From Chloracidobacterium sp. (GTDB lineage: Bacteria; Acidobacteriota; Blastocatellia; Chloracidobacteriales; Chloracidobacteriaceae): DNA of 64,000 nt. Shown here one piece after another: positions 1 to 64,000 of this stretch. Location: contig JANWUV010000006.1 in NCBI GenBank assembly GCA_025057975.1, forward strand, positions 1 through 64,000, in the 5' to 3' direction. The notes beneath the pieces are model-generated. The model was not told the origin of the DNA. It searched no databases and saw only the letters and a program-made list of their open reading frames with translations. The position numbers and the translations under genes are program-made. Numbering within the stretch: position 1 is the first letter of the stretch; each line of letters begins with the position of its first letter.

Positions 1-217
1 CAATGGCACAGAAGTAGTGGTCAGGGGGGACGGTTGTGGGGCGGAAGGTTTCGTACAGGAGCAGGGCGAACAGGAGGTGGAACTCGCTGGGCAAGGCTTC
101 TTCGTCCTCAAACTCGCTGGGGAGGTCGTCCATGGTGAGGACGCGGCGGGCGGGGAGGTGAGGTGGTGGAGGCGTGGGCGACGGCGAGTGGGTTGGGTGT
201 GGGGCGGGCGTCGTCAT
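1..217 (-). CDS. Uma2 family (DUF820) endonuclease-like protein, N-terminal part
   Basis: The first 72 codons of a gene that runs off the left edge. The start at 217 is an ATG preceded by AGGAGA with a short spacer; a second in-frame ATG lies at 133 but has no such site. A Pro/Thr-rich leader of about 25 residues is followed by an acidic segment and then EFHLLFALLLYETFRPTTVP, which resembles the opening of many cyanobacterial and bacterial Uma2/DUF820 proteins (compare the familiar pattern LPDEFHLLQPQLL-ETFRP). Uma2 proteins have a PD-(D/E)XK nuclease-like fold and usually unknown roles. The catalytic core lies outside the window, so the family call rests on the N-terminus alone. Confidence 0.65.
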   Translation of the reverse strand, partial: MTTPAPHPTHSPSPTPPPPHLPARRVLTMDDLPSEFEDEEALPSEFHLLFALLLYETFRPTTVPPDHYFCAI

Positions 218-466
218 TGGTTGTCTCCTGAGCGGCTGGGATGAGCAGATGAAGGTGTTGATGGCACAACGGCAGACGAAGGTACAGCTGGCGCGTACGC
301 TTGGTGTCGTCAGGGTAGCAAGCTGGCGACGCCCGCTGAAGGGGAGGCTTCACTGTCGCCCGTTACGTAAGTCGCCGGAAACAGTGCCGGTCGCCGACGC
401 TCACTGACCACCACGCCTAAACCTATGGCGCTGTGTCTCCTCGGAAGTACTCGATTGGCAATTACG

Positions 467-2389
467 CTACTCGGCTGCAACCGTCGCTTCCCATTCGGCG
501 TAAAGCGCCTCAAGTTGCTGCGTCAAGCGCTCATACCGTTGGTGATACTCAACATAACGCGCCGGGTCGGCGGCAATGGCCGGCGTCGCCATCGCCGCTG
601 TAACTTCGGCTAGATCAGCCTCGACGCAAGCAATTTCTGACTCAATCGTTTCCACCGGGCGAATCTTACCCTGGCTCTTTTTCTTTGGCTTTGTGGACGC
701 TTCCACTGTCGAGCGCGTCTGTGGAGGCGCAGACAACGTGGGTGACGGCTCGGTTGTCTTTGTTCGCCGAGCCGCCTCACGTTGCTCCGCCTGACGAAGC
801 TCCCATAGCTCACTGTAACTGCCGTCAAAGTCACGGCTACCGCCAGGCTCCAACCAAAGCAACCGTGTCGCTACATTGTCGAGAAAGTAGCGGTCATGTG
901 ACACGATAAGGCACGTTCCCGGATAGCGAACTAGCGCCATTTCCAAGGCTTCGCACGAGGGAATGTCAAGGTGGTTGGTCGGTTCGTCGAGGATGAGTGT
1001 ATTCGACCGACTGTAAATGAGCTTCGCCAACGCCAGCCGCCCGCGTTCCCCACCGGAAAGCGCCTTGATGCGCTTGAACACGTCGTCGCCGGTGAACAAA
1101 AACCGTGCCAGAAACGACCGCAGCTCAAACTCCGTTGCTGAAGGGTTGACGCTCTGGAGTTCTGCAAAAACCGAGTTGGCGAGCGTCAGCGACTCAAGCC
1201 GCTGGTCGTAATAAGCCATTTTGACGCCACTGCCCCAGCGCACTTCGCCTGTTACCGGCGGCAATACCCCCAGCAGTGTCTTGAGCAACGTCGTCTTCCC
1301 CGCGCCGTTCGGCCCAACAATGCCTAGCTTTTCACCCCGTCGCACAACCAAGTTGAACGGCCCTGCCACCACCCGGCCGTTGTAGCCCACGCGCAGGTCT
1401 TTCAGCGTCAGCACCCACTCGCCCGAACGCGGGACATGCTTCATCGTAAAGTCACCCTGCGGGGCGTCAACCGTTGCGGCTTCAAGCCGCTCCATCCGCG
1501 CTAAGAGGTTGCGCCGTGACTTGGCCTGTTTGGTTTTCTGTCCGGCGATGTTGCGGCGGATGAACTCCTCCTGCCGCGCAATCTCCGCCTGCTGCCTTTC
1601 GTAGTGCCGCTGCTGAATCTCACGCAGCGCGTCGCGTTTGGCGACGTACTCCGTAAAGCCACCCTCGTACGACAGCGCTTTTCCCCGGTCGAGTTCAATG
1701 GTGCGCGTCGTGACGCGATCAAGAAAGAAGCGGTCGTGCGAGATGACGACATACGCCGCCTCGTAACCGAGCAAAAACTCCTCCAGCCACTCAATGGCGC
1801 GCAGATCGAGGTGATTTGTCGGCTCGTCAAGCAGCAGAATGTCCGGCTGCCGCAAAAGCAGCATGCCCAAATGCAGCCGTCCCTGTTGGCCGCCGCTCAA
1901 CCGAGCCGCCGGCTTGGAAAAGTCATCCTTGGTGAAACCAAGACCTAGCAACACCTCCTCCGTGCGAGCCGGGTAGGTAAAACCGCCGCGCGCTTCAAAG
2001 CGATGTTGCAGTTCGCTGTAGCGTTCCAGCGTTTGCGCCAGCCGGTCGGGATCGCCGCCCTGTTCGGCCATGTTGTGTTCAAGCCGGCGCATCTCGCGCT
2101 CCATTGCCTGAAGCTCAGCGAAGACACTCAAGGCCGCCTCAAGCGTCGTCACATCCGGCGGGAAGTGCGGGTGTTGTTCGAGCAGGCCAAATGATAGGTT
2201 GTTCATGCGAACAATCCGCCCACGGTCAGGCTGATCAAGACCGCACAGCAAGCGAAACATCGTGGACTTGCCAGCACCGTTGCGGCCGACAAGGCCGATT
2301 TTTTCACCAGCGTTGACCTGACAGGTCACCCCACGCAAGATGTCGTGACCGCCGTAGCTTTTGTGTACGTCTTCGAAGCGGAACAGCAT
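467..2389 (-). CDS. ABC-F family ATPase (Uup/YdiF-like)
   Basis: A 640-residue soluble protein with two ABC ATPase domains and no membrane segments, which defines the ABC-F translation-factor class. These proteins bind the ribosome E site and act on stalled or nascent-chain-modified ribosomes. Domain 1 has Walker A GRNGAGKST (about residue 37), signature LSGGQQGRL and Walker B ILLLDEPTNHLD. Domain 2 has GPNGAGKTT, LSGGERGRL and TLILDEPTNHLD. Between them lies the charged linker typical of the family. The last 100 residues form a Lys-rich linker and a two-helix coiled coil, as in Uup, so Uup-like is more likely than EttA, which lacks that extension. The exact subfamily cannot be fixed by eye. 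It is a single gene with no operon partner in the window. Confidence 0.92.
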   Translation of the reverse strand: MLFRFEDVHKSYGGHDILRGVTCQVNAGEKIGLVGRNGAGKSTMFRLLCGLDQPDRGRIVRMNNLSFGLLEQHPHFPPDVTTLEAALSVFAELQAMEREMRRLEHNMAEQGGDPDRLAQTLERYSELQHRFEARGGFTYPARTEEVLLGLGFTKDDFSKPAARLSGGQQGRLHLGMLLLRQPDILLLDEPTNHLDLRAIEWLEEFLLGYEAAYVVISHDRFFLDRVTTRTIELDRGKALSYEGGFTEYVAKRDALREIQQRHYERQQAEIARQEEFIRRNIAGQKTKQAKSRRNLLARMERLEAATVDAPQGDFTMKHVPRSGEWVLTLKDLRVGYNGRVVAGPFNLVVRRGEKLGIVGPNGAGKTTLLKTLLGVLPPVTGEVRWGSGVKMAYYDQRLESLTLANSVFAELQSVNPSATEFELRSFLARFLFTGDDVFKRIKALSGGERGRLALAKLIYSRSNTLILDEPTNHLDIPSCEALEMALVRYPGTCLIVSHDRYFLDNVATRLLWLEPGGSRDFDGSYSELWELRQAEQREAARRTKTTEPSPTLSAPPQTRSTVEASTKPKKKSQGKIRPVETIESEIACVEADLAEVTAAMATPAIAADPARYVEYHQRYERLTQQLEALYAEWEATVAAE

Positions 2390-2609
2390 GGCGCGAACGT
2401 CGCCCGGTCAAGACTTGCGCTGATTGCGCTAAAAAACGGCGAAACGGCGATTGTGCCGGTCACCGAACACTTCGGCAAGTCGCGCCGGTTAACTCCGCCT
2501 TCGAGACGCTCCAGAACCCCATCACTGAAACCGCCGACTTGCGGCATGATGAGGTTGCTCTAGCAAGCGAGCCGTGTTCCACTTTTCACCGAATACGGGG
2601 GTTGTCTTG

Positions 2610-2837
2610 ATGTCTAACTCGTCCCTAGTCACCGTTGTCGTTGGTTTAGCGGAAAGTCATCGTGAACGCCTGGATGAGGCGGTGGCCGCGCTTGAAGCGG
2701 CCGGATTGACGGTGCAACGTCGGTTGAAGACACTGGGCCAAATCACCGGCTCCATTCCCCGCGAACGACTCGCCGCCCTAAAACGGGTGACGGGCGTTGC
2801 CTACGTTGAAGCTTCGGGTGAATATCGCGCGTTGTGA
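2610..2837 (+). CDS. Small I9-inhibitor-like (ferredoxin-fold) protein
   Basis: A 75-residue protein. The pattern VTVVVGLAESHRERLDEAV, then VQRRLKTLGQITGSIPRERL and VAYVEASGEYRAL, gives beta-alpha-beta-beta-alpha-beta spacing. This is the shape of subtilisin propeptide/I9-type domains and of a group of small proteins often mislabelled ketohydroxyglutarate aldolase in databases. No catalytic residues are evident. The start at 2610 is preferred over an upstream ATG at 2574 because the conserved part begins just after it. Its stop overlaps a GTG (GTGA) in frame with the next gene, suggesting coupling with the DHH phosphoesterase. The function is unknown. Confidence 0.65.
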   Translation: MSNSSLVTVVVGLAESHRERLDEAVAALEAAGLTVQRRLKTLGQITGSIPRERLAALKRVTGVAYVEASGEYRAL

Positions 2838-2884
2838 CCAAAACCGTCGGCGCGCATCTGGTCGAGTGTAGGTGGTCTGCCGCC

Positions 2885-3838
2885 ATGAAAGTCAAGATTT
2901 TCTATCACGACCACTGCTTCGATGGCGCTTGTTCGGCGGCCGTGTTTGCCTGCTTTTACCGGCGCGCCTTTGACCCACAGGCGCAGTTTTCCTACACCGG
3001 TTTGATGCATCGTCCGGGCGGGAGCTTTGGCGAAATCCATTTCGACGCCGACGAACATGCTATTCTCGATTTCAAGTTTCATCCCAGCGAAAAAGTCACA
3101 TGGTGGTTTGATCATCACCAAAGCGCCTTCTTGACGGCTGTGGATGAAGCGCTGTTTCGCGCAGACACCAGTGGGAAAAAGTTTTTCGACCCCACGTACA
3201 AGTCCTGTACGAAGCTCATCGCGGATGTCGCCCGCGAGCGTTTCGGCGTTGAACTACCGGAGTTGGCTGAACTCATCCACTGGGCCGACATTGTTGACGG
3301 CGCGCAGTACCCTGACGCCGAAACGGCCGTCAACTTGGCGGCTCCGGCCATGCAGTTGACGCTTGTGCTGGAAGGCTCGAAGGATCACAAGCTGCGGCAA
3401 TTTATCGTCCGCACGCTCCAAGAAAAAACGCTAGCCGAGGTCGCCGCCGACCCCCAGGTGCAGTCGGCGTTTGCGCCGATCCGGGCGCGTCATGAGCGCG
3501 CCATTGAAATCTTCCGTGAAGTTGGTGAGTGTCAGGACGGCGTGGTGTTTTTTGATCTGACTCACCACGACATTGAGGGCTATAACAAGTTCATCGCCTA
3601 CTGGCTGTATCCACAGGCGCGCTACAGCGTCAGCGTTAGTCGCGGAACGTACCGTTCGAAGGTTTCGGTTGGGTACAACCCATGGAGCGGTCGTCCCCGC
3701 AACCACAACATTGCCAGTTTGTGTGAACGCTACGGCGGCGGCGGCCACGCCGTGGTCGGGGCCGTATCGCTGCCGCCGGAAGAACTGGAACGCGCTAGAG
3801 CTATTGCGCGCGAGATCGCCGCCGCGTTGCGGGATTGA
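2885..3838 (+). CDS. DHH family phosphoesterase
   Basis: A 317-residue protein of the DHH/DHHA1 superfamily (RecJ, NrnA, GdpP), Mn-dependent enzymes that cleave phosphodiester bonds in short oligonucleotides, cyclic dinucleotides or pAp. Near the N-terminus HDHCFDGACSAAVF matches the HxDxDG metal site in altered form. VTWWFDHHQSAF carries the DHH motif around residue 80. The C-terminal GGGGHAVVGAV is the DHHA1 substrate-binding glycine loop. The start at ATG 2885 has AGGTGG upstream; an alternative GTG at 2834 overlaps the previous stop and would add 17 residues. The substrate cannot be named: the sequence is shorter than RecJ and the family splits widely. Confidence 0.85.
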   Translation: MKVKIFYHDHCFDGACSAAVFACFYRRAFDPQAQFSYTGLMHRPGGSFGEIHFDADEHAILDFKFHPSEKVTWWFDHHQSAFLTAVDEALFRADTSGKKFFDPTYKSCTKLIADVARERFGVELPELAELIHWADIVDGAQYPDAETAVNLAAPAMQLTLVLEGSKDHKLRQFIVRTLQEKTLAEVAADPQVQSAFAPIRARHERAIEIFREVGECQDGVVFFDLTHHDIEGYNKFIAYWLYPQARYSVSVSRGTYRSKVSVGYNPWSGRPRNHNIASLCERYGGGGHAVVGAVSLPPEELERARAIAREIAAALRD

Positions 3839-3866
3839 CATCCATCTCCCCAGCAGGAACGTCATC

Positions 3867-5471
3867 GTGCAGCCGATTTTATCCGCAGCTCACATGGCCG
3901 ATGTGGATCGCGTCACGAGCGAGCAGTTCGGCCTTCCAAGTTTGCTTCTGATGGAAAACGCCGCCGTCGGAGCGGCGCTGGCCATCGAACAGCACTTTGG
4001 GCCAGTTCAGCAGCGACGCGTAAGAATCTTCTGCGGCAAGGGCAACAACGGCGGCGACGGCGCAGCCGTGGCGCGACAACTCTGGATGCGCGGCGCGCAG
4101 GTCGAGGTGTTGCTCTTCGGAAAACGCGAAACGGCGCGTGGCGATGCACGTGTCAATTTCGACATCGTGGCGCAACTAGCACAGGCGTCGTCCCGCATTC
4201 GACTGGTTGAAGTGCAGAGCGAAATGGAGTTCGCTGCGCTCCTGGCTAACAGTTCGTCGCGTTTCAATCTCCACGTTGACGCTCTGTTTGGAACGGGCCT
4301 GGCACGCGGCCTGGAAGGAATGTTCGTCAAGGTCGTCGAATACCTCAACAGCGCCCGTCAGTATGTCCCGGTTTGTTCACTGGACTTGCCGTCGGGGCTG
4401 GCGGCGGATTCGCCGCATCCGGTCGGCGTCCATGTCGTTGCTGACCTAACAGTGACGTTCACCGCGCCCAAAATCGCCAATGTCCTGCCGCCGGCTGGAC
4501 ACGCTAATGGCAAACTGCACGTTGTCAACATTGGCTCACCGGCAAGTTTGGTGCGAGCCACCCAGGCCCACCGAGCAACGCTGTTCTGCGTCACGGAGGA
4601 GGGGGTTGGGCAGTACCTCAACCGTACCCGCCGGTTGCCTGACGCGCATAAAGGCCATGTCGGACACGTCTTGCTCATCGCCGGATCACGCGGCAAGACG
4701 GGGGCGGCGGCGTTGGCCGGGGAGGGGGTTCTGCGGGCTGGAGCCGGTTTGCTTACCATCGCTTGCCCGGCGAATGCGCAGGCGTTGTTGGTCAGCCAGT
4801 GTCTGCCGGAGGCCATGACGCTCGCTCTGCCGGACGATGGAAACGGACAACTGACGGAGGAGGGCCTGCGCGCCGCGTTGACAGCCGCCAACCAACACAC
4901 GGTATGCGCTGTCGGCCCTGGCCTTGGTACAGAGGCGGCGACCCGTCGCCTTGTGCAGGGGATCGTCAAGGAAGGGCGAGCGCCCACGGTGCTGGACGCC
5001 GACGCGCTCAACTGTCTGTCGCCTTGGCAGGCCGGACACGGTACGCCGGAGCGTCCCCTCATCCTGACGCCGCATCCCGGCGAAATGGCGCGGTTGCTGG
5101 GAACCTCCGTCAACGACATTCTGGTTGACCGGATCGGCGCGGCGCGGCGGTTGGCGACGACCTACCATCTGTTTGTCGTCCTCAAGGGCTACTACTCGCT
5201 TGTCGCCACGCCGGACGGCGACATCTACATCAATCCGACCGGCAACGCGGGCATGGCGACCGGCGGTAGCGGCGACGTACTGACCGGCATCCTCGCCGGT
5301 CTGCTGGCGCAAACCCCTCACATGCCGTTGGAAGCGACGTTGGCAGCCGTCTATCTGCACGGTCAAGCCGGCGATTTGGCCAATGCGTCACTGGGCGAAC
5401 GAGCGCTGGTCGCTTCTGATATCCTTCGTTTCTTACCCCAAGCCTTCAAGGCCCACTCGCCATCCGCTTGA
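3867..5471 (+). CDS. nnr: Bifunctional NAD(P)H-hydrate epimerase / ADP-dependent dehydratase
   Basis: A 534-residue fusion that repairs hydrated NADH/NADPH: the N-terminal YjeF_N domain epimerises R- and S-NAD(P)HX and the C-terminal domain dehydrates the S form using ADP. The N-terminus has SLLLMENAAVGAA and FCGKGNNGGDGAAVARQL. The C-terminal ribokinase-like half has HVLLIAGSRGKTGAAALAG, LILTPHPGEMARLLG and TGGSGDVLTGILAGLLAQ, the last being the nucleotide-binding glycine loop with the catalytic Asp. A GTG start at 3867 is chosen because AGCAGGAAC precedes it. The open frame extends back to 3573, but that would overlap the DHH gene by more than 260 bases. It lies 28 bp after the DHH gene, probably in one transcription unit. 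Confidence 0.95.
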   Translation: MQPILSAAHMADVDRVTSEQFGLPSLLLMENAAVGAALAIEQHFGPVQQRRVRIFCGKGNNGGDGAAVARQLWMRGAQVEVLLFGKRETARGDARVNFDIVAQLAQASSRIRLVEVQSEMEFAALLANSSSRFNLHVDALFGTGLARGLEGMFVKVVEYLNSARQYVPVCSLDLPSGLAADSPHPVGVHVVADLTVTFTAPKIANVLPPAGHANGKLHVVNIGSPASLVRATQAHRATLFCVTEEGVGQYLNRTRRLPDAHKGHVGHVLLIAGSRGKTGAAALAGEGVLRAGAGLLTIACPANAQALLVSQCLPEAMTLALPDDGNGQLTEEGLRAALTAANQHTVCAVGPGLGTEAATRRLVQGIVKEGRAPTVLDADALNCLSPWQAGHGTPERPLILTPHPGEMARLLGTSVNDILVDRIGAARRLATTYHLFVVLKGYYSLVATPDGDIYINPTGNAGMATGGSGDVLTGILAGLLAQTPHMPLEATLAAVYLHGQAGDLANASLGERALVASDILRFLPQAFKAHSPSA

Positions 5472-5496
5472 CTACACAACGAGGAGACCACCTTAC

Positions 5497-6744
5497 ATGA
5501 GGCGTGTATTCTTTGCTTGGCGCATTAGTTTTTTCATTATCGGCTGGCTGTGTGCCACAGGCGTCGTCGCCGACATCGGGGCCTTCGCGCAGGAGTCACC
5601 GGCCAACGCGCTTCGAACGCTGGAAGCGCGCAAGGCGGAAGCCGCCAAGCTTTTTGACGCCGTCATCGCCGCGCATCAGGCGCTGCCTGCCTATCGCGCG
5701 ACCGTGACCATGACAACGAACATTCTCGGCCAGCCGAACGCTGTTATCAAGGTACGCGCCAAGGGCGAGTGTCTTCTGATGCACATTGAGACTGATGAAG
5801 GGAAAAGTCACATTGCGTACGCCGGTGGTCGCCTGCTGCTGTTCTCAACGAAAAATCAAGGCAAGTACGTCGTCCAGCCCGTCAATGAAAAGCCTTCGCT
5901 GACCAACTGCTTCGTCGTTGCAAACGGCGGCGTCATTTCCGTGCCACAAGTGCTGTCCCTGTGGGGCGAGTGGAATCCACTTGAGAACGAAAATGAGAAC
6001 CAAGCCATTCGAGAGGTGCAAATCACAAACGATGCCGACGGCAAGCAAACGACAATTCAAATCACGAAGGTGTACGGCTCGTCGGATACGTTTCAGATGA
6101 CGTGTACGTTTGATCGCGCGTCGTATCGGTTGGCGTCATTCCGCCGCACCTTCAACTACGGGCCGCAGCCGGTGGTCATCACGGAGACCGTCACGGACTT
6201 CAGTCCCGATGTCCATGACGACGATTTGGCGCTGACGCCGCCCGCCGACGCCAGACGCATCGAGTTGCCTGCGCCGGAGCCGTTGTACCACCCGGCGCTC
6301 AAAAAAGGCGGCGACCCGCTGCCGATTGAGGCGACCGATATGGAAGGTAAGGCGGTGTCGCTCAAGGATTACCAGGGTAAGGTTGTCTTGCTCAACTTCT
6401 GGGCAACGTGGTGCGGTCCCTGCATCGCTAAGTTTCCTTTCATGACAGCCCTGGAGGAAAAGTTCGGGACGCAGGGGTTTGTCGTGCTAGGTGTCGCTTG
6501 CGATGAGGAAACCGAAGTGGAAAAGGTCAGGGCGGCGCTCAAAAAGCACAACGTTGCTTGGCGTAACATTTTGCACACCCGAACTGAGGACGGAACGCCG
6601 ATTGCCGAGCGCTATCGGGTGAAGGGGCTGCCGTTTCTGATACTCATTGGGCGCGACGGCAAGATTATTGAGGTCGGCGTCAATCCCGGCCGCAGTTTGG
6701 AAAAGTTGATTGAGCGCAGCATCGCCGCCGACTCGCTGAAGTGA
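5497..6744 (+). CDS. Exported LolA-like plus TlpA-type thioredoxin fusion, paralogue 1
   Basis: A 415-residue protein with a GAGGAG ribosome site and an N-terminal hydrophobic segment (about residues 8-28) ending near GAFAQ, a likely signal peptide. Residues about 45-260 form a beta-rich domain like the LolA/DUF2092 type. The last 140 residues are a TlpA/ResA-like thioredoxin fold with active site WATWCGPC (cysteines near 306 and 309) and the cis-Pro region VKGLPFLILI. Such proteins act in the periplasm in disulfide reduction or cytochrome c maturation; the substrate here is unknown. First of three tandem paralogues. Its thioredoxin domain is more divergent (RNILHTRTEDG instead of WRHICDG) than the other two. 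Confidence 0.85.
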   Translation: MRRVFFAWRISFFIIGWLCATGVVADIGAFAQESPANALRTLEARKAEAAKLFDAVIAAHQALPAYRATVTMTTNILGQPNAVIKVRAKGECLLMHIETDEGKSHIAYAGGRLLLFSTKNQGKYVVQPVNEKPSLTNCFVVANGGVISVPQVLSLWGEWNPLENENENQAIREVQITNDADGKQTTIQITKVYGSSDTFQMTCTFDRASYRLASFRRTFNYGPQPVVITETVTDFSPDVHDDDLALTPPADARRIELPAPEPLYHPALKKGGDPLPIEATDMEGKAVSLKDYQGKVVLLNFWATWCGPCIAKFPFMTALEEKFGTQGFVVLGVACDEETEVEKVRAALKKHNVAWRNILHTRTEDGTPIAERYRVKGLPFLILIGRDGKIIEVGVNPGRSLEKLIERSIAADSLK

Positions 6745-6811
6745 CATGGTTACCGGAGGCGTCAAGTAAACCCCGCACAAGCACCATACGTCTGAAAGGA
6801 AAGCCCACCCT

Positions 6812-7342
6812 ATGACCAAACGAGCCTGTCTTACATTGATTTTCATAATGTCGGCGGTGCTGTCACTCGACGGCGTGGCGGTCGCTCAACGAGTAAACTA
6901 CGACCCGGCGTTGCGGCCTGGCGCAGAACCATTTCCCATCCAAGCGATAGCGCTGGATGGACGCCCAGTCACCCTCAGCGATTATCGTGGGAAGGTGCTG
7001 CTGATTGATTTCTGGGCGACGTGGTGCCCGCCTTGCCGGGCGGAACTTCCGTACCTGACGCGTGTCTATGAGAAGTATCGCGCGGATGGTTTCGATGTGC
7101 TCAGCATTTCACTTGACAGCGACGAGACCCGGCAGGCTGTTCCGGCGTTCATTCGGCAGTACCGAATGAACTGGCGGCACATTTGCGACGGTCGCGGGTG
7201 GCAAGCGCCGATTGTGCGCCGGTATGGGGTGCGGGCCATCCCCCTAACGATCCTGGTTGGGCGTGATGGGAAGATTGTTGCGGTCAATGTGCGCGGCCCT
7301 GCCATCGAAGCCCGTGTCCGCGCCGCGCTCACAGCACGATAG
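6812..7342 (+). CDS. Exported TlpA-type thioredoxin, paralogue 2 (stand-alone)
   Basis: A 176-residue protein with a signal peptide (hydrophobic core about residues 8-24, ending near VAVAQ) and one thioredoxin domain with active site WATWCPPC (cysteines near 71 and 74). The ribosome site GAAAGGAAAG lies just upstream. It is very close to the C-terminal 150 residues of the next gene: YDPALRPGAEPF versus YDRALRPGASPF, and WRHICDGRGW versus WRHICDGQGW. It therefore looks like a copy that lacks the LolA-like domain or never gained it. Probably a periplasmic reductase. It has a CPPC rather than CGPC active site, which should alter redox properties. Confidence 0.87.
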   Translation: MTKRACLTLIFIMSAVLSLDGVAVAQRVNYDPALRPGAEPFPIQAIALDGRPVTLSDYRGKVLLIDFWATWCPPCRAELPYLTRVYEKYRADGFDVLSISLDSDETRQAVPAFIRQYRMNWRHICDGRGWQAPIVRRYGVRAIPLTILVGRDGKIVAVNVRGPAIEARVRAALTAR

Positions 7343-7401
7343 TCCACGCCGGCACCGCCGCTGGCATTGCCTCAACCCTCCTCCACTTCAGGGAGTTTTG
7401 T

Positions 7402-8652
7402 ATGTTGATGTCGTCTGTCGCCGCATCGCTTCCAGTGCGCGTACCTGTCGTGCGCCCGCCCCTCTCACGAACCGCCTTAACAGTCGTCTGCGCAATGATG
7501 TGTTTGATGTGGTGTGAAGCGACAGTCGCCCACGCCATGTCACTGCTGAATGACCAAGACAAGGTCGCAGAAGAAGCCAAAAAACTCCTGGCTAAAGTTG
7601 CTGAAACACACAAGGGCTTGGCGTCCTACCGCGCCACCCTGCAACTCGGTTCGTCTGTTTTTAGTATCCCTAACGCGGAGATTGCGGTATGCGTCAAGGA
7701 CAAAACGCGCATGGCCGTGACAATCAAAACCGCCGACGGCGAGTGGCGCGGGTTCTACAACGCCGACGGTCTGTTTACCTACTCGACCAAAGACGCCAAG
7801 CGATATGTGCAGCATCCCATACCGGATGAGGAAGAGTTGACGATTGAAAAGCTCTGTGGGCTGGCTGAATTGCGTGGTCTGTATTTCGCGCTGGATGTGT
7901 GGTCGGGATCGAATCCAGCCGAGACGCTGGCGAGAAACACGGTGGATGTGGCCGTTGAACGTGTCCCGGACAAACCAATCACGACCGTCACCTTCAATCT
8001 GATGAATCCGGATGGGCGCATCACTTTCACAGTTGATCATGAACGGAACTGGCTCAAAGCAGTGCAGAGTGAAGTGCGTCCGGGGCGCAGTGTGCCATTG
8101 CGGTTTACGGAAGTCGTCACGGCGTTTGAGCCGACGGCGACGGACGCCGATGTCGCCTTTACGCCGCCGGCCAACGCCGAGCGGTTTGAGATTCCTGCGC
8201 CGCCCGGCAAATACGACCGAGCGCTTAGGCCAGGGGCGTCACCCTTTGCTTTTAGAGCGAAGGACATGGATGGCAAGCCAGTGTCGCTGGACGACTACAA
8301 AGGGCGCGTGCTGTTGATTGACTTCTGGGCGACATGGTGCGGCCCGTGCGTTGCCGAAATCCCGACCCTACGAGCCGTTTATGAGAAATACAAGGCGCAG
8401 GGCTTTGAAGTGTTGAGCATTTCCCTAGACGACGAAGACACGCAGGCTGGCGTTCCCGCCTTCATCAAGAAGAACAAAATGACGTGGCGGCATATCTGCG
8501 ACGGGCAAGGCTGGGAAACGCCTATCGCCCAGCGCTACGGCGTCAAGGCGATTCCTTTCACGGTGCTGGTAGGGCGCGACGGCAAGATTGCAGCCGTCAA
8601 TATACGCGGTGAGGCGCTGGAGCCGGCGGTGAAGGCCGCGCTGGCAAAGTAG
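7402..8652 (+). CDS. Exported LolA-like plus TlpA-type thioredoxin fusion, paralogue 3
   Basis: A 416-residue protein with the same layout as the gene at 5497: N-terminal hydrophobic segment (about residues 20-40), a LolA/DUF2092-like beta domain, and a C-terminal thioredoxin domain with WATWCGPC (cysteines near 313 and 316) and YGVKAIPFTVLVG. The two LolA-like domains share ...L..YRAT, the LFSTK/FTYSTK segment and a common ending before YDRAL/YHPAL. AGGGAG precedes the start. It lies 59 bp after paralogue 2, so all three are likely co-transcribed. An outer-membrane lipid or lipoprotein carrier joined to a reductase is a reasonable guess, not shown. Confidence 0.85.
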   Translation: MLMSSVAASLPVRVPVVRPPLSRTALTVVCAMMCLMWCEATVAHAMSLLNDQDKVAEEAKKLLAKVAETHKGLASYRATLQLGSSVFSIPNAEIAVCVKDKTRMAVTIKTADGEWRGFYNADGLFTYSTKDAKRYVQHPIPDEEELTIEKLCGLAELRGLYFALDVWSGSNPAETLARNTVDVAVERVPDKPITTVTFNLMNPDGRITFTVDHERNWLKAVQSEVRPGRSVPLRFTEVVTAFEPTATDADVAFTPPANAERFEIPAPPGKYDRALRPGASPFAFRAKDMDGKPVSLDDYKGRVLLIDFWATWCGPCVAEIPTLRAVYEKYKAQGFEVLSISLDDEDTQAGVPAFIKKNKMTWRHICDGQGWETPIAQRYGVKAIPFTVLVGRDGKIAAVNIRGEALEPAVKAALAK

Positions 8653-8833
8653 GCAATGGCCGCACGTTGTCATCCCGACTGCCGTCGTGGGGCGCGCAGG
8701 CTGACAGGCTTGCGCGCCTGCTTCTTTCAGGCAAGGCAGAGACCGGGCAAGTCTCCGCCCTTGCGATCGCCGACGCCCAGGCGACTACGCCGACTATCGC
8801 GCTGCTAAAGCCGGTCTTATGCCGCCGTCGGCG

Positions 8834-9610
8834 TCACGACTGGATAAACAGTCGCTTGCTTAGGTAGGTCTGCCGGTAGTCGTCGCCGGACATGTAGATG
8901 GTTTTGCACATCTCATAGAGTCGGGAGCGGAGTCGGACGCCGATGCGGTCTTCCAGCGTCTCGTCGTAGCGTTCGGTCGGCTGATCGAGGTAGTTCGACG
9001 TAATAATGGTCGCTTTCTGCTCGTTGTAGCGCGTGTTGAGAATGTGCGTGATGGTGTCGCGCACCCACTCGGTCGCCTTGCCCGCTCCCAGTTCGTCCAA
9101 AACCAATACGTCAACCTCATAGACCGGACGCAGTACCGCATATTCGGTTGTCTGCGTTTGTGGGTTATAGGTTTCCTGAATCGCCTTGAGTAGGTCGCGG
9201 AAGTCGTAAAACAGACACGGCACGCGCTTGGTTCTCATCAGCGCATTGGCTGTCGCTACCGCCAGATGGGTTTTGCCGACGCCGCAGGGTCCAAGGAAAA
9301 GTAGCCCAAGACCGCGTTCCGCCGGATAGTCCTTGACGTAGCGACGGCACGCCAAGTGTGCAGTGACAAGGGATTGCTGCGGTTCGCCGCCGGGATTGAC
9401 GCGGAAGTTGTCGAAGCTGCTGTCCCGATAACGCGCCGGAATACGCGCCCGTTCGATAAGGTTTTCAACGCCGCCACGACACTTTGTGCATCGCCGTGAG
9501 CGCCTCCCAACCGGGTCATACTCAAACCCAGTGCCGTAGCAAACCGGACAAACGTCTGGCGACGAATCGGAAGTTGGTGAATGTCGAGGAAGTAGATCGG
9601 GGAGCGCCAT
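8834..9610 (-). CDS. DnaC/IstB-like AAA+ ATPase with N-terminal zinc finger
   Basis: A 258-residue protein. It begins with a Cys4 zinc-ribbon (CPVC at 21-24 and CTKC at 41-44), followed by an AAA+ ATPase with Walker A GPCGVGKTHLA, Walker B VDVLVLDELGAG and sensor I TIITSNY. This is the DnaC/DnaI helicase-loader or IstB family. No IstA transposase or IS ends are adjacent, so a chromosomal helicase loader is more likely than an IS accessory gene. The ATG at 9610 is chosen; a GTG at 9694 would add 28 residues that look unrelated to the family. It is transcribed away from the thioredoxin genes and convergent with them. Confidence 0.85.
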   Translation of the reverse strand: MALPDLLPRHSPTSDSSPDVCPVCYGTGFEYDPVGRRSRRCTKCRGGVENLIERARIPARYRDSSFDNFRVNPGGEPQQSLVTAHLACRRYVKDYPAERGLGLLFLGPCGVGKTHLAVATANALMRTKRVPCLFYDFRDLLKAIQETYNPQTQTTEYAVLRPVYEVDVLVLDELGAGKATEWVRDTITHILNTRYNEQKATIITSNYLDQPTERYDETLEDRIGVRLRSRLYEMCKTIYMSGDDYRQTYLSKRLFIQS

Positions 9611-9730
9611 TGTTGCGCCACCAAACGCCCGGCGAACATTGCCGGGGTTGTTATCTGGGTGAACCTGGCTAAGTTGCTTTGGGTGAATTTTCACGGACGG
9701 CCGAAAAAATCAAGTCGCCGACCGTGCGCG

Positions 9731-10612
9731 TCACGTGTTGCCCCATTTGAGTTTGTCGCGCAGCAGCTGGAAGTAATCCTTGTCGGCCGGTTCAATAAGC
9801 TTGAGGACGGAGGCGCTCTTGCGAATCAGAACGCGATCTTCTGGCTCGACGGCGCATCCGGTTTGTCCGTCAAAGGTTAGGAACACATCCTCGACGTTGA
9901 AAGGACCACGTTCCGTGCTTAGACGCAGCTCAATCTCGCTTGTATCGGGAACGACCAGCGGGCGGTTTGTTAGGGTGTGCGGACAAATCGGCGTGATGAC
10001 AATCGCCTGCATCGCCGGATGCACGATTGGTCCTCCAGCCGAAAGCGAATAGGCTGTTGAGCCGGTCGGAGTGGCAATGATGAGGCCGTCGGCGTGGAAT
10101 GTTGAAACAAACTGCCCGCCAATCCAACATTCAATCGGGATGAGGCGCGCCAGCATGCTCTTGGTGATGACGCAGTCATTGACGGCCTGCGCCGTCAACA
10201 ACGGTTCGCCACCGCGCTCAACAGTTGCTTCCAGCTTCATGCGGACATCCACGCGGAGATCGCCCGCAAAGACGCGCTCCAACGCCGCGTAGGCCGTTTC
10301 CGGTGTGTACTCGGTCAAATAGCCAAGGTAGCCATAGTTGACGCCAAGGACGGGAACATCGCGCTCGCCCAGCAAACGCGCGGCGTAGATCATCGTTCCG
10401 TCGCCGCCGATGACAATGACTAAGTCGGCCTGCGCCGCCAGTTCGGTCGCAGAGAGAACGGCGACTGACGGAGGCAGAAGGTGAGCCGCTGCAGCTTCGC
10501 CAACCACGCGGCAGCCACGTGCTGTGAGCCGTTCAGTTAGCTCGGTCAAGTATGGCGTAATGTTGGTCAGGTGTGGTTTAACAATCAAACCAACCGTTTC
10601 GAAGACAGCCAT
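9731..10612 (-). CDS. nadK: NAD kinase
   Basis: A 293-residue cytoplasmic enzyme that phosphorylates NAD to NADP. The N-terminus VGLIVKPHL is the expected first strand. The nucleotide site GGDGTMIYAARLL lies near residue 70. The second conserved block HADGLIIATPTGSTAYSLSA sits mid-protein, followed by GGPIVHP. Length is normal for bacterial NadK. It lies 36 bp downstream of the histidine kinase and 120 bp upstream of the DnaC-like gene on the same strand. With the NAD(P)HX repair enzyme at 3867 it is the second pyridine-nucleotide gene in the window, but the two are not co-transcribed. Confidence 0.96.
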   Translation of the reverse strand: MAVFETVGLIVKPHLTNITPYLTELTERLTARGCRVVGEAAAAHLLPPSVAVLSATELAAQADLVIVIGGDGTMIYAARLLGERDVPVLGVNYGYLGYLTEYTPETAYAALERVFAGDLRVDVRMKLEATVERGGEPLLTAQAVNDCVITKSMLARLIPIECWIGGQFVSTFHADGLIIATPTGSTAYSLSAGGPIVHPAMQAIVITPICPHTLTNRPLVVPDTSEIELRLSTERGPFNVEDVFLTFDGQTGCAVEPEDRVLIRKSASVLKLIEPADKDYFQLLRDKLKWGNT

Positions 10613-10648
10613 AAGGTGTCATCTGCACCGCCGGGCATTGAAGATCGC

Positions 10649-12199
10649 CTAACGCTGGTCGGACGGCGAAAGCAGGGGATTGGCGCCTTCGGTCGGTGTC
10701 GCCAACACATCCGACAAATCCGTGACAACCGCTGGCGCAGCTGCTGACAACACCGGCGGTGGCGTGGGCGGCTGTTCTTCTACCGGCGGCGTAAGTGGTA
10801 GGATGATAGAAAACGCCGTACCAACGCCGACCTGACTACGCACCGCAACATTGCCGCCGTGGGCGGCGGCAATCCGCTTAACAATGGCCAACCCCAGTCC
10901 CGTGCCTAAGTCCTTGTTGCGGTTCGCCGCCTGATAGTAGGCGTCAAAGACGTATGGCAAGTCTTGCGCCGGAATGCCCTCGCCCGAATCCACGACGTTG
11001 AAGACAACATACGGTACGCCAGCGTCCACCTGCGTGCCTTCCATCAACCGCGCCTCAAGCCAGATCTGTCCCCCTTCCGGGGTGAACTTCAAGGCGTTTG
11101 ACATTAGGTTTGACAGCGCTCGGTGCAGTTTGTTGGCGTCGCCAATGATCGGGGGAAGATGTTCCTCGCAGCCGTAGCTAAACTTGATGGCCTTGCGTCG
11201 GGCGGCCGGTTCAAACTCTTCGCCGACCTGCTCGATAAGCTTAGCAACTTCCAGTTTTTCAAGCGACAGCTTCATTTTGCCGGCTTCGAGCTTCGAGAAA
11301 TCGAGCAGCTCGGAAACCAAGGCGATGAGCTTGACGGCAATGTTTCGTGCGCCCGTCACCAACGGTAGAATGTCTGATCGCATTGGGCGGGGCGCATTTA
11401 GTTCCTGTTCAATCAATTCCATCGTAGAAACGATCGTGCCCAAGGGCGACCGAATGTCGTGTACGATAGCGTTGGTGAACTCGGCGCGCAGCCTTTCTAA
11501 TTCACGCAGTTTTTCGTTGGCGTCGCGCAGCGCCTGCGCCTGTGTCCGAACTTGGACGTACCGCCCGGCGCGTTTCAGAGCGCCGGCAATCTGCTCCAGC
11601 GCGCGCCGCAGGATTTTTGTCTCTTCGCTGCCGGAAGCCGCCTGAAGGGATTGAATGGCGGCGCTGAGAGAAGCCATAAGCTCCCGCCACTTAGCCTGTT
11701 CTTCAGGGTCGGCCCCTTCTGAGAAATCAAGCGAGAGCTGTTCGCCGGTCGGACGAATAAATTGCTCGATACCGTCCGCTATCGCCGACAGATTTGCCAC
11801 CAACTGCTGCCGTTCGATAGCCCAGCGTTGCCGTTCGAGCATGCGTCGCAGCTTCAAAATGAGCTCTTGATGGCGGAACGGCGTCGCTAGGACCTCGTCC
11901 GCACCCGCATGCAGCGCCGACGGCACATCATCGTCGCGCGTCGCCGTCGGACTCAAAATGATCACCGGTAGGTTGCGCAGATTCGTTTGGCTACGCACCC
12001 ACTGGGTCAGCTCAAGGCAGTTTTGGTTACGCAGCGCAATGTCGAGAATCAGCGCGTCAAATGGGTGCGCTTCCAGGCGCACTCGCGCAGCGCTGCCGGT
12101 ATCCACCATTTCGACTTCATAACCGCTGCTGGTGAGCAATGCGCTAACCATTGCTCCCAAAAGCTTGTCGTCCGCCGCGATGAGAATTCGTTCGGGCAT
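10649..12199 (-). CDS. Receiver-sensor histidine kinase (soluble hybrid)
   Basis: A 516-residue protein without membrane segments. Order: receiver domain (about 1-120), helical/coiled linker (about 120-245), HisKA with H-box IVHDIRSPLGT (about 260), HATPase with N-box LSNLMSNALKF, G1 VVDSGEGI and G2 GTGLGLAIVKRI, then a Pro/Thr-rich tail. The receiver keeps the phospho-acceptor Asp in LILDIAL but has AADD where DD(D) is usual at the first acidic site, and VLATPF where the conserved KPF lysine is expected (Lys to Thr). The ATG at 12199 is preferred over an in-frame GTG at 12208. It is likely a two-component kinase whose output partner is elsewhere. Confidence 0.88.
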   Translation of the reverse strand: MPERILIAADDKLLGAMVSALLTSSGYEVEMVDTGSAARVRLEAHPFDALILDIALRNQNCLELTQWVRSQTNLRNLPVIILSPTATRDDDVPSALHAGADEVLATPFRHQELILKLRRMLERQRWAIERQQLVANLSAIADGIEQFIRPTGEQLSLDFSEGADPEEQAKWRELMASLSAAIQSLQAASGSEETKILRRALEQIAGALKRAGRYVQVRTQAQALRDANEKLRELERLRAEFTNAIVHDIRSPLGTIVSTMELIEQELNAPRPMRSDILPLVTGARNIAVKLIALVSELLDFSKLEAGKMKLSLEKLEVAKLIEQVGEEFEPAARRKAIKFSYGCEEHLPPIIGDANKLHRALSNLMSNALKFTPEGGQIWLEARLMEGTQVDAGVPYVVFNVVDSGEGIPAQDLPYVFDAYYQAANRNKDLGTGLGLAIVKRIAAAHGGNVAVRSQVGVGTAFSIILPLTPPVEEQPPTPPPVLSAAAPAVVTDLSDVLATPTEGANPLLSPSDQR

Positions 12200-12499
12200 A
12201 GGTTTCACCGGCAGGCGCTGTATCCCCTTGCGCCAACTCTTCCGAACCTGCCTAGAAGCGTTGGTTTTCCCCTGAGTTGGGACCGGCGACGTCGGCGGCC
12301 ACTCTGCGCCGCCGTTGAATGCGCCGCCCTGAGCATGTAAACCCGGTGTGTTAGGACAGGCTAGGAACCATCCCTTCCAATGTCAAGGTGCGGCTTGCCG
12401 TTGGGCCTTGCAATTCACCGTCGTTTACGCCAATCTCCCCCTGCGCCTAGCGCCTTCAGCTTAGGCTGTTAGCATGAGTAAGCAACTACCCATCCATGT
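12200..12499. other. Gene-free region between divergent kinase and tRNA genes
   Basis: Three hundred bases separating the start of the minus-strand kinase gene from the plus-strand tRNA. It must contain promoters for both, but I could not identify a convincing -35/-10 pair by eye. No coding frame with a ribosome site and no strong hairpin is visible. Confidence 0.4.
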
Positions 12500-12573
12500 G
12501 GCGGCGTAGCTCAGCTGGTTAGAGCGACGGATTCATAACCCGTAGGTCTCCGGTTCGATCCCGGACGCCGCTA
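12500..12573 (+). tRNA. tRNA-Met (CAT anticodon)
   Basis: A 74-base cloverleaf. Acceptor 12500-12506 pairs with 12566-12572, the outermost pair being G-U; discriminator A at 12573. The D arm GCTC/GAGC, T arm TCCGG-TTCGATC-CCGGA and anticodon loop TTCATAA are clear. The anticodon is CAT, and the loop and D arm fit an elongator Met tRNA rather than an initiator, which would have a mismatched 1-72 pair and three G-C pairs in the anticodon stem. An Ile tRNA with lysidine-modified CAT cannot be wholly excluded. The innermost anticodon-stem pair is A-C. CCA is not encoded; CTA follows the discriminator. Confidence 0.93.
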
Positions 12574-12590
12574 CTAGTCAGATCCGCTTC

Positions 12591-12622
12591 AACGCCTACC
12601 GATTGGGTAGGCGTTACTTTTT
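12591..12622 (+). terminator. Rho-independent terminator after tRNA-Met
   Basis: A perfect 10-bp stem: 12591-12600 pairs with 12606-12615 around a 5-base loop, followed by ACTTTTT. It lies 18 bases after the tRNA, so the tRNA is probably a single-gene transcript. Confidence 0.85.
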
Positions 12623-12873
12623 ATGAGGCGGCCTCCACGCTGGGAACTGCTATGCCTATGTGGTCGCGCCTCGCCCTTGCTTGCGTCGAAGCCTCCTTGA
12701 ACTGAAGGAAACTCGACAAAAGCGTCAGCCAACGAGAGCCTCAGCTTGCTTTTGCGAATACCGCTTCGGTCGGTCGTGCTCCAGTGCTGGCTTGCAGATT
12801 GAAAGCGTCCGACGTGCGCGCGCATACTGGCGGCTCTGTATGTTGGATAACTTTTTGGACAAGGAGTCTCACT

Positions 12874-14262
12874 GTGACCGACGAGCAGTTTCGCATTGAA
12901 CGTGACAGTATGGGAGAAGTGCGCGTTCCGGCGCAGGCGCGGTACGGCGCGCAAACCCAACGCGCCGTCGAAAACTTTCCCATTAGCGGTCTTCGTTTTC
13001 CACGGCGATTTATTGAGGCGCTGGCGCTGGTGAAGTGGGCAGCCGCCAAGGCCAACTGCGCCCTGGGTTTACTAGCGCCCAACATGGCAGAAGCAATTGC
13101 CGAGGCAGCGCTGGACGTGGCCGCCGGGCGCTATGACAACGACTTCCCGCTCGACATTTTTCAAACCGGCTCCGGCACAAGTACGAACATGAACGCCAAC
13201 GAGGTCATTGCTACGCTGGCCAGTGAACGGCTGGGGACGCGCGTTCACCCTAACGACCACGTCAACATGGGCCAGAGTAGCAATGACACCATTCCAACGG
13301 CCATTCACGTCAGCGCCTATCTGGCCACTGTTCACGATTTGCTTCCCGCCCTGCGCCATTTGCAGGCCACCATTACGACGAAGGCCGCAAGCGTGGCGCA
13401 TGTCGTCAAAACCGGACGGACGCACCTGATGGACGCCATGCCGATTACGCTGGCGCAAGAAATGACCGGCTGGGCTTGGCAGATCGCGCACGGCATTGAA
13501 CGCGTTGAGAGCGCGCTGCCGCGCTTGGCTAAGCTGGCTCAGGGCGGTACGGCCGTTGGGACAGGCATCAACGCCCACCCAGAATTCGCCGCCCGCTTCG
13601 CCGCCCTACTGGCCGAACGCACCGGGTTGCCCTTTCGTCCAAATGACAGTTTCTTTGAATCGCTCAGCGCACAGGACGCCGTGGTGGAGTTGAGCGGACA
13701 ACTCAAAACCGTAGCCGTCAGCTTGATGAAAATCGCCAACGACCTGCGCTGGATGAACAGCGGCCCGCATGCCGGGCTTGCCGAAATTCGGCTTCAAGAC
13801 CTCCAGCCCGGCTCCAGCATCATGCCCGGCAAGGTCAATCCGGTCATCCCGGAAGCGACGGCGATGGTTTGCGCGCAAGTCATCGGCAACGATACGACCA
13901 TCACGGTTGCCGGGCAGTCCGGTAACTTCCAACTCAATGTTATGTTGCCGGTGATTGCCTACAACATTCTGCAAAGTCTGATGCTCTTGGCCAACGCCGC
14001 GCGTCTGCTGGCGGACAAAGCGATCGCCACCTTCACCGTCAACGAAGAACGCCTGGCGGCGCAGGTCGGGCGCAACCCGATTCTGGTCACGGCGCTCAAT
14101 CCGGTGATTGGCTACGAACTTGGCGCAAAGATCGCCAAGCGCGCCTACGCCGAAGATCGAACCGTCAAGGAAGTCGCCGCTGAAATGACCAGCCTCTCCG
14201 GTGAGGAACTGGATCGCCTCCTTGACCCTCGCGCTCTGACGGAAGGTGGGATTCGGCGGTAA
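12874..14262 (+). CDS. fumC: Fumarate hydratase, class II
   Basis: A 462-residue enzyme of the TCA cycle interconverting fumarate and malate. The superfamily signature GSSIMPGKVNP is present near residue 315; other family blocks are TGSGTSTNMNANEV, MGQSSNDTIPTA and VKTGRTHLMDAMPITL. The length is normal. The start is a GTG at 12874 with AAGGAG seven bases upstream; the open frame extends further back to 12784, but those codons are not fumarase-like. It is a monocistronic gene convergent with ileS. The TGRTHLMDA block and the T-N-M-N motif favour fumarase over aspartase, which has the same fold. Confidence 0.93.
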   Translation: MTDEQFRIERDSMGEVRVPAQARYGAQTQRAVENFPISGLRFPRRFIEALALVKWAAAKANCALGLLAPNMAEAIAEAALDVAAGRYDNDFPLDIFQTGSGTSTNMNANEVIATLASERLGTRVHPNDHVNMGQSSNDTIPTAIHVSAYLATVHDLLPALRHLQATITTKAASVAHVVKTGRTHLMDAMPITLAQEMTGWAWQIAHGIERVESALPRLAKLAQGGTAVGTGINAHPEFAARFAALLAERTGLPFRPNDSFFESLSAQDAVVELSGQLKTVAVSLMKIANDLRWMNSGPHAGLAEIRLQDLQPGSSIMPGKVNPVIPEATAMVCAQVIGNDTTITVAGQSGNFQLNVMLPVIAYNILQSLMLLANAARLLADKAIATFTVNEERLAAQVGRNPILVTALNPVIGYELGAKIAKRAYAEDRTVKEVAAEMTSLSGEELDRLLDPRALTEGGIRR

Positions 14263-14361
14263 AACAGTACGCGCACCGTCAATCAGCCAAACGGCGCTCC
14301 ATCCCTTTGTCGGCAAGCTCGCTTTCTGCGTGCTTGCGAGCGGTAGCCTAACCTGAATGTA

Positions 14362-14387
14362 GAGTGCGGCGGAGCGCCGCCGCACTC
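14362..14387. repeat. Perfect 11-bp inverted repeat between fumC and ileS
   Basis: GAGTGCGGCGG (14362-14372) pairs with CCGCCGCACTC (14377-14387) around AGCG. It lies between two convergent genes and has no T-run, so it could be a bidirectional 3-prime hairpin or a copy of a REP-like dispersed element. A related GC-rich palindrome sits at 18982-18999. Confidence 0.7.
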
Positions 14388-14426
14388 CAAAGGGCGGGAC
14401 CGCCTGCTACATCGTTTCGGAAGCGC

Positions 14427-17243
14427 CTAGCCCGCATACCACCCGGCGCGGACGTTGCGGACGCACCGCCGGCAAATCGTCGGAAACAGTGGGTCTTCAC
14501 CGACTGTGGTTTCGTAGTGCCAGCACCGTTCGCACTTGACGCCCGCTGCGCGCTGTACCTGCACTGTCAACTCATCGCCCTCAGCGCGTTCCAGCGTCAC
14601 CTGCGACACGATGAACAAAAACGACAGCGCCTCCGCACCGTAGTCGGCGAGAACCGGATAATGCCGCCCGCCAGCCCGCAACATCACCTGCGCCTCCAGC
14701 GCCGACCCGATCCGCCCGGCCGCCCGTTCCTGCTCAAGCTCTTTGAGCACTACCGAGCGGACGCCGAGCAGCGTTTCCCACCGTTTTCGCAGTTCGGGCT
14801 CGGCGCGCGCTGCATCGTACGGTGGAAACTCCGCCAAGTGGACTGACCCAGCCTGCCCGCGCGTGAGCTTTTCCCAGGCTTCATCCGCCGTAAACGCCAG
14901 AATCGGGGCGAGCAGACGAATCAGTGAACTCGCAATCTCGTACAGCGCCGTCTGCGCCGCCCGCCGCTCATGCGACTTCGGAGGATAGGTGTACAGCCGA
15001 TCCTTGAGGACATCAAAGTAAAGGCTGGATAGCTGTGTCGTACAGAAGTTCAGCAGCGCCGTATAGACCGACTGAAACGCATACTGTTCGTAGGCTGCGC
15101 GGACGCGCCGCGTCAGTTCATTGGTTTCCACCAGCGCCCAACGGTCGATCTCAAACAGTTCGGCGTAGGGGACAGTATCGGCCTCCGGGTCAAAATCCGA
15201 AAGGTTGTTGACGAGGTAGCACAGCGTGTTCCGAATCTTGCGGTAGGCGTCGCCAATCCGCGCCAGAATCTCCTCGGAAATGGGGACGTCGTCGGTGTAG
15301 TCCACGCTCGCCGTCCACAGCCGCAACAGGTCAGCGCCGCCGGACTCAATGAGCGCCTGCGGCTCAATAACGTTGCCGAGGCTCTTCGACATTTTTTCGC
15401 GGTCTTTATCGAGGACGTAGCCGTGCGTAATAACAGTGTGGTACGGCGCGTGTCCCCGCAGCCCCAAGCTCACCACCAGCGACGAGTTGAACCAACCGCG
15501 ATATTGGTCGGAACCCTCGATGTACACATCCGCCGCCGGTTCATCGGCGGTCGCCAGTCCGGCGCGCTCCATAATGCGCCAACTAACGCCTGAATCAAGC
15601 CAGACATCGAGGATGTCCATTTCCTTTTCGACGTCTTTCGCGCCGCAGTTGCCGCAGGTGAAATCCGGCGGGAGAAAGTCTGTCACAGGGCGCACATACC
15701 AGGCGTCCGCGCCTTCGCGGTCGAAGATATCCGCCACCCGCTCCATAAACTCGGCCGTGGCGTGTACCGTCCCGCAGGACGTACAGCGCACGGCGGCGAT
15801 GGGAACGCCCCAGGCCCGCTGCCGCGAAATGCACCAATCGCCGCGATTGACGAACATGTTGCGCATGCGCTCTTCGCCCCACGGCGGCAGCCAGCGGACG
15901 TTCGCAATCGCCTCCAGCGCCCGTCGCCGCAAACCGGCGGCGTCCATCGAGATGAACCACTGCGGCGTGGCGCGAAAAATCGTCGGGGTTTTGGTGCGCC
16001 AGCAATGCGGATAGCTGTGCTTGTAGTCTTCAGCGAAGATGAGTTCGCCGCGTTCGCGCAGTAGCTTGATGATATCCGGGTTAGCGTCGAAGACCTGTTT
16101 GCCGGCGAAGTACGCCACCTCGTCGGTATAGACGCCGCGCTGATCCACCGGACAGTACGGCTCAAGGCCGTATTTCTTGCCGATGAGGAAATCCTCCATC
16201 CCGTGGCCAGGGGCGGTGTGAACAGCGCCCGTCCCGGCGTCGAGCGTCACATGGTCGCCAACCATGAGCTTTGATTCCCGGTCAAGCCATGGATGCCGAG
16301 CCGCCTTGCCGTCAAGGATCGAACCCTTGAACGTCGCCAGCGGACGGGCGTCCGTCCAGCCGAATTTCTGCGCCAATTGCGGCAGGAGCTTTGCGGCGAC
16401 AATATAGGTTCTTGGCCGTCCTTGGCCGTTGGCGGCGGGCGCTTCGACAGCGACGTAATCGAAATCCGGCCCAAAGCTGACACCAAGGTTGGCAGGCAAC
16501 GTCCACGGCGTGGTCGTCCAGATGATGATAGCGACCTCGCGCCCAGACAATTCCGGCGCAATGGCCGCCGGGTCGGTCGCCAATGGAAACGCGACATAGA
16601 CCGACGGATCTACGACATCCTTGTATTCAAGTTCGGCTTCGGCTAGTGCCGACTGTGCGCCGATGGACCAGTGTACGGGACGCAAGCCGCGATAGACGCT
16701 CCCCTGCCGGACGAAGGCGGCTAGCGTCCGCAAAATGTCGGCTTCATAGTCATAGCTCATCGTTTGGTAGGCGTTCGCCCAATCGCCCAAGACGCCCAGC
16801 CGCTGGAAATCGTGGTTCATCTGTGTGATGTGTCGTTTGGCGAAGGCGCGGGCTTCACGGCGGATGATGATGGGCGTTAGCGCGACGCCCTTCGCCGCCA
16901 GCTTGCCTTCCAGTTCCTTGACGACCTTAGTTTCGATCGGTAGTCCGTGGCAGTCATAGCCGGGGATGTAGGCGGCGTCAAAACCGAGCATGCTGCGTGA
17001 CTTCACAATGAAGTCCTTGAGAATCTTGTTGAAGGCTGTCCCCATGTGGATGCGGCCGTTGGCGTAGGGCGGGCCATCGTGCAGGCGAAATTTCGGGCGA
17101 CAAGCGCGCGCCGCACGCAGCGCGCCATACACGTCTGCTTCTAGCCAGCGCTTGAGGCGCTGTGGTTCGGTTTGGGCAAGGTTGCCCTTCATCGGCATGT
17201 CCTTCGAGGGCAGGTTGACGGTTTTCTTAAGGTCAAACGTCAT
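14427..17243 (-). CDS. ileS: Isoleucyl-tRNA synthetase
   Basis: A 938-residue class I aminoacyl-tRNA synthetase. The first signature reads [16 protein letters not shown], so the HIGH box is HMGT; this H-x-G-T form is, to my knowledge, also found in other bacterial IleS. The second signature [15 protein letters not shown] is intact. The editing domain (about residues 190-400) and anticodon-binding domain are present. The C-terminus has a Cys4 zinc site: CERCW and, 15 residues on, CRRC. The start at ATG 17243 ([20 protein letters not shown]) matches the family; the open frame continues upstream without likeness. It is a bacterial-type IleS of normal length. Confidence 0.96.
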
Positions 17244-17410
17244 CGGCGTTGAGCATTGAGCAAAGAGGTGAACCAACGATGGGGCATTATGCGGAACGGC
17301 CGCAACCTTGAGCAATTAGGGCGGGGCAGGGAAAAGCACAGCAAGGCGGTTGGAAGCGGCCGCTGCAGGCCGCACAAGAGGCTGTCGTCCCGAGAGCTGG
17401 CGCTTGCATC

Positions 17411-18049
17411 CTACCCTGGGGAGATGGTCAGTGGCGCAAGTCGTTCCAAAAGCCGTGTCAGGCGGGCGCGTTCAAGGTGGAACGCTGCCCGATTAACAAT
17501 GCACCGGGCGCTGATTGGGGCAATCACTTCCAGAATCGCCAACCCGTTTTCAGCCAGCGTCCGGCCGGTTTCGACAATATCCACGATGCAGTCGGCAAGA
17601 CCCAACACCGGAGCCAGCTCAACCGAACCCGTCAGCGGGATGATGTCCACCGGCGTCGCACGGCGTTGGAAGTGCTTTTGCGTGACGCGCGGATACTTGG
17701 TCGCCACCCGCAATTTGGACAGGCGATTCGCCGCCGGCCACGCGGCCTCCGGCCGACCAGCGACCGCCAGCCGGCAGAAACCAAACGCTAAATCTAGCGG
17801 CTCATAGACATCCGGCTCATGTTCGAGCAAGACATCTCGCCCACATACACCAGCCTGCGCAACGCCATGCTCGACGTAAATCGGTACGTCACTGGGCTTG
17901 ACTAGCAAAAACCGATACTCGCCTGCTGCGTCCTCCAGTACAAGCCGCCGACTATCGAGTTGATCTGAGCCGACTGATATTCCTGCCGCCGCCAGCCGAG
18001 CAAGCGTCGCCTCTTGCAAGCGGCCTTTCGCCAGTGCCAGCGTGATCAC
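17411..18049 (-). CDS. hisG: ATP phosphoribosyltransferase catalytic subunit, short form
   Basis: A 212-residue enzyme for the first step of histidine synthesis (ATP plus PRPP). It starts ITLALAKGRLQEATL and carries the PRPP-binding stretch DCIVDIVETGRTLAENGL. It lacks the C-terminal regulatory ACT-like domain of the long form (about 300 residues), so it should need HisZ as a partner; none is visible in this window. The start is a GTG at 18049, overlapping the stop of the preceding gene by four bases (GTGA), which implies translational coupling to an exported protein of no obvious histidine role. Confidence 0.93.
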   Translation of the reverse strand: MITLALAKGRLQEATLARLAAAGISVGSDQLDSRRLVLEDAAGEYRFLLVKPSDVPIYVEHGVAQAGVCGRDVLLEHEPDVYEPLDLAFGFCRLAVAGRPEAAWPAANRLSKLRVATKYPRVTQKHFQRRATPVDIIPLTGSVELAPVLGLADCIVDIVETGRTLAENGLAILEVIAPISARCIVNRAAFHLERARLTRLLERLAPLTISPG

Positions 18050-18813
18050 TGCTGGGGATTGCTTACCCGCCGTTCGCGCGTCACTTTGGCGGGGGCGGTG
18101 CGAACGGCGTCGCGGTTGTCTTGCGCACTGTCGCGCGTGTTGTCGCGAGTGTCGTTGCGAGGCGGCGCCTCGTCGTCGGCGTTGCGCTTCATGCGGCGGG
18201 CAATCTGCGGCGCGTATTCCTTCGCCGCCGCCGCCAACCCCAGATAGACCGTCTGGAAGGTCTCAAAGGTGATCGGCGTTTCCGTCCGCAGCGACCACTT
18301 CAGCCCGATGTCCTGCTCCTTGTCCACGAAGAAGCTGCCGAACGCCATCGCCTCGTTGGCGTTGAGCAGAAGCGCCCGCAGCTCGTCGGCGTCCGTCGCC
18401 TGTGCAACGTTCCCAAAGGCGTACGAATACAGGCCGACCATCTTCTTGCGCGGCGCATAAATCACTACGATGTCAAAGGTTTCACCGGAGGTCGCCGTGT
18501 AGCGGCTCACAATCGTGTTCGGGTCCTTGTCCGGGCGCTCCAGCCGAACGCCTTTGATTTGGCGCAGGTAGCCGCGCAATGTTTCGGGCAGCGGTTTTGG
18601 TTTCGGTTTCGGCGCGTTGGGGTCAGGCGGCGTCTGGCTTGGTGAAGCGGGTTTAGCGGCCGGCGGCTTTGTTGGCTTCGCTGGTGCGCCGCTTTGTGCT
18701 CCGCCGCTCGCCAGCGCGGCCGGTTTCCGGCGCGGCAGCGCGGTTTCCTGAGTGAGTCCGACGTGTCCAAGGATGGCGAGACCGAGAGCGGCCGGCATCA
18801 AGTTACGCATCAT
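18046..18813 (-). CDS. Exported Pro-rich protein with YbjN-like domain
   Basis: A 255-residue protein with a start MMRNLMPAALGLAILGHVG that looks like a signal peptide, a Pro/Ala/Lys-rich linker (about 25-75), and a folded domain (about 80-215). The domain pattern, beta strands around FDIVVIYAPRKKMVGLYSYA then LRALLLNANEAMAFGSFFVD, resembles the YbjN/type III chaperone-like fold. The tail is charged and rich in Asp-Asn-Arg. GGGGAAG precedes the start. The family assignment is by eye and tentative. It overlaps hisG by four bases. Confidence 0.6.
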   Translation of the reverse strand: MMRNLMPAALGLAILGHVGLTQETALPRRKPAALASGGAQSGAPAKPTKPPAAKPASPSQTPPDPNAPKPKPKPLPETLRGYLRQIKGVRLERPDKDPNTIVSRYTATSGETFDIVVIYAPRKKMVGLYSYAFGNVAQATDADELRALLLNANEAMAFGSFFVDKEQDIGLKWSLRTETPITFETFQTVYLGLAAAAKEYAPQIARRMKRNADDEAPPRNDTRDNTRDSAQDNRDAVRTAPAKVTRERRVSNPQQ

Positions 18814-18981
18814 GATGTCTTCCCCACGAGCTGAGGATGTTGGGTCGTTCGGCAGGCAAGTCGTCCAACGCTATCACGCGCCGGACAAGCTTGGCATAAA
18901 CGACTTATCCTCGGCGAGCTGGCGCGCAGCCGTTCTAGCGCACTTTCCGCCTGAGTGTAGCGGTAACCCGCCACTTGGAGC

Positions 18982-19028
18982 GCGGCGGCTGGACGCCGCT
19001 CTATTAGGAGTGCAGCATTCCGTGCTGG
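18982..19028. repeat. Two adjacent GC-rich hairpins (REP-like remnant)
   Basis: GCGGCG (18982-18987) pairs with CGCCGC (18994-18999), and CAGCA (19013-19017) pairs with TGCTG (19023-19027). They lie in the 290-base gene-free stretch upstream of the YbjN-like gene and downstream of the Rpn-like gene. The flanking GGAGTGC word also occurs in the 14362 palindrome, which suggests a small dispersed family. No T-run follows. Confidence 0.4.
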
Positions 19029-19104
19029 ACGGCTTCGAAGCGCCCTCGCCCTGTGGCGGCGGGCGAAGCCGTGGAGCGTGGGAAGGGCGCGCAGAGTGTA
19101 TGCT

Positions 19105-20112
19105 CTACGACGCAGCAGAGGCGTTCAGCCAGGCGCGGAGGTCATCGGGCGTCTGGAAGTCGAGCAGAGCGTCACCCAAGGCTTCTAGGCGTTCCAACGG
19201 CAGAGCTTCAATCGCCGCCTCGGTTTCGGGCGCGAGCGCCCCAAACCGCCGCCGCAGCAGGCGCAACACCAGAAGTCGCTCGCCTCGCTCAATCCCTCGC
19301 TCAATCCCCTGCTCAATCCCTTGCTCAATCCCTTCTTGCAGAATCTCCATCACAAACGGCGCTGTCATCAGTTCCTCCGCTTGTTCCGCTATGGTTTCTT
19401 TGAACACGGCCTTGACCGTTTGCCATCGCAACGGCGTCTCCGTCGCCGCCAAATACCTTAGCACTGTCCCCAGGTATTCCGTCACGCTCTGCCGCTCCAG
19501 CAACGCCATCAGCCGGAAAATCTCCCGCAACCGCTCCGGCAAATCCTCTGAAAACACGTACCGCAGGACGGACAACCCAACCCGCAACAGCAACCCGCCC
19601 TTGAGGTCTTCGGCGCTGTATGGCGACAGGTCGCACAACCAGTAGCGGCACGAAGGCGTCCACGCCCGCAGCGTCGGCTCATCCCGATGGGCGACGAGTC
19701 CCGCGACATCTTCGGCGACGTTCCAGCACGCCTTGCCGTGGTAGAAGACGACCGGCAGGACAACCGGCAGTCGCGCGCCGCCGGCGCGGCGCGCTTGCTC
19801 CCAGATAGCGAAGACATAGCGTCCGATTTGGAGCGGCGTCCACGGCCACGGCGTGCTTTTGTGTTCGAGCAGGACATAGACGAACGCTTCGTCGCCGCCC
19901 CGGTCGCGGACGCGGAAGAGGACATCGGAGAGGTGTTCGCGGAGGTCTTCGTCCACGAAAGAGCCGGGGACGGTTTCGGGCTGTGAGACATCGAGATGGG
20001 CGAGGACTTCCGCGGGCAGGTAGTGGGCAAGGAAGTCCGCCGCGACGCCGGGGCGGGCGAGAAGGTCCTTAAAGAAGAGGTCGTGAGGGTTGGCGAGGCG
20101 GGTGTCGGGCAT
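19105..20112 (-). CDS. Rpn family recombination-promoting nuclease / PD-(D/E)XK protein
   Basis: A 335-residue protein opening NPHDLFFKDLLARPGVAADFL, typical of Rpn/YhgA-like putative transposases that act as Ca/Mg-dependent DNases. The catalytic site is readable: Asp in HLSDVLFRV, then 18 residues later EHKS (E-x-K). The C-terminal part has a run of four GIEQ/GIER units encoded by a 12-bp tandem repeat, then LRLLRRRFG and a DUF4351-like ending FQTPDDLRAWLNA. The start at ATG 20112 is chosen over a GTG at 20136. These genes are often laterally spread in thermophiles and cyanobacteria. No IS ends are recognised around it. Confidence 0.88.
   Translation of the reverse strand: MPDTRLANPHDLFFKDLLARPGVAADFLAHYLPAEVLAHLDVSQPETVPGSFVDEDLREHLSDVLFRVRDRGGDEAFVYVLLEHKSTPWPWTPLQIGRYVFAIWEQARRAGGARLPVVLPVVFYHGKACWNVAEDVAGLVAHRDEPTLRAWTPSCRYWLCDLSPYSAEDLKGGLLLRVGLSVLRYVFSEDLPERLREIFRLMALLERQSVTEYLGTVLRYLAATETPLRWQTVKAVFKETIAEQAEELMTAPFVMEILQEGIEQGIEQGIERGIERGERLLVLRLLRRRFGALAPETEAAIEALPLERLEALGDALLDFQTPDDLRAWLNASAAS
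19284..19331. repeat. 12-bp tandem repeat, four units, inside the Rpn gene
   Basis: Units at 19284, 19296, 19308 and 19320 of the form C(T/C)(C/T)GCTCAATCC. They encode GIEQ, GIEQ, GIER, GIER in the minus frame. The unit length keeps frame, so copy-number slippage would lengthen or shorten a hinge without breaking the gene. Confidence 0.9.
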
Positions 20113-20211
20113 CGGGGGTTGCGTTGTCGGGCGCACGGGATGACGGCGGCAACTCGCCCTTACGATACTCCCGCCGCTTTCAACCGCAGGGGCGTTCCTT
20201 CACTCTTCATC

Positions 20212-20260
20212 CGCAGATTTCGCAGATTCGCGCAGATTCATTCTCCATTTTTCATTCTCC
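20212..20260. repeat. Short tandem and direct repeats between Rpn and acyltransferase genes
   Basis: CGCAGATT occurs three times in a row (20212, 20221, 20231), followed by TTCATTCTCC twice (20237-20246 and 20251-20260). The sequence is AT-richer than its surroundings. It may be a remnant of an inserted element or a fast-evolving spacer; no coding capacity. Confidence 0.65.
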
Positions 20261-20282
20261 GCTACATTTCTCTGAAAGCGCG

Positions 20283-21458
20283 CTAGTCATAGCGAAACCG
20301 TCTTCCGCGCTGAATGAACGGCTCTTCAAAGTATGTCCACGAGAGCTTCGCCGCCCCCAGCGCGACGGCGGCGGCGGTGACGGTCGTCAAAATTCGCGCG
20401 GGGGTATCAAGATTAGGAGCACCGCCGAAGACGACTGCATGCGCCAGACCCAACACCGGAACATGCAGCAAGTACAGGCCGTAGGAGAATGTCCCGACCG
20501 CCACAAAGCCTGACCAGCGGAAAAACCCTGCCAGCCGCCCCCTGCGGTGCGTCAGCACCAGCCAGAACAACATCGTGTAGGCGACGGCTTGCGCGGCGTA
20601 AAATGCGGCAATTTGCGCCGGCGCGTAAAAGCTTAGCCGTCTGGAGTAAATCAGAAAGAGAAAGCCGCTCGTTGCCGCCAATATCGCCCACCACCATTGC
20701 CGCTGGTGGACAAGCCAAGCCCAAGCTTCGGCGTCACGGTACAGCAGCGCCGTCAACACGCCAAATCCCAGCGCGTCAAAGCGAAAGGGCGTCAGAACAT
20801 ACTGTGCCGTTGCATTCGAGTAAGGCGTCAATGCAAACCCGAAACGCAGTAGCGGCGCAGCGATAATGAACCCAATGACTGTCGTGCGTAGGCGCTGCAG
20901 CGGGACGTAGCGCATTAGCAGCGGCAGCCCAAGGTAGAACTGCTCTTCGACCGCCAGCGACCACGTTGGGGAAAGCCAGTACGCGCCATATTCGCCTGTG
21001 TACGCCATGGCGAAGTTTTGGAGATACAGCAGGTAGCTCGCCCACCAGCGACCGTCGGCGGCGTTGAGCGTACTGATGGGGCGCTGGATGAGCCAGTACA
21101 GCGCGTCTAACCCGCCCGCCCACGCAACCAGCCGGACGACGAGAAACGCGCCGACGACGGCATAGTAGAGCGGGAAAATTCGCAGGATGCGCCGCAGGTA
21201 AAACGTTCTGAAGTAGTTTGGCTTGTCGCGCACGTCGTACAAACCGCCCGCGATCAAAAAACCCGACAGAATGAAAAACAAGTCCATGATGCCAATTGTC
21301 CAGCCCAGATAATCGGCGACCGACTTCAGCGCGCTTGGCGGCGACTGGCGCGTGATGAGGTGCGCGTAGTGGAACAGGACGACAACCAGCGCGCCAAAGC
21401 CGCGAATGCCGTCCAGTTCGGTCAGTCGTTTCGCATCCAGTTGTGTCATGCCAATCAT
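20283..21458 (-). CDS. Acyltransferase 3 family membrane protein
   Basis: A 391-residue integral membrane protein with about ten hydrophobic segments. It starts with RLTELDGIRGFGALVVVLFHYAHL, the family hallmark R-G-x-A-x-x-x-V-x-x-x-H with the active-site His in FHY. MDLFFILSGFLIAGGL and YYLRRILRIFPLYY-like blocks follow, and WSLAVEEQFYL is another signature. Such enzymes transfer acetyl or other acyl groups to extracellular polysaccharides, lipids or peptidoglycan. The target is unknown. It stands alone, with no polysaccharide genes beside it. Confidence 0.92.
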   Translation of the reverse strand: MIGMTQLDAKRLTELDGIRGFGALVVVLFHYAHLITRQSPPSALKSVADYLGWTIGIMDLFFILSGFLIAGGLYDVRDKPNYFRTFYLRRILRIFPLYYAVVGAFLVVRLVAWAGGLDALYWLIQRPISTLNAADGRWWASYLLYLQNFAMAYTGEYGAYWLSPTWSLAVEEQFYLGLPLLMRYVPLQRLRTTVIGFIIAAPLLRFGFALTPYSNATAQYVLTPFRFDALGFGVLTALLYRDAEAWAWLVHQRQWWWAILAATSGFLFLIYSRRLSFYAPAQIAAFYAAQAVAYTMLFWLVLTHRRGRLAGFFRWSGFVAVGTFSYGLYLLHVPVLGLAHAVVFGGAPNLDTPARILTTVTAAAVALGAAKLSWTYFEEPFIQRGRRFRYD

Positions 21459-21674
21459 TATCCGGGCCGGTTGTTAGCGCACAGCGCACACCTGTAACCG
21501 GAAAAATCCAGCTTCATCAGTAACAAATCGTTTACATGGCGGGCATAAGGTTGGCGTCACTCTACACAAACGCATCCGTCACTGATGAACTTTCTTTTTC
21601 ACCGCTGCAAGTCAACCGGGGCGACGCCACGCGCCGCCGGCGACGCAGCCATGGATTCAGGAGTTGGAACTAAT

Positions 21675-24600
21675 ATGCACTTGGATATGACCAGCGCCCC
21701 ATCGCGTCGCGCGATGTTGGCGCTTGCGCTTGGCGCGGCCGTCGGCGCGGCCGCGCTTTTCTGTTTGCCCTGGTCGCGGACAACCCGCGCCGACGCTTCC
21801 TTCAATAGCCGCGTCGCAGTCGCGCCGTCCGCCTTGGCGACGACCACCATGACGACGGTTTATACGGAGAACTTCAACGGCCTCGATGGCGGGCTGCCCC
21901 CCGGCTGGACGGTGCGCACCGGCGCGACAGCGAGTTCACTGGGGACGGCTGCAACCTTCTCCGCAACGCGGATAGATTGGGGAAATACCAGCGGCGCTTT
22001 CAAAAACTTCGCTTCAGCCAACAACTCCGGCTTCAATGCTTCGACGCCGGCCGCTGCGCAGAACAGCGCCCCCGACCGCGCGCTGGGCATCCGGCAGACC
22101 GGCACTTTTGGCGATCCCGGCGCGGCGTTCACTTACCAGCGCGACACCACCGGCGAAACCATTGCCGCCATCAGCTTCGACGCGCAGATGCTGAGCGTCC
22201 AGCCGCGCAGTACGACATGGACGCTCCAGTACGGCGTCGGCGCGTCTCCCACGTCCTTCGTAACGCTGGCGACCTACAACGACCCCGGCGCATGGGGCAA
22301 CACCAACATTTCAGTGACGCTGACGCCGACGCAATCCGCCGAGGTAAGCAACCAGCCGAGCGTATTCTTCCGCGTTGTGGCGCTGACCGACTCAAGCGGC
22401 AGCGGCGCCCGCGACAGCTTCGGCATTGACAACTTCACGCTTTCCAGCGGCGGCCCGCCGCCGACCGCGCCCATCGTGCCTTCCTGCCCCGGCGCGGTTT
22501 CGGCTTTCCAGGGCACAACGGCCGTCGCCTGCGGCTTGAGCGCCACGGACGCCGACAGCATCGTGAACAATGCCGTCGTCTTCAGCGTGACGCCGCCGAC
22601 GGCGGGCTTCTCGATTGTGGACTTCACGCCGGCCGGCGGCGTGGGCGGCACGGCGACGGCGACGCTCCAAATCGCCAACACCGTGCCGACCGGCACATAC
22701 ACGGTTGTTGTTCGCTGGTCGAACAACGACACGCCGACGCCTCAAACGGCGGACTGCACGATTACGGTTAACGTTGTAGCGGCGACACCGGTCATAGCCA
22801 TCAACCAGATTCAGGGCGCCACCAACACCTCGCCGCTCGTCAGCACGGTGCAGACGACGGAAGGCGTCGTCTATGGTCTGCGCAGCAACGGCTTCTTCAT
22901 TCAGACGCCGGACGGTTCTCCGCTCAACGACGGCGATCCAAACACGTCGGAAGGCATTTTTGTCTTCACGGGCAGCGCGCCGCCGGTGCAGATCGGCAAC
23001 CTCGTGCGCGTACGCGGCACGGTGGCGGAGTTCGTGCCGGCCGCCGATCCGCAGCAACCGTCCGTGACACAGCTTTCGGGGACGCTGACGATTGCGCGGC
23101 TGGCGTGCAGCGCGCCGCTGCCGGCTCCGACGGTCATCACACCGACGATTGCCGGTACGCCGTCGGCGCTGGAGCCGGCTCTGCCGCTGCGTTACGAGCG
23201 GTTTGAAGGCATGCGCGTACAGGTCAACCATCTGGCCGTCGTGTCGCCGACCGGCGGGAGCGTGAATGAAACGACCGCCACCGCGACGACCAACGGCGTG
23301 TTCTATGGCGTGGTCGCCGAGCCATGCACCAGTGGGTTCTGCTTCAACCGACCGTTCCGTGAGCCGGGGATTCGTTTCCCGGATACCGTACCGAACGGCG
23401 GCGTGACAGGAACGCTGCCGCCGCCGGCGAACGTTCCCCGCTGGGACGCCAACCCGGAACTCATCCGTGTCTTCAGCACCGGACAGCCGGGGACGACGGC
23501 GCTCAACGTGCCGGCCGGGAATCCTGTGACGTTGCCGGTGGCCGGCATTGTGACCAACTTGATCGGCGCGATGGACTACGCCTTCCGCACCTTCACCATT
23601 TTGCCGGAGGCGGCCAACCCGCCGGTGTTTAGCAATCCCGGTGTGCCCGGCGTCGGCGTTGAAGCGCCGCTTCCGATTGTGCCGCCAAGCAATGTGACGA
23701 TTGCTTCGATGAACCTTGAGCGATTCTTTGACGACCGAAACGATCCGGGGCGCAGCGAGCCGGTATTGACGCCGACGGCCTACACCAACCGGCTCAACAA
23801 GTTCTCGCTGCAGGTGCGGAACGTCCTCCGCAACCCGGATGTCATCGGCCTGCAGGAGGTCGAAGCGCCGACGGACAACCTGCCGGTCGTCATCAACGAC
23901 ATGGCGGCTCGGCTCAACACCGACAACGGCAATCCGACCAACGGCAATCCGAGCCTGCCGTTTTATGTCGGCTACATTTTCCCGACGAACGATGTCGGCG
24001 GCATCGCCGTGGCGTATCTCGTCAACACGAATCGCATTACGGTGGGCAGCGTGACGCAGGTGGGCGCAAGCGACACCTATGTACGCCCCGACGGCTCAAC
24101 AACGATTCTCAACGACCGCCCGCCGATCATTTTGCAAGGGTCGCTAGGGAGTTACGCCTTCACCGTCATCAACCTGCACCAGCGGTCGCTGAATGACATC
24201 GCCACCGGTGGTGCGCCGATCAACGGGTATCCGAATGAGGGCTACCGGGTTCGGCACAAGCGGCAGTTGCAGGCGGAGTTTGTCGCCAATCTCATTCGCC
24301 AGCGGCAGATTAACAACCCGAACGAGCGGATGGTCGTTATCGGCGACTTCAACGGTTTCCAGTTCAATGACGGCTATACGGACATCTACAACACGATTCT
24401 GGGGAACCCACCGACGCCGCCTGCGAGCGGCGCGAACGAGACCCGCGTGGTGTTGGCCCCGACCGGCGCGTGGAATCCACCGACGCCGCCGTTGGTGAGT
24501 TTGACTGGAACAACAACCACTGAAAATAACTACTCATTTCTATTTGACGGCAGCGCCCAGACGCTCGACCAAGTGGCCGTGACGCCGAATGTCGCCAGCG

Positions 24601-25340
24601 AAGGGGCGTATGCCGAGTCGGCGCGCGTCAACGCCGACTTCCCCGAAGTTGACCGCAACAACCCGGCATCGCCGCGTCGGTTGTCCGACCACGATCCGAA
24701 GCGGGTGGTGCTGGTTGTACCGACAGCGACGCCGGTGCTTCAGAACTGCCGCGTGTCGCTCAATGTGGTGAGCAGCGGCTTGTCGGGCAATACGTGCGGC
24801 TTGCCAAACTACGCCGGCGACCTTGTGATCACGTCGGTGCTGACCAACACCAGTTCGCAGCCAATCTCGAATGTCTTCGTGCAGGTCGTTGGTCTGGGCT
24901 ACCCGGACAGCACGCCGACGGGCGTCATTGTCGCTTCACCGAACCCGCATCGTTTGCTGACAGCCGATGGTGCGACATGCAGCAGCGGCGGACAAGCCGG
25001 TGCCAACCAGTCCACCATCAACGGTCAAGCGCCAATCGGCAGTAACACGCCGATTGGGACGCTCAATCCGGGTGACAGCCGGACGCTGACGTTCCGCATC
25101 GCTTTGCCGGCTGTCCGACGGATGCGGTTCTTTGTCAACGTCTTCGGCGTCGGCGGAACGGCCTGCCCAGTGGCATCTAATGAAAGCCGCGCCAACGGCC
25201 CCGTCATGGCGACGACCACGACGATTGACGGCCCAGCGCTGGGCTTTGAGTTGCTGCGCGACAAGGGCGGTGTGACCGTCAAGCCGGTTGAAGATCATTC
25301 GGCAAAGCGCGGCGCAAAGACGGCCGCCGGCCGGCGGTAA
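21675..25340 (+). CDS. Large secreted endonuclease/exonuclease/phosphatase-family protein
   Basis: A 1,221-residue exported protein. AGGAG precedes ATG 21675 and a signal peptide follows (RRAMLALALGAAVGAAALFC). N-terminal region: a beta-sandwich-like domain starting ENFNGLDGGLPPGWTV. Then an Ig-like stretch, and an OB-fold like the YhcR/lamin-tail nuclease type (about 380-480). The catalytic EEP domain spans about 674-1006: ASMNLERFFDD, VIGLQEVE, VINLHQRSLND, VVIGDFNGF, LDQVAVTP and RLSDHDP, all expected DNase I-like motifs. A final beta-rich domain resembles extracellular repeat modules. It likely degrades extracellular DNA (ExeM-type) or phosphoesters for phosphate supply. Single gene with its own terminator. 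Confidence 0.88.
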   Translation: MHLDMTSAPSRRAMLALALGAAVGAAALFCLPWSRTTRADASFNSRVAVAPSALATTTMTTVYTENFNGLDGGLPPGWTVRTGATASSLGTAATFSATRIDWGNTSGAFKNFASANNSGFNASTPAAAQNSAPDRALGIRQTGTFGDPGAAFTYQRDTTGETIAAISFDAQMLSVQPRSTTWTLQYGVGASPTSFVTLATYNDPGAWGNTNISVTLTPTQSAEVSNQPSVFFRVVALTDSSGSGARDSFGIDNFTLSSGGPPPTAPIVPSCPGAVSAFQGTTAVACGLSATDADSIVNNAVVFSVTPPTAGFSIVDFTPAGGVGGTATATLQIANTVPTGTYTVVVRWSNNDTPTPQTADCTITVNVVAATPVIAINQIQGATNTSPLVSTVQTTEGVVYGLRSNGFFIQTPDGSPLNDGDPNTSEGIFVFTGSAPPVQIGNLVRVRGTVAEFVPAADPQQPSVTQLSGTLTIARLACSAPLPAPTVITPTIAGTPSALEPALPLRYERFEGMRVQVNHLAVVSPTGGSVNETTATATTNGVFYGVVAEPCTSGFCFNRPFREPGIRFPDTVPNGGVTGTLPPPANVPRWDANPELIRVFSTGQPGTTALNVPAGNPVTLPVAGIVTNLIGAMDYAFRTFTILPEAANPPVFSNPGVPGVGVEAPLPIVPPSNVTIASMNLERFFDDRNDPGRSEPVLTPTAYTNRLNKFSLQVRNVLRNPDVIGLQEVEAPTDNLPVVINDMAARLNTDNGNPTNGNPSLPFYVGYIFPTNDVGGIAVAYLVNTNRITVGSVTQVGASDTYVRPDGSTTILNDRPPIILQGSLGSYAFTVINLHQRSLNDIATGGAPINGYPNEGYRVRHKRQLQAEFVANLIRQRQINNPNERMVVIGDFNGFQFNDGYTDIYNTILGNPPTPPASGANETRVVLAPTGAWNPPTPPLVSLTGTTTTENNYSFLFDGSAQTLDQVAVTPNVASEGAYAESARVNADFPEVDRNNPASPRRLSDHDPKRVVLVVPTATPVLQNCRVSLNVVSSGLSGNTCGLPNYAGDLVITSVLTNTSSQPISNVFVQVVGLGYPDSTPTGVIVASPNPHRLLTADGATCSSGGQAGANQSTINGQAPIGSNTPIGTLNPGDSRTLTFRIALPAVRRMRFFVNVFGVGGTACPVASNESRANGPVMATTTTIDGPALGFELLRDKGGVTVKPVEDHSAKRGAKTAAGRR

Positions 25341-25364
25341 TGGAAACCATCTTGTTCAGTGTCT

Positions 25365-25396
25365 GCGGGCGGCGGCGATGACCGCCGCCCGCTTTT
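25365..25396 (+). terminator. Rho-independent terminator after the secreted nuclease gene
   Basis: GCGGGCGGCGG (25365-25375) pairs perfectly with CCGCCGCCCGC (25382-25392) around CGATGA, followed by TTTT. It lies 24 bases after the stop codon. Confidence 0.88.
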
Positions 25397-25489
25397 GACA
25401 TGTGGGTTCTCGGCGTACGTTGGCGGGAAACGCCCCCTGCGCCGTTTCAGGTTGTCTTCGAACGTCACTTCAACCGGGGCGTGTGGACG

Positions 25490-25717
25490 ATGACGCGAAA
25501 CAAAACGCTGAAAGAGATCAAAGTGTTGGGATCGACGATGATTGGGTTTGCGGTCGGCGTGTGGTTGTACGACGTCTACAAAGAAGGTGGTTGGGAGCTG
25601 ATGGCGACTGAAGGGTGGAAGGGGCTTGGTGTGGCGCTGCTGATATGGGGCGCACTTATGGTGTCGGATCGCGTTTGGGTGTGGGCGCAAACATTTCTGA
25701 GGAAGAAAGCGCCATAG
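25490..25717 (+). CDS. Small membrane protein, two predicted TM segments
   Basis: A 75-residue protein: a Lys-rich start MTRNKTLKEIKVLG, a hydrophobic stretch STMIGFAVGVWLYDVY, a charged loop, a second stretch GLGVALLIWGALMVSDRVWV and a basic end. The open frame extends upstream to 25400, but that part reads as non-conserved and overlaps the terminator region less plausibly. No family is recognised. First of a run of very small genes. Confidence 0.55.
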   Translation: MTRNKTLKEIKVLGSTMIGFAVGVWLYDVYKEGGWELMATEGWKGLGVALLIWGALMVSDRVWVWAQTFLRKKAP

Positions 25718-25999
25718 CTGGAAAGCACCGCCTCACTCGGTGTACTTCCGCTTAGGTGCAGTAGAGGCGTGAAAGGCGCACAGATGCGCAGGACAGCAAA
25801 GTGAAAAAACTGAGGAACAAGTGAGAACGGCGTTTGGCGGCGGCGTGCGTGGCGAAGTACAGTGGTACCGACGGAGCTTGTCGTCGCCGTTGGTGAGTGC
25901 TAAGAAAAGAAAGATTACAAACAAGTCCGCAGATAAGTTGTCGGGTCTCTGTCGTTGCGCAGCAGTAAGGAACGTTCTGGACATATGCGCAGGTGAAGC

Positions 26000-26197
26000 A
26001 TGCGACTTCAGGTGTGGTTCGTGGGCGGTGTCGAACCGGTTGAGGTTCGCATGGATACAGAAGTAGAGAATGTTGACACCCTTGGCATTTTGTTGTCACA
26101 AGCACGGTGGTTGGCAGTGGATGGAGGCAGGCTGATCAACTTGGCGAATGTACGTATGATTCGCCTCCTTCAACCTGACGAAGCGGGTTGGTCATGA
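26000..26197 (+). CDS. Small hypothetical protein
   Basis: A 65-residue open frame beginning MRLQVWFVGGVEPVEVRMD, with AGGTGA just upstream. The alternation of hydrophobic and charged residues, and an ending ARWLAVDGGRLINLANVRMI that looks like beta strands of a LytTR-type or SH3-like fold, suggest a real protein. A competing longer frame from 25821 in another frame is less protein-like. No function can be given. Confidence 0.45.
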   Translation: MRLQVWFVGGVEPVEVRMDTEVENVDTLGILLSQARWLAVDGGRLINLANVRMIRLLQPDEAGWS

Positions 26198-26222
26198 GCT
26201 GTTGAAGTGGGGAGGGAAGGGT

Positions 26223-26474
26223 ATGCTGTTTGGTAGGAAGCCCAAGAAATCGGCGACACTACTGGAGTACGGTACGGTAACTGGTCAAGTCACCGGCCCC
26301 AACGAAATCAAAACCACCGAGGGGAAGACATATCGGTTGTTTGAGAATCCCATCCATCTCAAAGACACCGAGCCGCGTCCTCTAGATGTTTCAACCAAGT
26401 TGGGCGCAACCATCAAGGTCGCCGGTAGTGTCGGAACCGATGTGGTTTATGAAGCCAAGCTGGTGGCGTCCTGA
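26223..26474 (+). CDS. Small beta-rich hypothetical protein
   Basis: An 83-residue soluble protein starting MLFGRKPKKSATLLEYG, with a strong ribosome site GGGGAGGGAAGGG directly upstream. Repeated valine/threonine strands (GTVTGQVTGPNEIKTTEGKT, ATIKVAGSVGTDVVYEAKL) suggest a small beta barrel, perhaps OB-like. No family is recognised. It sits 25 bp after the previous small gene. Confidence 0.6.
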   Translation: MLFGRKPKKSATLLEYGTVTGQVTGPNEIKTTEGKTYRLFENPIHLKDTEPRPLDVSTKLGATIKVAGSVGTDVVYEAKLVAS

Positions 26475-26651
26475 TAGTCGGCGTGGTGAAAAGCCGGTAT
26501 CGTTGGGCGCAGTCGGCTGCTGATTGAACAGTCACCGCCGGTGGTGGGGGTGTTACTCGTCCCCTGAACCAACAAGTAAACCCTAGGTGGTGCGCTACGC
26601 CTTTCCAGTTGTGCCCGAAGCTAGAAAAGGCGCCGAGGACGGTTCGGCTGT

Positions 26652-26831
26652 ATGAGCATGTCGGTGGTTGAGTTCGTCATTTATGTCATCGCCTACGTTA
26701 CGGTTGGCTTTTTGTTTGTACGCTTCGGGCTACGCACGTCCGAGGGGCCGTTGACCAATACGCAAGCCTTGAAAATCGCACTACCGGTTGGTCTGGCGAT
26801 GGCATTCGCCACGTTGTACTTCAGCGGCTAA
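26652..26831 (+). CDS. 59-residue membrane peptide
   Basis: Read directly from sequence: ATG at 26652 to TAA at 26829-26831. The product starts MSMSVVEFVIYVIAYVTVGF and has two hydrophobic segments (about 4-24 and 40-57) separated by a polar loop RFGLRTSEGPLTNTQALK. This hairpin topology and steady codon use support a real gene, but no clear ribosome site is present and no family is recognised. Confidence 0.5.
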   Translation: MSMSVVEFVIYVIAYVTVGFLFVRFGLRTSEGPLTNTQALKIALPVGLAMAFATLYFSG

Positions 26832-26876
26832 GGCCGTTATGGATTGAGTTTGACTCGCCTGTGTTCGGAGGAACTT

Positions 26877-27068
26877 ATGGGTCAGTACGTACGTGAGCCA
26901 TACGAAGGCTATCTTGGCGGCGCATTCCACAACTACGCCGAGAGTTTCGGGGAACTGATTGTCAGCATCGTCGAAGCGATTGGCGCGTTGCTCAAGACAC
27001 TTGCCGAAGGGGCGATCGCCCTGATTTCGACGCTGATCCAGCCTCAGCCGTCGACACCAGCGGCTTGA
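26877..27068 (+). CDS. 63-residue amphipathic/hydrophobic protein
   Basis: A 63-residue protein with a strong GGAGG site just before ATG 26877. An aromatic N-terminus (MGQYVREPYEGYLGGAFHNY) is followed by one long hydrophobic/amphipathic helix (GELIVSIVEAIGALLKTL and on to ISTLI) and a Pro-rich end. It could be a single-pass membrane or membrane-surface protein. No family is recognised. It lies 45 bp after the membrane peptide gene. Confidence 0.6.
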   Translation: MGQYVREPYEGYLGGAFHNYAESFGELIVSIVEAIGALLKTLAEGAIALISTLIQPQPSTPAA

Positions 27069-27129
27069 AGGCGCGGCCTCGGTGTGGCTGAGGTGAGCGC
27101 GGCGGCGCACGTCGCTTGGCAATGAGTGG

Positions 27130-27786
27130 ATGACTTTGCTGTTTGACGGCCCGGTAGGGCCGTTAGAGGGACTTTACACGCCAGCGCCACAGCCACGGGG
27201 TTGGGCGGCTCTGGTGTGTCATCCGCATCCAGTCTTTGGTGGTACGATGCACAACCGCATCGTGTATCGTACCGCCAAAGCCTTTACGGCGGCTGGCGCG
27301 CATGTCCTGCGCTTTAACTTTCGGGGCGTTGGAGCCAGTCGCGGAAGCTATGACGGCGGCGTTGGCGAGCAAGAGGATGCAGCGGCGGCGCTAGACTACC
27401 TGCACAGACAACACCCCGGCGACCAGCTCGTTGTCGCGGGTTATTCTTTCGGTTCGTGGGTTGGCTTCCAGGCTGCTGTGCGCCGGTCGCACGTTGCAGG
27501 CCTGTTGGGTATTGGCGTCCCGGTCACACGCTTTGATTTTTCATTCTTGCACACTGTCCCATTGCCGAAGCGGATTATTCAAGGCGACGCAGACGATTTT
27601 GGGCCGGTGACGGCGGTTGAAGCTTGGCTATCCCGTTGTCGTGAACCCAAAGGACTGACAGTCGTCGCCGGGGCGGATCATTTTTTTGATGGGCGTCAAG
27701 CGGAGCTTGCAGCGGCGCTCACGGCCGCCGTAGCTTGGTTACAGGAGCGGCTTACCCATGCCCCCGAGCCGGTGCGGCCGGGTTGA
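27130..27786 (+). CDS. Alpha/beta hydrolase (serine hydrolase)
   Basis: A 218-residue alpha/beta hydrolase of the compact type found as stand-alone esterase-like proteins. CHPHPVFGGTMHNRIVYR and RFNFRGVGASRG are the oxyanion and early blocks, GYSFGS holds the nucleophile Ser, GDADDFGP the acid, and GADHFF the His. No signal peptide, so it is cytoplasmic. The substrate is unknown. It follows the small-gene cluster by about 60 bp on the same strand. Confidence 0.9.
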   Translation: MTLLFDGPVGPLEGLYTPAPQPRGWAALVCHPHPVFGGTMHNRIVYRTAKAFTAAGAHVLRFNFRGVGASRGSYDGGVGEQEDAAAALDYLHRQHPGDQLVVAGYSFGSWVGFQAAVRRSHVAGLLGIGVPVTRFDFSFLHTVPLPKRIIQGDADDFGPVTAVEAWLSRCREPKGLTVVAGADHFFDGRQAELAAALTAAVAWLQERLTHAPEPVRPG

Positions 27787-27808
27787 GAACCGTCCCGTGA
27801 GGTATCTT

Positions 27809-28147
27809 ATGTCCACGCCTACGACGAATGCGCCGGGCGTCCCCTCCTCCAAAGCTGCTTCTGAGCCTTATGTCGCGTCAGCCACGCCGGTCACGGCCAC
27901 TGAAACCACCACACAGGTTTTGTACGACGACGCGCCGAGGGACACGGCGGCTGGGAACGCGGAGGAAGAAAGCTTCAAGCAGCTTTTCCAAGATTTTGTG
28001 CTTGGCCGCAACCAGAATCCGGACGACATGCCAGGTCTTCGATTTTACATTGTTTTCGCTGGGATGCTGGCGCTGGCCTTGGTTGGCGTCGCCGCCGTCG
28101 CCACGTTCATCGGCCTCATCCGGTGGGTTAGTGTGTTCTTCCGATGA
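27809..28147 (+). CDS. Single-TM hypothetical protein with disordered N-terminus
   Basis: A 112-residue protein: a Ser/Thr/Ala-rich, probably disordered N-terminal 50 residues, an acidic helix EEESFKQLFQDFVLGRNQNP, then one membrane segment FYIVFAGMLALALVGVAAVA and on near the C-terminus. GAGG lies upstream of ATG 27809. It starts 22 bp after the hydrolase stop, so co-expression is likely. No family recognised. Confidence 0.62.
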   Translation: MSTPTTNAPGVPSSKAASEPYVASATPVTATETTTQVLYDDAPRDTAAGNAEEESFKQLFQDFVLGRNQNPDDMPGLRFYIVFAGMLALALVGVAAVATFIGLIRWVSVFFR

Positions 28148-28180
28148 GTGGGCGTTGCTTCGGTGGCCGTCCCGCCGCCT

Positions 28181-29224
28181 TCACCTACGTCGGTTTGGTA
28201 CAGCGGGCGGTGGAAGTTTGCCCTTCCTAACTACCCAGACGTTGTTGACCAGTCCAGCCGTGTATTCGACCTGCGTCACATTGCCGTTTTTATCCATGAG
28301 CGGGACAAAGAATCTGGCCTCTGTGTCGCTGTCATTCTGATAGGCGACCGGATACAGCCCCCGCACCGGCGACTCGTAGTAAGCCGACGTGTAGTTGCCG
28401 GTCTTCGGGTCAAGCCGGACAACATAAATGCGGTCAAAGTCTGCGACCGGATCGTTGCTGAAAATCTGCTTGTCAAGAATGAAATAGTTTTTCAGGGCGA
28501 TGCCGTTCTTGTCGAGGGTCGTCCCGAAGGGGATGGCGCCAGCGATGCGCCGCCCACCACCGATAATGCCGGCGATGGCGGGCGGCTCAATGAGTTCAAC
28601 CGAGCCGCCGTACAGCCACCCAATCCGGTAGATCGAGTTCTCTGGGAAACGAACGAGATACCACGTATCGTACTTGACGTCGTTTTCGTCCGCGCCCGGC
28701 CTTTCGGATTCATCCGTAACAGGAATGCGCTGTTCCACCCGCCGGCGCTTGAGGATGTCAAATTCTGTACCGCTTTTGAGGACGGTAATGACTTCCGAAT
28801 CGCGGCTGGGTTGCACCCGCAGGCGCGTTTCGCGCTTGAGGCGGCCGCCGATTTGCGGCTGAACAGCGATATTTTCCTGCTCAAGCGCTCGGCAGGCGTC
28901 TAGCAGCCGTTGTAGAACAATGTGCCGCGCCTCAATCCAGCCGACTTTAGATTCGCCTTCCTTTTGAACCTTGGCCCATTCAACGCCGTTGACTTCCGCT
29001 TGGTGATAGATGGCGACTTTGTCGCCTTTCCGGAGTTGCCCAATCTTGGAGTTGACTAGAGCCGTCGAGTTAAACATATCCACACGCTCGGTGATCACGA
29101 CCCCGTCGTCCAGCTTGTCGCCACCGCCAGCGGTTTTCAGGCAGGCCGCCTGTCCGGTTAGGGCAAGCAGAGCGGCAAGCGCAAACAACCAGTGGCGACC
29201 TTGCGGCGGCAAAGTGGGCGACAT
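28181..29224 (-). CDS. SH3-domain lipoprotein-like exported protein
   Basis: A 347-residue protein with an N-terminal hydrophobic segment (HWLFALAALLALTGQAAC) ending in a cysteine that could be a lipobox, although Gln at -3 is atypical. Two bacterial SH3-like modules follow: one around KIGQLRKGDKVAIYHQAEVN to GWIEARHIVL, and a second around RLRVQPSRDSEVITVLKSG. The C-terminal half is unassigned beta-rich sequence ending VEYTAGLVNNVWVVRK. SH3_3 modules bind cell wall or peptides. The start at ATG 29224 is chosen because the signal begins there; the frame stays open to 29398. Divergent from ddl. Confidence 0.75.
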   Translation of the reverse strand: MSPTLPPQGRHWLFALAALLALTGQAACLKTAGGGDKLDDGVVITERVDMFNSTALVNSKIGQLRKGDKVAIYHQAEVNGVEWAKVQKEGESKVGWIEARHIVLQRLLDACRALEQENIAVQPQIGGRLKRETRLRVQPSRDSEVITVLKSGTEFDILKRRRVEQRIPVTDESERPGADENDVKYDTWYLVRFPENSIYRIGWLYGGSVELIEPPAIAGIIGGGRRIAGAIPFGTTLDKNGIALKNYFILDKQIFSNDPVADFDRIYVVRLDPKTGNYTSAYYESPVRGLYPVAYQNDSDTEARFFVPLMDKNGNVTQVEYTAGLVNNVWVVRKGKLPPPAVPNRRR

Positions 29225-29413
29225 CGTAAGCGGTTTCGAGGGGCGAAACTCCAGCCACCGTTCGGCGGATGCATCAGAGGTAGGCAAATCAGGGATGCAA
29301 GACCGGCCACAAAACGCTATCGTAGCCGCTTTGCCGGCGCAACTCCCGTGTCGCCGACCTCGGCCCGGCTGGAGCGGCGGCGCATGGTCCGGTGACATTC
29401 AAGGAGTTCTAGC

Positions 29414-30541
<1,128 letters not shown>

Positions 30542-30584
30542 AAAGGAGGCTCGTGAGCCGCGCCGTCGGAGGTCAGTTCAGCCT

Positions 30585-31649
30585 ATGGTACGAGATCAGA
30601 GAACCGTGATGACCAGCTCTATTGTGAAGGACCTACGTCTCAAGACGCTGGTCCTGCTTTTGGTTGGAAGCGGCCTCGTTGGTTTTCCAGGCTCTTTTCC
30701 AGAGCCAGCGCTTTATGCGCAAACCGCGCCAGGGCGTCCTGCCGCCTCCCAAAACCGAGGGAGGCAAAACCAAGACGCCGGTGAAGACGTCATTCGAATT
30801 ACTAACGTGACCGTGCCGGTCATCGTGACGGATCAGGATGACCGCTTCATCAGCAAGCTGACGAAGGACGATTTTGAAATCTACGAAAATAAGAAGAAGC
30901 AGAAGATTGAATCCTTTGAGGACAAAACCGACCTGCCGCTGTTTGTCGCCATCTTGATGGACACCAGCGCAAGCGTCAAACCGAAGCTGAAGTTCCAGAA
31001 GGAAGCTACGATTTCATTTCTTCAGACCATCATCCGGCGGCGCAAAGATCAGGCGCTCTTTGTGACGTTCGACTCGACGGTGCAACTCCGTCAGGACTTC
31101 ACCGACGACACCAACCTGCTGGCCAAAGCGATTATGGAAGTGAAGGCCGGCGGAGATACGGCCCTCTACGATGCCGTGTATCGCGTTTGTGAAGAGAAAA
31201 TGTACAACGTCCCGACGCCCCGCAAAATTATCATCGTCATTACCGACGGGGCCGACACCGCCAGCGAACACACCTTGGAGGAGGCCATTGAAATCGCCCA
31301 GCGGTACGAGGTGCTGATTTTCGGCATCAGTACGCGCAACGCTGGCTTTTTCGGGACGGGCGCGGGAATGGTCGCCGGCGAGGATGACGAAGCGTTGCGG
31401 AAGCTGTGTACCCGAACCGGCGGCGACGTAGCATTTCCCCAGAAGGTGATTGACTTGGAGCGCGCCTTTCAGCGGATAGATCAGACAGCGCGACGGTACT
31501 ACCTGCTTTCCTACGAGCCGCAGGACCCGGATACGCCCGGCTATCGCAAAATTGAGGTGCGGGTGGTGACTCGTAAGAACGTCAAAGTCAAGGCGCGCGA
31601 CGGCTATATGGTTCGTCGCCGCGCCATCGGCAACGGGCCGTCGTTGTAG
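30585..31649 (+). CDS. Exported VWFA-related protein of acidobacterial type
   Basis: A 354-residue protein with an N-terminal hydrophobic segment (KTLVLLLVGSGLVGFPG) and a Gln/Arg-rich linker. Then comes the characteristic block VPVIVTDQDDRFISKLTKDD FEIYENKKKQKIESF, and a VWFA domain with MIDAS VAILMDTSASVK and ITDGADTAS. This matches the VWFA-related family described in Acidobacteria. GGAGG lies 11 bases upstream of ATG 30585; an ATG at 30609 is the alternative. It directly follows ddl. Function unknown, probably protein binding outside the inner membrane. Paralogous to 58653-59798. Confidence 0.87.
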   Translation: MVRDQRTVMTSSIVKDLRLKTLVLLLVGSGLVGFPGSFPEPALYAQTAPGRPAASQNRGRQNQDAGEDVIRITNVTVPVIVTDQDDRFISKLTKDDFEIYENKKKQKIESFEDKTDLPLFVAILMDTSASVKPKLKFQKEATISFLQTIIRRRKDQALFVTFDSTVQLRQDFTDDTNLLAKAIMEVKAGGDTALYDAVYRVCEEKMYNVPTPRKIIIVITDGADTASEHTLEEAIEIAQRYEVLIFGISTRNAGFFGTGAGMVAGEDDEALRKLCTRTGGDVAFPQKVIDLERAFQRIDQTARRYYLLSYEPQDPDTPGYRKIEVRVVTRKNVKVKARDGYMVRRRAIGNGPSL

Positions 31650-31696
31650 TGACCCGCTCTAAGCGGACGGCGGTCTTAGGTGCATGGTGGAAGCCG

Positions 31697-31710
31697 CCGC
31701 CCTTGGGCGG
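31697..31710. repeat. GC-rich hairpin between convergent genes
   Basis: CCGCCC (31697-31702) pairs with GGGCGG (31705-31710) around TT, with further partial pairing outside. It is placed between the stops of the VWFA and TPR genes; there is no T-run, so terminator activity is uncertain. Confidence 0.4.
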
Positions 31711-31760
31711 GTGGAGGCTCTTTGGAAGCAGGTTGGAAGCTTGCGTACCACCGAACAGGT

Positions 31761-33566
31761 TCAGGGCTTGGTTAGGCGAAAGGGCTGCGCCTTGCCGGCC
31801 AACGCTTCAGCGTAGGCGCCGCCGCGTACGTCGCCAATCCGAATTGCCCGCTCGTAGGCCGCCACCGCCTCCGCCCGCCGGTCAGCTAAGTCGTAAATCT
31901 TGCCAATTGCCACATACGCCCGTGAGGCCACCCATCGCTCGTCTTCCTGCGCCAACGCAGCCGCACGTTCGTAGAGTTCAACTGCCCGCTCAAGCCGTTC
32001 CTGAAGAGCCGCTAGCTTGTCGCTTTCATCCGCCTCTGCGTCCATTTCAACGACGCTGGGTTGCTTGGCCGTCAACTCAGCTAGGCCGAAGGCCGCACGT
32101 GCATTACGTGGCTCTTCCTGGAGCAGCGTCTCCAGCAATCGCCGCGCTTCAGCATACTTTCCAGCGCGCAACAGTTCGTCGGCCTGTTCGAGTTGGGAAA
32201 GCATTCGCATTGCCGGCGCGCTGTGGGCCGCCGTCCGTCGCCGTTCAACCCGCGCGCGCAGCTCCGCCAGTTCGGTCGGGCGGCGACGCTCACGGTCAGC
32301 GTCGAAACTCATCACCATGCGCGGTAGCCATTCGAGAATGTCCACGCCGGTTTCATCTAACGCAGCCAGTTGCTCAAAGAAGTGCAACGCCAGGACGCCG
32401 CCTCGCTCCCAAACGCCAAGCAGTTCGGCGCGCGCTTCTTCATCAGCAACCAACACGTCGGCTGGATTCGTAGCAGTGTTCGCCGTCCGCGCCGCCAAGC
32501 GAGCTGCCTGAACCGCTAGGCGCGCTTCAATTGCACGCCCAAGTGACTCCCGGACAATCTCAAACACATTGTTGGTAAGCGCGGCGTCCGCCTGCGGAAC
32601 ACCTTTGGCCAGCTTCAGAATGGCGGCGCGGCGGTCAGCGATTAGCCTGCCGGAACGCGCAATGACTGGCTCCAGAATGAACCGCAGCAACGCCCGTCGG
32701 ACGGCGCGGTTTGGCATCTCCCGTGGAGCGCTCACGACAAGGAAAAACTCATCACCTGGACGACGGTAGGTGCGCCGGTCGGCGCCGTCTAGGAAATCGT
32801 TGCGCGCCACTACCCGTCCCGCCGGCCCTAGCCAATCCAGTAGAATGAACAGGCGACGCGTCCGTTCCCGCAGTTCATTAGCCGGTAGGTTCGCGCTGGT
32901 CAGCGTGTCAAGGTCTGCAAGGGGCGGCGCGTCGCGGGCTGTCACAATCGGCTGCGTGTGGAGAAACGCCAACAAGCGAAACAGTTCTTCGTCGGCGACT
33001 TGCTGAAGTGAGGTGGTCAAGCCGGTATACTTTGCCGCATACTTGGCGAAAGCCGATCTGACCGGCGAACGAGCAGCGAATTCCGCTACGAGTGGAGCCA
33101 ATCCCGCCAATGGACGTACATCCGGCGGGAGTTTATCATCCGGCGGCAGGGTAAAGTCGGGCAGCGGACGGGCAATAAGGGCCAGTGCAATAACGCTGCC
33201 CAGCAAGGTTGGGCGTGTTCGCTCCGCCTCTGGGAGTCGCTTCCAAAACGCGCGTAACTTCTCGGTCACTTCCGGCGGCGTCGCCTCAAGCTCACGCAGC
33301 AGTTGGGCGCGAACTTCGTTCGGCGGCGCGCTGGGCGTTTCCGCTTCAAAGCCGGCTAGACTGAGCGCCGCCAACGTCACGAACAGCCGTTCGTCAGTCG
33401 CTACAAAGACGTTAGCTTTTAGCGTCGGCGGCGCAGCTTGCCCTGTCGCCGCAACCGTCGCCGACCCAACCCATAGCCACATCAGGAACGGCCGCAGCCG
33501 CCTTCCAAAAGACAGCGGTAAGCGTCGGTGTGTGGCTTGCTGGTGCGGGTCAGTCCAGTCCGGCAT
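31761..33566 (-). CDS. Exported TPR-containing protein
   Basis: A 601-residue protein with an N-terminal hydrophobic segment (PFLMWLWVGSATVAATGQAA), a long Ala/Arg/Leu-rich helical body, and C-terminal tetratricopeptide repeats: about 465-500 (LLRAGKYAEARRLLETLL), 520-555 and 560-590 (AIGKIYDLADRRAEAVAAYE). The middle region is unassigned. It is probably an envelope scaffold. It lies 11 bp downstream of the epimerase gene, so likely the last gene of the STAS-kinase operon. No enzymatic motif seen. Confidence 0.8.
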   Translation of the reverse strand: MPDWTDPHQQATHRRLPLSFGRRLRPFLMWLWVGSATVAATGQAAPPTLKANVFVATDERLFVTLAALSLAGFEAETPSAPPNEVRAQLLRELEATPPEVTEKLRAFWKRLPEAERTRPTLLGSVIALALIARPLPDFTLPPDDKLPPDVRPLAGLAPLVAEFAARSPVRSAFAKYAAKYTGLTTSLQQVADEELFRLLAFLHTQPIVTARDAPPLADLDTLTSANLPANELRERTRRLFILLDWLGPAGRVVARNDFLDGADRRTYRRPGDEFFLVVSAPREMPNRAVRRALLRFILEPVIARSGRLIADRRAAILKLAKGVPQADAALTNNVFEIVRESLGRAIEARLAVQAARLAARTANTATNPADVLVADEEARAELLGVWERGGVLALHFFEQLAALDETGVDILEWLPRMVMSFDADRERRRPTELAELRARVERRRTAAHSAPAMRMLSQLEQADELLRAGKYAEARRLLETLLQEEPRNARAAFGLAELTAKQPSVVEMDAEADESDKLAALQERLERAVELYERAAALAQEDERWVASRAYVAIGKIYDLADRRAEAVAAYERAIRIGDVRGGAYAEALAGKAQPFRLTKP

Positions 33567-33577
33567 ATCGCCCCAGT

Positions 33578-34540
33578 TTAGGTCTTATCAAGTTTGTACA
33601 CCTGCCGCATCCAGTCGGCGGTGATGCGCAAACCCTCTTCCAAGCTATACGTGTTGCGGTGATCGAGGTCGCGCACCGCTTTGCTTGTGTCGACAAGTTT
33701 GATTTTCGTTGTCAGCGGTTCGGACTCGGCGTAACGCACCAGCGACGGTGAAGCGCCAGTCACTTTGATAACCGTCTCCGACAGTTCTTCAATGGTGTGC
33801 AACCGGTCGCCGCCAATGTTGTAGGTCTCACCTGGCTTGAATCGCTCGACCAGATTCGCCACTGTCCGCACAGTGTCCGCCAGAAACGTCGAGGTACGAG
33901 CATGCCCGCGATAGACTGTCCAAGGCAGCCCGTGGAGCGCGCAGTAAAGAAATCGGCAATTCACCGAGCGGTACGGGCTGTAGTATTCGCCCGGGCCATA
34001 GGTGTTGAACAGCCGCACTACGACGCATTCCACCCCGTGTTGTTCGATGGCGTTGCGAATCTGCATCTCATTGACCCACTTTGACATCGCGTAGTCGTTG
34101 AGCTGCTTGATTTCCACCTCGTCGGTGATGTGTTCAACCATCAGGTGTGGATAATCGCCGTAGATTTCCGATGAGGAGAAGTGAACCAACCGAAAACGCC
34201 GACTTTCCTGAAGGCGCAGCAGGTGCTTAGTACCGATGACGTTCGTGCGCCAGAGCGTTTCGTAGAAGTCTTCGCCGTTCCACCGTCCGAACTCCGCCGC
34301 ACAGTGGAACACGTAATCGAAATGACCGAAGTGATCAAATAGGCGGACAAGCTGCCGGTACTCGCTAACGTCACAGCGGGCGTAACGCGGCTCCCGTATG
34401 TCGCCTTGCAGGCCAAAAGCGACTTCATCGGGTTGATGCGCCAAATCGCAGGCGATGACCTCGTGACGTCGTTCGCGGAGTTCACGAACCAGCCCGGCGC
34501 CAACTACGCCTAGACCGCCTGTGACCAGAATCCGCGCCAT
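33578..34540 (-). CDS. NAD-dependent epimerase/dehydratase (extended SDR)
   Basis: A 320-residue enzyme of the NDP-sugar epimerase/dehydratase family. The Rossmann motif is TGGLGVVGAGL at residues 7-17, FHCAAEFG is typical of the family, SSSEIYGD holds the catalytic Ser/Thr and YAMSKWVNE gives the YxxxK pair. LFNTYGPGEYYSPYR is the sugar-nucleotide part. Which sugar is modified cannot be read from sequence; UDP-glucose 4-epimerase-like is the nearest general class. It is placed between the STAS gene and the TPR gene on the same strand. Confidence 0.9.
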   Translation of the reverse strand: MARILVTGGLGVVGAGLVRELRERRHEVIACDLAHQPDEVAFGLQGDIREPRYARCDVSEYRQLVRLFDHFGHFDYVFHCAAEFGRWNGEDFYETLWRTNVIGTKHLLRLQESRRFRLVHFSSSEIYGDYPHLMVEHITDEVEIKQLNDYAMSKWVNEMQIRNAIEQHGVECVVVRLFNTYGPGEYYSPYRSVNCRFLYCALHGLPWTVYRGHARTSTFLADTVRTVANLVERFKPGETYNIGGDRLHTIEELSETVIKVTGASPSLVRYAESEPLTTKIKLVDTSKAVRDLDHRNTYSLEEGLRITADWMRQVYKLDKT

Positions 34541-34630
34541 AAGTCCCCGGAAGCGTTCAAGACGCCCGGCGGCTGACGGCCCAAGCGCCGGACGCCAGAG
34601 GAAAAGCCAGCCGAGAACAGCCCAATCGGT

Positions 34631-34975
34631 CTAGGCGAAGCTCGCCACGGCGTCGGCCTCGTTGTCAAAAGTGTCAAACACGGTGAGCAGCTTAGTGATC
34701 ATCAGCAGGTCCTTGATCTTCTTAGTGAGATTCAACAGCTTGAGTTGACCCTGCTGATTCTTGACCGTGGTGTAGCTGTGAACCAACTCGCCGATGCCGG
34801 AGCTGTCAACGTAACTCACATCACCCAGATTGAGCAGGATGTTCTTGTTGCCATTTTCAAGCAGCGACTTGACTGCCTCGCGAAGTTGGACGCTGCCTTC
34901 GCCGATGGTGATCTTGCCGCTCAAGTCAAGAATGGCGACATCGCCAACATTGCGGTGGGAGATGGTCAGTGACAT
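34631..34975 (-). CDS. STAS-domain anti-sigma factor antagonist
   Basis: A 114-residue stand-alone STAS protein like SpoIIAA/RsbV. The hallmark [17 protein letters not shown] carries the phosphorylatable Ser (around residue 55). Unphosphorylated antagonist binds the anti-sigma kinase and releases its target. The start at 34975 has AAGGAG upstream, rather than the frame start at 34996 which contains that ribosome site. The matching kinase-like protein is the next gene upstream (35119-35589), which makes a partner-switching pair; the sigma factor or other target is not in the window. Confidence 0.92.
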
Positions 34976-35118
34976 ATGGACGCGGGACTCCTTCACTGTG
35001 AAATATCCGCCGGTGCGTCAGTGAATCAGCCTGAAACCTCCACGCACCGCCCAACGGAGATGAGGGACACCTTCGCACCGGCCGTGTGATGTCGTTTGCG
35101 CTGCGTGCTATGCCTTGT

Positions 35119-35589
35119 CTAACAACTGCGGTGGTGGTGATTGTTTGGACGATACTTGATCATGCGGACTTCAAGACCGCCTTGGCAATGAGGTAAGAAT
35201 TCAACGTTATCCATGAACGTTCGCATGTAAAAAATGCCCCGACCATTCGGGTTCAGAAGATTTTCAGGCGCGCACGGGTCGGCCAGATGCGTCACGTCAA
35301 ACCCATTGCCGCAGTCACGCACCACCACAATCAGCTGTTCATCCGTTAGCTGGAAGCGGACACGTACCGGTTTCGAAGCGTCCAGTTGGTTGCCATGCTT
35401 GATGGCGTTGACAATCGACTCCCGTACCGCCAAGCCCACCCAATCCGCGCTTTCAGCCTCAAACCCAGCTAACTGCGTCAGTTGATCCGCGACGGTTCCG
35501 ACCATTTCGACAAACCGATAGTGGCTCGCAATCGTGACTTCGATGACCGTACCGGCCGCATCAAGACTGTCGTTTGGCGTCCCTTCCAC
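35119..35589 (-). CDS. RsbW/SpoIIAB-like anti-sigma regulatory ATPase
   Basis: A 156-residue GHKL-fold protein: N-box VRESIVNAIKHGN, G1 VRDCGNGFD and G2 GRGIFYMRTFMDNVEF. These match serine-kinase/anti-sigma proteins of the RsbW family. The start is a GTG at 35589. It precedes the STAS gene by 143 bases in transcription order; classical operons have the antagonist first, so the order here is reversed. It would phosphorylate the STAS protein and hold an unknown target. Confidence 0.9.
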   Translation of the reverse strand: MEGTPNDSLDAAGTVIEVTIASHYRFVEMVGTVADQLTQLAGFEAESADWVGLAVRESIVNAIKHGNQLDASKPVRVRFQLTDEQLIVVVRDCGNGFDVTHLADPCAPENLLNPNGRGIFYMRTFMDNVEFLPHCQGGLEVRMIKYRPNNHHHRSC

Positions 35590-35812
35590 TGCCGTTGCCC
35601 GTCCGCGCGATGACTGCTGATGACCTTTAGCCTGACAACCAAATACCCTTATTTTTGACCGACGGCGCTAGATACCACGCGGTGAAAACAAGCGTCAAGG
35701 TAACAACCGGCACAGCGGCCGCGCAATTCGTGCTATACTTGTTTTTACCGTTCGCCGGCGTGCGTTGCTGTGAAAACGCTTGCCGGAACTTATGTTTTCA
35801 GGAGATTTTTCG

Positions 35813-36919
35813 GTGAAGGCCAAACAATGGTTGGCGGCGCTCGGCGGCGCCGCCCTGGCGGGCGGAGTCGCCTGGCAGTATCTCAAGCGTCCCCGTGACG
35901 TGCGGTGGATTGACTGCGTTGGCGAACTACCGCACCCGGACGCGAGCCGCTTCACGGTCGTGGACGGTGTGCGCTTGCACTACCAAGAGTTCGGCGCGGC
36001 GGACGCACCGGCGCTAGTGCTGATTCACGGCTATTGCTCCTCGAACTACACTTGGAAAGACGTTGTCGAGCCGCTGGCAGCCGCCGGCTATCGCGTCATT
36101 GCGCCGGATCTGAAGGGATTCGGCTTCTCAGAGAAGCCAGCTGACCGGCGGTATCATGTCCAGGATCACGCACAGCTTGTCGTTGGTCTCCTTGACCGAC
36201 TGGGGATCGAAGCGGCGATGCTGGTGGGGAACTCCTTCGGCGGCGCGGTTGCGTTGGCGTGCGCCCTGATGTGGCGTTCGCGCGTCTCCGGCCTTGTGCT
36301 GATTGACGCCGCCTATAATGACGCGCCTCTGCGGCAGTATCCCTTCAGCCTCTATGCGCAGATTATTCGGACATGGTTGGTGGGCGAAACGGCCGTGCCG
36401 TTACTGATGGCGACGCGCCGGACGGTCGAAACGCTGCTGCGTGGCTTTTTCCATGACCAGCGCATGGTGACGGCGGAGCGCATCGCAGCTTACTTCCGCG
36501 CGCTGCGGACGGTGGAAGGTCAGCGGGCGGCGATGACGACGGCGCGCCAGTGGGATTTGAATTGGATCGAGCAGGAGTTGGACGGCGTGACGGTTCCGAC
36601 CCTCATCATCTGGGGCGAGTACGACCGCGCGATTCCCGTCACCCTAGGCGTCCGGCTGCGCGCTCGCCTGCCGCATGCCGAGTTTCTCGTCATCCCTGAC
36701 TGTGGGCATATTCCAGAAGAAGAGCGCCCGGAAGAAACGGCAACACTTATCCTGGATTTTTGTCGGCGGCAAGCGGCGCGTCCGACGGCTGCCCTGACGC
36801 CTTCAACGGCGGAGACGCCGCTTACAGCGGCTGTGTCCGTCGCCGCCGTCCCCAAAACAGAAGCAGTCGCCTTGACGAACGCGACGGATGAACCACCGGC
36901 GGCTGCAACCGGCATTTGA
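35813..36919 (+). CDS. Membrane-anchored alpha/beta hydrolase
   Basis: A 368-residue protein. A GTG start at 35813 is favoured because AGGAG lies eight bases upstream; it yields MKAKQWLAALGGAALAGGVA, a signal anchor. The hydrolase core has LIHGYCSSNYTW (oxyanion loop), VGNSFGGAVAL (nucleophile Ser near 150), WGEYDRAIPV (acid) and CGHIPEEE (His). The last 55 residues are Ala/Thr/Val/Pro-rich and probably disordered. It resembles haloalkane dehalogenase/esterase-type enzymes; the substrate is unknown. The next gene starts 50 bp on. Confidence 0.9.
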   Translation: MKAKQWLAALGGAALAGGVAWQYLKRPRDVRWIDCVGELPHPDASRFTVVDGVRLHYQEFGAADAPALVLIHGYCSSNYTWKDVVEPLAAAGYRVIAPDLKGFGFSEKPADRRYHVQDHAQLVVGLLDRLGIEAAMLVGNSFGGAVALACALMWRSRVSGLVLIDAAYNDAPLRQYPFSLYAQIIRTWLVGETAVPLLMATRRTVETLLRGFFHDQRMVTAERIAAYFRALRTVEGQRAAMTTARQWDLNWIEQELDGVTVPTLIIWGEYDRAIPVTLGVRLRARLPHAEFLVIPDCGHIPEEERPEETATLILDFCRRQAARPTAALTPSTAETPLTAAVSVAAVPKTEAVALTNATDEPPAAATGI

Positions 36920-36969
36920 ATTTGTCGGCGCGTGAACGCCACGTTTGCGCGCTTGTGGAGAGCGAACGA

Positions 36970-38136
36970 ATGGCCATTCAACAAAACGACTGGAGCCTCC
37001 ATCGCAAGGGCATTATTGACCAAGAGCGTCACAAGGAGCGCGTCAAGGAGGCCATCCGCAAAAACCTCGGTTCGATTGTGTCCAACGAGTCCATTATTCT
37101 GTCGGATGGACGCAAAACGGTCAAAGTGCCAATTCGTTCGTTGGAGGAATATAAGTTTCGGTTCGACCCTCACAAGCGCAAGCATGTTGGTCAAGGCGAT
37201 GGTCACTCCAAGGTTGGCGACGTGATTGCGCGTGGAGCGCAGCCTGGTACTGGCCCGGGCAAGGGCGGCGGCCCGGCTGGTGACGCTCCCGGTCAGGAGT
37301 ACTACGAAGCCGAGGTTAACATTGACGATATTGCGGCGCTGATTTTTGAAGACCTGCAGCTGCCATTTTTAGAAGAACGCGCCAACAAAGCCATGCCGGC
37401 GCGAACGACGCGCTTTACGGAAATCCGCCGCACCGGCCCGCTTTCTAACCTCGACAAACGGCGCTCCATCATCGAAAACATCAAACGCAATGCTATTGAG
37501 CGTGGCCGCGCGCAGATCGGCGGCTTCAGAAAGGAGGACCTGCGCTTCAAGAGTTGGGAAGAAGACATCCGGTTTGAGTCGAACGCCGTCGTGATGGCGA
37601 TGATGGATGTGTCCGGCTCAATGGGTGAGTTCAAAAAGTACATTGCGCGGAGTTTTTACTTCTGGATGGTGCGGTTTCTGCGCACCAAGTACGACAACGT
37701 TGAAATCGTCTTCATCAGCCACCACACCGAGGCAAAGGAAGTCACCGAAGAACAGTTTTTCACGCAGGGTGAGTCTGGCGGCACAGTCGTGTCAAGCGCC
37801 TACAGGCTAGCGCTCGACATCATCGAGAAACGTTATCCGCCGAAGGACTGGAACATTTACCCGTTTCACTTTTCAGACGGTGACAACTATTACAGTGACA
37901 ACGATGAAGCCGTGCGTTTGGCCGACAAGTTGATTGCCACCTGTAACCTGTTTGGCTACGGTGAGATCGGGGACGAGGGAACGTCAGGCTACCGGCGTTC
38001 GTCAGGGGCTTTGCTTTCAATCTTCAAGGAGCATCTCAAACGGCAGGATCGCTTCATTGGCGTGCGGATTGACAGCAAGGAAGACGTGTACCCAGCGCTC
38101 AAGGAGTTTTTCGGCGCACGGAATATTAAAGTCTAA
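36970..38136 (+). CDS. YhbH/YeaH family protein (DUF444)
   Basis: A 388-residue protein of the DUF444 family, known from sporulating Bacillus (YhbH) and E. coli (YeaH) where it travels with the Ser kinase PrkA/YeaG. The conserved start is [20 protein letters not shown], and a VWA-like C-terminus carries [18 protein letters not shown] (MIDAS). A Gly/Pro-rich insertion lies around residues 105-125. The ATG at 36970 with GGAG upstream is chosen over a TTG at 36916. No prkA homologue is adjacent in this window. The role is in stress or starvation adaptation, by family. Confidence 0.92.
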
Positions 38137-38203
38137 GGGCGTTGGGAGTACGTTCGAGGCGGCGGCTGGCGGCTGTGGAGTTCCTAACAAGACGGGTAAC
38201 GAC

Positions 38204-38704
38204 GTGAAGTGTCCATACTGTGGCAACCTTGAGGACAGGGTTGTAGATTCGCGTGAAAGCCGCGAAGGGGATGTCATTCGGCGGCGGCGTGAGTGCCTAA
38301 AATGCGAACGGCGCTTTACGTCCTACGAGCGGATTGACGAAATCCCCTACATGGTGATCAAAAAGGACGGTCGGCGTGAGCCATTTGACCGCCAGAAGGT
38401 GTTGGCTGGGTTGGCGCGCGCATGCGAAAAGCGTCCGATTCCGACAGCCAAGCTGGAAGCCATTGTGGCGGCTGTGGAGAAGTATGTGCAGGAATCGCGC
38501 GACCGCGAGCGTTCAACGCAAAAAATCGGGGAACTGATCATGCGCCGGCTCAAGGAGCTCGACAAAGTGGCGTATGTTCGCTTTGCTTCGGTGTATTTGG
38601 AATTCAAAGACGTGACGGAGTTTATGTCCGAACTAAAATCGCTGGTGAAAAGCAGCGCCCCGGCATCTCGCCGCAAACGTTCTACGGACGGCGTTTCCGC
38701 GTGA
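38204..38704 (+). CDS. nrdR: Transcriptional repressor NrdR
   Basis: A 166-residue regulator. The N-terminal zinc ribbon has CPYCG and, later, [13 protein letters not shown]; an ATP-cone follows ([20 protein letters not shown]). NrdR senses dATP/ATP and represses ribonucleotide reductase genes through NrdR boxes. It begins at GTG 38204, giving the conserved MKCPYCGN start; the open frame extends upstream but overlaps the DUF444 gene. No nrd operon is nearby. Length is normal for the family. Confidence 0.95.
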
Positions 38705-38878
38705 ACGGCCAATCGCGCGCTGACGCAAGTCTGCCGTCTTGCGCCGGCAGGAGGGCTGGTATAGCGTTTCACCTGCACTAATGCGTTTGAACCAACCTTT
38801 GCATCCGGCGACCGGGTTTGTTTGCCACGCTGTAACAGCCGGCGTTCAGAGATCGAAGCCTAAGGGGGAGTGGGTTGT

Positions 38879-40141
38879 ATGAGTTACTTTGATTTACCGC
38901 CAATCATTGAGCGCATGCTTGCGGTAGATGAAAAAATCAGCGACTTGAATTTTTCAGTCGGCCGTCCGCCGCAGGTCGAACTCAACGGTAAGCTTGTACC
39001 GGTGGACATCAAGGGACTTCGCAACCTGACGCCCTACCAGACCGAAATCATCGCCATGGCGTTGATGGCGGGCAACAGCGACGCGGCGGAGAAGTTGGTT
39101 CAAACCGGTTCGGTGGATTTATCCTACAGTTTGCCGTCACGGACACGCTTTCGCGTCAACATCTTTTCCCAGCGCGGCACTTATTCGATTGTGATGCGCG
39201 TCATCCCAACGGAAGTGCCCACTCTTGAGTCGCTAGGGCTGCCGCCGCAGTTGGGTGAAATCTCGAATCTCAAAAACGGCATCGTCTTAGTGACTGGCCC
39301 GACTGGGAGCGGCAAGTCATCCACGCTGGCGGCGATCTTGCGGAAGATTAATGAGGAAAAATTCTACCACATCGTCACGATTGAAGACCCGATTGAGTTC
39401 CTCCACACACACAAAAACTGCACGATTAATCAGCGTGAATTAGGCAGCGACACGCCTAGCTTTGCGCTGGCGCTACGAGCGGCCCTACGGCAAGCGCCCA
39501 AGGTGATTCTTGTTGGGGAGATGCGCGACCTCGAAACGACGGAGATTGCACTTGAGGCTGCTGAGACGGGGCACTTGGTGTTTTCGACCCTGCACACCAC
39601 AGACGCCTCCAAGACCGTGGATCGCATTATCGGCATCTTTCCGAAGAATGAGGAGCACGTGATTCGGGTTCGGTTGGCGCAGGCGTTTCGTTACATTATT
39701 AGCCAGCGTTTGATTCCGCGCGCCGACGGCAAAGGGCGCGTCGCCGCCGTTGAAATCCTCAAGTCCACACCGCGCACCCGTGAATACATCGAGAAAGGCG
39801 AAAGTGAAGGTAAGTCACTGCTGGACGCTATGGAAGACGGTTCGCTCGAAGGCATGCAGCATTTTGACCAAGTGATCGAGCGGATGATTCGTCAGGGCAT
39901 CATTACGCAGGAAGACGGCCTCGCCTTTGCGACCAACCAGAACAACCTTTTGCTGCGGTTGTCAGGACTTGGCTCATCTAGCGATTTTGCCGGCGAAGGG
40001 GGCAGCGAAATCAACCGCATGCAGAAGGCGCAACAGGCGTTGCGCAACCCGACGCTGGGCGGGATGCGTCCTGTGACGCCGCCAGTGCGGACGACGCTGG
40101 AGACGCCGCGCCCGTCCATGCTGGACATCATTGAGCGGTGA
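38879..40141 (+). CDS. pilT: PilT-type twitching motility ATPase
   Basis: A 420-residue hexameric ATPase of the retraction type for type IV pili. Walker A is GPTGSGKSSTLAAIL (about residue 140), Asp box EDPIEFLHTHKNC, Walker B ILVGEMRDLETTEIAL, and the His box STLHTTDASKT follows. The C-terminus is longer than usual by about 50 residues and Pro/Thr-rich. AGGGGGAG lies eight bases before ATG 38879. PilU or another PilT paralogue cannot be excluded. The next gene starts 42 bp on. Confidence 0.92.
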   Translation: MSYFDLPPIIERMLAVDEKISDLNFSVGRPPQVELNGKLVPVDIKGLRNLTPYQTEIIAMALMAGNSDAAEKLVQTGSVDLSYSLPSRTRFRVNIFSQRGTYSIVMRVIPTEVPTLESLGLPPQLGEISNLKNGIVLVTGPTGSGKSSTLAAILRKINEEKFYHIVTIEDPIEFLHTHKNCTINQRELGSDTPSFALALRAALRQAPKVILVGEMRDLETTEIALEAAETGHLVFSTLHTTDASKTVDRIIGIFPKNEEHVIRVRLAQAFRYIISQRLIPRADGKGRVAAVEILKSTPRTREYIEKGESEGKSLLDAMEDGSLEGMQHFDQVIERMIRQGIITQEDGLAFATNQNNLLLRLSGLGSSSDFAGEGGSEINRMQKAQQALRNPTLGGMRPVTPPVRTTLETPRPSMLDIIER

Positions 40142-40183
40142 TGGGTTTGCCAACGGGCAAGTTTCTCTCTCTGGGCAGGCGTT

Positions 40184-40867
40184 ATGCAGGTCGTTTGCAC
40201 GCAATGCCGCGCAAAATTTGACATTCAGGAGAAAAACCTGCCGGAGAAACCTTTTCAGGTCAACTGTCCGAAGTGTCGCTTTGAGATGACGGTCAAGCCG
40301 CCGCCGAAAGCGACGCCGGTGTTGCCGGGAGCAAGGAAGCCTATGCAGGTCAATCAGGAGGTGATTGCGCAGCTTATCGCTTTACTGACGGGGCAGCTAC
40401 GCGACTCGAACGGCTCGGCCGGTCCGCTGGCGAGTTGGGAACGCCGTCAGACGTTGATCTGTCTGGCCGACCAGGCGCAGGTTCACCAAGTGCTTGAAAA
40501 GCTCGACCATAATACCTATGCGCCGACGGTTTGCGAGGAAGCCGCCAAGGCGCTCGAACTCATGCGTGATACGCGCGTGGACGTGATCCTGCTCGATCCG
40601 CAGTTTGACAGCGCCAACCAAGGCGGCATCGCTATTTTGCGACATGTAAACTCGCTGCCGCCTAAGTACCGGCGGCGCACCTACTTGGTGCTGCTGTCGC
40701 CGCAGGTCAAAACACTTGACACCTACATGGCATTTCTCAACGGCGTCAATCTCACCATTAACACTGCCGACATCGATTCAATCAATCAGATTATGGAGCG
40801 CAGTATCCGCGACTTCAACGAGTTGTATCGCCATTACAACGCCGCTGCCGGCTTGAAGCCGTTTTAG
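40184..40867 (+). CDS. Zinc-finger plus receiver-like protein linked to pilT
   Basis: A 227-residue protein. Residues 1-40 form an MJ0042-type zinc finger: CTQC (5-8) and CPKC (28-31). After a Pro-rich linker the second half reads as a response-regulator-like fold: QTLICLADQAQVHQVLEKL, VDVILLDPQFD with an Asp where a phospho-acceptor would sit, and TYLVLLSPQVKTLD. The usual acidic pair after the first strand and the late lysine are not evident. It is 42 bp after pilT and likely co-transcribed, so a role in pilus control is an inference. Confidence 0.75.
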   Translation: MQVVCTQCRAKFDIQEKNLPEKPFQVNCPKCRFEMTVKPPPKATPVLPGARKPMQVNQEVIAQLIALLTGQLRDSNGSAGPLASWERRQTLICLADQAQVHQVLEKLDHNTYAPTVCEEAAKALELMRDTRVDVILLDPQFDSANQGGIAILRHVNSLPPKYRRRTYLVLLSPQVKTLDTYMAFLNGVNLTINTADIDSINQIMERSIRDFNELYRHYNAAAGLKPF

Positions 40868-40965
40868 AGGGCTATCATTGTGTTTTAGAATGGGTTGCCC
40901 GCAGGGGGTTGGGCCACGGATACCCCCTGGGTGAAGCGACTCAAATTGCCGGAGCGCAGAGGTTA

Positions 40966-41430
40966 GTGGGAACTGTGTTACAGAGGCGAGCTTTTGTAAC
41001 GGCTCTACTGCTGTTGGGATGGATGGGCGGGCCGGGCGGCGTCAACGCCGCTCCGCCGGCGACGCTGCGGTTTCGTGATCTGGACGGCGTACAGGTCAAC
41101 GGTCGGGAAGTAATCTTCCCTCAGCGGGCCCAGCAGCTCAACGGCAAGCAGGTGGAAATCAACGGTTTTATGGTGCCGCTCGGCATCGGAGACGGCAAAA
41201 TCCGGCGCTTTATTCTGATCGAAGTGCCCCTGGCCTGCTGTTTCGGCGACGGCCCGGGCATTGAGCAAATGATTTTTGTCACGCTTGCGCCAGGGCAGGA
41301 ACTCAGCGCCGCCAGCGATTATCCCGTAACTGTAAGCGGCACGTTTCAGGTCGGCGTCCAGCGACGCGAAAGTGGGGCTGTGGAAAGCCTTTATCGGATT
41401 GTGAATGCCCGCGCCCGCAAGCTGGTTTAG
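40966..41430 (+). CDS. DUF3299 exported protein
   Basis: A protein of about 154 residues with a signal-like N-terminus (RRAFVTALLLLGWMGG). The folded part, GKQVEINGFMVPLGIGDGKI then VPLACCFGDGPGIEQMIFV, matches DUF3299, whose CCFG motif is diagnostic. The function of the family is unknown; proteins of this type are periplasmic or lipoproteins. The start is uncertain: GTG at 40966 or 40975, or TTG at 40909. Confidence 0.8.
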   Translation: MGTVLQRRAFVTALLLLGWMGGPGGVNAAPPATLRFRDLDGVQVNGREVIFPQRAQQLNGKQVEINGFMVPLGIGDGKIRRFILIEVPLACCFGDGPGIEQMIFVTLAPGQELSAASDYPVTVSGTFQVGVQRRESGAVESLYRIVNARARKLV

Positions 41431-41814
41431 GGTGGTTTCATACCGCGCCTATGGCCCAATAGTCCAGCTTGGGGGACATGACGCCTCAAGCCCGCGAACC
41501 AACCCTCTCCTCGCCGGGAAAGGTAGGGAAACGACCCACCATCGCCTCCTTGAAGCCGCTAGGCTTCCGTTACCAAAACGCACTTTCACGCAAAAGAAGT
41601 ACCCCGGCGCTTGTTAGGTAAGGGGGCTCGGCTGCTTTCTGCCCACTGCACGGGCTTGGGCGAGTCAAAAAACGCTGTGGCTCAAGGCGACGCGCGAGGC
41701 GTTGCCTTGGACTAGGGCTGCCGCCTACCTGCGCAAACTGTTGGCTATGCCGCGCTCTGACGGCTTCCCGCCGCCGACTGACGGGTTGGTTCGCTTCATC
41801 GCTTGGGAAAGGCG
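41431..41814. other. Gene-free region between convergent DUF3299 and secF genes
   Basis: About 380 bases between two stop codons. Short open frames here (for example 41405-41617) lack ribosome sites and protein-like composition. No perfect hairpin with a T-run was found. It appears to be a 3-prime spacer. Confidence 0.45.
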
Positions 41815-43077
41815 CTAGCGGATCGGTGCTGATTTTGCCCGTCGCTGAGACGGTTTTTCGTCGGCCCGCACCTTAACCGTCGCTTCCGGTGCGGCCGCCG
41901 ACTGCCGTTGCTCAAGGTAACGCTTCCACCACAACAGAATGGGGCCGGCGATTGCAATGGATGAGTACGTGCCAAAGACAATCCCTACCAGCAAAGCTAG
42001 TGAGAAGCTCCTCAAAACGTCGCCGCCAAACAACACCAGCGCCAGCACGGAAAGTAACGTCAGTCCCGATGTGATGACCGTCCGAGACAGGGTTTGATTG
42101 ATGGCGTTGTTGGTCAGCTTGGCGAGGTCTTCACGCCGCCGCTCTTTGAGCTGTTCGCGGATGCGGTCAAAGATCACGATGGTGTCGTTCATCGAGTAGC
42201 CCACCAGCGTCAGCATCGCCGCGATGAACGTCAACGAAATCTCCCACTGGAAGAGTGAAAAGAGTCCCAACGTGATGAGTACGTCGTGAACGACGGCGAT
42301 GACTGCCGCCACGCCGTAAATCCACTCGAACCGAAGGGCGATGAAAAACAACATGCCGATGCAGGCTACAATGGTGACGATGATTGCGCGATTTCGCAGG
42401 TCTTTGCCCACTTGCGGCCCGACGATTTCCGCGCTGACGATGTTGAACGCGCCGACCGCCGCCGCCCGTTCCAGCGCTTCGCCCATCTTGACGTCAAAAC
42501 CAGTCAACGGTACAGCCTTCAGGTCGGACAACGTCCCTCCCGCCGCATCGCGTACCCGGATGACGTGATCCGCGAACCGGCGATATTCTTTTTCGGCTTC
42601 GCCGGGCGGGAGGGTCTTCTTGAGATCAAGGACATCCAACTCCGTCAGTCGGTCGGCTAACGTGCTCGCCCCGACGAGGTTGACATCCAGCTTGTCGGCC
42701 GGAACAGGCGTGCCGTAGTGCTGCTGCAACGCCGCTGTAATCTTACGCTTGTCGCCGTCTACGTCCGCCTCGGTCTGTGGCGTGTTGATGAAGACTTCAT
42801 TCCGGTCGGATTGACTCAACTGCTTGCTGGTACGCTGAATCACCACCTTGTCTGGCGCGTAGCCGCCCTTGCGCAGGGCTTCGCGGATTTGGTTTTCGTC
42901 CGGGGGAGACACGAACCGTACCGTCAGCTTCGTCCCACCAGCGAAGTCCACTCCCAGATTGAAGCCGCGTGTCACCATGGAAACACAGCCCGCAATCAGG
43001 ACGACGACCGAAAAGGCGATGAAGTACTTGGCTTTGCCGAGAAAGTCGTAGTTGGGATTCCGAAAAAGCTCAATCAT
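41815..43077 (-). CDS. secF: Protein translocase subunit SecF
   Basis: A 420-residue, six-helix membrane protein of the SecDF complex, which uses the proton motive force to help pull exported proteins across the membrane. FNLGVDFAGGTKLTVRF is the SecF signature at the start of the periplasmic domain; the RND-type region has VVHDVLITLGLFSL and YSMNDTIVIFDRIRE. It is about 100 residues longer than E. coli SecF because of extra sequence in the periplasmic domain (about residues 75-200). It lies 66 bp after secD in transcription order. Confidence 0.95.
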   Translation of the reverse strand: MIELFRNPNYDFLGKAKYFIAFSVVVLIAGCVSMVTRGFNLGVDFAGGTKLTVRFVSPPDENQIREALRKGGYAPDKVVIQRTSKQLSQSDRNEVFINTPQTEADVDGDKRKITAALQQHYGTPVPADKLDVNLVGASTLADRLTELDVLDLKKTLPPGEAEKEYRRFADHVIRVRDAAGGTLSDLKAVPLTGFDVKMGEALERAAAVGAFNIVSAEIVGPQVGKDLRNRAIIVTIVACIGMLFFIALRFEWIYGVAAVIAVVHDVLITLGLFSLFQWEISLTFIAAMLTLVGYSMNDTIVIFDRIREQLKERRREDLAKLTNNAINQTLSRTVITSGLTLLSVLALVLFGGDVLRSFSLALLVGIVFGTYSSIAIAGPILLWWKRYLEQRQSAAAPEATVKVRADEKPSQRRAKSAPIR

Positions 43078-43143
43078 GACGGCGCTTCCTTGCGGAAAGT
43101 GGTGTTGGGAGCCGCCGAAACCGTCAACCGGCGGCCGAAGCGG

Positions 43144-44832
43144 CTAGATGCTGAGCGCCGCCGGGCGTTCCGAACGTGACAGCACATAGCCAAACATCGT
43201 CTTGGAAACAAATGTCGCCGTAAACAGGTTCGCCAACAGGCCTGCCAACAGCGTGACGGCGAAACCACGAATCGGTCCTGTCCCAAACACAAACAGGATC
43301 AACGATGACACCACGGTGGTAACATGCGTATCCACAATCGTCACAAACGCCCTGTCGAACCCTAGCTCGACGGCGGTGATGACCGGCTTGCCCGCCCGAA
43401 GTTCCTCGCGAATCCGCTCGAAGATCAAAACATTGGAATCCACCGCCATGCCAATCGTCAGAATAACGCCGGCGATGCCCGGCAGCGTTAGCACCGCGCC
43501 CAGCATCACCAGCGCGGCGACAAGCATAACCAAGTTGAGGATGAGCGAGAGAATGGCGTTGACGCCCGACAGCCGGTAGTACACGACCATGAAGAGCATG
43601 ATGAACACCAGCCCGGCAATTGAAGCCGCCACCCCTTGCCGGATAGAGTCCGCTCCCAGCGACGGCCCGACGGTTCGCTCCTCTAAGTACACGATGCGCG
43701 CGGGCAGCGCCCCTGAACGCAAAACCAAAGCAAGGTCTTCGGCCGAGGCTTTGGTGAAATTCCCCGTAATCTCGCCGGTGTCCCGAATCTGACCGCGAAT
43801 GGTCGGCGCGGACTTGACCCGACCGTTGAGGACAATCGCCAACCCCTTGCCAATGTTTTGTCCAGTCCAGTCGGCGAATTTCTTCGCTGCGTCGTCTTTG
43901 AGTTTGAAGATGATGCGGTAATTGCCTTCGCCGTCCGCACTGCCCGATGAAGCAAAGGCGTCGCGCAGGTCGCGGCCGACGACGACAGGCGTTTTGGAGA
44001 CCACAAGGTACTGCGTAGGCGCGTCGGGCTTAGGCTGCCTCTTCGGCTGGGGGATGGGGTTGCCGTCTTCATCGAAGGCTTCCTCGTCCTCACGTTCGTC
44101 AAGGGGCAGCGCCTCGACATCCGTTCGACTCCCGATGGCCGTCTGCGCCTCCTCCAGTGTGGGGTATACCCGGTAGGTTCCATCCACTGGACGCAACTCC
44201 AAGTTTGACTCCAAAACCAGCGTCTTTTTGACGCGCTCCGGGTCGTCCACGCCGGGCAGTTGCAGCAAAATTTGGTGATTTTGCTCTGCGCCGTACCGTT
44301 GTAGCGTCGGCTCCGCCACACCGAAAGCGTTGATGCGGTTTTCGATGATGAGCATCGCCTGTTCGACGGCGCGTTGCCGGTAGGCTTGGGCGGCGCGCTC
44401 CGTGAGCGTGAACGTCAGCGTGTCGCCGCTAAGGCTCGCCGTCCATTCCGACTTGCCAAAGTCTTCGAGAATTTTGTCGCGGGCTTCAGTGATGCGTCCG
44501 GCGTCGGCGATCGTGACGACAAGCTGGGTGTTGGAAAGGCTTTTGGCTTCCTTGACGGTAATCCCGATGTTCTCCAGCATCGTCTTCGCCTTCTCGGCGT
44601 TGTCGTCGGTCATCTTTTTCAGAGCCTCGTCCACCATAACCTGCATGACGAGGTGCGAGCCGCCTTTGAGGTCGAGGCCAAGCTTGATGTTAGCGACAAG
44701 GTTTTTCTTGATTTGGTCAAGCGACCTGAAATCGTCAAGGCGCGGCGCGCGCCAGCCGATCAAGATGACATAGAGGCAGCCGAGTGTGACGACTAGAATC
44801 ACAAGGGCACGTTGGAGAACATTTTCGCGCAT
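43144..44832 (-). CDS. secD: Protein translocase subunit SecD
   Basis: A 562-residue membrane partner of SecF. LGLDLKGGSHLVMQVMV is the SecD signature; the C-terminal RND region has TLPGIAGVILTIGMAVDSNV and IFERIREELRAGKP. An acidic/Pro-rich insertion (DEREDEEAFDEDGNPIPQPK, about residues 240-260) lies in the periplasmic P1 domain. The start at ATG 44832 follows CGGAAG; the longer open frame from 44925 is not SecD-like. No yajC is found upstream in the 234-base space to the divergent gene. Confidence 0.95.
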   Translation of the reverse strand: MRENVLQRALVILVVTLGCLYVILIGWRAPRLDDFRSLDQIKKNLVANIKLGLDLKGGSHLVMQVMVDEALKKMTDDNAEKAKTMLENIGITVKEAKSLSNTQLVVTIADAGRITEARDKILEDFGKSEWTASLSGDTLTFTLTERAAQAYRQRAVEQAMLIIENRINAFGVAEPTLQRYGAEQNHQILLQLPGVDDPERVKKTLVLESNLELRPVDGTYRVYPTLEEAQTAIGSRTDVEALPLDEREDEEAFDEDGNPIPQPKRQPKPDAPTQYLVVSKTPVVVGRDLRDAFASSGSADGEGNYRIIFKLKDDAAKKFADWTGQNIGKGLAIVLNGRVKSAPTIRGQIRDTGEITGNFTKASAEDLALVLRSGALPARIVYLEERTVGPSLGADSIRQGVAASIAGLVFIMLFMVVYYRLSGVNAILSLILNLVMLVAALVMLGAVLTLPGIAGVILTIGMAVDSNVLIFERIREELRAGKPVITAVELGFDRAFVTIVDTHVTTVVSSLILFVFGTGPIRGFAVTLLAGLLANLFTATFVSKTMFGYVLSRSERPAALSI

Positions 44833-45066
44833 GTGGTGAACTTCCGAAGCACGGCGGGATTTGGAAAAGTTGCAAGCATAGCGCAACCAAGCAAATCGGC
44901 AAGCGGTTTGGAAACGGTGAATCAACCGCGACGCAGCCGCCGTGCGGCGGGCGGCGGTGCGGATGGGTTGTTACGTCGGCTACAAACCTCAAAGCGCCGT
45001 CTCTGCTAGGGTTCGGTGCTTTGTCGAAGTCCGCTGGAGACACAAATCAATAGAGGGGCTGCCGCC

Positions 45067-45954
45067 ATGTTGAAATACCTGTCCGTCCGGGGATTCGTCG
45101 TCGCGTTGACGCTGTGTTTTCTGTCGTCAGCGAGTGACGGCCAACATTTGCCAGTCAACGCCGGACGCGGCGACGGCGGTTTCTCCGGCGAGGCGCCATC
45201 CGCAATCGTTGCGCCTGATGCAAACGACGCTGTTTCCGTCGCAGCAGTAGAACCGGTTTCCGGCGACTACCAAGAGACACCCAGACCGCGCCCTGCGCCC
45301 ATCATCCCGGAACCGATGCTCTTCGACCTCATGCGACCGCTTGGCGCGGCGCGCGGCGAACTTGAAGTAAATACGCTGGTTCGTCCCCCCATCGGACAGC
45401 GTGGACAAGGCGTGGCGTGGGCGCCGGAAATCGAGTTTGCGTTCGCACCCGGACACACCGTGGAGATCGAGATTCCCTTTGAAGGCGGCCACGCAGAGGC
45501 TTTCAAATTCGGTCTTCAAGGCACGCTTGGGACGTTTCGCCGCCGACGCTCCATCCACGGATGGCAAGCGTTGGTGGAACGCGCCCGTAGGGGGAAAGAC
45601 CTACAACTTGACGCACTGCATCTGGCCGGGCACCGGCTCGGTCAACACTGGTCGGTGCTGACGATGCAGGGGATGCGCTGGCACCGTACCGCCGCCGAAC
45701 CGCGCAGCGCCGTCAAAGGCGTGTTCAATCCGACGGTTTTCCGTGAGGTTTCGGAACGTCTTGTGCTGGGACTGGAAACCAACCTTGCCGTCGGGGCTAA
45801 ACGCCGGGCTGACTGGGTGGTGCTGCCGCAAGCTCAGGTTGAATGGCGACGCTATTCGTTCCTGATGGGCTTCGGCGCGCAGCGCGCCCCGGACGGCCGG
45901 GTGCGGCCGACGCCGGCTTTTCGGCTGGTGCGCACCATCGGCGGCGGGCATTGA
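45067..45954 (+). CDS. Exported beta-rich (possible outer-membrane) protein
   Basis: A 295-residue protein with a signal peptide (VRGFVVALTLCFLSSASDG) and a body dominated by alternating strands: GELEVNTLVRPPIGQ, EIEFAFAPGHTVEIEIPFEG, LTMQGMRWHR, RLVLGLETNLAVGAKRRADW, and a C-terminal RYSFLMGFGAQRA. This pattern suits a small outer-membrane barrel, but I do not recognise a family. GAGGGG precedes ATG 45067. It is divergent from secD. Confidence 0.65.
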   Translation: MLKYLSVRGFVVALTLCFLSSASDGQHLPVNAGRGDGGFSGEAPSAIVAPDANDAVSVAAVEPVSGDYQETPRPRPAPIIPEPMLFDLMRPLGAARGELEVNTLVRPPIGQRGQGVAWAPEIEFAFAPGHTVEIEIPFEGGHAEAFKFGLQGTLGTFRRRRSIHGWQALVERARRGKDLQLDALHLAGHRLGQHWSVLTMQGMRWHRTAAEPRSAVKGVFNPTVFREVSERLVLGLETNLAVGAKRRADWVVLPQAQVEWRRYSFLMGFGAQRAPDGRVRPTPAFRLVRTIGGGH

Positions 45955-45966
45955 TGTGCGGCGCAT

Positions 45967-48900
45967 TCACGCCGGCGACCAAGTCTGCAACGCCTGCTTT
46001 AGAGCGGCCGGTGAAACGGCGCGCTGCGCGAGAATGGCGGTCGCCGGCGACGCCGCAACGCCGGTGAAGGACTCCGGCGCAATAACCACAATCGGCAGCG
46101 CGCGCCAGTCGGGATTGCGGCGCACCCGCCGGTAAGTGTCGCCGATATGGGTCGGCGTGCCGGCCAAAATGATGGCGTAGGGTGGGTCAAGCATCAGCGC
46201 CGCCAGCGTCGCGTCACCGTCCGACGCCGCACTGGTTTGGTAGCCGGCCTCCTGACAGCAAGTGGTCAGCGTGGAACACAAGCGTTCATCATCGCAGGCC
46301 ACGACCACCGCCGGGGTATGGCTGAGCGCCGCCGGTGCGGGTGCGCCAAAAAGCACGTCTTCCAGCTTCCGATGCGCCCCGGAGATGGCGTTCAGTTTTG
46401 TGAAGTCGTCAAGGCGCGACTGGAGGACGGCGACCGTCTCCCGGTATGTGCTCTGAAGCAGGGCTAAGCGTTGGCGGAGTGTCGCATTTTCGGCTTCGCG
46501 TTGCGCCAGCGACGCCCGCAACCGCGCGACTTGTTCCTCTGGAGAGCTTGGCATTGCCGGGGGAGAGGCCTCTTGTTCCGTGGACGGCGACGCCCGCCGA
46601 CTTTCAGCTAGCCGGGCCTCTAGGTGGTCAATCGTCTTACGCCAATCGGCCCGTTCCGCCAGCAAAGCCTCCATGCGCTGCATCAAGGCAGCGCGGGCGA
46701 CCTCGCTTGTCGCCAGCGAGCGTTCCAGCGCGTCAATGTGGGATTCAAGCAAACTTACGGCCTGCGCCTGCCGGTCGGCTTCCGTTTGGGCGGCTTTGAG
46801 CGCCATCTCCATGGCTTCGGAGTCTTTGATGAGGCGCGCCTGTTCCTCATGTGAGGCGATGACTTCCGAAAGCAACGTCGCAGTGCGTTCTTCAAGTTCT
46901 GTTGCAGTACGTTCTGCAGCTTGGCTGCGGGCGATGGCATCAGCCAGCATTTGCTGGGTGGCTTCAAGGTCTTGACGCAAGGCTTCAGCGTGATGTTGGG
47001 CGTCAAGCCGGGACTGCTGCGCAGCTGCCGCCTCTTCCCTCAACGCTGCCAATTGCGCCGCCAGTTGCTCTGCCTCAGCCGCTTGTGCAGCCTGCGCCCG
47101 TTCCGCTTCCGCAAGCAACGTTTCCAACTGGGCGATGCGTTCCAGCATTTGGCGTTGCGACGCTTCAGTCTGCTGCTCTAGCTCGGTGAGCGCCTGTTCA
47201 GCCGCGTAGCGCGCTTGCCTAGCAGTTTCCAACTCACCCTCAAGTTCGTGGACACGCACCAGTGTTTCGGCATGCTGGTGCGCGGAACGGTCGGCTCGTT
47301 GACGGGTTTGGCGTAGGTCCGTTTCTAGCAGCTCCACCCGTGCTCTGAAGAGATCGCGCTCCCGCAGCGCTGTCGCCTGCTCCTGACTCAGCGCTTCACA
47401 GCGCGCCAATGCTTCCTGCGTCGCTTGACGCGCTTGTTCGGCGGCGCTTTCCAAGTGTCGGTAAAGCTCCGTCAAGCGCGCATACTCCGATTCAAGCGCC
47501 GCTAACTTTTCCTGAAGTTGCGCCGCCTGCGCCTCAGCCGTCTGACGCGCGGCGGCGGCTTCCTGCAAAGCAGCATGTAAGCCCTGCGCTTGCACCTCCA
47601 GTTCGGCGATTCGCTCGACAGCGGACTGCTGCGCCTGCGCCAGTTGCTCGTAGTCCTGCACAAGCCGGGTGTAGCGGTCGTTTTGCGTCGCTTCAGCCGC
47701 CGACAACGCCTGTTCACGCGCCTCAAACTGCTCGGAAAGCAGTTGCCATTTGAGGAACGCGGCAGACAGCTTGGCTAGGCGGAGTAGCGGTGCGGCCGTC
47801 TGAGGCGGCGCGGCGACGACCACCGCCACGGCGCGCACCTGTTGCCGCAACATCGGGACGACTAACCCGCCCTCTGATGGATTGACAAGCATCTTCGCCG
47901 CCGCCGCGCCCAGCGGCTCAACCTGCCCTTGCTCCAGAGCGCGAAACAGCTCCGGCGCATCGGCGGGGGAAAATGACCGGGTGGACAGATCGGGGGCAAA
48001 AGCGTCTGCGCCTTGGACGGCGCGGACGGCAAGGGTGTCACCGTCTAACACTAGCAGCGCCGCGCCGACAGCTCCGCTGAGCCGACAGAGTTGAGACAGC
48101 GTTTCCGGAGCAAAATCTTCTAAACGCCGTACACCGGCCAAGTCATCAAGCGCCGACAGCACGGTTTCCGCCGCCGCGGCCGCCGAAATCTCCTCCGAGG
48201 CCGCCTCAGAAGCCACCGGGGCGACGGTAATGAAGCCAGCAGGATCGCCGTCCTCATCGCGGAGGGCGGTCAATGTGGCGCGTTCGACAAAGATGTGACC
48301 GTCCTGATGTCGGCGGCGAAGTTCACCAGTGTAAGCGCCCTGTTCCAAGGCCTGCTGGTAGATTTTTGCAGTCTGTCCACTCTGCCAATCTTCTAGCGGG
48401 TGCAGCTTATCGGCCGTCGCCCGCCCGACAACCTCTTCAGGAGCATAGCCATAGGCGCGGCGTGCGCCTTCGTTGAAGGCTAAGATGTTGCCGTCTAGGT
48501 CCTCGATGACTATGGCGCGGTCCGTGGAATGCGTCAGGACGGCTGTCAGCAGGCGCGCTCGTTGGTCTAACTCCCGCGACTTGTCGCGAACGGCGGCGTC
48601 GGTGCGTTGGACGCGATTGGCCAGTTCGGCGACGCGAATTGCTGCTGAGGCGGCGGCGGCATAGACGGCGCACAGTTCAAAATCCGCCGGTGTGAACATC
48701 CGTGCGCCAAAGACGGCCAGCAGCCCCAAGACACGGTTTTCAACCCGCAATGGATGGGCGATGAAGGAAACTACGCCTTGCGCGTTGGCAGCGTGTGGGT
48801 CAAGCAGCATGGCCGCTGTCGAGGGCGGTGGCGCCCAAGTCACAATGCCGCCGCGCGCCAGTTGTTCACCAGAAAGCACGGTCAGCGGCGCCCGGCGGTA

Positions 48901-49134
48901 AGCAGCGTCCACCGGGGCGCCAAAGTTTGCCTTGAGATGCAGACAGCGCCGCTTGTCGGGACAATCAGCGGCCCAACGACACGTTTGGCATAAGTCGCCG
49001 CGCCGGATAAGCCATAGCCGGGCGCACACCGCCGCAAGGCTTTCCACCACCCGCTGCCCCACCGCCGCAAGCAGCCGGTCAAGGTCCTGTGGATGTTGGA
49101 GTTGGTGGGCGATCGGTTCGAGAATCTCGCGCAT
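45967..49134 (-). CDS. Giant GAF-PAS-GAF-coiled-coil-pseudoreceiver protein
   Basis: A 1,055-residue cytoplasmic protein with no kinase, cyclase or helix-turn-helix domain that I can see. Order: GAF-like domain with a Cys cluster C49-x2-C52-x5-C58-x5-C64 followed by LHL; PAS domain about 190-310 (AIVIEDLDGNILAFNEGARR); second GAF about 320-470; long Gln/Ala/Glu-rich coiled coil about 480-900; and a C-terminal receiver-like fold about 945-1055 (VVVACDDERLCSTL). In that fold the phospho-acceptor Asp is missing: the strand reads AIILAGTP. The stop lies 12 bases from that of the convergent 45067 gene. It probably acts as a sensor scaffold. Confidence 0.78.
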   Translation of the reverse strand: MREILEPIAHQLQHPQDLDRLLAAVGQRVVESLAAVCARLWLIRRGDLCQTCRWAADCPDKRRCLHLKANFGAPVDAAYRRAPLTVLSGEQLARGGIVTWAPPPSTAAMLLDPHAANAQGVVSFIAHPLRVENRVLGLLAVFGARMFTPADFELCAVYAAAASAAIRVAELANRVQRTDAAVRDKSRELDQRARLLTAVLTHSTDRAIVIEDLDGNILAFNEGARRAYGYAPEEVVGRATADKLHPLEDWQSGQTAKIYQQALEQGAYTGELRRRHQDGHIFVERATLTALRDEDGDPAGFITVAPVASEAASEEISAAAAAETVLSALDDLAGVRRLEDFAPETLSQLCRLSGAVGAALLVLDGDTLAVRAVQGADAFAPDLSTRSFSPADAPELFRALEQGQVEPLGAAAAKMLVNPSEGGLVVPMLRQQVRAVAVVVAAPPQTAAPLLRLAKLSAAFLKWQLLSEQFEAREQALSAAEATQNDRYTRLVQDYEQLAQAQQSAVERIAELEVQAQGLHAALQEAAAARQTAEAQAAQLQEKLAALESEYARLTELYRHLESAAEQARQATQEALARCEALSQEQATALRERDLFRARVELLETDLRQTRQRADRSAHQHAETLVRVHELEGELETARQARYAAEQALTELEQQTEASQRQMLERIAQLETLLAEAERAQAAQAAEAEQLAAQLAALREEAAAAQQSRLDAQHHAEALRQDLEATQQMLADAIARSQAAERTATELEERTATLLSEVIASHEEQARLIKDSEAMEMALKAAQTEADRQAQAVSLLESHIDALERSLATSEVARAALMQRMEALLAERADWRKTIDHLEARLAESRRASPSTEQEASPPAMPSSPEEQVARLRASLAQREAENATLRQRLALLQSTYRETVAVLQSRLDDFTKLNAISGAHRKLEDVLFGAPAPAALSHTPAVVVACDDERLCSTLTTCCQEAGYQTSAASDGDATLAALMLDPPYAIILAGTPTHIGDTYRRVRRNPDWRALPIVVIAPESFTGVAASPATAILAQRAVSPAALKQALQTWSPA

Positions 49135-49191
49135 GACAACGAATGTGGCGGATTTTTCAGCGACGCTCGTCCTGTTTTTCAGACCAGCTTT

Positions 49192-49716
49192 TCAGGCCGG
49201 CGACGGCTCACTACGCGCCAGCCGCTCAAAGTAGGGGCGTAATCGCGCATACGTGGTCGGTAGTTCTTCCGGAAGCACCCGTGTTTCCCCAATTGTGGTC
49301 ATGAAGTTGACGTCGCCAAACCAGCGCGGCATGACGTGCATGTGGAGGTGATCCGCAATGCCGGCGCCGGCCGCCTGTCCAAGGTTCATCCCGATGTTGC
49401 ACCCCATGGCACGGTACTCTTGTGTGAAGATTTCCGTCAGCCGCCGGGTCAGGTCAAACATCTCGTAGCCCACCTCAGGGGCGAGCCCTGTCAGTTTCCC
49501 GACGTGGGCGTAGGGGACAATCATCGTATGACCATTGATGTAGGGGTGGATGTTGAGGATGACGAAGTTATACCGCCCGCGGTAAAGAACAAAGTTTTCT
49601 TCGTCGCGCGTTTCCGTAGAGATGCGACAAAATGGACAGGCGGTGGATGATTCACCATCTTGACGCTCCAGCCCGGCGATGTAACGGTAACGCCACGGAC
49701 TCCACAGCACGTCCAT
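49192..49716 (-). CDS. HIT family (Ap4A phosphorylase-like) protein
   Basis: A 174-residue histidine-triad protein. It starts DVLWSPWRYRYIAGLE, followed by CPFC, and carries the catalytic triad in HLHMHVMPRW near residue 120. HIT proteins cleave or phosphorolyse nucleotide phosphoanhydrides such as Ap4A. The length and the LWSPWR start place it with the longer bacterial HIT/Ap4A phosphorylase-like group rather than Hint. GGGGAGG lies just before ATG 49716. It is 67 bp from the HU gene. Confidence 0.92.
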   Translation of the reverse strand: MDVLWSPWRYRYIAGLERQDGESSTACPFCRISTETRDEENFVLYRGRYNFVILNIHPYINGHTMIVPYAHVGKLTGLAPEVGYEMFDLTRRLTEIFTQEYRAMGCNIGMNLGQAAGAGIADHLHMHVMPRWFGDVNFMTTIGETRVLPEELPTTYARLRPYFERLARSEPSPA

Positions 49717-49783
49717 AGGACGCCTCCCCTGGAAGTTTCCCCACCGCTTCAGACCGCCGTTGGAAGCCAAGTGCCGTCCACCG

Positions 49784-50080
49784 TCAGGCCTCCGAAGGAA
49801 GTGGTGCCTGATTGATCAACTCACGCAGCTCTTTACCCGGCTTGAAGTAAGGGACGGCTTTGGCAGGGATGTCAACCGCGTCTCCAGTTTTGGGATTGCG
49901 CCCGCGCCGTGAGTTCCGTTGTCGAATGCGAAACGAGCCAAAGCCGCGCAGTTCGATTTTTTCACCGCGATTCAGGGACTCAATAATCGCCGCGAAAACT
50001 TCGTCAACAACAACTTCGGCGTCCTTCTTCGTCAAGTCGGCGGCGCGCGCCACCTCTTCCACCAGTTCGGCCTTCGTCAT
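49784..50080 (-). CDS. HU/IHF family DNA-binding protein
   Basis: A 98-residue histone-like protein. TKAELVEEVARAADLTKKDA, IELRGFGSFRIRQRNSRRGR and the DNA-arm segment RNPKTGDAVDIPAKAVPYF with its Pro tip are textbook HU/IHF features. FKPGKELRELIN closes the fold. HU and IHF cannot be separated with certainty by eye. GAGG lies before ATG 50080. It bends and compacts DNA. Confidence 0.95.
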   Translation of the reverse strand: MTKAELVEEVARAADLTKKDAEVVVDEVFAAIIESLNRGEKIELRGFGSFRIRQRNSRRGRNPKTGDAVDIPAKAVPYFKPGKELRELINQAPLPSEA

Positions 50081-50389
50081 AGTCAGCCTCGCCCAGCCCT
50101 GAACGGGGGTTTGTGTTGTTGGTGAACGTTCCAGAAGCTTTGCGGTACTTTGTGATGATGAGACGCTACCAGAGTCAGCCCAACTTCGGCAAGTCTTCCA
50201 AAACGTTTACTTTACGGAAAAAACGCACCTACCCGCCGTCTTGTTTCTGAATCGGCTTCGCCCTAGCGCGCCCCCCCCACATAGATGCGCTAAAGACGTA
50301 CCCACGACAGCGGCGGGGCACCTGGGTTGGTATGTTTTGTGCCCGCCCAGGTCGTGACGCGACATCCTTGAGCCTGAAGGCACTCTGCC
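50081..50389. other. Gene-free region upstream of the HU gene
   Basis: About 309 bases between the HU start and the end of the ABC ATPase gene, both minus strand. It should hold the HU promoter, but no clear -35/-10 pair could be fixed. It includes a run of eight C (50271-50278). Overlapping open frames are not protein-like. Confidence 0.4.
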
Positions 50390-51346
50390 TCACGCCGCCA
50401 GCCAGCAGGCGACTTGATGACCGTCGCCAAGGTCGCGGAGTGGCGGGACCGCATGACGGCATTCCTCAACTGCGATTGGACAACGCGGATGAAATCGACA
50501 GCCCGACGGCGGCGACAGCGGGCTGGGGATGTCACCAGCCAAAGGGGCGCGCACCTTCCTTCGAGTTGGATCAGGAATAGGAATGCTTTCCAGCAACGCC
50601 TGCGTGTATGGGTGACGCGGCTGGGCAAACAGGCGGCGGGACGGGGCGATTTCAACAAGCTTCCCCAAGTACATCACACCAACCTGCGTACAAAAATGCT
50701 CTACAACAGCCAGCCCGTGTGAAATGAATAAGTAGGTCAGTCCAAACTGCTCCCGTAAATCGGCCAGCAAGTTGATGACCTGCGCCTGTACCGAAACGTC
50801 AAGGGCCGAAACCGGCTCGTCCGCCACGATGAATTTCGGCTCCAGCGCCAGCGCGCGCGCAATGCCGATGCGCTGGCGTTGTCCGCCGGAAAACTCGTGC
50901 GGATACCGGTTTGCATAGTCGGGATCAAGTCCGACAAGGCGAAGTAATTCAGCGACCCGTTCACGCCGTGATTGCGGGTTGCCGACGCCATGAATGATTA
51001 GCGGTTCAGCAATGGCGTCGCCAACACGCATGCGCGGGTTGAGCGATGCATATGGGTCCTGAAAGATGATTTGCATGTCGCGGCGCATGCGACGAAGTTC
51101 CAAGGTTGTGAGTCGCAGCAGGTCGTGTCCTTGAAAGACAACGCTTCCACTGGACGGCTCGATAAGCCGCAAGACGGCGCGCCCGACGGTCGTTTTGCCG
51201 CAGCCGGATTCACCGACGAGTCCGAAGGTTTCGCCGGGTTGCAGCACGAAGCTGACGTCGTCAACGGCTTTGACCAAGCCGCCGGAGACCGGAAAGTGCT
51301 TGGCAAGCCGCTCCACCTGAAGCAATGGCCGGTTGGCGGGCGTCAC
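50390..51346 (-). CDS. Oligopeptide/dipeptide ABC transporter ATPase (OppF/DppF type)
   Basis: A 318-residue ABC ATPase. Walker [17 protein letters not shown]-loop [16 protein letters not shown], signature [15 protein letters not shown], Walker [17 protein letters not shown] and H-loop FISHGLAVV are all intact. The C-terminal oligopeptide-type domain [20 protein letters not shown] is present, which places it in the OppF/DppF class. The start is a GTG at 51346. The permeases, the partner OppD and the binding protein are not in the window, so it is either the last gene of a split operon or an orphan. Confidence 0.93.
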
Positions 51347-51385
51347 GGGTGATTACTGAGGAAAAACCAACTTGTACTTGAAACA

Positions 51386-51910
51386 CTACGGCGAGGCCAG
51401 CAGTGAGACCTTCGCCGAACTCAGCACCTGCGTCAAGAGCGCATAACTGCGAGCGTAAATGCCGGGATGTTCACTTTCGCGCGGGCCGGCGATATTGAGG
51501 CGAAGCGGCCGGACACGATGAATCCACTCAAAGGCCAACCGTGGGGCGTCCCGTAGTTGGAGCGTGATCAGCGCGCAGGGCCGGCGCAGCCGGAGCGCAC
51601 ACTGCAGCGTGAAATATGTCCCGCCGCAGAGTTCATCCTCAACAATGATCAGCGTGGCATGGCTGTCGCGGACGTTCCATTCAGTACGCTGCTCAGGATC
51701 GGCTTCCGGGGTTTCGATCAGTGGATACTCCAGCGGCAACGGGCCGTCCTCGGCCCAGCGTCCCTTGGGACACCAGCCCGTACAAGCCAACCCGACTTGG
51801 CGGGCTGCATCGAGCGCTGCACGGTCAACGCCGGTTTGTCCGCCCGAAACAATCACCAAAGGTGACACCAGAGAGGACGACACGGGGAACAATGGAGAAG
51901 CGGTTGTCAT
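51386..51910 (-). CDS. YpsA-like / putative molybdenum carrier (LOG-fold) protein
   Basis: A 174-residue protein. VIVSGGQTGVDRAALDAARQ is the hallmark of the putative molybdenum-carrier/YpsA family with a LOG-like Rossmann fold. GWCPKGRWAEDGPLP and ESEHPGIY are further family blocks. The actual ligand is not settled for most members; a nucleotide or cofactor may be bound. It starts at ATG 51910, 13 bases from the stop of the NorD-like gene, so the two are probably translated from one message. Confidence 0.88.
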   Translation of the reverse strand: MTTASPLFPVSSSLVSPLVIVSGGQTGVDRAALDAARQVGLACTGWCPKGRWAEDGPLPLEYPLIETPEADPEQRTEWNVRDSHATLIIVEDELCGGTYFTLQCALRLRRPCALITLQLRDAPRLAFEWIHRVRPLRLNIAGPRESEHPGIYARSYALLTQVLSSAKVSLLASP

Positions 51911-51923
51911 CTTGTGGAGGACA

Positions 51924-54900
51924 TCAAGTCGTGAGTCGGCGATAAATGCCCGGCAGTTTCTCCGGCAGGCTGAGAACGTCGTCAATGACCGTATAACCAA
52001 CGTCGCCGTAAAGCTCTTTGAGTTCACGGTCGGCGTCGCGCTCGATGGTAATGCAAAACGGGGTAATGCCCAACTGACGCGCGTCACGGAGCGCCTGCTT
52101 GCTGTCCTCACGCGCATAGCGGGCGTCGCCGTAGTCGTGGTCATAGGGGCGACCGTCGGACAGCAAAATCAAAAGTTTGGTGCGGGCTTCACACGCGCCG
52201 AGTTTCCAAGCGGCATGACGCACCGCCGCGCCCAGCCGCGTGTTGTTTTGGTAGTTGATGCCGCCGATGCGCGCCTCAATATCGGCGTCGTAGCGTTCGT
52301 CAAAGTCCTTCACCACGTAGAACCGGACATTGCGCCGGCCTTCACTCGTAAAACCGTAAATCGCATAGCTGTCGCCGACCGCCTCAAGGGCCTCGTTCAT
52401 AATGACCAGCCCCTCTTTTTCGATGTCAATAATGCGCCGACCCGGACGGCTGTAGGGCATCTGGGGATGGCGCGTCATGGTGCGCGCCGTCGAACTCGAC
52501 ATATCGAGGAGAAACGCGACGGCGACGTTTCGACTACGCCGCAGGTGCTTGATGTACAATCTGTCGTCGCCAGACAGCCCTGCGCGCCGGTCAATGCGCC
52601 GGTCAATGACGGCGTCAAGATCAAACGCCTCACCGTCCACCTCGCCGGTAATGCGGCGTAGGGCCTCCGGTTTCATCAGTTGGAACTGATGGCGGATGGA
52701 AGCGATAAGCCCTTGGTGACGAGCGCGCGTCATCTCCACAAACGTACGAGTGCCGGCTGTCGGCCGCCGTTCGACGACGCGACACCAAGCAACGCGATAG
52801 TCGCCTAGTTCACGGTCCCACTCGTCGTAATAAAACGCGCGGTCGGTCGCTTCGAGCTGTTGTTCATGGGCCGCCGCGCCTTCGCGCAGCCATTGCGCCG
52901 CCGCGTTCTCTAAAGAGAGAGTGGCGTGTTCCTGTGCCCAACTTTCAAAGCTGTGTCCCGGCTGCGGCGGCGCCGCCGAAGTCGTCGCCGAGCGCGGTTC
53001 AGCTTCAGCGGCTTCAGAGGCGTCAGCTTCGGCGGGCGCGTCGTCCGGTTGGCGGCCGACTTGGGTCAGCATCGCTTCCGCCGTATCCGCGCGCTGAAAC
53101 TGCTCGATAAGTTCGTAAACGCGCCGGGTCGCCAACAGCGTATCGGTTATCTCGGCAGTCGGCGTGTCAAGGTAGGTTGTGGTAATGTACTCCAGAGGCG
53201 TCACCACCTCCGACAGCCGCCGGCGCGTTTCATCGTCTACACCGCCGCAGAGCGCAATCCGAAACAGAATCTCCGTCCACTGCTGCGCCGGCGGCAGTTG
53301 CAGAATGTCCGGGCGTGTGGCGCGCAAGCGTGCGGCGATGAAATCCAAATCACGGCGGATGCCACGGTAAGCGCGGCGTAAGCGGCGGTCGATCCGCGCG
53401 TTTTCAAGAATGGTAAACAACCGCATCGCCGTTTCCGGGTCGGGGAACTGCCGGAGCACCGTGCGGTAGGTGACCGGTCCGGCCAGCGCCGGGCGCGCGC
53501 CAACAGCGTCGAAGGCTCGCTGGAAATCGCGGTGGAGCGCTAAGAGCGCCGGGGTGTCGGCGTGATGTGTGCCGTACTCAATCTGTCCCGCGCCATGAGC
53601 AGCAAGCACTTTATAAAGCCGGAAGTTGGATTCCTCGTCCTCAAAATCATTTACGCGGCTCGGCAGATGAATCACTCGACCGTCGCCAATCGGCATCTGT
53701 TCCGGCGTACCGGAAAGCGGGGCAATGGTGACGGAATGGCCGGTCAAGCCCTCAACATACAGGCGCAGGACGGCGGCAACGGTTTCCAGTGCGACGCCGC
53801 CTGGCTGTGGCCCGCCGTCTAGCGTCTCGCGGCTCGTGCGTGACTGCAAACCGTAGTATGCCTGTATGGCGCGACTATCCCGGCGGCAGTGGGTAAGACC
53901 GGCCAGCGCCCAGCTACGAAAGCGCTCAATGCTGGTTTGGCGAAGCGCCAGTGGGGCGGACTTGAAACATTCCAGCGCTGCGAGCCGGTCAAGTCGGTCA
54001 AGCTCTCGCACGGTTTCACACAGCAGCGTAAACGCCGCTGGGAGACTTTGCCCGGAAGTCGTTTCCGCCAGCGCACCGACGACTTCCGGCGTCAGTTTCA
54101 AGAACTGATAACTGTTGGTGTTGCCCTGCGCGCACATCGTAAGCGCCAGCGGTCGCCAGGCGTCATAGCCATGGCGGTCGGTTTGCTGGACGACCGCCGT
54201 CGCCGCACGCAGATAGTGCAGCGCTAAGCTTCCGCCGCGCTCCAAAAACGCCTGCGTGTGTTCAAGCAGTATCCCGAGATGCGCATGCGTGCGGTCAGTG
54301 AGGAAGTCTGGGATGGCAAGGAAAAACTCGGCGGCCGTTCCACCAGCCCGGTAGGTAAAGGCGGCGGCCAGTTCAATCAAGCGATTGAGCAGGGCGTGGT
54401 CAGGGGTGTCAAACGCTCGAATGTGAGCAACGACAGCGGGCGACCGGCGTAGCATGTCCTGACTGTGCCGTACCGAGTGGCGGGCGACTTCGCTCACAAT
54501 CACCAGTAGTCGGTGGAGCGCCGGCGTCCCTTCCATTTGCGCCACGACCGATGGGAACAACTTGAAGGTCTCAACCGCTGCGCGGGTGGAGAGCGTTCCT
54601 TGCCGCGTCGTCAGCAAAATCGCGCTCAATCGGTACGCCGCCGGCAGAGCCTCCAGCACTTGTGGACTAGCCTGGAAAAAGTTGTACGCCGCTTCGACGT
54701 TGGTCGCCGCCAAACGCTTGCCGCACTCACCCCATGCCTGAAGTTCCCGCGAGGTCAGTTGCGCCGCCACCTCCGGCGTCACCCGAAAAAACTCTAGCGC
54801 CGTACGGGGCGATAGCCCGGCCAAGCCGGCGCCGATGCCGGTGAGAAACAGGAGGCGTTCCGTAGGAATGCCGGCCAATCGCGGTGCGATTTGTTCCGCT

Positions 54901-54962
54901 TCAGCGGCGTCATGGCCCTTGAACAACTGTCGGAGCTTGGCTCTGAGCTGAGACTCGGCCAT
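51924..54962 (-). CDS. NorD/CbbO-like VWA protein with N-terminal helical repeats
   Basis: A 1,012-residue protein. The C-terminal 200 residues are a VWA domain like those of NorD and Cbb[16 protein letters not shown] (MIDAS), [19 protein letters not shown] and [14 protein letters not shown]. The first 330 residues contain a series of about 40-residue helical units carrying F-x2-F-x(2)-P-x-V-like words ([45 protein letters not shown]). The middle (about 640-690) is Ala/Glu/Pro-rich. NorD normally works with the MoxR-type ATPase NorQ/CbbQ, which is not adjacent. GAGGTGGG precedes ATG 54962. It lies 14 bases after resB. Confidence 0.85.
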
Positions 54963-54976
54963 AACCCACCTCGCCC

Positions 54977-56617
54977 TCACAGGGCGTTCGTCGCCGGAGA
55001 TGAAGGCGCAGGCGGCGTCTCGTCTGGGTGCGCCGCCGCCAAGACCGCCGCGACTGCTTGAAACCGCTTCTCAAAGGCAAGCCGGTTGCGGTTGGTGTTG
55101 CCGGCCAAACTGATGCGCGTCGTTCCATCAGGCAGCGGCTCAATGAGAATCCACAGCCGTTGGTGCGCAAAGAAAAAAACCAGCCACAGCGCTACGATCA
55201 ACAGCGCCGAACCAACGTAAACGGTCGTTACGCCGGGGTCGTACTGAACCTGCAAAACATGCCCGCTCGACACCTTCTCAAAGTCGGTCATAACCACGCG
55301 CAGGTCTCCGACTTCGGTTTTGGCCCTAAGAAACGGCGCGTCGCCAAGCGTCTCCAAAACTTCAGGGGAAAAAGCGTAGAGCTGACGCGGGTTGTCACCC
55401 AAAACATCCAGCACGGCCATCGGCCGCCGGTACTCACCGCTCGCGCTCCCAATGCGTCCGCCCTGAAAGGTCACGTCCGGGATGAAATCCGCCAACCGAA
55501 CGCGGCCAAGACCAGGAATGTCGGTCGGCTCCCGGCGCACGACGTATGTCGCACCGGTGTCGCTTCCGGCAGGACGCAGCGCAATCGTGACTGTCCGCGC
55601 ACTGCCAAAGTTATCAAAGCTGGCTTGAAAGAAACGATAACCCCGGTAGTCAAATGGATGGTTGAGGTGAATGTGCGCGGGAATTTCAACTTGCCGCTCC
55701 GTGTCCTTGATGAGAACCCGCGTATGCCAATCAAGGGTGTTAGACGCACTGAGGTCTGGCTTGCGCGGGTCAAGCAGGTTTTGTTCGATGTCCGTACACA
55801 CCAGTGTAAACGGCATCGCAAATTCCTGAACCGGTTCGTTCGGCGCACCAAAGGTCACAAACGTATTCACCGCCTGCCCCGGAACCATCCGCGTCGTCCC
55901 TTTGTGACCGAACAGACCGCCAACTAGTGCGCCAGCGAAGATCGTCAGCAGCGCAAGATGAACGCCATAAGCCGTCAGCCGGTTCCACGCATGGCACTCC
56001 GTCAGGACCGTCAAGCTGCCGTCGCGTGGATTGACGGTTTCGATGACGCGGTACACCGCGCCAATCGGAAGCAAGCGGTAAAGCCACGGCCGAAGCTGCG
56101 CCGCCGCCGTCGCCTTGAGCGCCGCCGCCGTCTCCGCCTTAGCGACGACGACCTGTTGAAACGGCTGGCGGCCGACAAACGCCTGATTGATTTTGACGAC
56201 CGGCTTGCGGACATAACGCCACGCCGCCGGGAAGTAGTCAAGCGAGGCCAAAATGATGTTGAGACTGACGGTGAGTAGCAACAGGTTGAACCAGCGCGTG
56301 TGGTAGATGTCAAACAGCCCCAAAAACTCGTACAACTCGCGCTCCGCCGGCAGCAGACTGGCGTAGTACTCCGTAAAGCCGCTCGTCCCCTTTTGAATAA
56401 TGACCGTCCCCAGCGCTGAAGCGACAATCAGGACGGCGAGAAGAAAAACCCCAACCTTGACGGAGCTGAGAAAGCGCAGCACAGCATTCAACGCCCGTTC
56501 CGCTGGCGACCGACGTGAGCCAGACGGGAACGGCCGCGGTGGCGGCTGTGATGGCGACGGCACCGCGGCAGGTGCCGCTTCAGTAGTGGCGTTGGGTGTT
56601 TCAAGGGAAACGGCCAT
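54977..56617 (-). CDS. resB: Cytochrome c biogenesis protein ResB
   Basis: A 546-residue membrane protein of the System II cytochrome c maturation complex. After a Pro-rich N-terminus come helices at about 47-72 ([20 protein letters not shown]), 105-130 and 220-245, then a large periplasmic domain (about 260-480) with [20 protein letters not shown], and a last helix ([15 protein letters not shown]). [13 protein letters not shown] and [16 protein letters not shown] are ResB signatures. ResB works with ResC/CcsA and a thioredoxin ResA; ResC is not in the window, though TlpA-type thioredoxins are at 5.5-8.7 kb. Unclear link to the downstream VWA gene. Confidence 0.93.
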
Positions 56618-56904
56618 AAGGCTTACGAGATAGAAAAGTGTCGTCGCCGGTGGGGTCAGGCGGCGATATACGGCGCAGTAGGCGAATTATTGGCGTTGCG
56701 CCTAAGCGAGGTCAAGGCAAGGCTACGCTCATAAACAGACCGCCTTGTCTACCGCTTTGGAAGACGCTGCGGCAGGCCTAAGTCAGGCTAGGCAGGCGTT
56801 GGTCGGCTTGGTATGATGCCGACCAATCAGCAGCGAATCCCAAAAATCACTGTTTTGCGCGCCGGCCCGTCCCCAAGATCGGGGCGGCGACTTTGTTGAC
56901 GGCC

Positions 56905-57315
56905 ATGAAAAAAGCATTCCGTGTGAGCAGACGGCGCAGGTCCTCCACGACCGAACGCGGCGAGGGACAGGCCCAACTGATTGGCGTTCTAGCGGTCGTC
57001 GCCATCATCGGCTTCATCCTGTTCAAGACCTTGCCCGTTTACTGGCGCGAACAAAACGTCAAAAATGAACTTGCCGAAATGGCGCGCAAGTATGCCATCG
57101 GGGCCAGAGGTTATACGAACGAAAAAGAACTTGAAACCCAGTGGAAGAAAATCAGTGATGAGTTTCAAGTTCCTGAAGACGCGAAATTTACATCGAAGCG
57201 ACAGGGCGGCAAGGTGATTCTCAACGTTCAATATACGGAGCCGATTAACTTTCTGGTGTACACCTACAATTGGGAAGTCAACGCCGAGGCGTCGGACGCG
57301 ACGGGGCGGTACTGA
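56905..57315 (+). CDS. Pseudopilin-like single-TM protein (DUF4845-like)
   Basis: A 136-residue protein: a basic N-terminus (MKKAFRVSRRRRSS) and one membrane helix (GQAQLIGVLAVVAIIGFILF), then a periplasmic alpha/beta part ending NFLVYTYNWEVNAEAS. The layout resembles DUF4845 and type IV pilin-like proteins, but there is no classical G-FTL-E prepilin site, so the pilin link is loose. The start is ATG 56905. It ends 17 bases before lysA and is probably co-transcribed with it. Confidence 0.65.
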   Translation: MKKAFRVSRRRRSSTTERGEGQAQLIGVLAVVAIIGFILFKTLPVYWREQNVKNELAEMARKYAIGARGYTNEKELETQWKKISDEFQVPEDAKFTSKRQGGKVILNVQYTEPINFLVYTYNWEVNAEASDATGRY

Positions 57316-57332
57316 GTGAGCGTCACCGCCGT

Positions 57333-58532
57333 ATGCTGTTTGACTATGTTAACGACCGGCTTTTTTTTGGTCTCAACCGGCGCGTTTGTCTGGCGGAAGT
57401 CGTCGAATCGCTGGAAGAGCCGTGCTACCTCTACGACCTGCGCCACTTTACGCAGCGTTACCACGAGTTTAGGGCGGCGTTTGCCGACCTGCGACATACA
57501 ATTCACTATGCAGTAAAGGCGAACGCCCATCCGGTTTTCCTACGGCGGGTCGTCGAACTGGGCGGCGGCGCGGATGTCGTGTCGGGCGGCGAGTTGCGGC
57601 GGGCGCTCGATTGCGGCGTCCCGCCGGAGCGCATCATCTTTTCGGGCGTCGGCAAGTCGCAGGCGGAACTGCGGCTGGCGCTGGCGTCCGGCATCAAACA
57701 AATCAATGTGGAGTCCGTCGGCGAGATGCGCCGCATCATCGCCTTAGCGGAGGCGCTTGACCGACCGGCCCGGGTGGCGTTCCGGTTTAATCCATCCGTG
57801 AACGCCGAAACCCATCCCTACATTGCAACCGGCTTTCGGAATCACAAATTCGGCATTGACGCCGAAGCTGTGATGGCGTGCTTGGCGCTGGCCGAGCAGG
57901 CCGCCGGCCGAGTGCAAGTCGTCGGCGTGTCTTTGCACATCGGCTCCCAGATCGTTGACGTCGAGAACTTCGCCGAAGCCTTGCGAAACACGCGCCCGTT
58001 GGTGACCGCGCTGCGTGAGCGCGGCTTTCCGCTCGCCACGTTCGACGTCGGCGGAGGCTTCGGCATTCACTACGACACCGGGGATGAAACCCGCGAGCTG
58101 TCGAACTTTGCGCGCTATGCTGAGGTAGTGCGGCGCAACGTGCAGGACTTAGCGGACGAAATTCTCTTTGAGCCGGGCCGCTTTCTGGTGGCGCGGTGCG
58201 GCATCCTGCTGGCCCGCGTGGAGTATGTCAAGATGACGCCCTACAAAACCTTTGTCATTGTCAACACCGGCATGCACCATTTGATTCGGCCGGCGCTCTA
58301 CCAAGCGCGCCATCGGATTTTGCCGGTGGTGCGTCGTCCGACGCCCGTGCGCACGGTGGATGTGGTCGGGCCGCTGTGCGAGTCGTCCGATTTTTTGGCG
58401 CAGGGCATCGAACTGCCGGAAGTGTGGGAAGGCGACTGGCTGGCGATCGCCGACGCCGGCGCTTACGCGCGGAGTATGGCGAGCGAATACAACCTGCATC
58501 CCTTCCCTGACGAACGTTTCATCGTAGAATAA
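57333..58532 (+). CDS. lysA: Diaminopimelate decarboxylase
   Basis: A 399-residue PLP enzyme that makes lysine from meso-diaminopimelate. HYAVKANAHP carries the PLP lysine (near residue 61); VSGGELRRAL, HIGSQIVDVENF, FDVGGGFGIHYD and VGPLCESSDF are family blocks, the last with the catalytic Cys. Length is normal. The ATG at 57333 is chosen; the open frame begins further back but overlaps the previous gene. It is the only lysine gene in the window. Confidence 0.92.
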   Translation: MLFDYVNDRLFFGLNRRVCLAEVVESLEEPCYLYDLRHFTQRYHEFRAAFADLRHTIHYAVKANAHPVFLRRVVELGGGADVVSGGELRRALDCGVPPERIIFSGVGKSQAELRLALASGIKQINVESVGEMRRIIALAEALDRPARVAFRFNPSVNAETHPYIATGFRNHKFGIDAEAVMACLALAEQAAGRVQVVGVSLHIGSQIVDVENFAEALRNTRPLVTALRERGFPLATFDVGGGFGIHYDTGDETRELSNFARYAEVVRRNVQDLADEILFEPGRFLVARCGILLARVEYVKMTPYKTFVIVNTGMHHLIRPALYQARHRILPVVRRPTPVRTVDVVGPLCESSDFLAQGIELPEVWEGDWLAIADAGAYARSMASEYNLHPFPDERFIVE

Positions 58533-58652
58533 CCATCCGGCGGGCGTCGTCCTTTGGGCGCGCAGGCGTCCACGCCCGCATCACGCCGTATGTTGGCGGG
58601 CGGAAAAAACCGTGTTCCAAGCAGGCGGCGGATTTATGTGAGGAAGCCGGGC

Positions 58653-59798
58653 ATGGTTTGTGCGCAAGGGCTGCGCTGGTTGGTCGGGGTGCTGGTGGTT
58701 GTCGCCGCATTGGGAGCAGGATGGGCGTCGTCTTCGGCGCAGAGCGGTCGGAAGCGTGAGACGCCGCCCCGTCGGTATGAACCGCCCAAGCCGAAGTCCG
58801 AGCCGCCAGCCGAGCCGTCCACGACGCCGCCCGCCGAACCGGCGCGGCCGCGCGTCGTTACACCGCCGGAGGAAACCGGCGTCCCCGCTTCCCAGGCGGA
58901 AGACACGCTCAACATTCAAACCCAGCTTGTTTCAGTGCCTTTCGCCGTTGTGGACAAGCGCAACCGCTACATCAACAACCTGACGGCGCAGGACATTCAA
59001 GTGCTGGAAAACGGCAAGCCGCAGGAAATCTTTTCATTTACCCGCGAAAGCGACCTGCCGCTGACCTTCGCCTTGGTGTTCGACATCAGCGGTAGTCAGC
59101 AGTACAGCATCGCCGAGCAACGGGCGGCCGCCAAAGCGTTTCTCCGTCAGGTGCTGCGACCGGAAAAAGACCTAGCCGGCGTTGTGACGTTTCGCCGCGA
59201 CATCGAGATGCGCCAAAAACTCACCAACAACTTGGCGGCGCTGGAACGCGCCATTGACGATGTGCGGTTTGAGTCCGGCGGCTACGTGTATGGGGGGACG
59301 CCGCCGCTTGATCCGTCCATCACTGGAACAAGCCTGTTTGATACGGTGTACGTCGTCTCCAGTGAAATGCTGCCGCGCGAAGCCGGACGGCGTGTGATCA
59401 TCTTGCTCACGGACGGCGAAGATACGACCAGTCGGTACAAACTCAGTGAAGCAATTGATATGGCGCTGCGCTCCGATGTGCAGGTGTACGCCGTCGGGAT
59501 TCCCGGCGGTGTTCCGAACGGCTTCGGCGGCGTCACCGTCACCGGACTGGACCGCCGGACGCTGGAGCGACTGTGTGAGTCCACCGGCGGGCGGGCCTTC
59601 TTCCCACGCAGTCCGGCCGAGTACGCCGCCGCGTTTCAGCAGATTGAGACGGATTTGCGCTACCAGTACATCGTGACCTACAGCCCTTCCAATCCGTCCC
59701 GTGATGGAAGCTTTCGGACGATTGCCGTGAAGATTACGCGCCCCGGTGAGGCAAAGGAATGGCGTGTGTTTGCACGCAAGGGGTACTACGCCAAGTAG
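58653..59798 (+). CDS. Exported VWFA-related protein of acidobacterial type, second copy
   Basis: A 381-residue protein: signal peptide (RWLVGVLVVVAALGAGWASS), a Pro-rich linker of about 70 residues, the block VPFAVVDKRNRYINNLTAQD IQVLENGKPQEI, and a VWFA domain with MIDAS LVFDISGSQQ and LLTDGEDTTS. It ends in a basic C-terminus (KEWRVFARKGYYAK). It shares the architecture of 30585-31649, which ends KVKARDGYMVRR. AGGAAG lies just before ATG 58653. The role is unknown. Confidence 0.87.
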   Translation: MVCAQGLRWLVGVLVVVAALGAGWASSSAQSGRKRETPPRRYEPPKPKSEPPAEPSTTPPAEPARPRVVTPPEETGVPASQAEDTLNIQTQLVSVPFAVVDKRNRYINNLTAQDIQVLENGKPQEIFSFTRESDLPLTFALVFDISGSQQYSIAEQRAAAKAFLRQVLRPEKDLAGVVTFRRDIEMRQKLTNNLAALERAIDDVRFESGGYVYGGTPPLDPSITGTSLFDTVYVVSSEMLPREAGRRVIILLTDGEDTTSRYKLSEAIDMALRSDVQVYAVGIPGGVPNGFGGVTVTGLDRRTLERLCESTGGRAFFPRSPAEYAAAFQQIETDLRYQYIVTYSPSNPSRDGSFRTIAVKITRPGEAKEWRVFARKGYYAK

Positions 59799-59926
59799 AA
59801 CCGGTTTTCAATGGTCGGACGCCGGTGATATGGAGCGATCCCGGTGCCGGCCGGCAGTGACCGGATGCAGCGCCCTGCGCTATGCTCCGGCCGCTGGTTG
59901 ATTCATCCCGCGAGGAACCCACCGCT

Positions 59927-61357
59927 ATGGCGCGCGCCAAAATCGTGGCCACCATCGGGCCGGCCTCACGCTCCCCGGAAGTCCTCCGTACGCTGCTGAC
60001 CTCCGGCGTCAATGTCGCTCGGATCAACATGTCGCACGGTACGCACGAAGGTCACGCCGAGGTCATCCAATTGCTGCGTCATTTGGCCGGGGAACTCCAC
60101 CAGCCGCTGGCGATTTTGCTTGACCTGTGCGGCCCGAAAATCCGTACTGGACGGCTCATCGGGGGCGAGCCGGTCACGCTGGTTGCCGGGCGCCGGATTG
60201 TCATTACGCCGGAGGATATTCCCGGCAACGCCGAGCGCATCAGTTGCAGCTATGACGGCCTGGCGTACGATGCTAAGCCAGGCGACCGCATTTTGCTTGA
60301 CGACGGCTTGATCGAACTGAGCGTCACAGCCGTTCACGGCAGCGATGTGGAGTGCCTGATCCTCAACGGCGGCGTTCTCGGCGAGCGCAAAGGCGTCAAC
60401 CTGCCCAGCATTCCGACCTCGCTGCCCTCAATGACCGACAAAGACCGCGACGACCTGCGGTTTGGTCTTGCGCAGGGAGTGGACTATGTGGCGCTGTCGT
60501 TTGTACGTTCGGCGGAGGATTGCCGACAGTGTAAAAACTACATCGCCGAGTTGGGCGCGCAGACGCCGCTCATTGCCAAGATTGAGAAGCCGGAGGCGCT
60601 CAACCACTTGGATGAAATTCTTGACATCGTGGACGGCGTCATGGTGGCGCGCGGCGACTTGGGCGTGGAAGCCGAAACCGAGCGCGTCCCGATTTTTCAG
60701 AAAGAAATCATCCGCCATGCAAACCGCAAGGGGCGGATTGTCATCACGGCGACGCAGATGCTGCAGTCTATGGTAGAGAATCCGCGTCCGACGCGCGCCG
60801 AAGCTTCTGACGTGGCCAACGCCATCCTGGACGGTACGGACGCCGTGATGCTGTCGGCCGAATCGGCCGCCGGGAAATACCCGATCGAAGCCGTCAGGAC
60901 GATGCGCCGGATTATAGACTACACCGAGGAAGCCTTCGCCGGTCAGCAGTCGTGGCGTGCTGGGGTGGGCAAGTTTATGAGCTTGCAGGGCGCTTCTTCG
61001 TTGCGGGCGCTGTCCGAAGCCGCCGTCTTTGCGGCGGAAAACGTCGGCGCGCGCGTCATTGCGGTGTTTACCGAAGGCGGCAAAATGGCGCGAGCGCTGG
61101 CGCTGCTGCGCCCAAAACAGCGAATTGCGGCGATTACAGCCAACGTCAGTGTTTATCAGCAACTGTCCGCCGTGTGGGGCGTTGAGCCGCTGCTGATGCC
61201 GAATCCCAAGGAGATGAGTCAATTGTTCGCCGAAGGAATCGAGATGCTTTTGCGCCTTGGATGGATTGAACAAGGCGAACGGCTGGTCGTCCTAGCCGGT
61301 AAGATCAAGGGCCTGCCTGTGAACAATCTGGTACACCTGCAACGAGTTGGGGAATGA
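59927..61357 (+). CDS. pyk: Pyruvate kinase
   Basis: A 476-residue glycolytic enzyme forming pyruvate and ATP from PEP and ADP. RAKIVATIGPASRSPEVL is the start; ARINMSHGTHEGH, LDLCGPKIRTGRL, AKIEKPEALNHLDEIL (active-site Lys), MVARGDLGVEAE and TATQMLQSMVENPRPTRAEA are all present. The C-terminal allosteric domain is complete. GAGGAA precedes ATG 59927. Normal length. Confidence 0.96.
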   Translation: MARAKIVATIGPASRSPEVLRTLLTSGVNVARINMSHGTHEGHAEVIQLLRHLAGELHQPLAILLDLCGPKIRTGRLIGGEPVTLVAGRRIVITPEDIPGNAERISCSYDGLAYDAKPGDRILLDDGLIELSVTAVHGSDVECLILNGGVLGERKGVNLPSIPTSLPSMTDKDRDDLRFGLAQGVDYVALSFVRSAEDCRQCKNYIAELGAQTPLIAKIEKPEALNHLDEILDIVDGVMVARGDLGVEAETERVPIFQKEIIRHANRKGRIVITATQMLQSMVENPRPTRAEASDVANAILDGTDAVMLSAESAAGKYPIEAVRTMRRIIDYTEEAFAGQQSWRAGVGKFMSLQGASSLRALSEAAVFAAENVGARVIAVFTEGGKMARALALLRPKQRIAAITANVSVYQQLSAVWGVEPLLMPNPKEMSQLFAEGIEMLLRLGWIEQGERLVVLAGKIKGLPVNNLVHLQRVGE

Positions 61358-61453
61358 CGGCGCGGTTTCAACGCCGGCTTGGTGACGCCGCGCTGAAGTG
61401 ATACTTAAGGGCTTTGTAACTAGACCTTTTTACGCGCTGGAAAGGAAATGGTT

Positions 61454-62458
61454 ATGGAAGCCGCAACGGCCGCTGCATCGCCGATTCCGGCGGTTGTCCT
61501 GTCGGGTTTTCTAGGTAGTGGCAAAACCACCTTGCTGCTCGCCGTCCTACACCACTTGCGCCGTTTGGGCCGAAAAGTGGCTGTGTTGATGAATGAGTTC
61601 GGCGACATCAGTATTGACGGGGAACTGCTCCGGGGTGAAGGCTTTAGCGTTCTAGAACTGAGCGACGGCTGCATTTGCTGCCAGATGGGAGAAGACTTCG
61701 TTCAGGCGTTTACCGAAGTCGCCGCCCGCGGCCCGGAAATGATCTTTGTCGAAGCAACCGGGTTGGCCGATCCGGTGGATTTGCTCGATCAAGCCACCGC
61801 GCCACATTTGCTCGACCGCGTGACCATCGCCAAAATGGTTACGGTCACCGACCCGAAGAACTTCACGCGCCTGTCTAAAGTCTTGAAAGCCATTGTTAAA
61901 CGCCAAACGCAGTTTGCCGATGTAGTTGTTATTGGGAAGGCGGATGAAGCCACGCCGGAGCAAATCGCCGACATTCGGCGCTACGTTGCGGAGAACAACC
62001 CATATGCGCCAGTGTATCTGGCGACGCACGGCCGCGTTGCCGGCGATGAGGACTTTCACTGGCTGCTGGCGGATGTCGAGCCAGCGGAACGCGAGCGTCG
62101 CCGCGCCGCTATGCGGGCCAACCTCGAAGCCTTTGGCGGGGACGAGTACAAAGCGCACACAGATTTTCACTCCATGTCGTGCCGATTGCTGCACCCACTC
62201 GTCCGCGAGCGCTTTGAGAGCTTTATGCGTAACTTGCCGCCCGAAATCGTACGCGCCAAAGGTTTCCTCCGCTTTGACGGTGAGGAAGGTTTGTGGGTGA
62301 TGATGTATGTCAACGGCGACCTCTACCTTCGCCCTGTCACGCTGTCGCCCTCGCCTGAAGAACACCTTGTTTTCATCGGCGCTCAACTAGATCACGCCCG
62401 GTTGGCGCAGGACCTAACCGCCTGCGAAGCGCGGCGACGTGCGCTGGCCGTCCTGTAG
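61454..62458 (+). CDS. CobW/COG0523 family GTPase (metal chaperone)
   Basis: A 334-residue G3E GTPase. Walker A GFLGSGKTTLLLAVL, MNEFGDISIDGELL, the metal-binding CxCC motif in LSDGCICCQMGEDF, and the base-recognition GKADEAT are clear. The C-terminal CobW_C domain follows. COG0523 proteins deliver or insert Zn, Co or other metals; the metal cannot be read. The ATG at 61454 is chosen because AAGGAA abuts the alternative ATG at 61448. Confidence 0.92.
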   Translation: MEAATAAASPIPAVVLSGFLGSGKTTLLLAVLHHLRRLGRKVAVLMNEFGDISIDGELLRGEGFSVLELSDGCICCQMGEDFVQAFTEVAARGPEMIFVEATGLADPVDLLDQATAPHLLDRVTIAKMVTVTDPKNFTRLSKVLKAIVKRQTQFADVVVIGKADEATPEQIADIRRYVAENNPYAPVYLATHGRVAGDEDFHWLLADVEPAERERRRAAMRANLEAFGGDEYKAHTDFHSMSCRLLHPLVRERFESFMRNLPPEIVRAKGFLRFDGEEGLWVMMYVNGDLYLRPVTLSPSPEEHLVFIGAQLDHARLAQDLTACEARRRALAVL

Positions 62459-62509
62459 CCCAACCATTCCGACTTGGATGCCTTGTCTCGGCGCATCCGT
62501 CCCACGCTT

Positions 62510-63616
62510 ATGCCCAGTAAATCACGCAAATCAAAAACATCGCCCAAGTTGGCGACGCCGTCGCTGGAAAAGCTTTTGGAGAAAGGCGACGCCTACTTTG
62601 AGGAAGGGGAGTTGGATGAGGCGGAAGCAGCATACGCCAAAGCTCTAGCGCTGGCACCGCAGTCGCCCGAAGTGCTGGTTCGGCTTGGGGCGTTGCTACT
62701 CGATACCGAGCGGTACAACGAAGGCGTGGGTTATCTGCGCGAGGTTGAGCGTTTGTCGCCAAACGATGTCCGCCCCCTGCATCTGTTGGGTGCTTTCTAC
62801 ATCGAAGAAGGCGAATTCGCACTGGCTGAGGAGTATTTTAAACGCGCGCTCAAACTAGAGCCGAATGAAGCGTTAAGCCACTACAACTACGGCAATTTTC
62901 TCTCGGAAGCCGGTCGGTTGTCTGAGGCTGAAGCCGCTTACCGACGCGCCGTTGAGCTTGGTCCGGATGAGCCGTTGCACTACCTTGGGTTGGGCGGCCT
63001 GCTGGCCGACATGGAAAGGTACGACGAAGCGCTCCAGCAGTTTCAGATTGCACTTGAGCTGTCCCCGGACGACCCGCGTGTGCACCTCGACTTGGGCGAC
63101 TTGCTAATGGCGATGGAGCGCGTTGAGGAGGCCATCGCCGCCTACCGCGAGTCCGTCGCGTTAGATCCGCATAATCCACTCGCACGCTATGGTTTGGGCG
63201 CCGCCTTGCTTGCTAGGGGCGAAGCGCGCGCTGCTGCCTGTGAACTGAAGGAGGCGATTGCGGGCGGACTTGAAGTGCCGTTGACCTTTGTCAAGCTAGG
63301 CATTGCGCTCCGTATGGCCGACCAACTTGACGAGTCCCGCGAGGCGTTTCAGCAGGCGTATGAGTTGCTGGAGGAGGAGCGGTCGCAGGGCGGTGATCCA
63401 AGTGATATGTGCTGTGAGGAAATTATTACCTTGCTGGGGCTTGGACGAGTACAGGTAGCGTACGAAGTAGCTGACGGCTTGCAGGGTGAGGAACTTGACC
63501 CGCGCGCCATTGCCGAATTGCGGATGGACCTGAAGGCTATGGCAGCCCTTGGCGTAGAAGGCGCTGCCGAGGTGCTTGACAGACTTGCTTTGCCGCCCGG
63601 AGAGTTGATTCACTAA
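62510..63616 (+). CDS. TPR-repeat protein
   Basis: A 368-residue soluble protein with a basic N-terminus (PSKSRKSKTSPKLATP) and about eight to ten tetratricopeptide repeats from residue 20 to 250, of the form A..Y...L.L.P....A (for example GELDEAEAAYAKALALAPQS, GRLSEAEAAYRRAVELGPDE). The last 100 residues are helical without clear TPR signatures. It is a protein-interaction scaffold, with no enzyme motif. A TTG start at 62474 is the alternative. The rpsR leader follows directly. Confidence 0.88.
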   Translation: MPSKSRKSKTSPKLATPSLEKLLEKGDAYFEEGELDEAEAAYAKALALAPQSPEVLVRLGALLLDTERYNEGVGYLREVERLSPNDVRPLHLLGAFYIEEGEFALAEEYFKRALKLEPNEALSHYNYGNFLSEAGRLSEAEAAYRRAVELGPDEPLHYLGLGGLLADMERYDEALQQFQIALELSPDDPRVHLDLGDLLMAMERVEEAIAAYRESVALDPHNPLARYGLGAALLARGEARAAACELKEAIAGGLEVPLTFVKLGIALRMADQLDESREAFQQAYELLEEERSQGGDPSDMCCEEIITLLGLGRVQVAYEVADGLQGEELDPRAIAELRMDLKAMAALGVEGAAEVLDRLALPPGELIH

Positions 63617-63661
63617 GCCGGTCGCTCGCCGTGCGAGCACGGTCATACAGCTAGCACCGGC
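63617..63661 (+). promoter_or_regulatory. Structured leader upstream of rpsR
   Basis: GCCGGT (63617-63622) can pair with ACCGGC (63656-63661), enclosing a perfect hairpin GCTCGC-CGT-GCGAGC (63624-63638). It starts at the stop of the TPR gene and ends about 30 bases before rpsR. Many ribosomal-protein genes are autoregulated through such leaders; here it could bind S18 or the S6-S18 pair, or serve as an attenuator. Function is inference only. Confidence 0.45.
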
Positions 63662-63692
63662 TCACCCTGAAAGCTTCCTAAAGGAGAAAAAT

Positions 63693-64000
63693 ATGGCTGA
63701 AGTCTCGGAGACAATAGAAAGTGTGGAAACCTCAACAGAGGCCGCACAAGCACAAGAGCACCCTTCACCAGCGCCGGCGGTCGCTGGCGCGGCGCGGCGC
63801 AGCGCTGGCGGAACCACCGGACGCTCCGCTAGCAATCGGCGAGTGGGGCGGCGAAAGAAGCGGTGCCCGCTGCTGGAGGCCAAGATTGACTATATTGACT
63901 ACAAGGACGTAAAGCTGCTGGAACGCTTCATCGGTGAGAACAAACGCATCCTGCCGCGTCGTTTGACGGGCGTGAGCCCGACAATGCAGCGGCGGCTGGC
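63693..64000 (+). CDS. rpsR: 30S ribosomal protein S18, N-terminal part
   Basis: The gene begins at ATG 63693 with AAAGGAG upstream and runs off the right edge after about 102 codons. KRCPLLEAKIDYIDYKDVKL, LLERFIGENKRILPRRLTG and SPTMQRRLA are standard S18. An Ala/Ser/Thr/Pro-rich extension of about 50 residues precedes the conserved core, so the protein is longer at the N-terminus than the usual 75-80 residues. S6 (rpsF), which often precedes it, is not the upstream neighbour. Confidence 0.95.
   Translation, partial: MAEVSETIESVETSTEAAQAQEHPSPAPAVAGAARRSAGGTTGRSASNRRVGRRKKRCPLLEAKIDYIDYKDVKLLERFIGENKRILPRRLTGVSPTMQRRL

Follow-up and report, generated by a model that had tools for sequence, protein, structure and literature searches.

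Organization and conservation of the locus

The locus lies in a 64-kb window, the whole stretch of DNA analysed, and contains seven frames, a hairpin and a conserved upstream element:

25365-25396, + strand: terminator-like hairpin, read directly (11 perfect pairs, 6-nt loop, TTTT)
25490-25717, + strand: P1, hydrophobic frame of 75 codons, doubtful as a gene
25834-25905, + strand: conserved upstream element, with promoter-like TTGGCG, 18 nt, TACAGT, then GTGGTAC ... CTTGT ... GAGTGCTAAGA
26000-26197, + strand: P2, 65 codons
26223-26474, + strand: P3, 83 codons
26652-26831, + strand: P4, 59 codons as first framed
26877-27068, + strand: P5, 63 codons
27130-27786, + strand: P6, alpha/beta hydrolase, 218 codons
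27809-28147, + strand: P7, 112 codons

The order of P2 to P7 is the same in all six congeners (G001-G006) and in G008, which belongs to another genus; gene order is intact in 8/8 genomes, with spacers of 0-177 nt. In the complete two-chromosome genomes G001 and G005, the orthologues of P4, P5 and P7 lie near 1.316 Mb and 1.288 Mb of contig 1, respectively. Over the eight orthologues, frame 0 of these genes holds no stop codon, against 7-44 stops in each other sense frame. Selection on the short frames, a check that had been proposed from the sequence alone, proved purifying: across 21 congeneric pairs, median pN/pS was 0.10-0.22 for P2-P6 (P2 0.16, P3 0.12, P4 0.20, with P5 lowest of the six genes at 0.10) and 0.40 for P7. 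Codon positions were counted in the closest pair, G005 and G001, where third positions account for 16 of the 18 changes seen in P5 and for 38 of the 43 seen in P6; the bias is weaker in P4 (3/6) and P7 (10/18) than in the other genes, and intergenic DNA of this pair differs at 105 of 686 columns. P2-P7 are six real, constrained, ordered and co-directional genes of chlorophototrophic acidobacteria, and probably share one transcript. Codon usage, examined for a mark of high expression, gave no signal; the measure carries no power here, as the photosynthesis genes themselves are not outstanding by it.

The sequence-only reading had described a cluster of small genes around a hydrolase, behind a strong terminator, and had asked whether order and frames are conserved. 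All seven frames do lie on the + strand, and conservation holds for P2-P7 in the congeners and G008, but P1 fails it. We rejected P1 as a member of the cluster because its frame is not conserved: a counterpart was found in 0/6 congeners and, among the 20 genomes searched, only in its own genome, apart from one weak match, at E 4e-4 and 37% identity, to part of a 356-aa G019 frame that reads like a membrane protein. As for the terminator, the hairpin is present behind an upstream 1251-aa frame (arms 25365-25375 with 25382-25392), but only four T follow it and it does not appear in the output of a mechanical terminator scan, which requires at least five. The three proposed Shine-Dalgarno sites (26223, 26877 and 27809) also fared unequally. 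That of P5, GGAGGA before the ATG, is the same in the window and six congeners and shifted in G008, but the sequence ahead of P3 and of P7 varies between relatives.

The element upstream of P2 is conserved. Its GTGGTAC...GARTGCTAAGA sequence occurs in one copy, at a constant place, in 7/7 Chloracidobacterium genomes and is absent from 13 others. RNAalifold pairs two conserved blocks, with 3 of 11 pairs changed on both sides, from an input alignment that misplaces an insertion of G006. Compared with shuffled sequences, the leader folds clearly better in G004 only (z -4.9); in the other six genomes z ranges from -1.45 to 0.31, with the G006 value taken from the wrong strand and not usable. The RNA structure of the element is thus unproven. 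An Rfam search of 25300-28300 gave two matches, both far under their gathering scores.

A wider core of P2, P3 and the hydrolase P6

The sequence-only reading had placed none of the small membrane or amphipathic products in a known family, and this stands for P2-P5 and P7, which lie below Pfam, NCBIfam and PADLOC cut-offs. P6, which that reading called an alpha/beta hydrolase, falls in a known hydrolase group. A check for toxin-antitoxin and other known families likewise left P1-P5 and P7 without a Pfam or NCBIfam match above cut-off, and a comparison with PADLOC defence families returned nothing within E 0.1.

P6 is, to judge from its sequence, an ordinary alpha/beta hydrolase. It scores above the Pfam cut-offs of PF20408 (38.8 vs 27 bits) and PF00561 (38.4 vs 25.8 bits), and its nearest solved chains, 2i3d, 3trd and 2fuk, match it near full-length at E 5e-49 (2i3d) to 4e-38. 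It shows no notable difference from these hydrolases, which are of the Atu1826 / XC6422 type; NCBIfam SglT is far below cut-off (57.6 vs 300 bits). The motifs G-[YF]-S-F-G, D-x-F-G and H-[FY]-F, read from translations, are found in P6 of all eight orthologues and in that of G007 and G009, and by analogy with the fold family they would be the putative nucleophile elbow and catalytic Asp and His.

P2 has no strong hydrophobic segment, and its orthologues align with invariant WFxG and LINLxxV. It is present in 10/58 genomes, including family members that lack FMO. P3 is present in 6/297 genomes, G007 and G009 among them, and its structural model (pLDDT 81) is a small five-strand, OB-like beta-barrel. 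The VIA rows for this model include many proteins that we recognise as OB folds (PriB, RPA, SSB and IF-1), at Z of about 4.3-5, a level common between unrelated folds. An OB fold for P3 is only suggested by the predicted structure: P3 is like OB-fold proteins in forming a small five-strand barrel and unlike them in that Foldseek returned a best E of 0.29 and no family was matched above cut-off by sequence. A hit of P3 to the solved chain 3meq (E 0.36) was taken as chance, and Pfam matches among its relatives, PilY2 in 2/10 members (best E 0.047) and DUF348 in one, were far below cut-off.

P2, P3 and P6 adjoin in G007 and G009, both members of the family without FMO. The cluster has two layers, a wider P2-P3-P6 core and the genes P4, P5 and P7 within or behind it.

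P4, P5 and P7 occur together with FMO

The source genome carries FMO, CsmA and a PscB that matches 7vzg_B, and on these genes its organism is a Chloracidobacterium-like, chlorosome-bearing chlorophototroph. P4 and P7 were each found in 8/58 genomes, and these are identical to the eight FMO bearers among the 20 of those genomes that the FMO search covered, the other 38 lying outside it. In a phylum sample of 297 genomes P5 turned up in four, and an equally large sample yielded FMO in these same four; P5 is further present in G002, G003, G004 and G008. At the G007 and G009 locus, P4, P5 and P7 gave only scattered matches at E 0.05 or worse, and none of the three was found genome-wide in either. 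Among the genomes searched, P4, P5 and P7 are thus restricted to the eight known FMO bearers, with no exceptions in genomes searched for both. With FMO as a stand-in marker, and with the search for CsmA confined to the source genome, the three genes occur in chlorosome bearers only. Both the phototrophic nature of the source and the P2-P3-P6 core joined by FMO-tracking genes had escaped the sequence-only reading.

Every FMO-bearing genome found comes from one or the other of two genera in a single family, so that the link of P4, P5 and P7 to phototrophy is a correlation within one family, with perhaps a single evolutionary event behind it. G007 and G009 are only 52-58% identical to the FMO bearers in P2, P3 and P6. 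A tree of these three proteins concatenated, with the G018 hydrolase as outgroup, places G008 with G007 and G009 (support 89), apart from Chloracidobacterium (67); because the outgroup branch is very long, we did not use it to judge gain against loss of P4, P5 and P7.

Predicted features of P4, P5 and P7

P4 most likely starts at its second ATG, at 26658, which aligns with relatives, and is 57-59 aa long. By reading, it has two hydrophobic segments, and its hydropathy reaches a maximum of 2.38 at residue 5. P5 is predicted as a single helix (residues 10-54, mean pLDDT 76), and its sequence windows starting at 16-28 have a moment of 0.44-0.47 and positive mean hydrophobicity. In P7, a variable, acidic N-terminal half is followed by the conserved ESFxxL...FVxGxxQxP...PGLRFY and one membrane span, with a hydropathy maximum of 2.58 at residue 86. 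On these features, all three proteins are predicted to be membrane-associated.

None of the aligned P4, P5 and P7 sequences scores above cut-off in Pfam, and Foldseek with the P5 model returned nothing at E up to 10. The candidates that did surface were set aside. Melittin matched P5 in Pfam at E 0.09 (2/8 members at E up to 0.1) and as solved chains at E 0.54-0.61, a match taken as the likeness of one amphipathic helix to another. For P4, DUF1467 (Pfam, E 0.11) was far below cut-off and the solved chains 8tib and 6nav (E 0.33-0.35) were taken as chance; for P7, NCBIfam NF041620 (E 0.011, 15.4 vs 200 bits) was far below cut-off and the solved chain 9f5x (E 0.22) was taken as chance. A literature search on Chloracidobacterium gave no account of small, hypothetical or phototrophy-specific proteins.

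Possible roles of P4, P5 and P7

We tentatively favour, at a confidence just short of even, the view that P4, P5 and P7 serve acidobacterial phototrophy as accessory proteins of the membrane or the chlorosome envelope, with their genes set into an older small operon. P5 would lie on the membrane or on the chlorosome lipid monolayer by way of its amphipathic helix of about 45 residues, P4 and P7 would reside in the cytoplasmic membrane, and the three might help to assemble or hold the chlorosome, FMO and reaction-centre apparatus in an accessory or structural capacity. Any such role in photosynthesis is our inference, and a general envelope function would suit the proteins equally well. It is quite conceivable, if somewhat doubtful, that they are lineage-specific envelope or stress proteins with no direct part in photosynthesis, whose restriction to FMO bearers follows shared descent. 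The placement of all FMO-bearing genomes found in two genera of a single family fits this explanation, as does the distance of the FMO-less G007 and G009, which is such that many genes may differ. The frames around the cluster also look non-photosynthetic on reading, and in the rest of the 64-kb window no photosynthesis gene could be recognised in this way. Shared descent accounts less readily for the position of these genes inside or right behind an otherwise kept core, for the tracking of FMO by all three without exception in genomes searched for both, and for the lowest median pN/pS of the cluster falling on P5.

More specific assignments are less probable. At least one of P4, P5 and P7 may be CsmR, CsmS, CsmT, CsmU or CsmV of Chloracidobacterium thermophilum, which are candidates by description; we regard this as rather unlikely, although an excerpt of PMC9316378 counts all five among the chlorosome envelope proteins of that organism, and the small size, hydrophobicity and FMO-bearer restriction of our three proteins fit. 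Such an identity would be one form of the chlorosome or membrane reading and does not exclude it; if it holds, part of what we found would not be new. We think it improbable that the three are undescribed photosynthetic components, for example membrane or envelope parts that anchor chlorosome and FMO at the reaction centre; in that case they would have been lost or left unassigned during reaction-centre purification. It is similarly improbable that P2-P7 form one functional unit around P6, such as a lipid- or ester-processing module with P4, P5 and P7 as membrane partners of the enzyme. The unbroken P2-to-P7 order and close spacing in all eight genomes speak for such a unit, but G007 and G009 have P2, P3 and P6 without P4, P5 and P7, and relatives of P6 in G014, in G018 and among solved structures occur without them too.

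Comparison with chlorosome and reaction-centre proteins

Acidobacterial phototrophs and green sulfur bacteria have CsmA, FMO and a type I reaction centre in common. P4, P5 and P7 resemble chlorosome envelope proteins (CsmA and CsmR-CsmV) in their small size, their hydrophobic or amphipathic nature and their restriction to FMO bearers. A relationship of P5 to CsmA was rejected, as no similarity to CsmA of the same genome was seen (hhalign probability 0.4% for the P5 profile), and no member of the P4, P5 and P7 alignments matched PF02043 (CsmA) at E up to 0.1. According to excerpts of PMC9316378, CsmA is the only chlorosome protein similar across three phyla, and the others, in excerpts of PMC10972752 and PMC9316378, are poorly conserved or unshared between phyla. 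On those accounts, missing family matches are to be expected for such proteins.

With the small subunits of the type I reaction centre of acidobacteria (PscU, PscV, PscW, PscZ and UPP), P4, P5 and P7 share their size and the kind of organism they come from; PscU, PscV and PscW have one membrane span each, as described in the excerpted parts of PMC9751088 and PMC10968294. P4 (by phmmer) and P5 and P7 (by phmmer and profile) matched no reaction-centre chain at E up to 1; as a control, PscB of the same genome matched 7vzg_B, and UPP, modelled as polyalanine, falls outside the sequence comparison. We therefore rejected P4, P5 and P7 as deposited reaction-centre subunits. The other antenna proteins of acidobacterial phototrophs are, in the excerpt of PMC9316378, unrelated to those of other phyla, and P4, P5 and P7, which are short, constrained and track FMO in the genomes searched for both, are concrete candidates for the acidobacterial antenna part list.

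A conserved set of small genes around an alpha/beta hydrolase

The seven short frames of the cluster (P1-P7) lie exactly where the sequence-only reading had placed them.

Features of the cluster and its upstream region (window positions)
25365-25396: hairpin of 11 perfect pairs, then four T, behind the 1251-aa frame preceding P1
25490-25717, plus strand: P1, 75 aa
25834-25905: upstream element, conserved before P2 in seven Chloracidobacterium genomes (loci L063-L069)
26000-26197, plus strand: P2, 65 aa
26223-26474, plus strand: P3, 83 aa
26652-26831, plus strand: P4, 59 aa
26877-27068, plus strand: P5, 63 aa
27130-27786, plus strand: P6, hydrolase, 218 aa
27809-28147, plus strand: P7, 112 aa

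Where a strong terminator was proposed ahead of the cluster there is a hairpin with this short T-run, which a mechanical scan did not list. The large frame of this upstream flank (21585-25340; L023) occurs in the window's own genome (G000) and in the congener G004, as 1251 and 1177 aa that are 84% identical. The five remaining congeners (L021, L022, L024-L026) carry different upstream frames, one of 344-366 aa that reads as dehydrogenase-like and one of 429-499 aa on the opposite strand.

Searched at the DNA level, a set of 20 related genomes that includes the own one yielded the stretch in the six congeners (G001-G006) and pieces of it in four others. The order of P2-P7 is identical in all six congeners and in G008, a member of a different genus of the same family, and across the eight orthologues P2-P7 have zero frame-0 stops, against 7-44 in each other sense frame. 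The dN/dS check suggested for the short frames agreed, with median pN/pS over 21 congeneric pairs spanning 0.10-0.40 (P2 0.16, P3 0.12, P4 0.20, P5 0.10, P6 0.22, P7 0.40), figures that are rough because synonymous sites are close to saturated in many of the comparisons. G005 and G001 form the closest pair. The share of their differences that falls on third codon positions is 6 of 8 for P2, 13 of 18 for P3, 3 of 6 for P4, 16 of 18 for P5, 38 of 43 for P6 and 10 of 18 for P7, whose alignment has two gap columns. P4 and P7 show the weakest third-position bias of the six, and we accept them as genes despite this because their proteins are conserved across genera. On these comparisons, P2-P7 are firmly predicted to be genes.

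The conservation of gene order and frames does not extend to P1. Among the 20 genomes, P1 was found in its own genome only, apart from a weak match in G019 that falls inside a frame reading like a membrane protein, and it was dropped from the gene set.

P2, P3 and P6 form a core independent of phototrophy

The light-harvesting protein FMO (PF02327), used here as a marker of phototrophy, was found in 8 of the 20 genomes (G000-G006 and G008). The own genome, of 3.5 Mb and with the window on its contig C6, also encodes the chlorosome protein CsmA (PF02043). The frames adjoining its FMO gene read as the reaction-centre proteins PscB and PscA, and the PscB frame has a match in the iron-sulfur protein of a P840 reaction centre (7vzg_B). 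We take the host to be a Chloracidobacterium-like chlorophototroph.

Frames reading as ArsA-like ATPases adjoin fmoA (L061, 2962-4275) and directly precede csmA (L062, 1798-3027); the latter is itself preceded by a UbiA-like frame, possibly chlorophyll synthase (L062, 806-1783). G008, the FMO bearer of the second genus (L027 and L034, contig C255), has a public title of Actinomycetota and a scaffold name of Acidobacteria.

P2, P3 and P6 adjoin each other in G007 and G009, family members without FMO, with P3 and P6 separated by about 120 and 285 nt; searches for P4, P5 and P7 at this locus returned scattered matches only, at E 0.05 or worse. Both genomes are among the 10 of 58 recovered with a P2 profile and the 6 of 297 recovered with a P3 profile. 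Profiles of P4 and of P7 each recovered 8 of 58 genomes, the same eight that bear FMO, 38 of the 58 lying outside the 20-genome FMO search. In a phylum sample of 297 genomes the P5 profile recovered 4, and FMO was found in those same four, in a sample of equal size that agrees as far as listed. P5 is additionally present in G002, G003, G004 and G008, all outside the 297. Two exact P5 peptide patterns returned four loci from the genome_contigs collection, probably in these same four genomes, and none from G001, G005 or G006, in a scan that reaches close relatives only and may leave out records near the window's own. G008 has both P2-P7 and FMO. In the genomes searched, the P2-P3-P6 core is independent of phototrophy, whereas P4, P5 and P7 are tied to it. 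Since the root of the P2+P3+P6 tree is not firm, P4, P5 and P7 could have been either gained or lost with phototrophy.

A conserved element precedes P2 in Chloracidobacterium

The blocks GTGGTAC ... CTTGT ... GARTGCTAAGA stand about 100-170 nt before P2 in all seven Chloracidobacterium genomes. The pattern GTGGTAC...GARTGCTAAGA occurs as a single copy in 7 of 7 Chloracidobacterium genomes and in 0 of 13 others, and a reversed-pattern control gave zero. Both ends were looked for before P2 in G008, G007 and G009 and were not seen. By eye, a promoter-like pair stands ahead of these blocks: TTGGC (TTGTT in G003) and TA[ACG]AGT, 17-18 nt apart. A consensus scan, stricter on matches, listed no promoter there. 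An RNA hairpin is clear in G004 only.

Protein features and possible role

The view that the products lie outside known families stands for P1-P5 and P7, which gave no Pfam, NCBIfam or PADLOC match above cut-off (P2 gave none at all in Pfam or NCBIfam), but not for P6, which is an alpha/beta hydrolase and retains the motifs expected of one. The model of P3 is a small beta-barrel (pLDDT 81) similar to OB folds, with Z values of about 5, and Foldseek returned no significant match for it. P4 reads as two hydrophobic segments flanking a conserved FGLRxxxGPL turn. P5, in which 41 of 63 positions do not vary among the eight orthologues, is modeled as a single helix (residues 10-54, mean pLDDT 76) and is amphipathic across residues 16-45. 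Its residues 35-51 give weak melittin matches (Pfam E 0.09; solved chains E about 0.5), probably reflecting shared amphipathic-helix character. In P7 the N-terminal half is acidic and variable; behind it come a conserved segment and a single membrane span.

P4, P5 and P7 would serve as accessory proteins in the antenna or in the membrane bearing it, a role that their size, hydrophobic nature and distribution all fit. Their link to photosynthesis, drawn from co-occurrence within one family, is rated at somewhat below an even chance. None of the three matched the deposited reaction-centre chains; the reaction centre contains the small subunits PscU, PscV, PscW and PscZ and an unassigned polypeptide (excerpts of PMC9751088 and PMC10968294). 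Excerpts of PMC9316378 name CsmV, R, S, T and U as chlorosome envelope proteins of C. thermophilum and give CsmA as the sole chlorosome protein common to three phyla, and chlorosome proteins other than CsmA are termed poorly conserved in an excerpt of PMC10972752. P4, P5 and P7 may be among CsmR-CsmV of C. thermophilum. As a set, the three are candidate components of an apparatus whose kind is already known.
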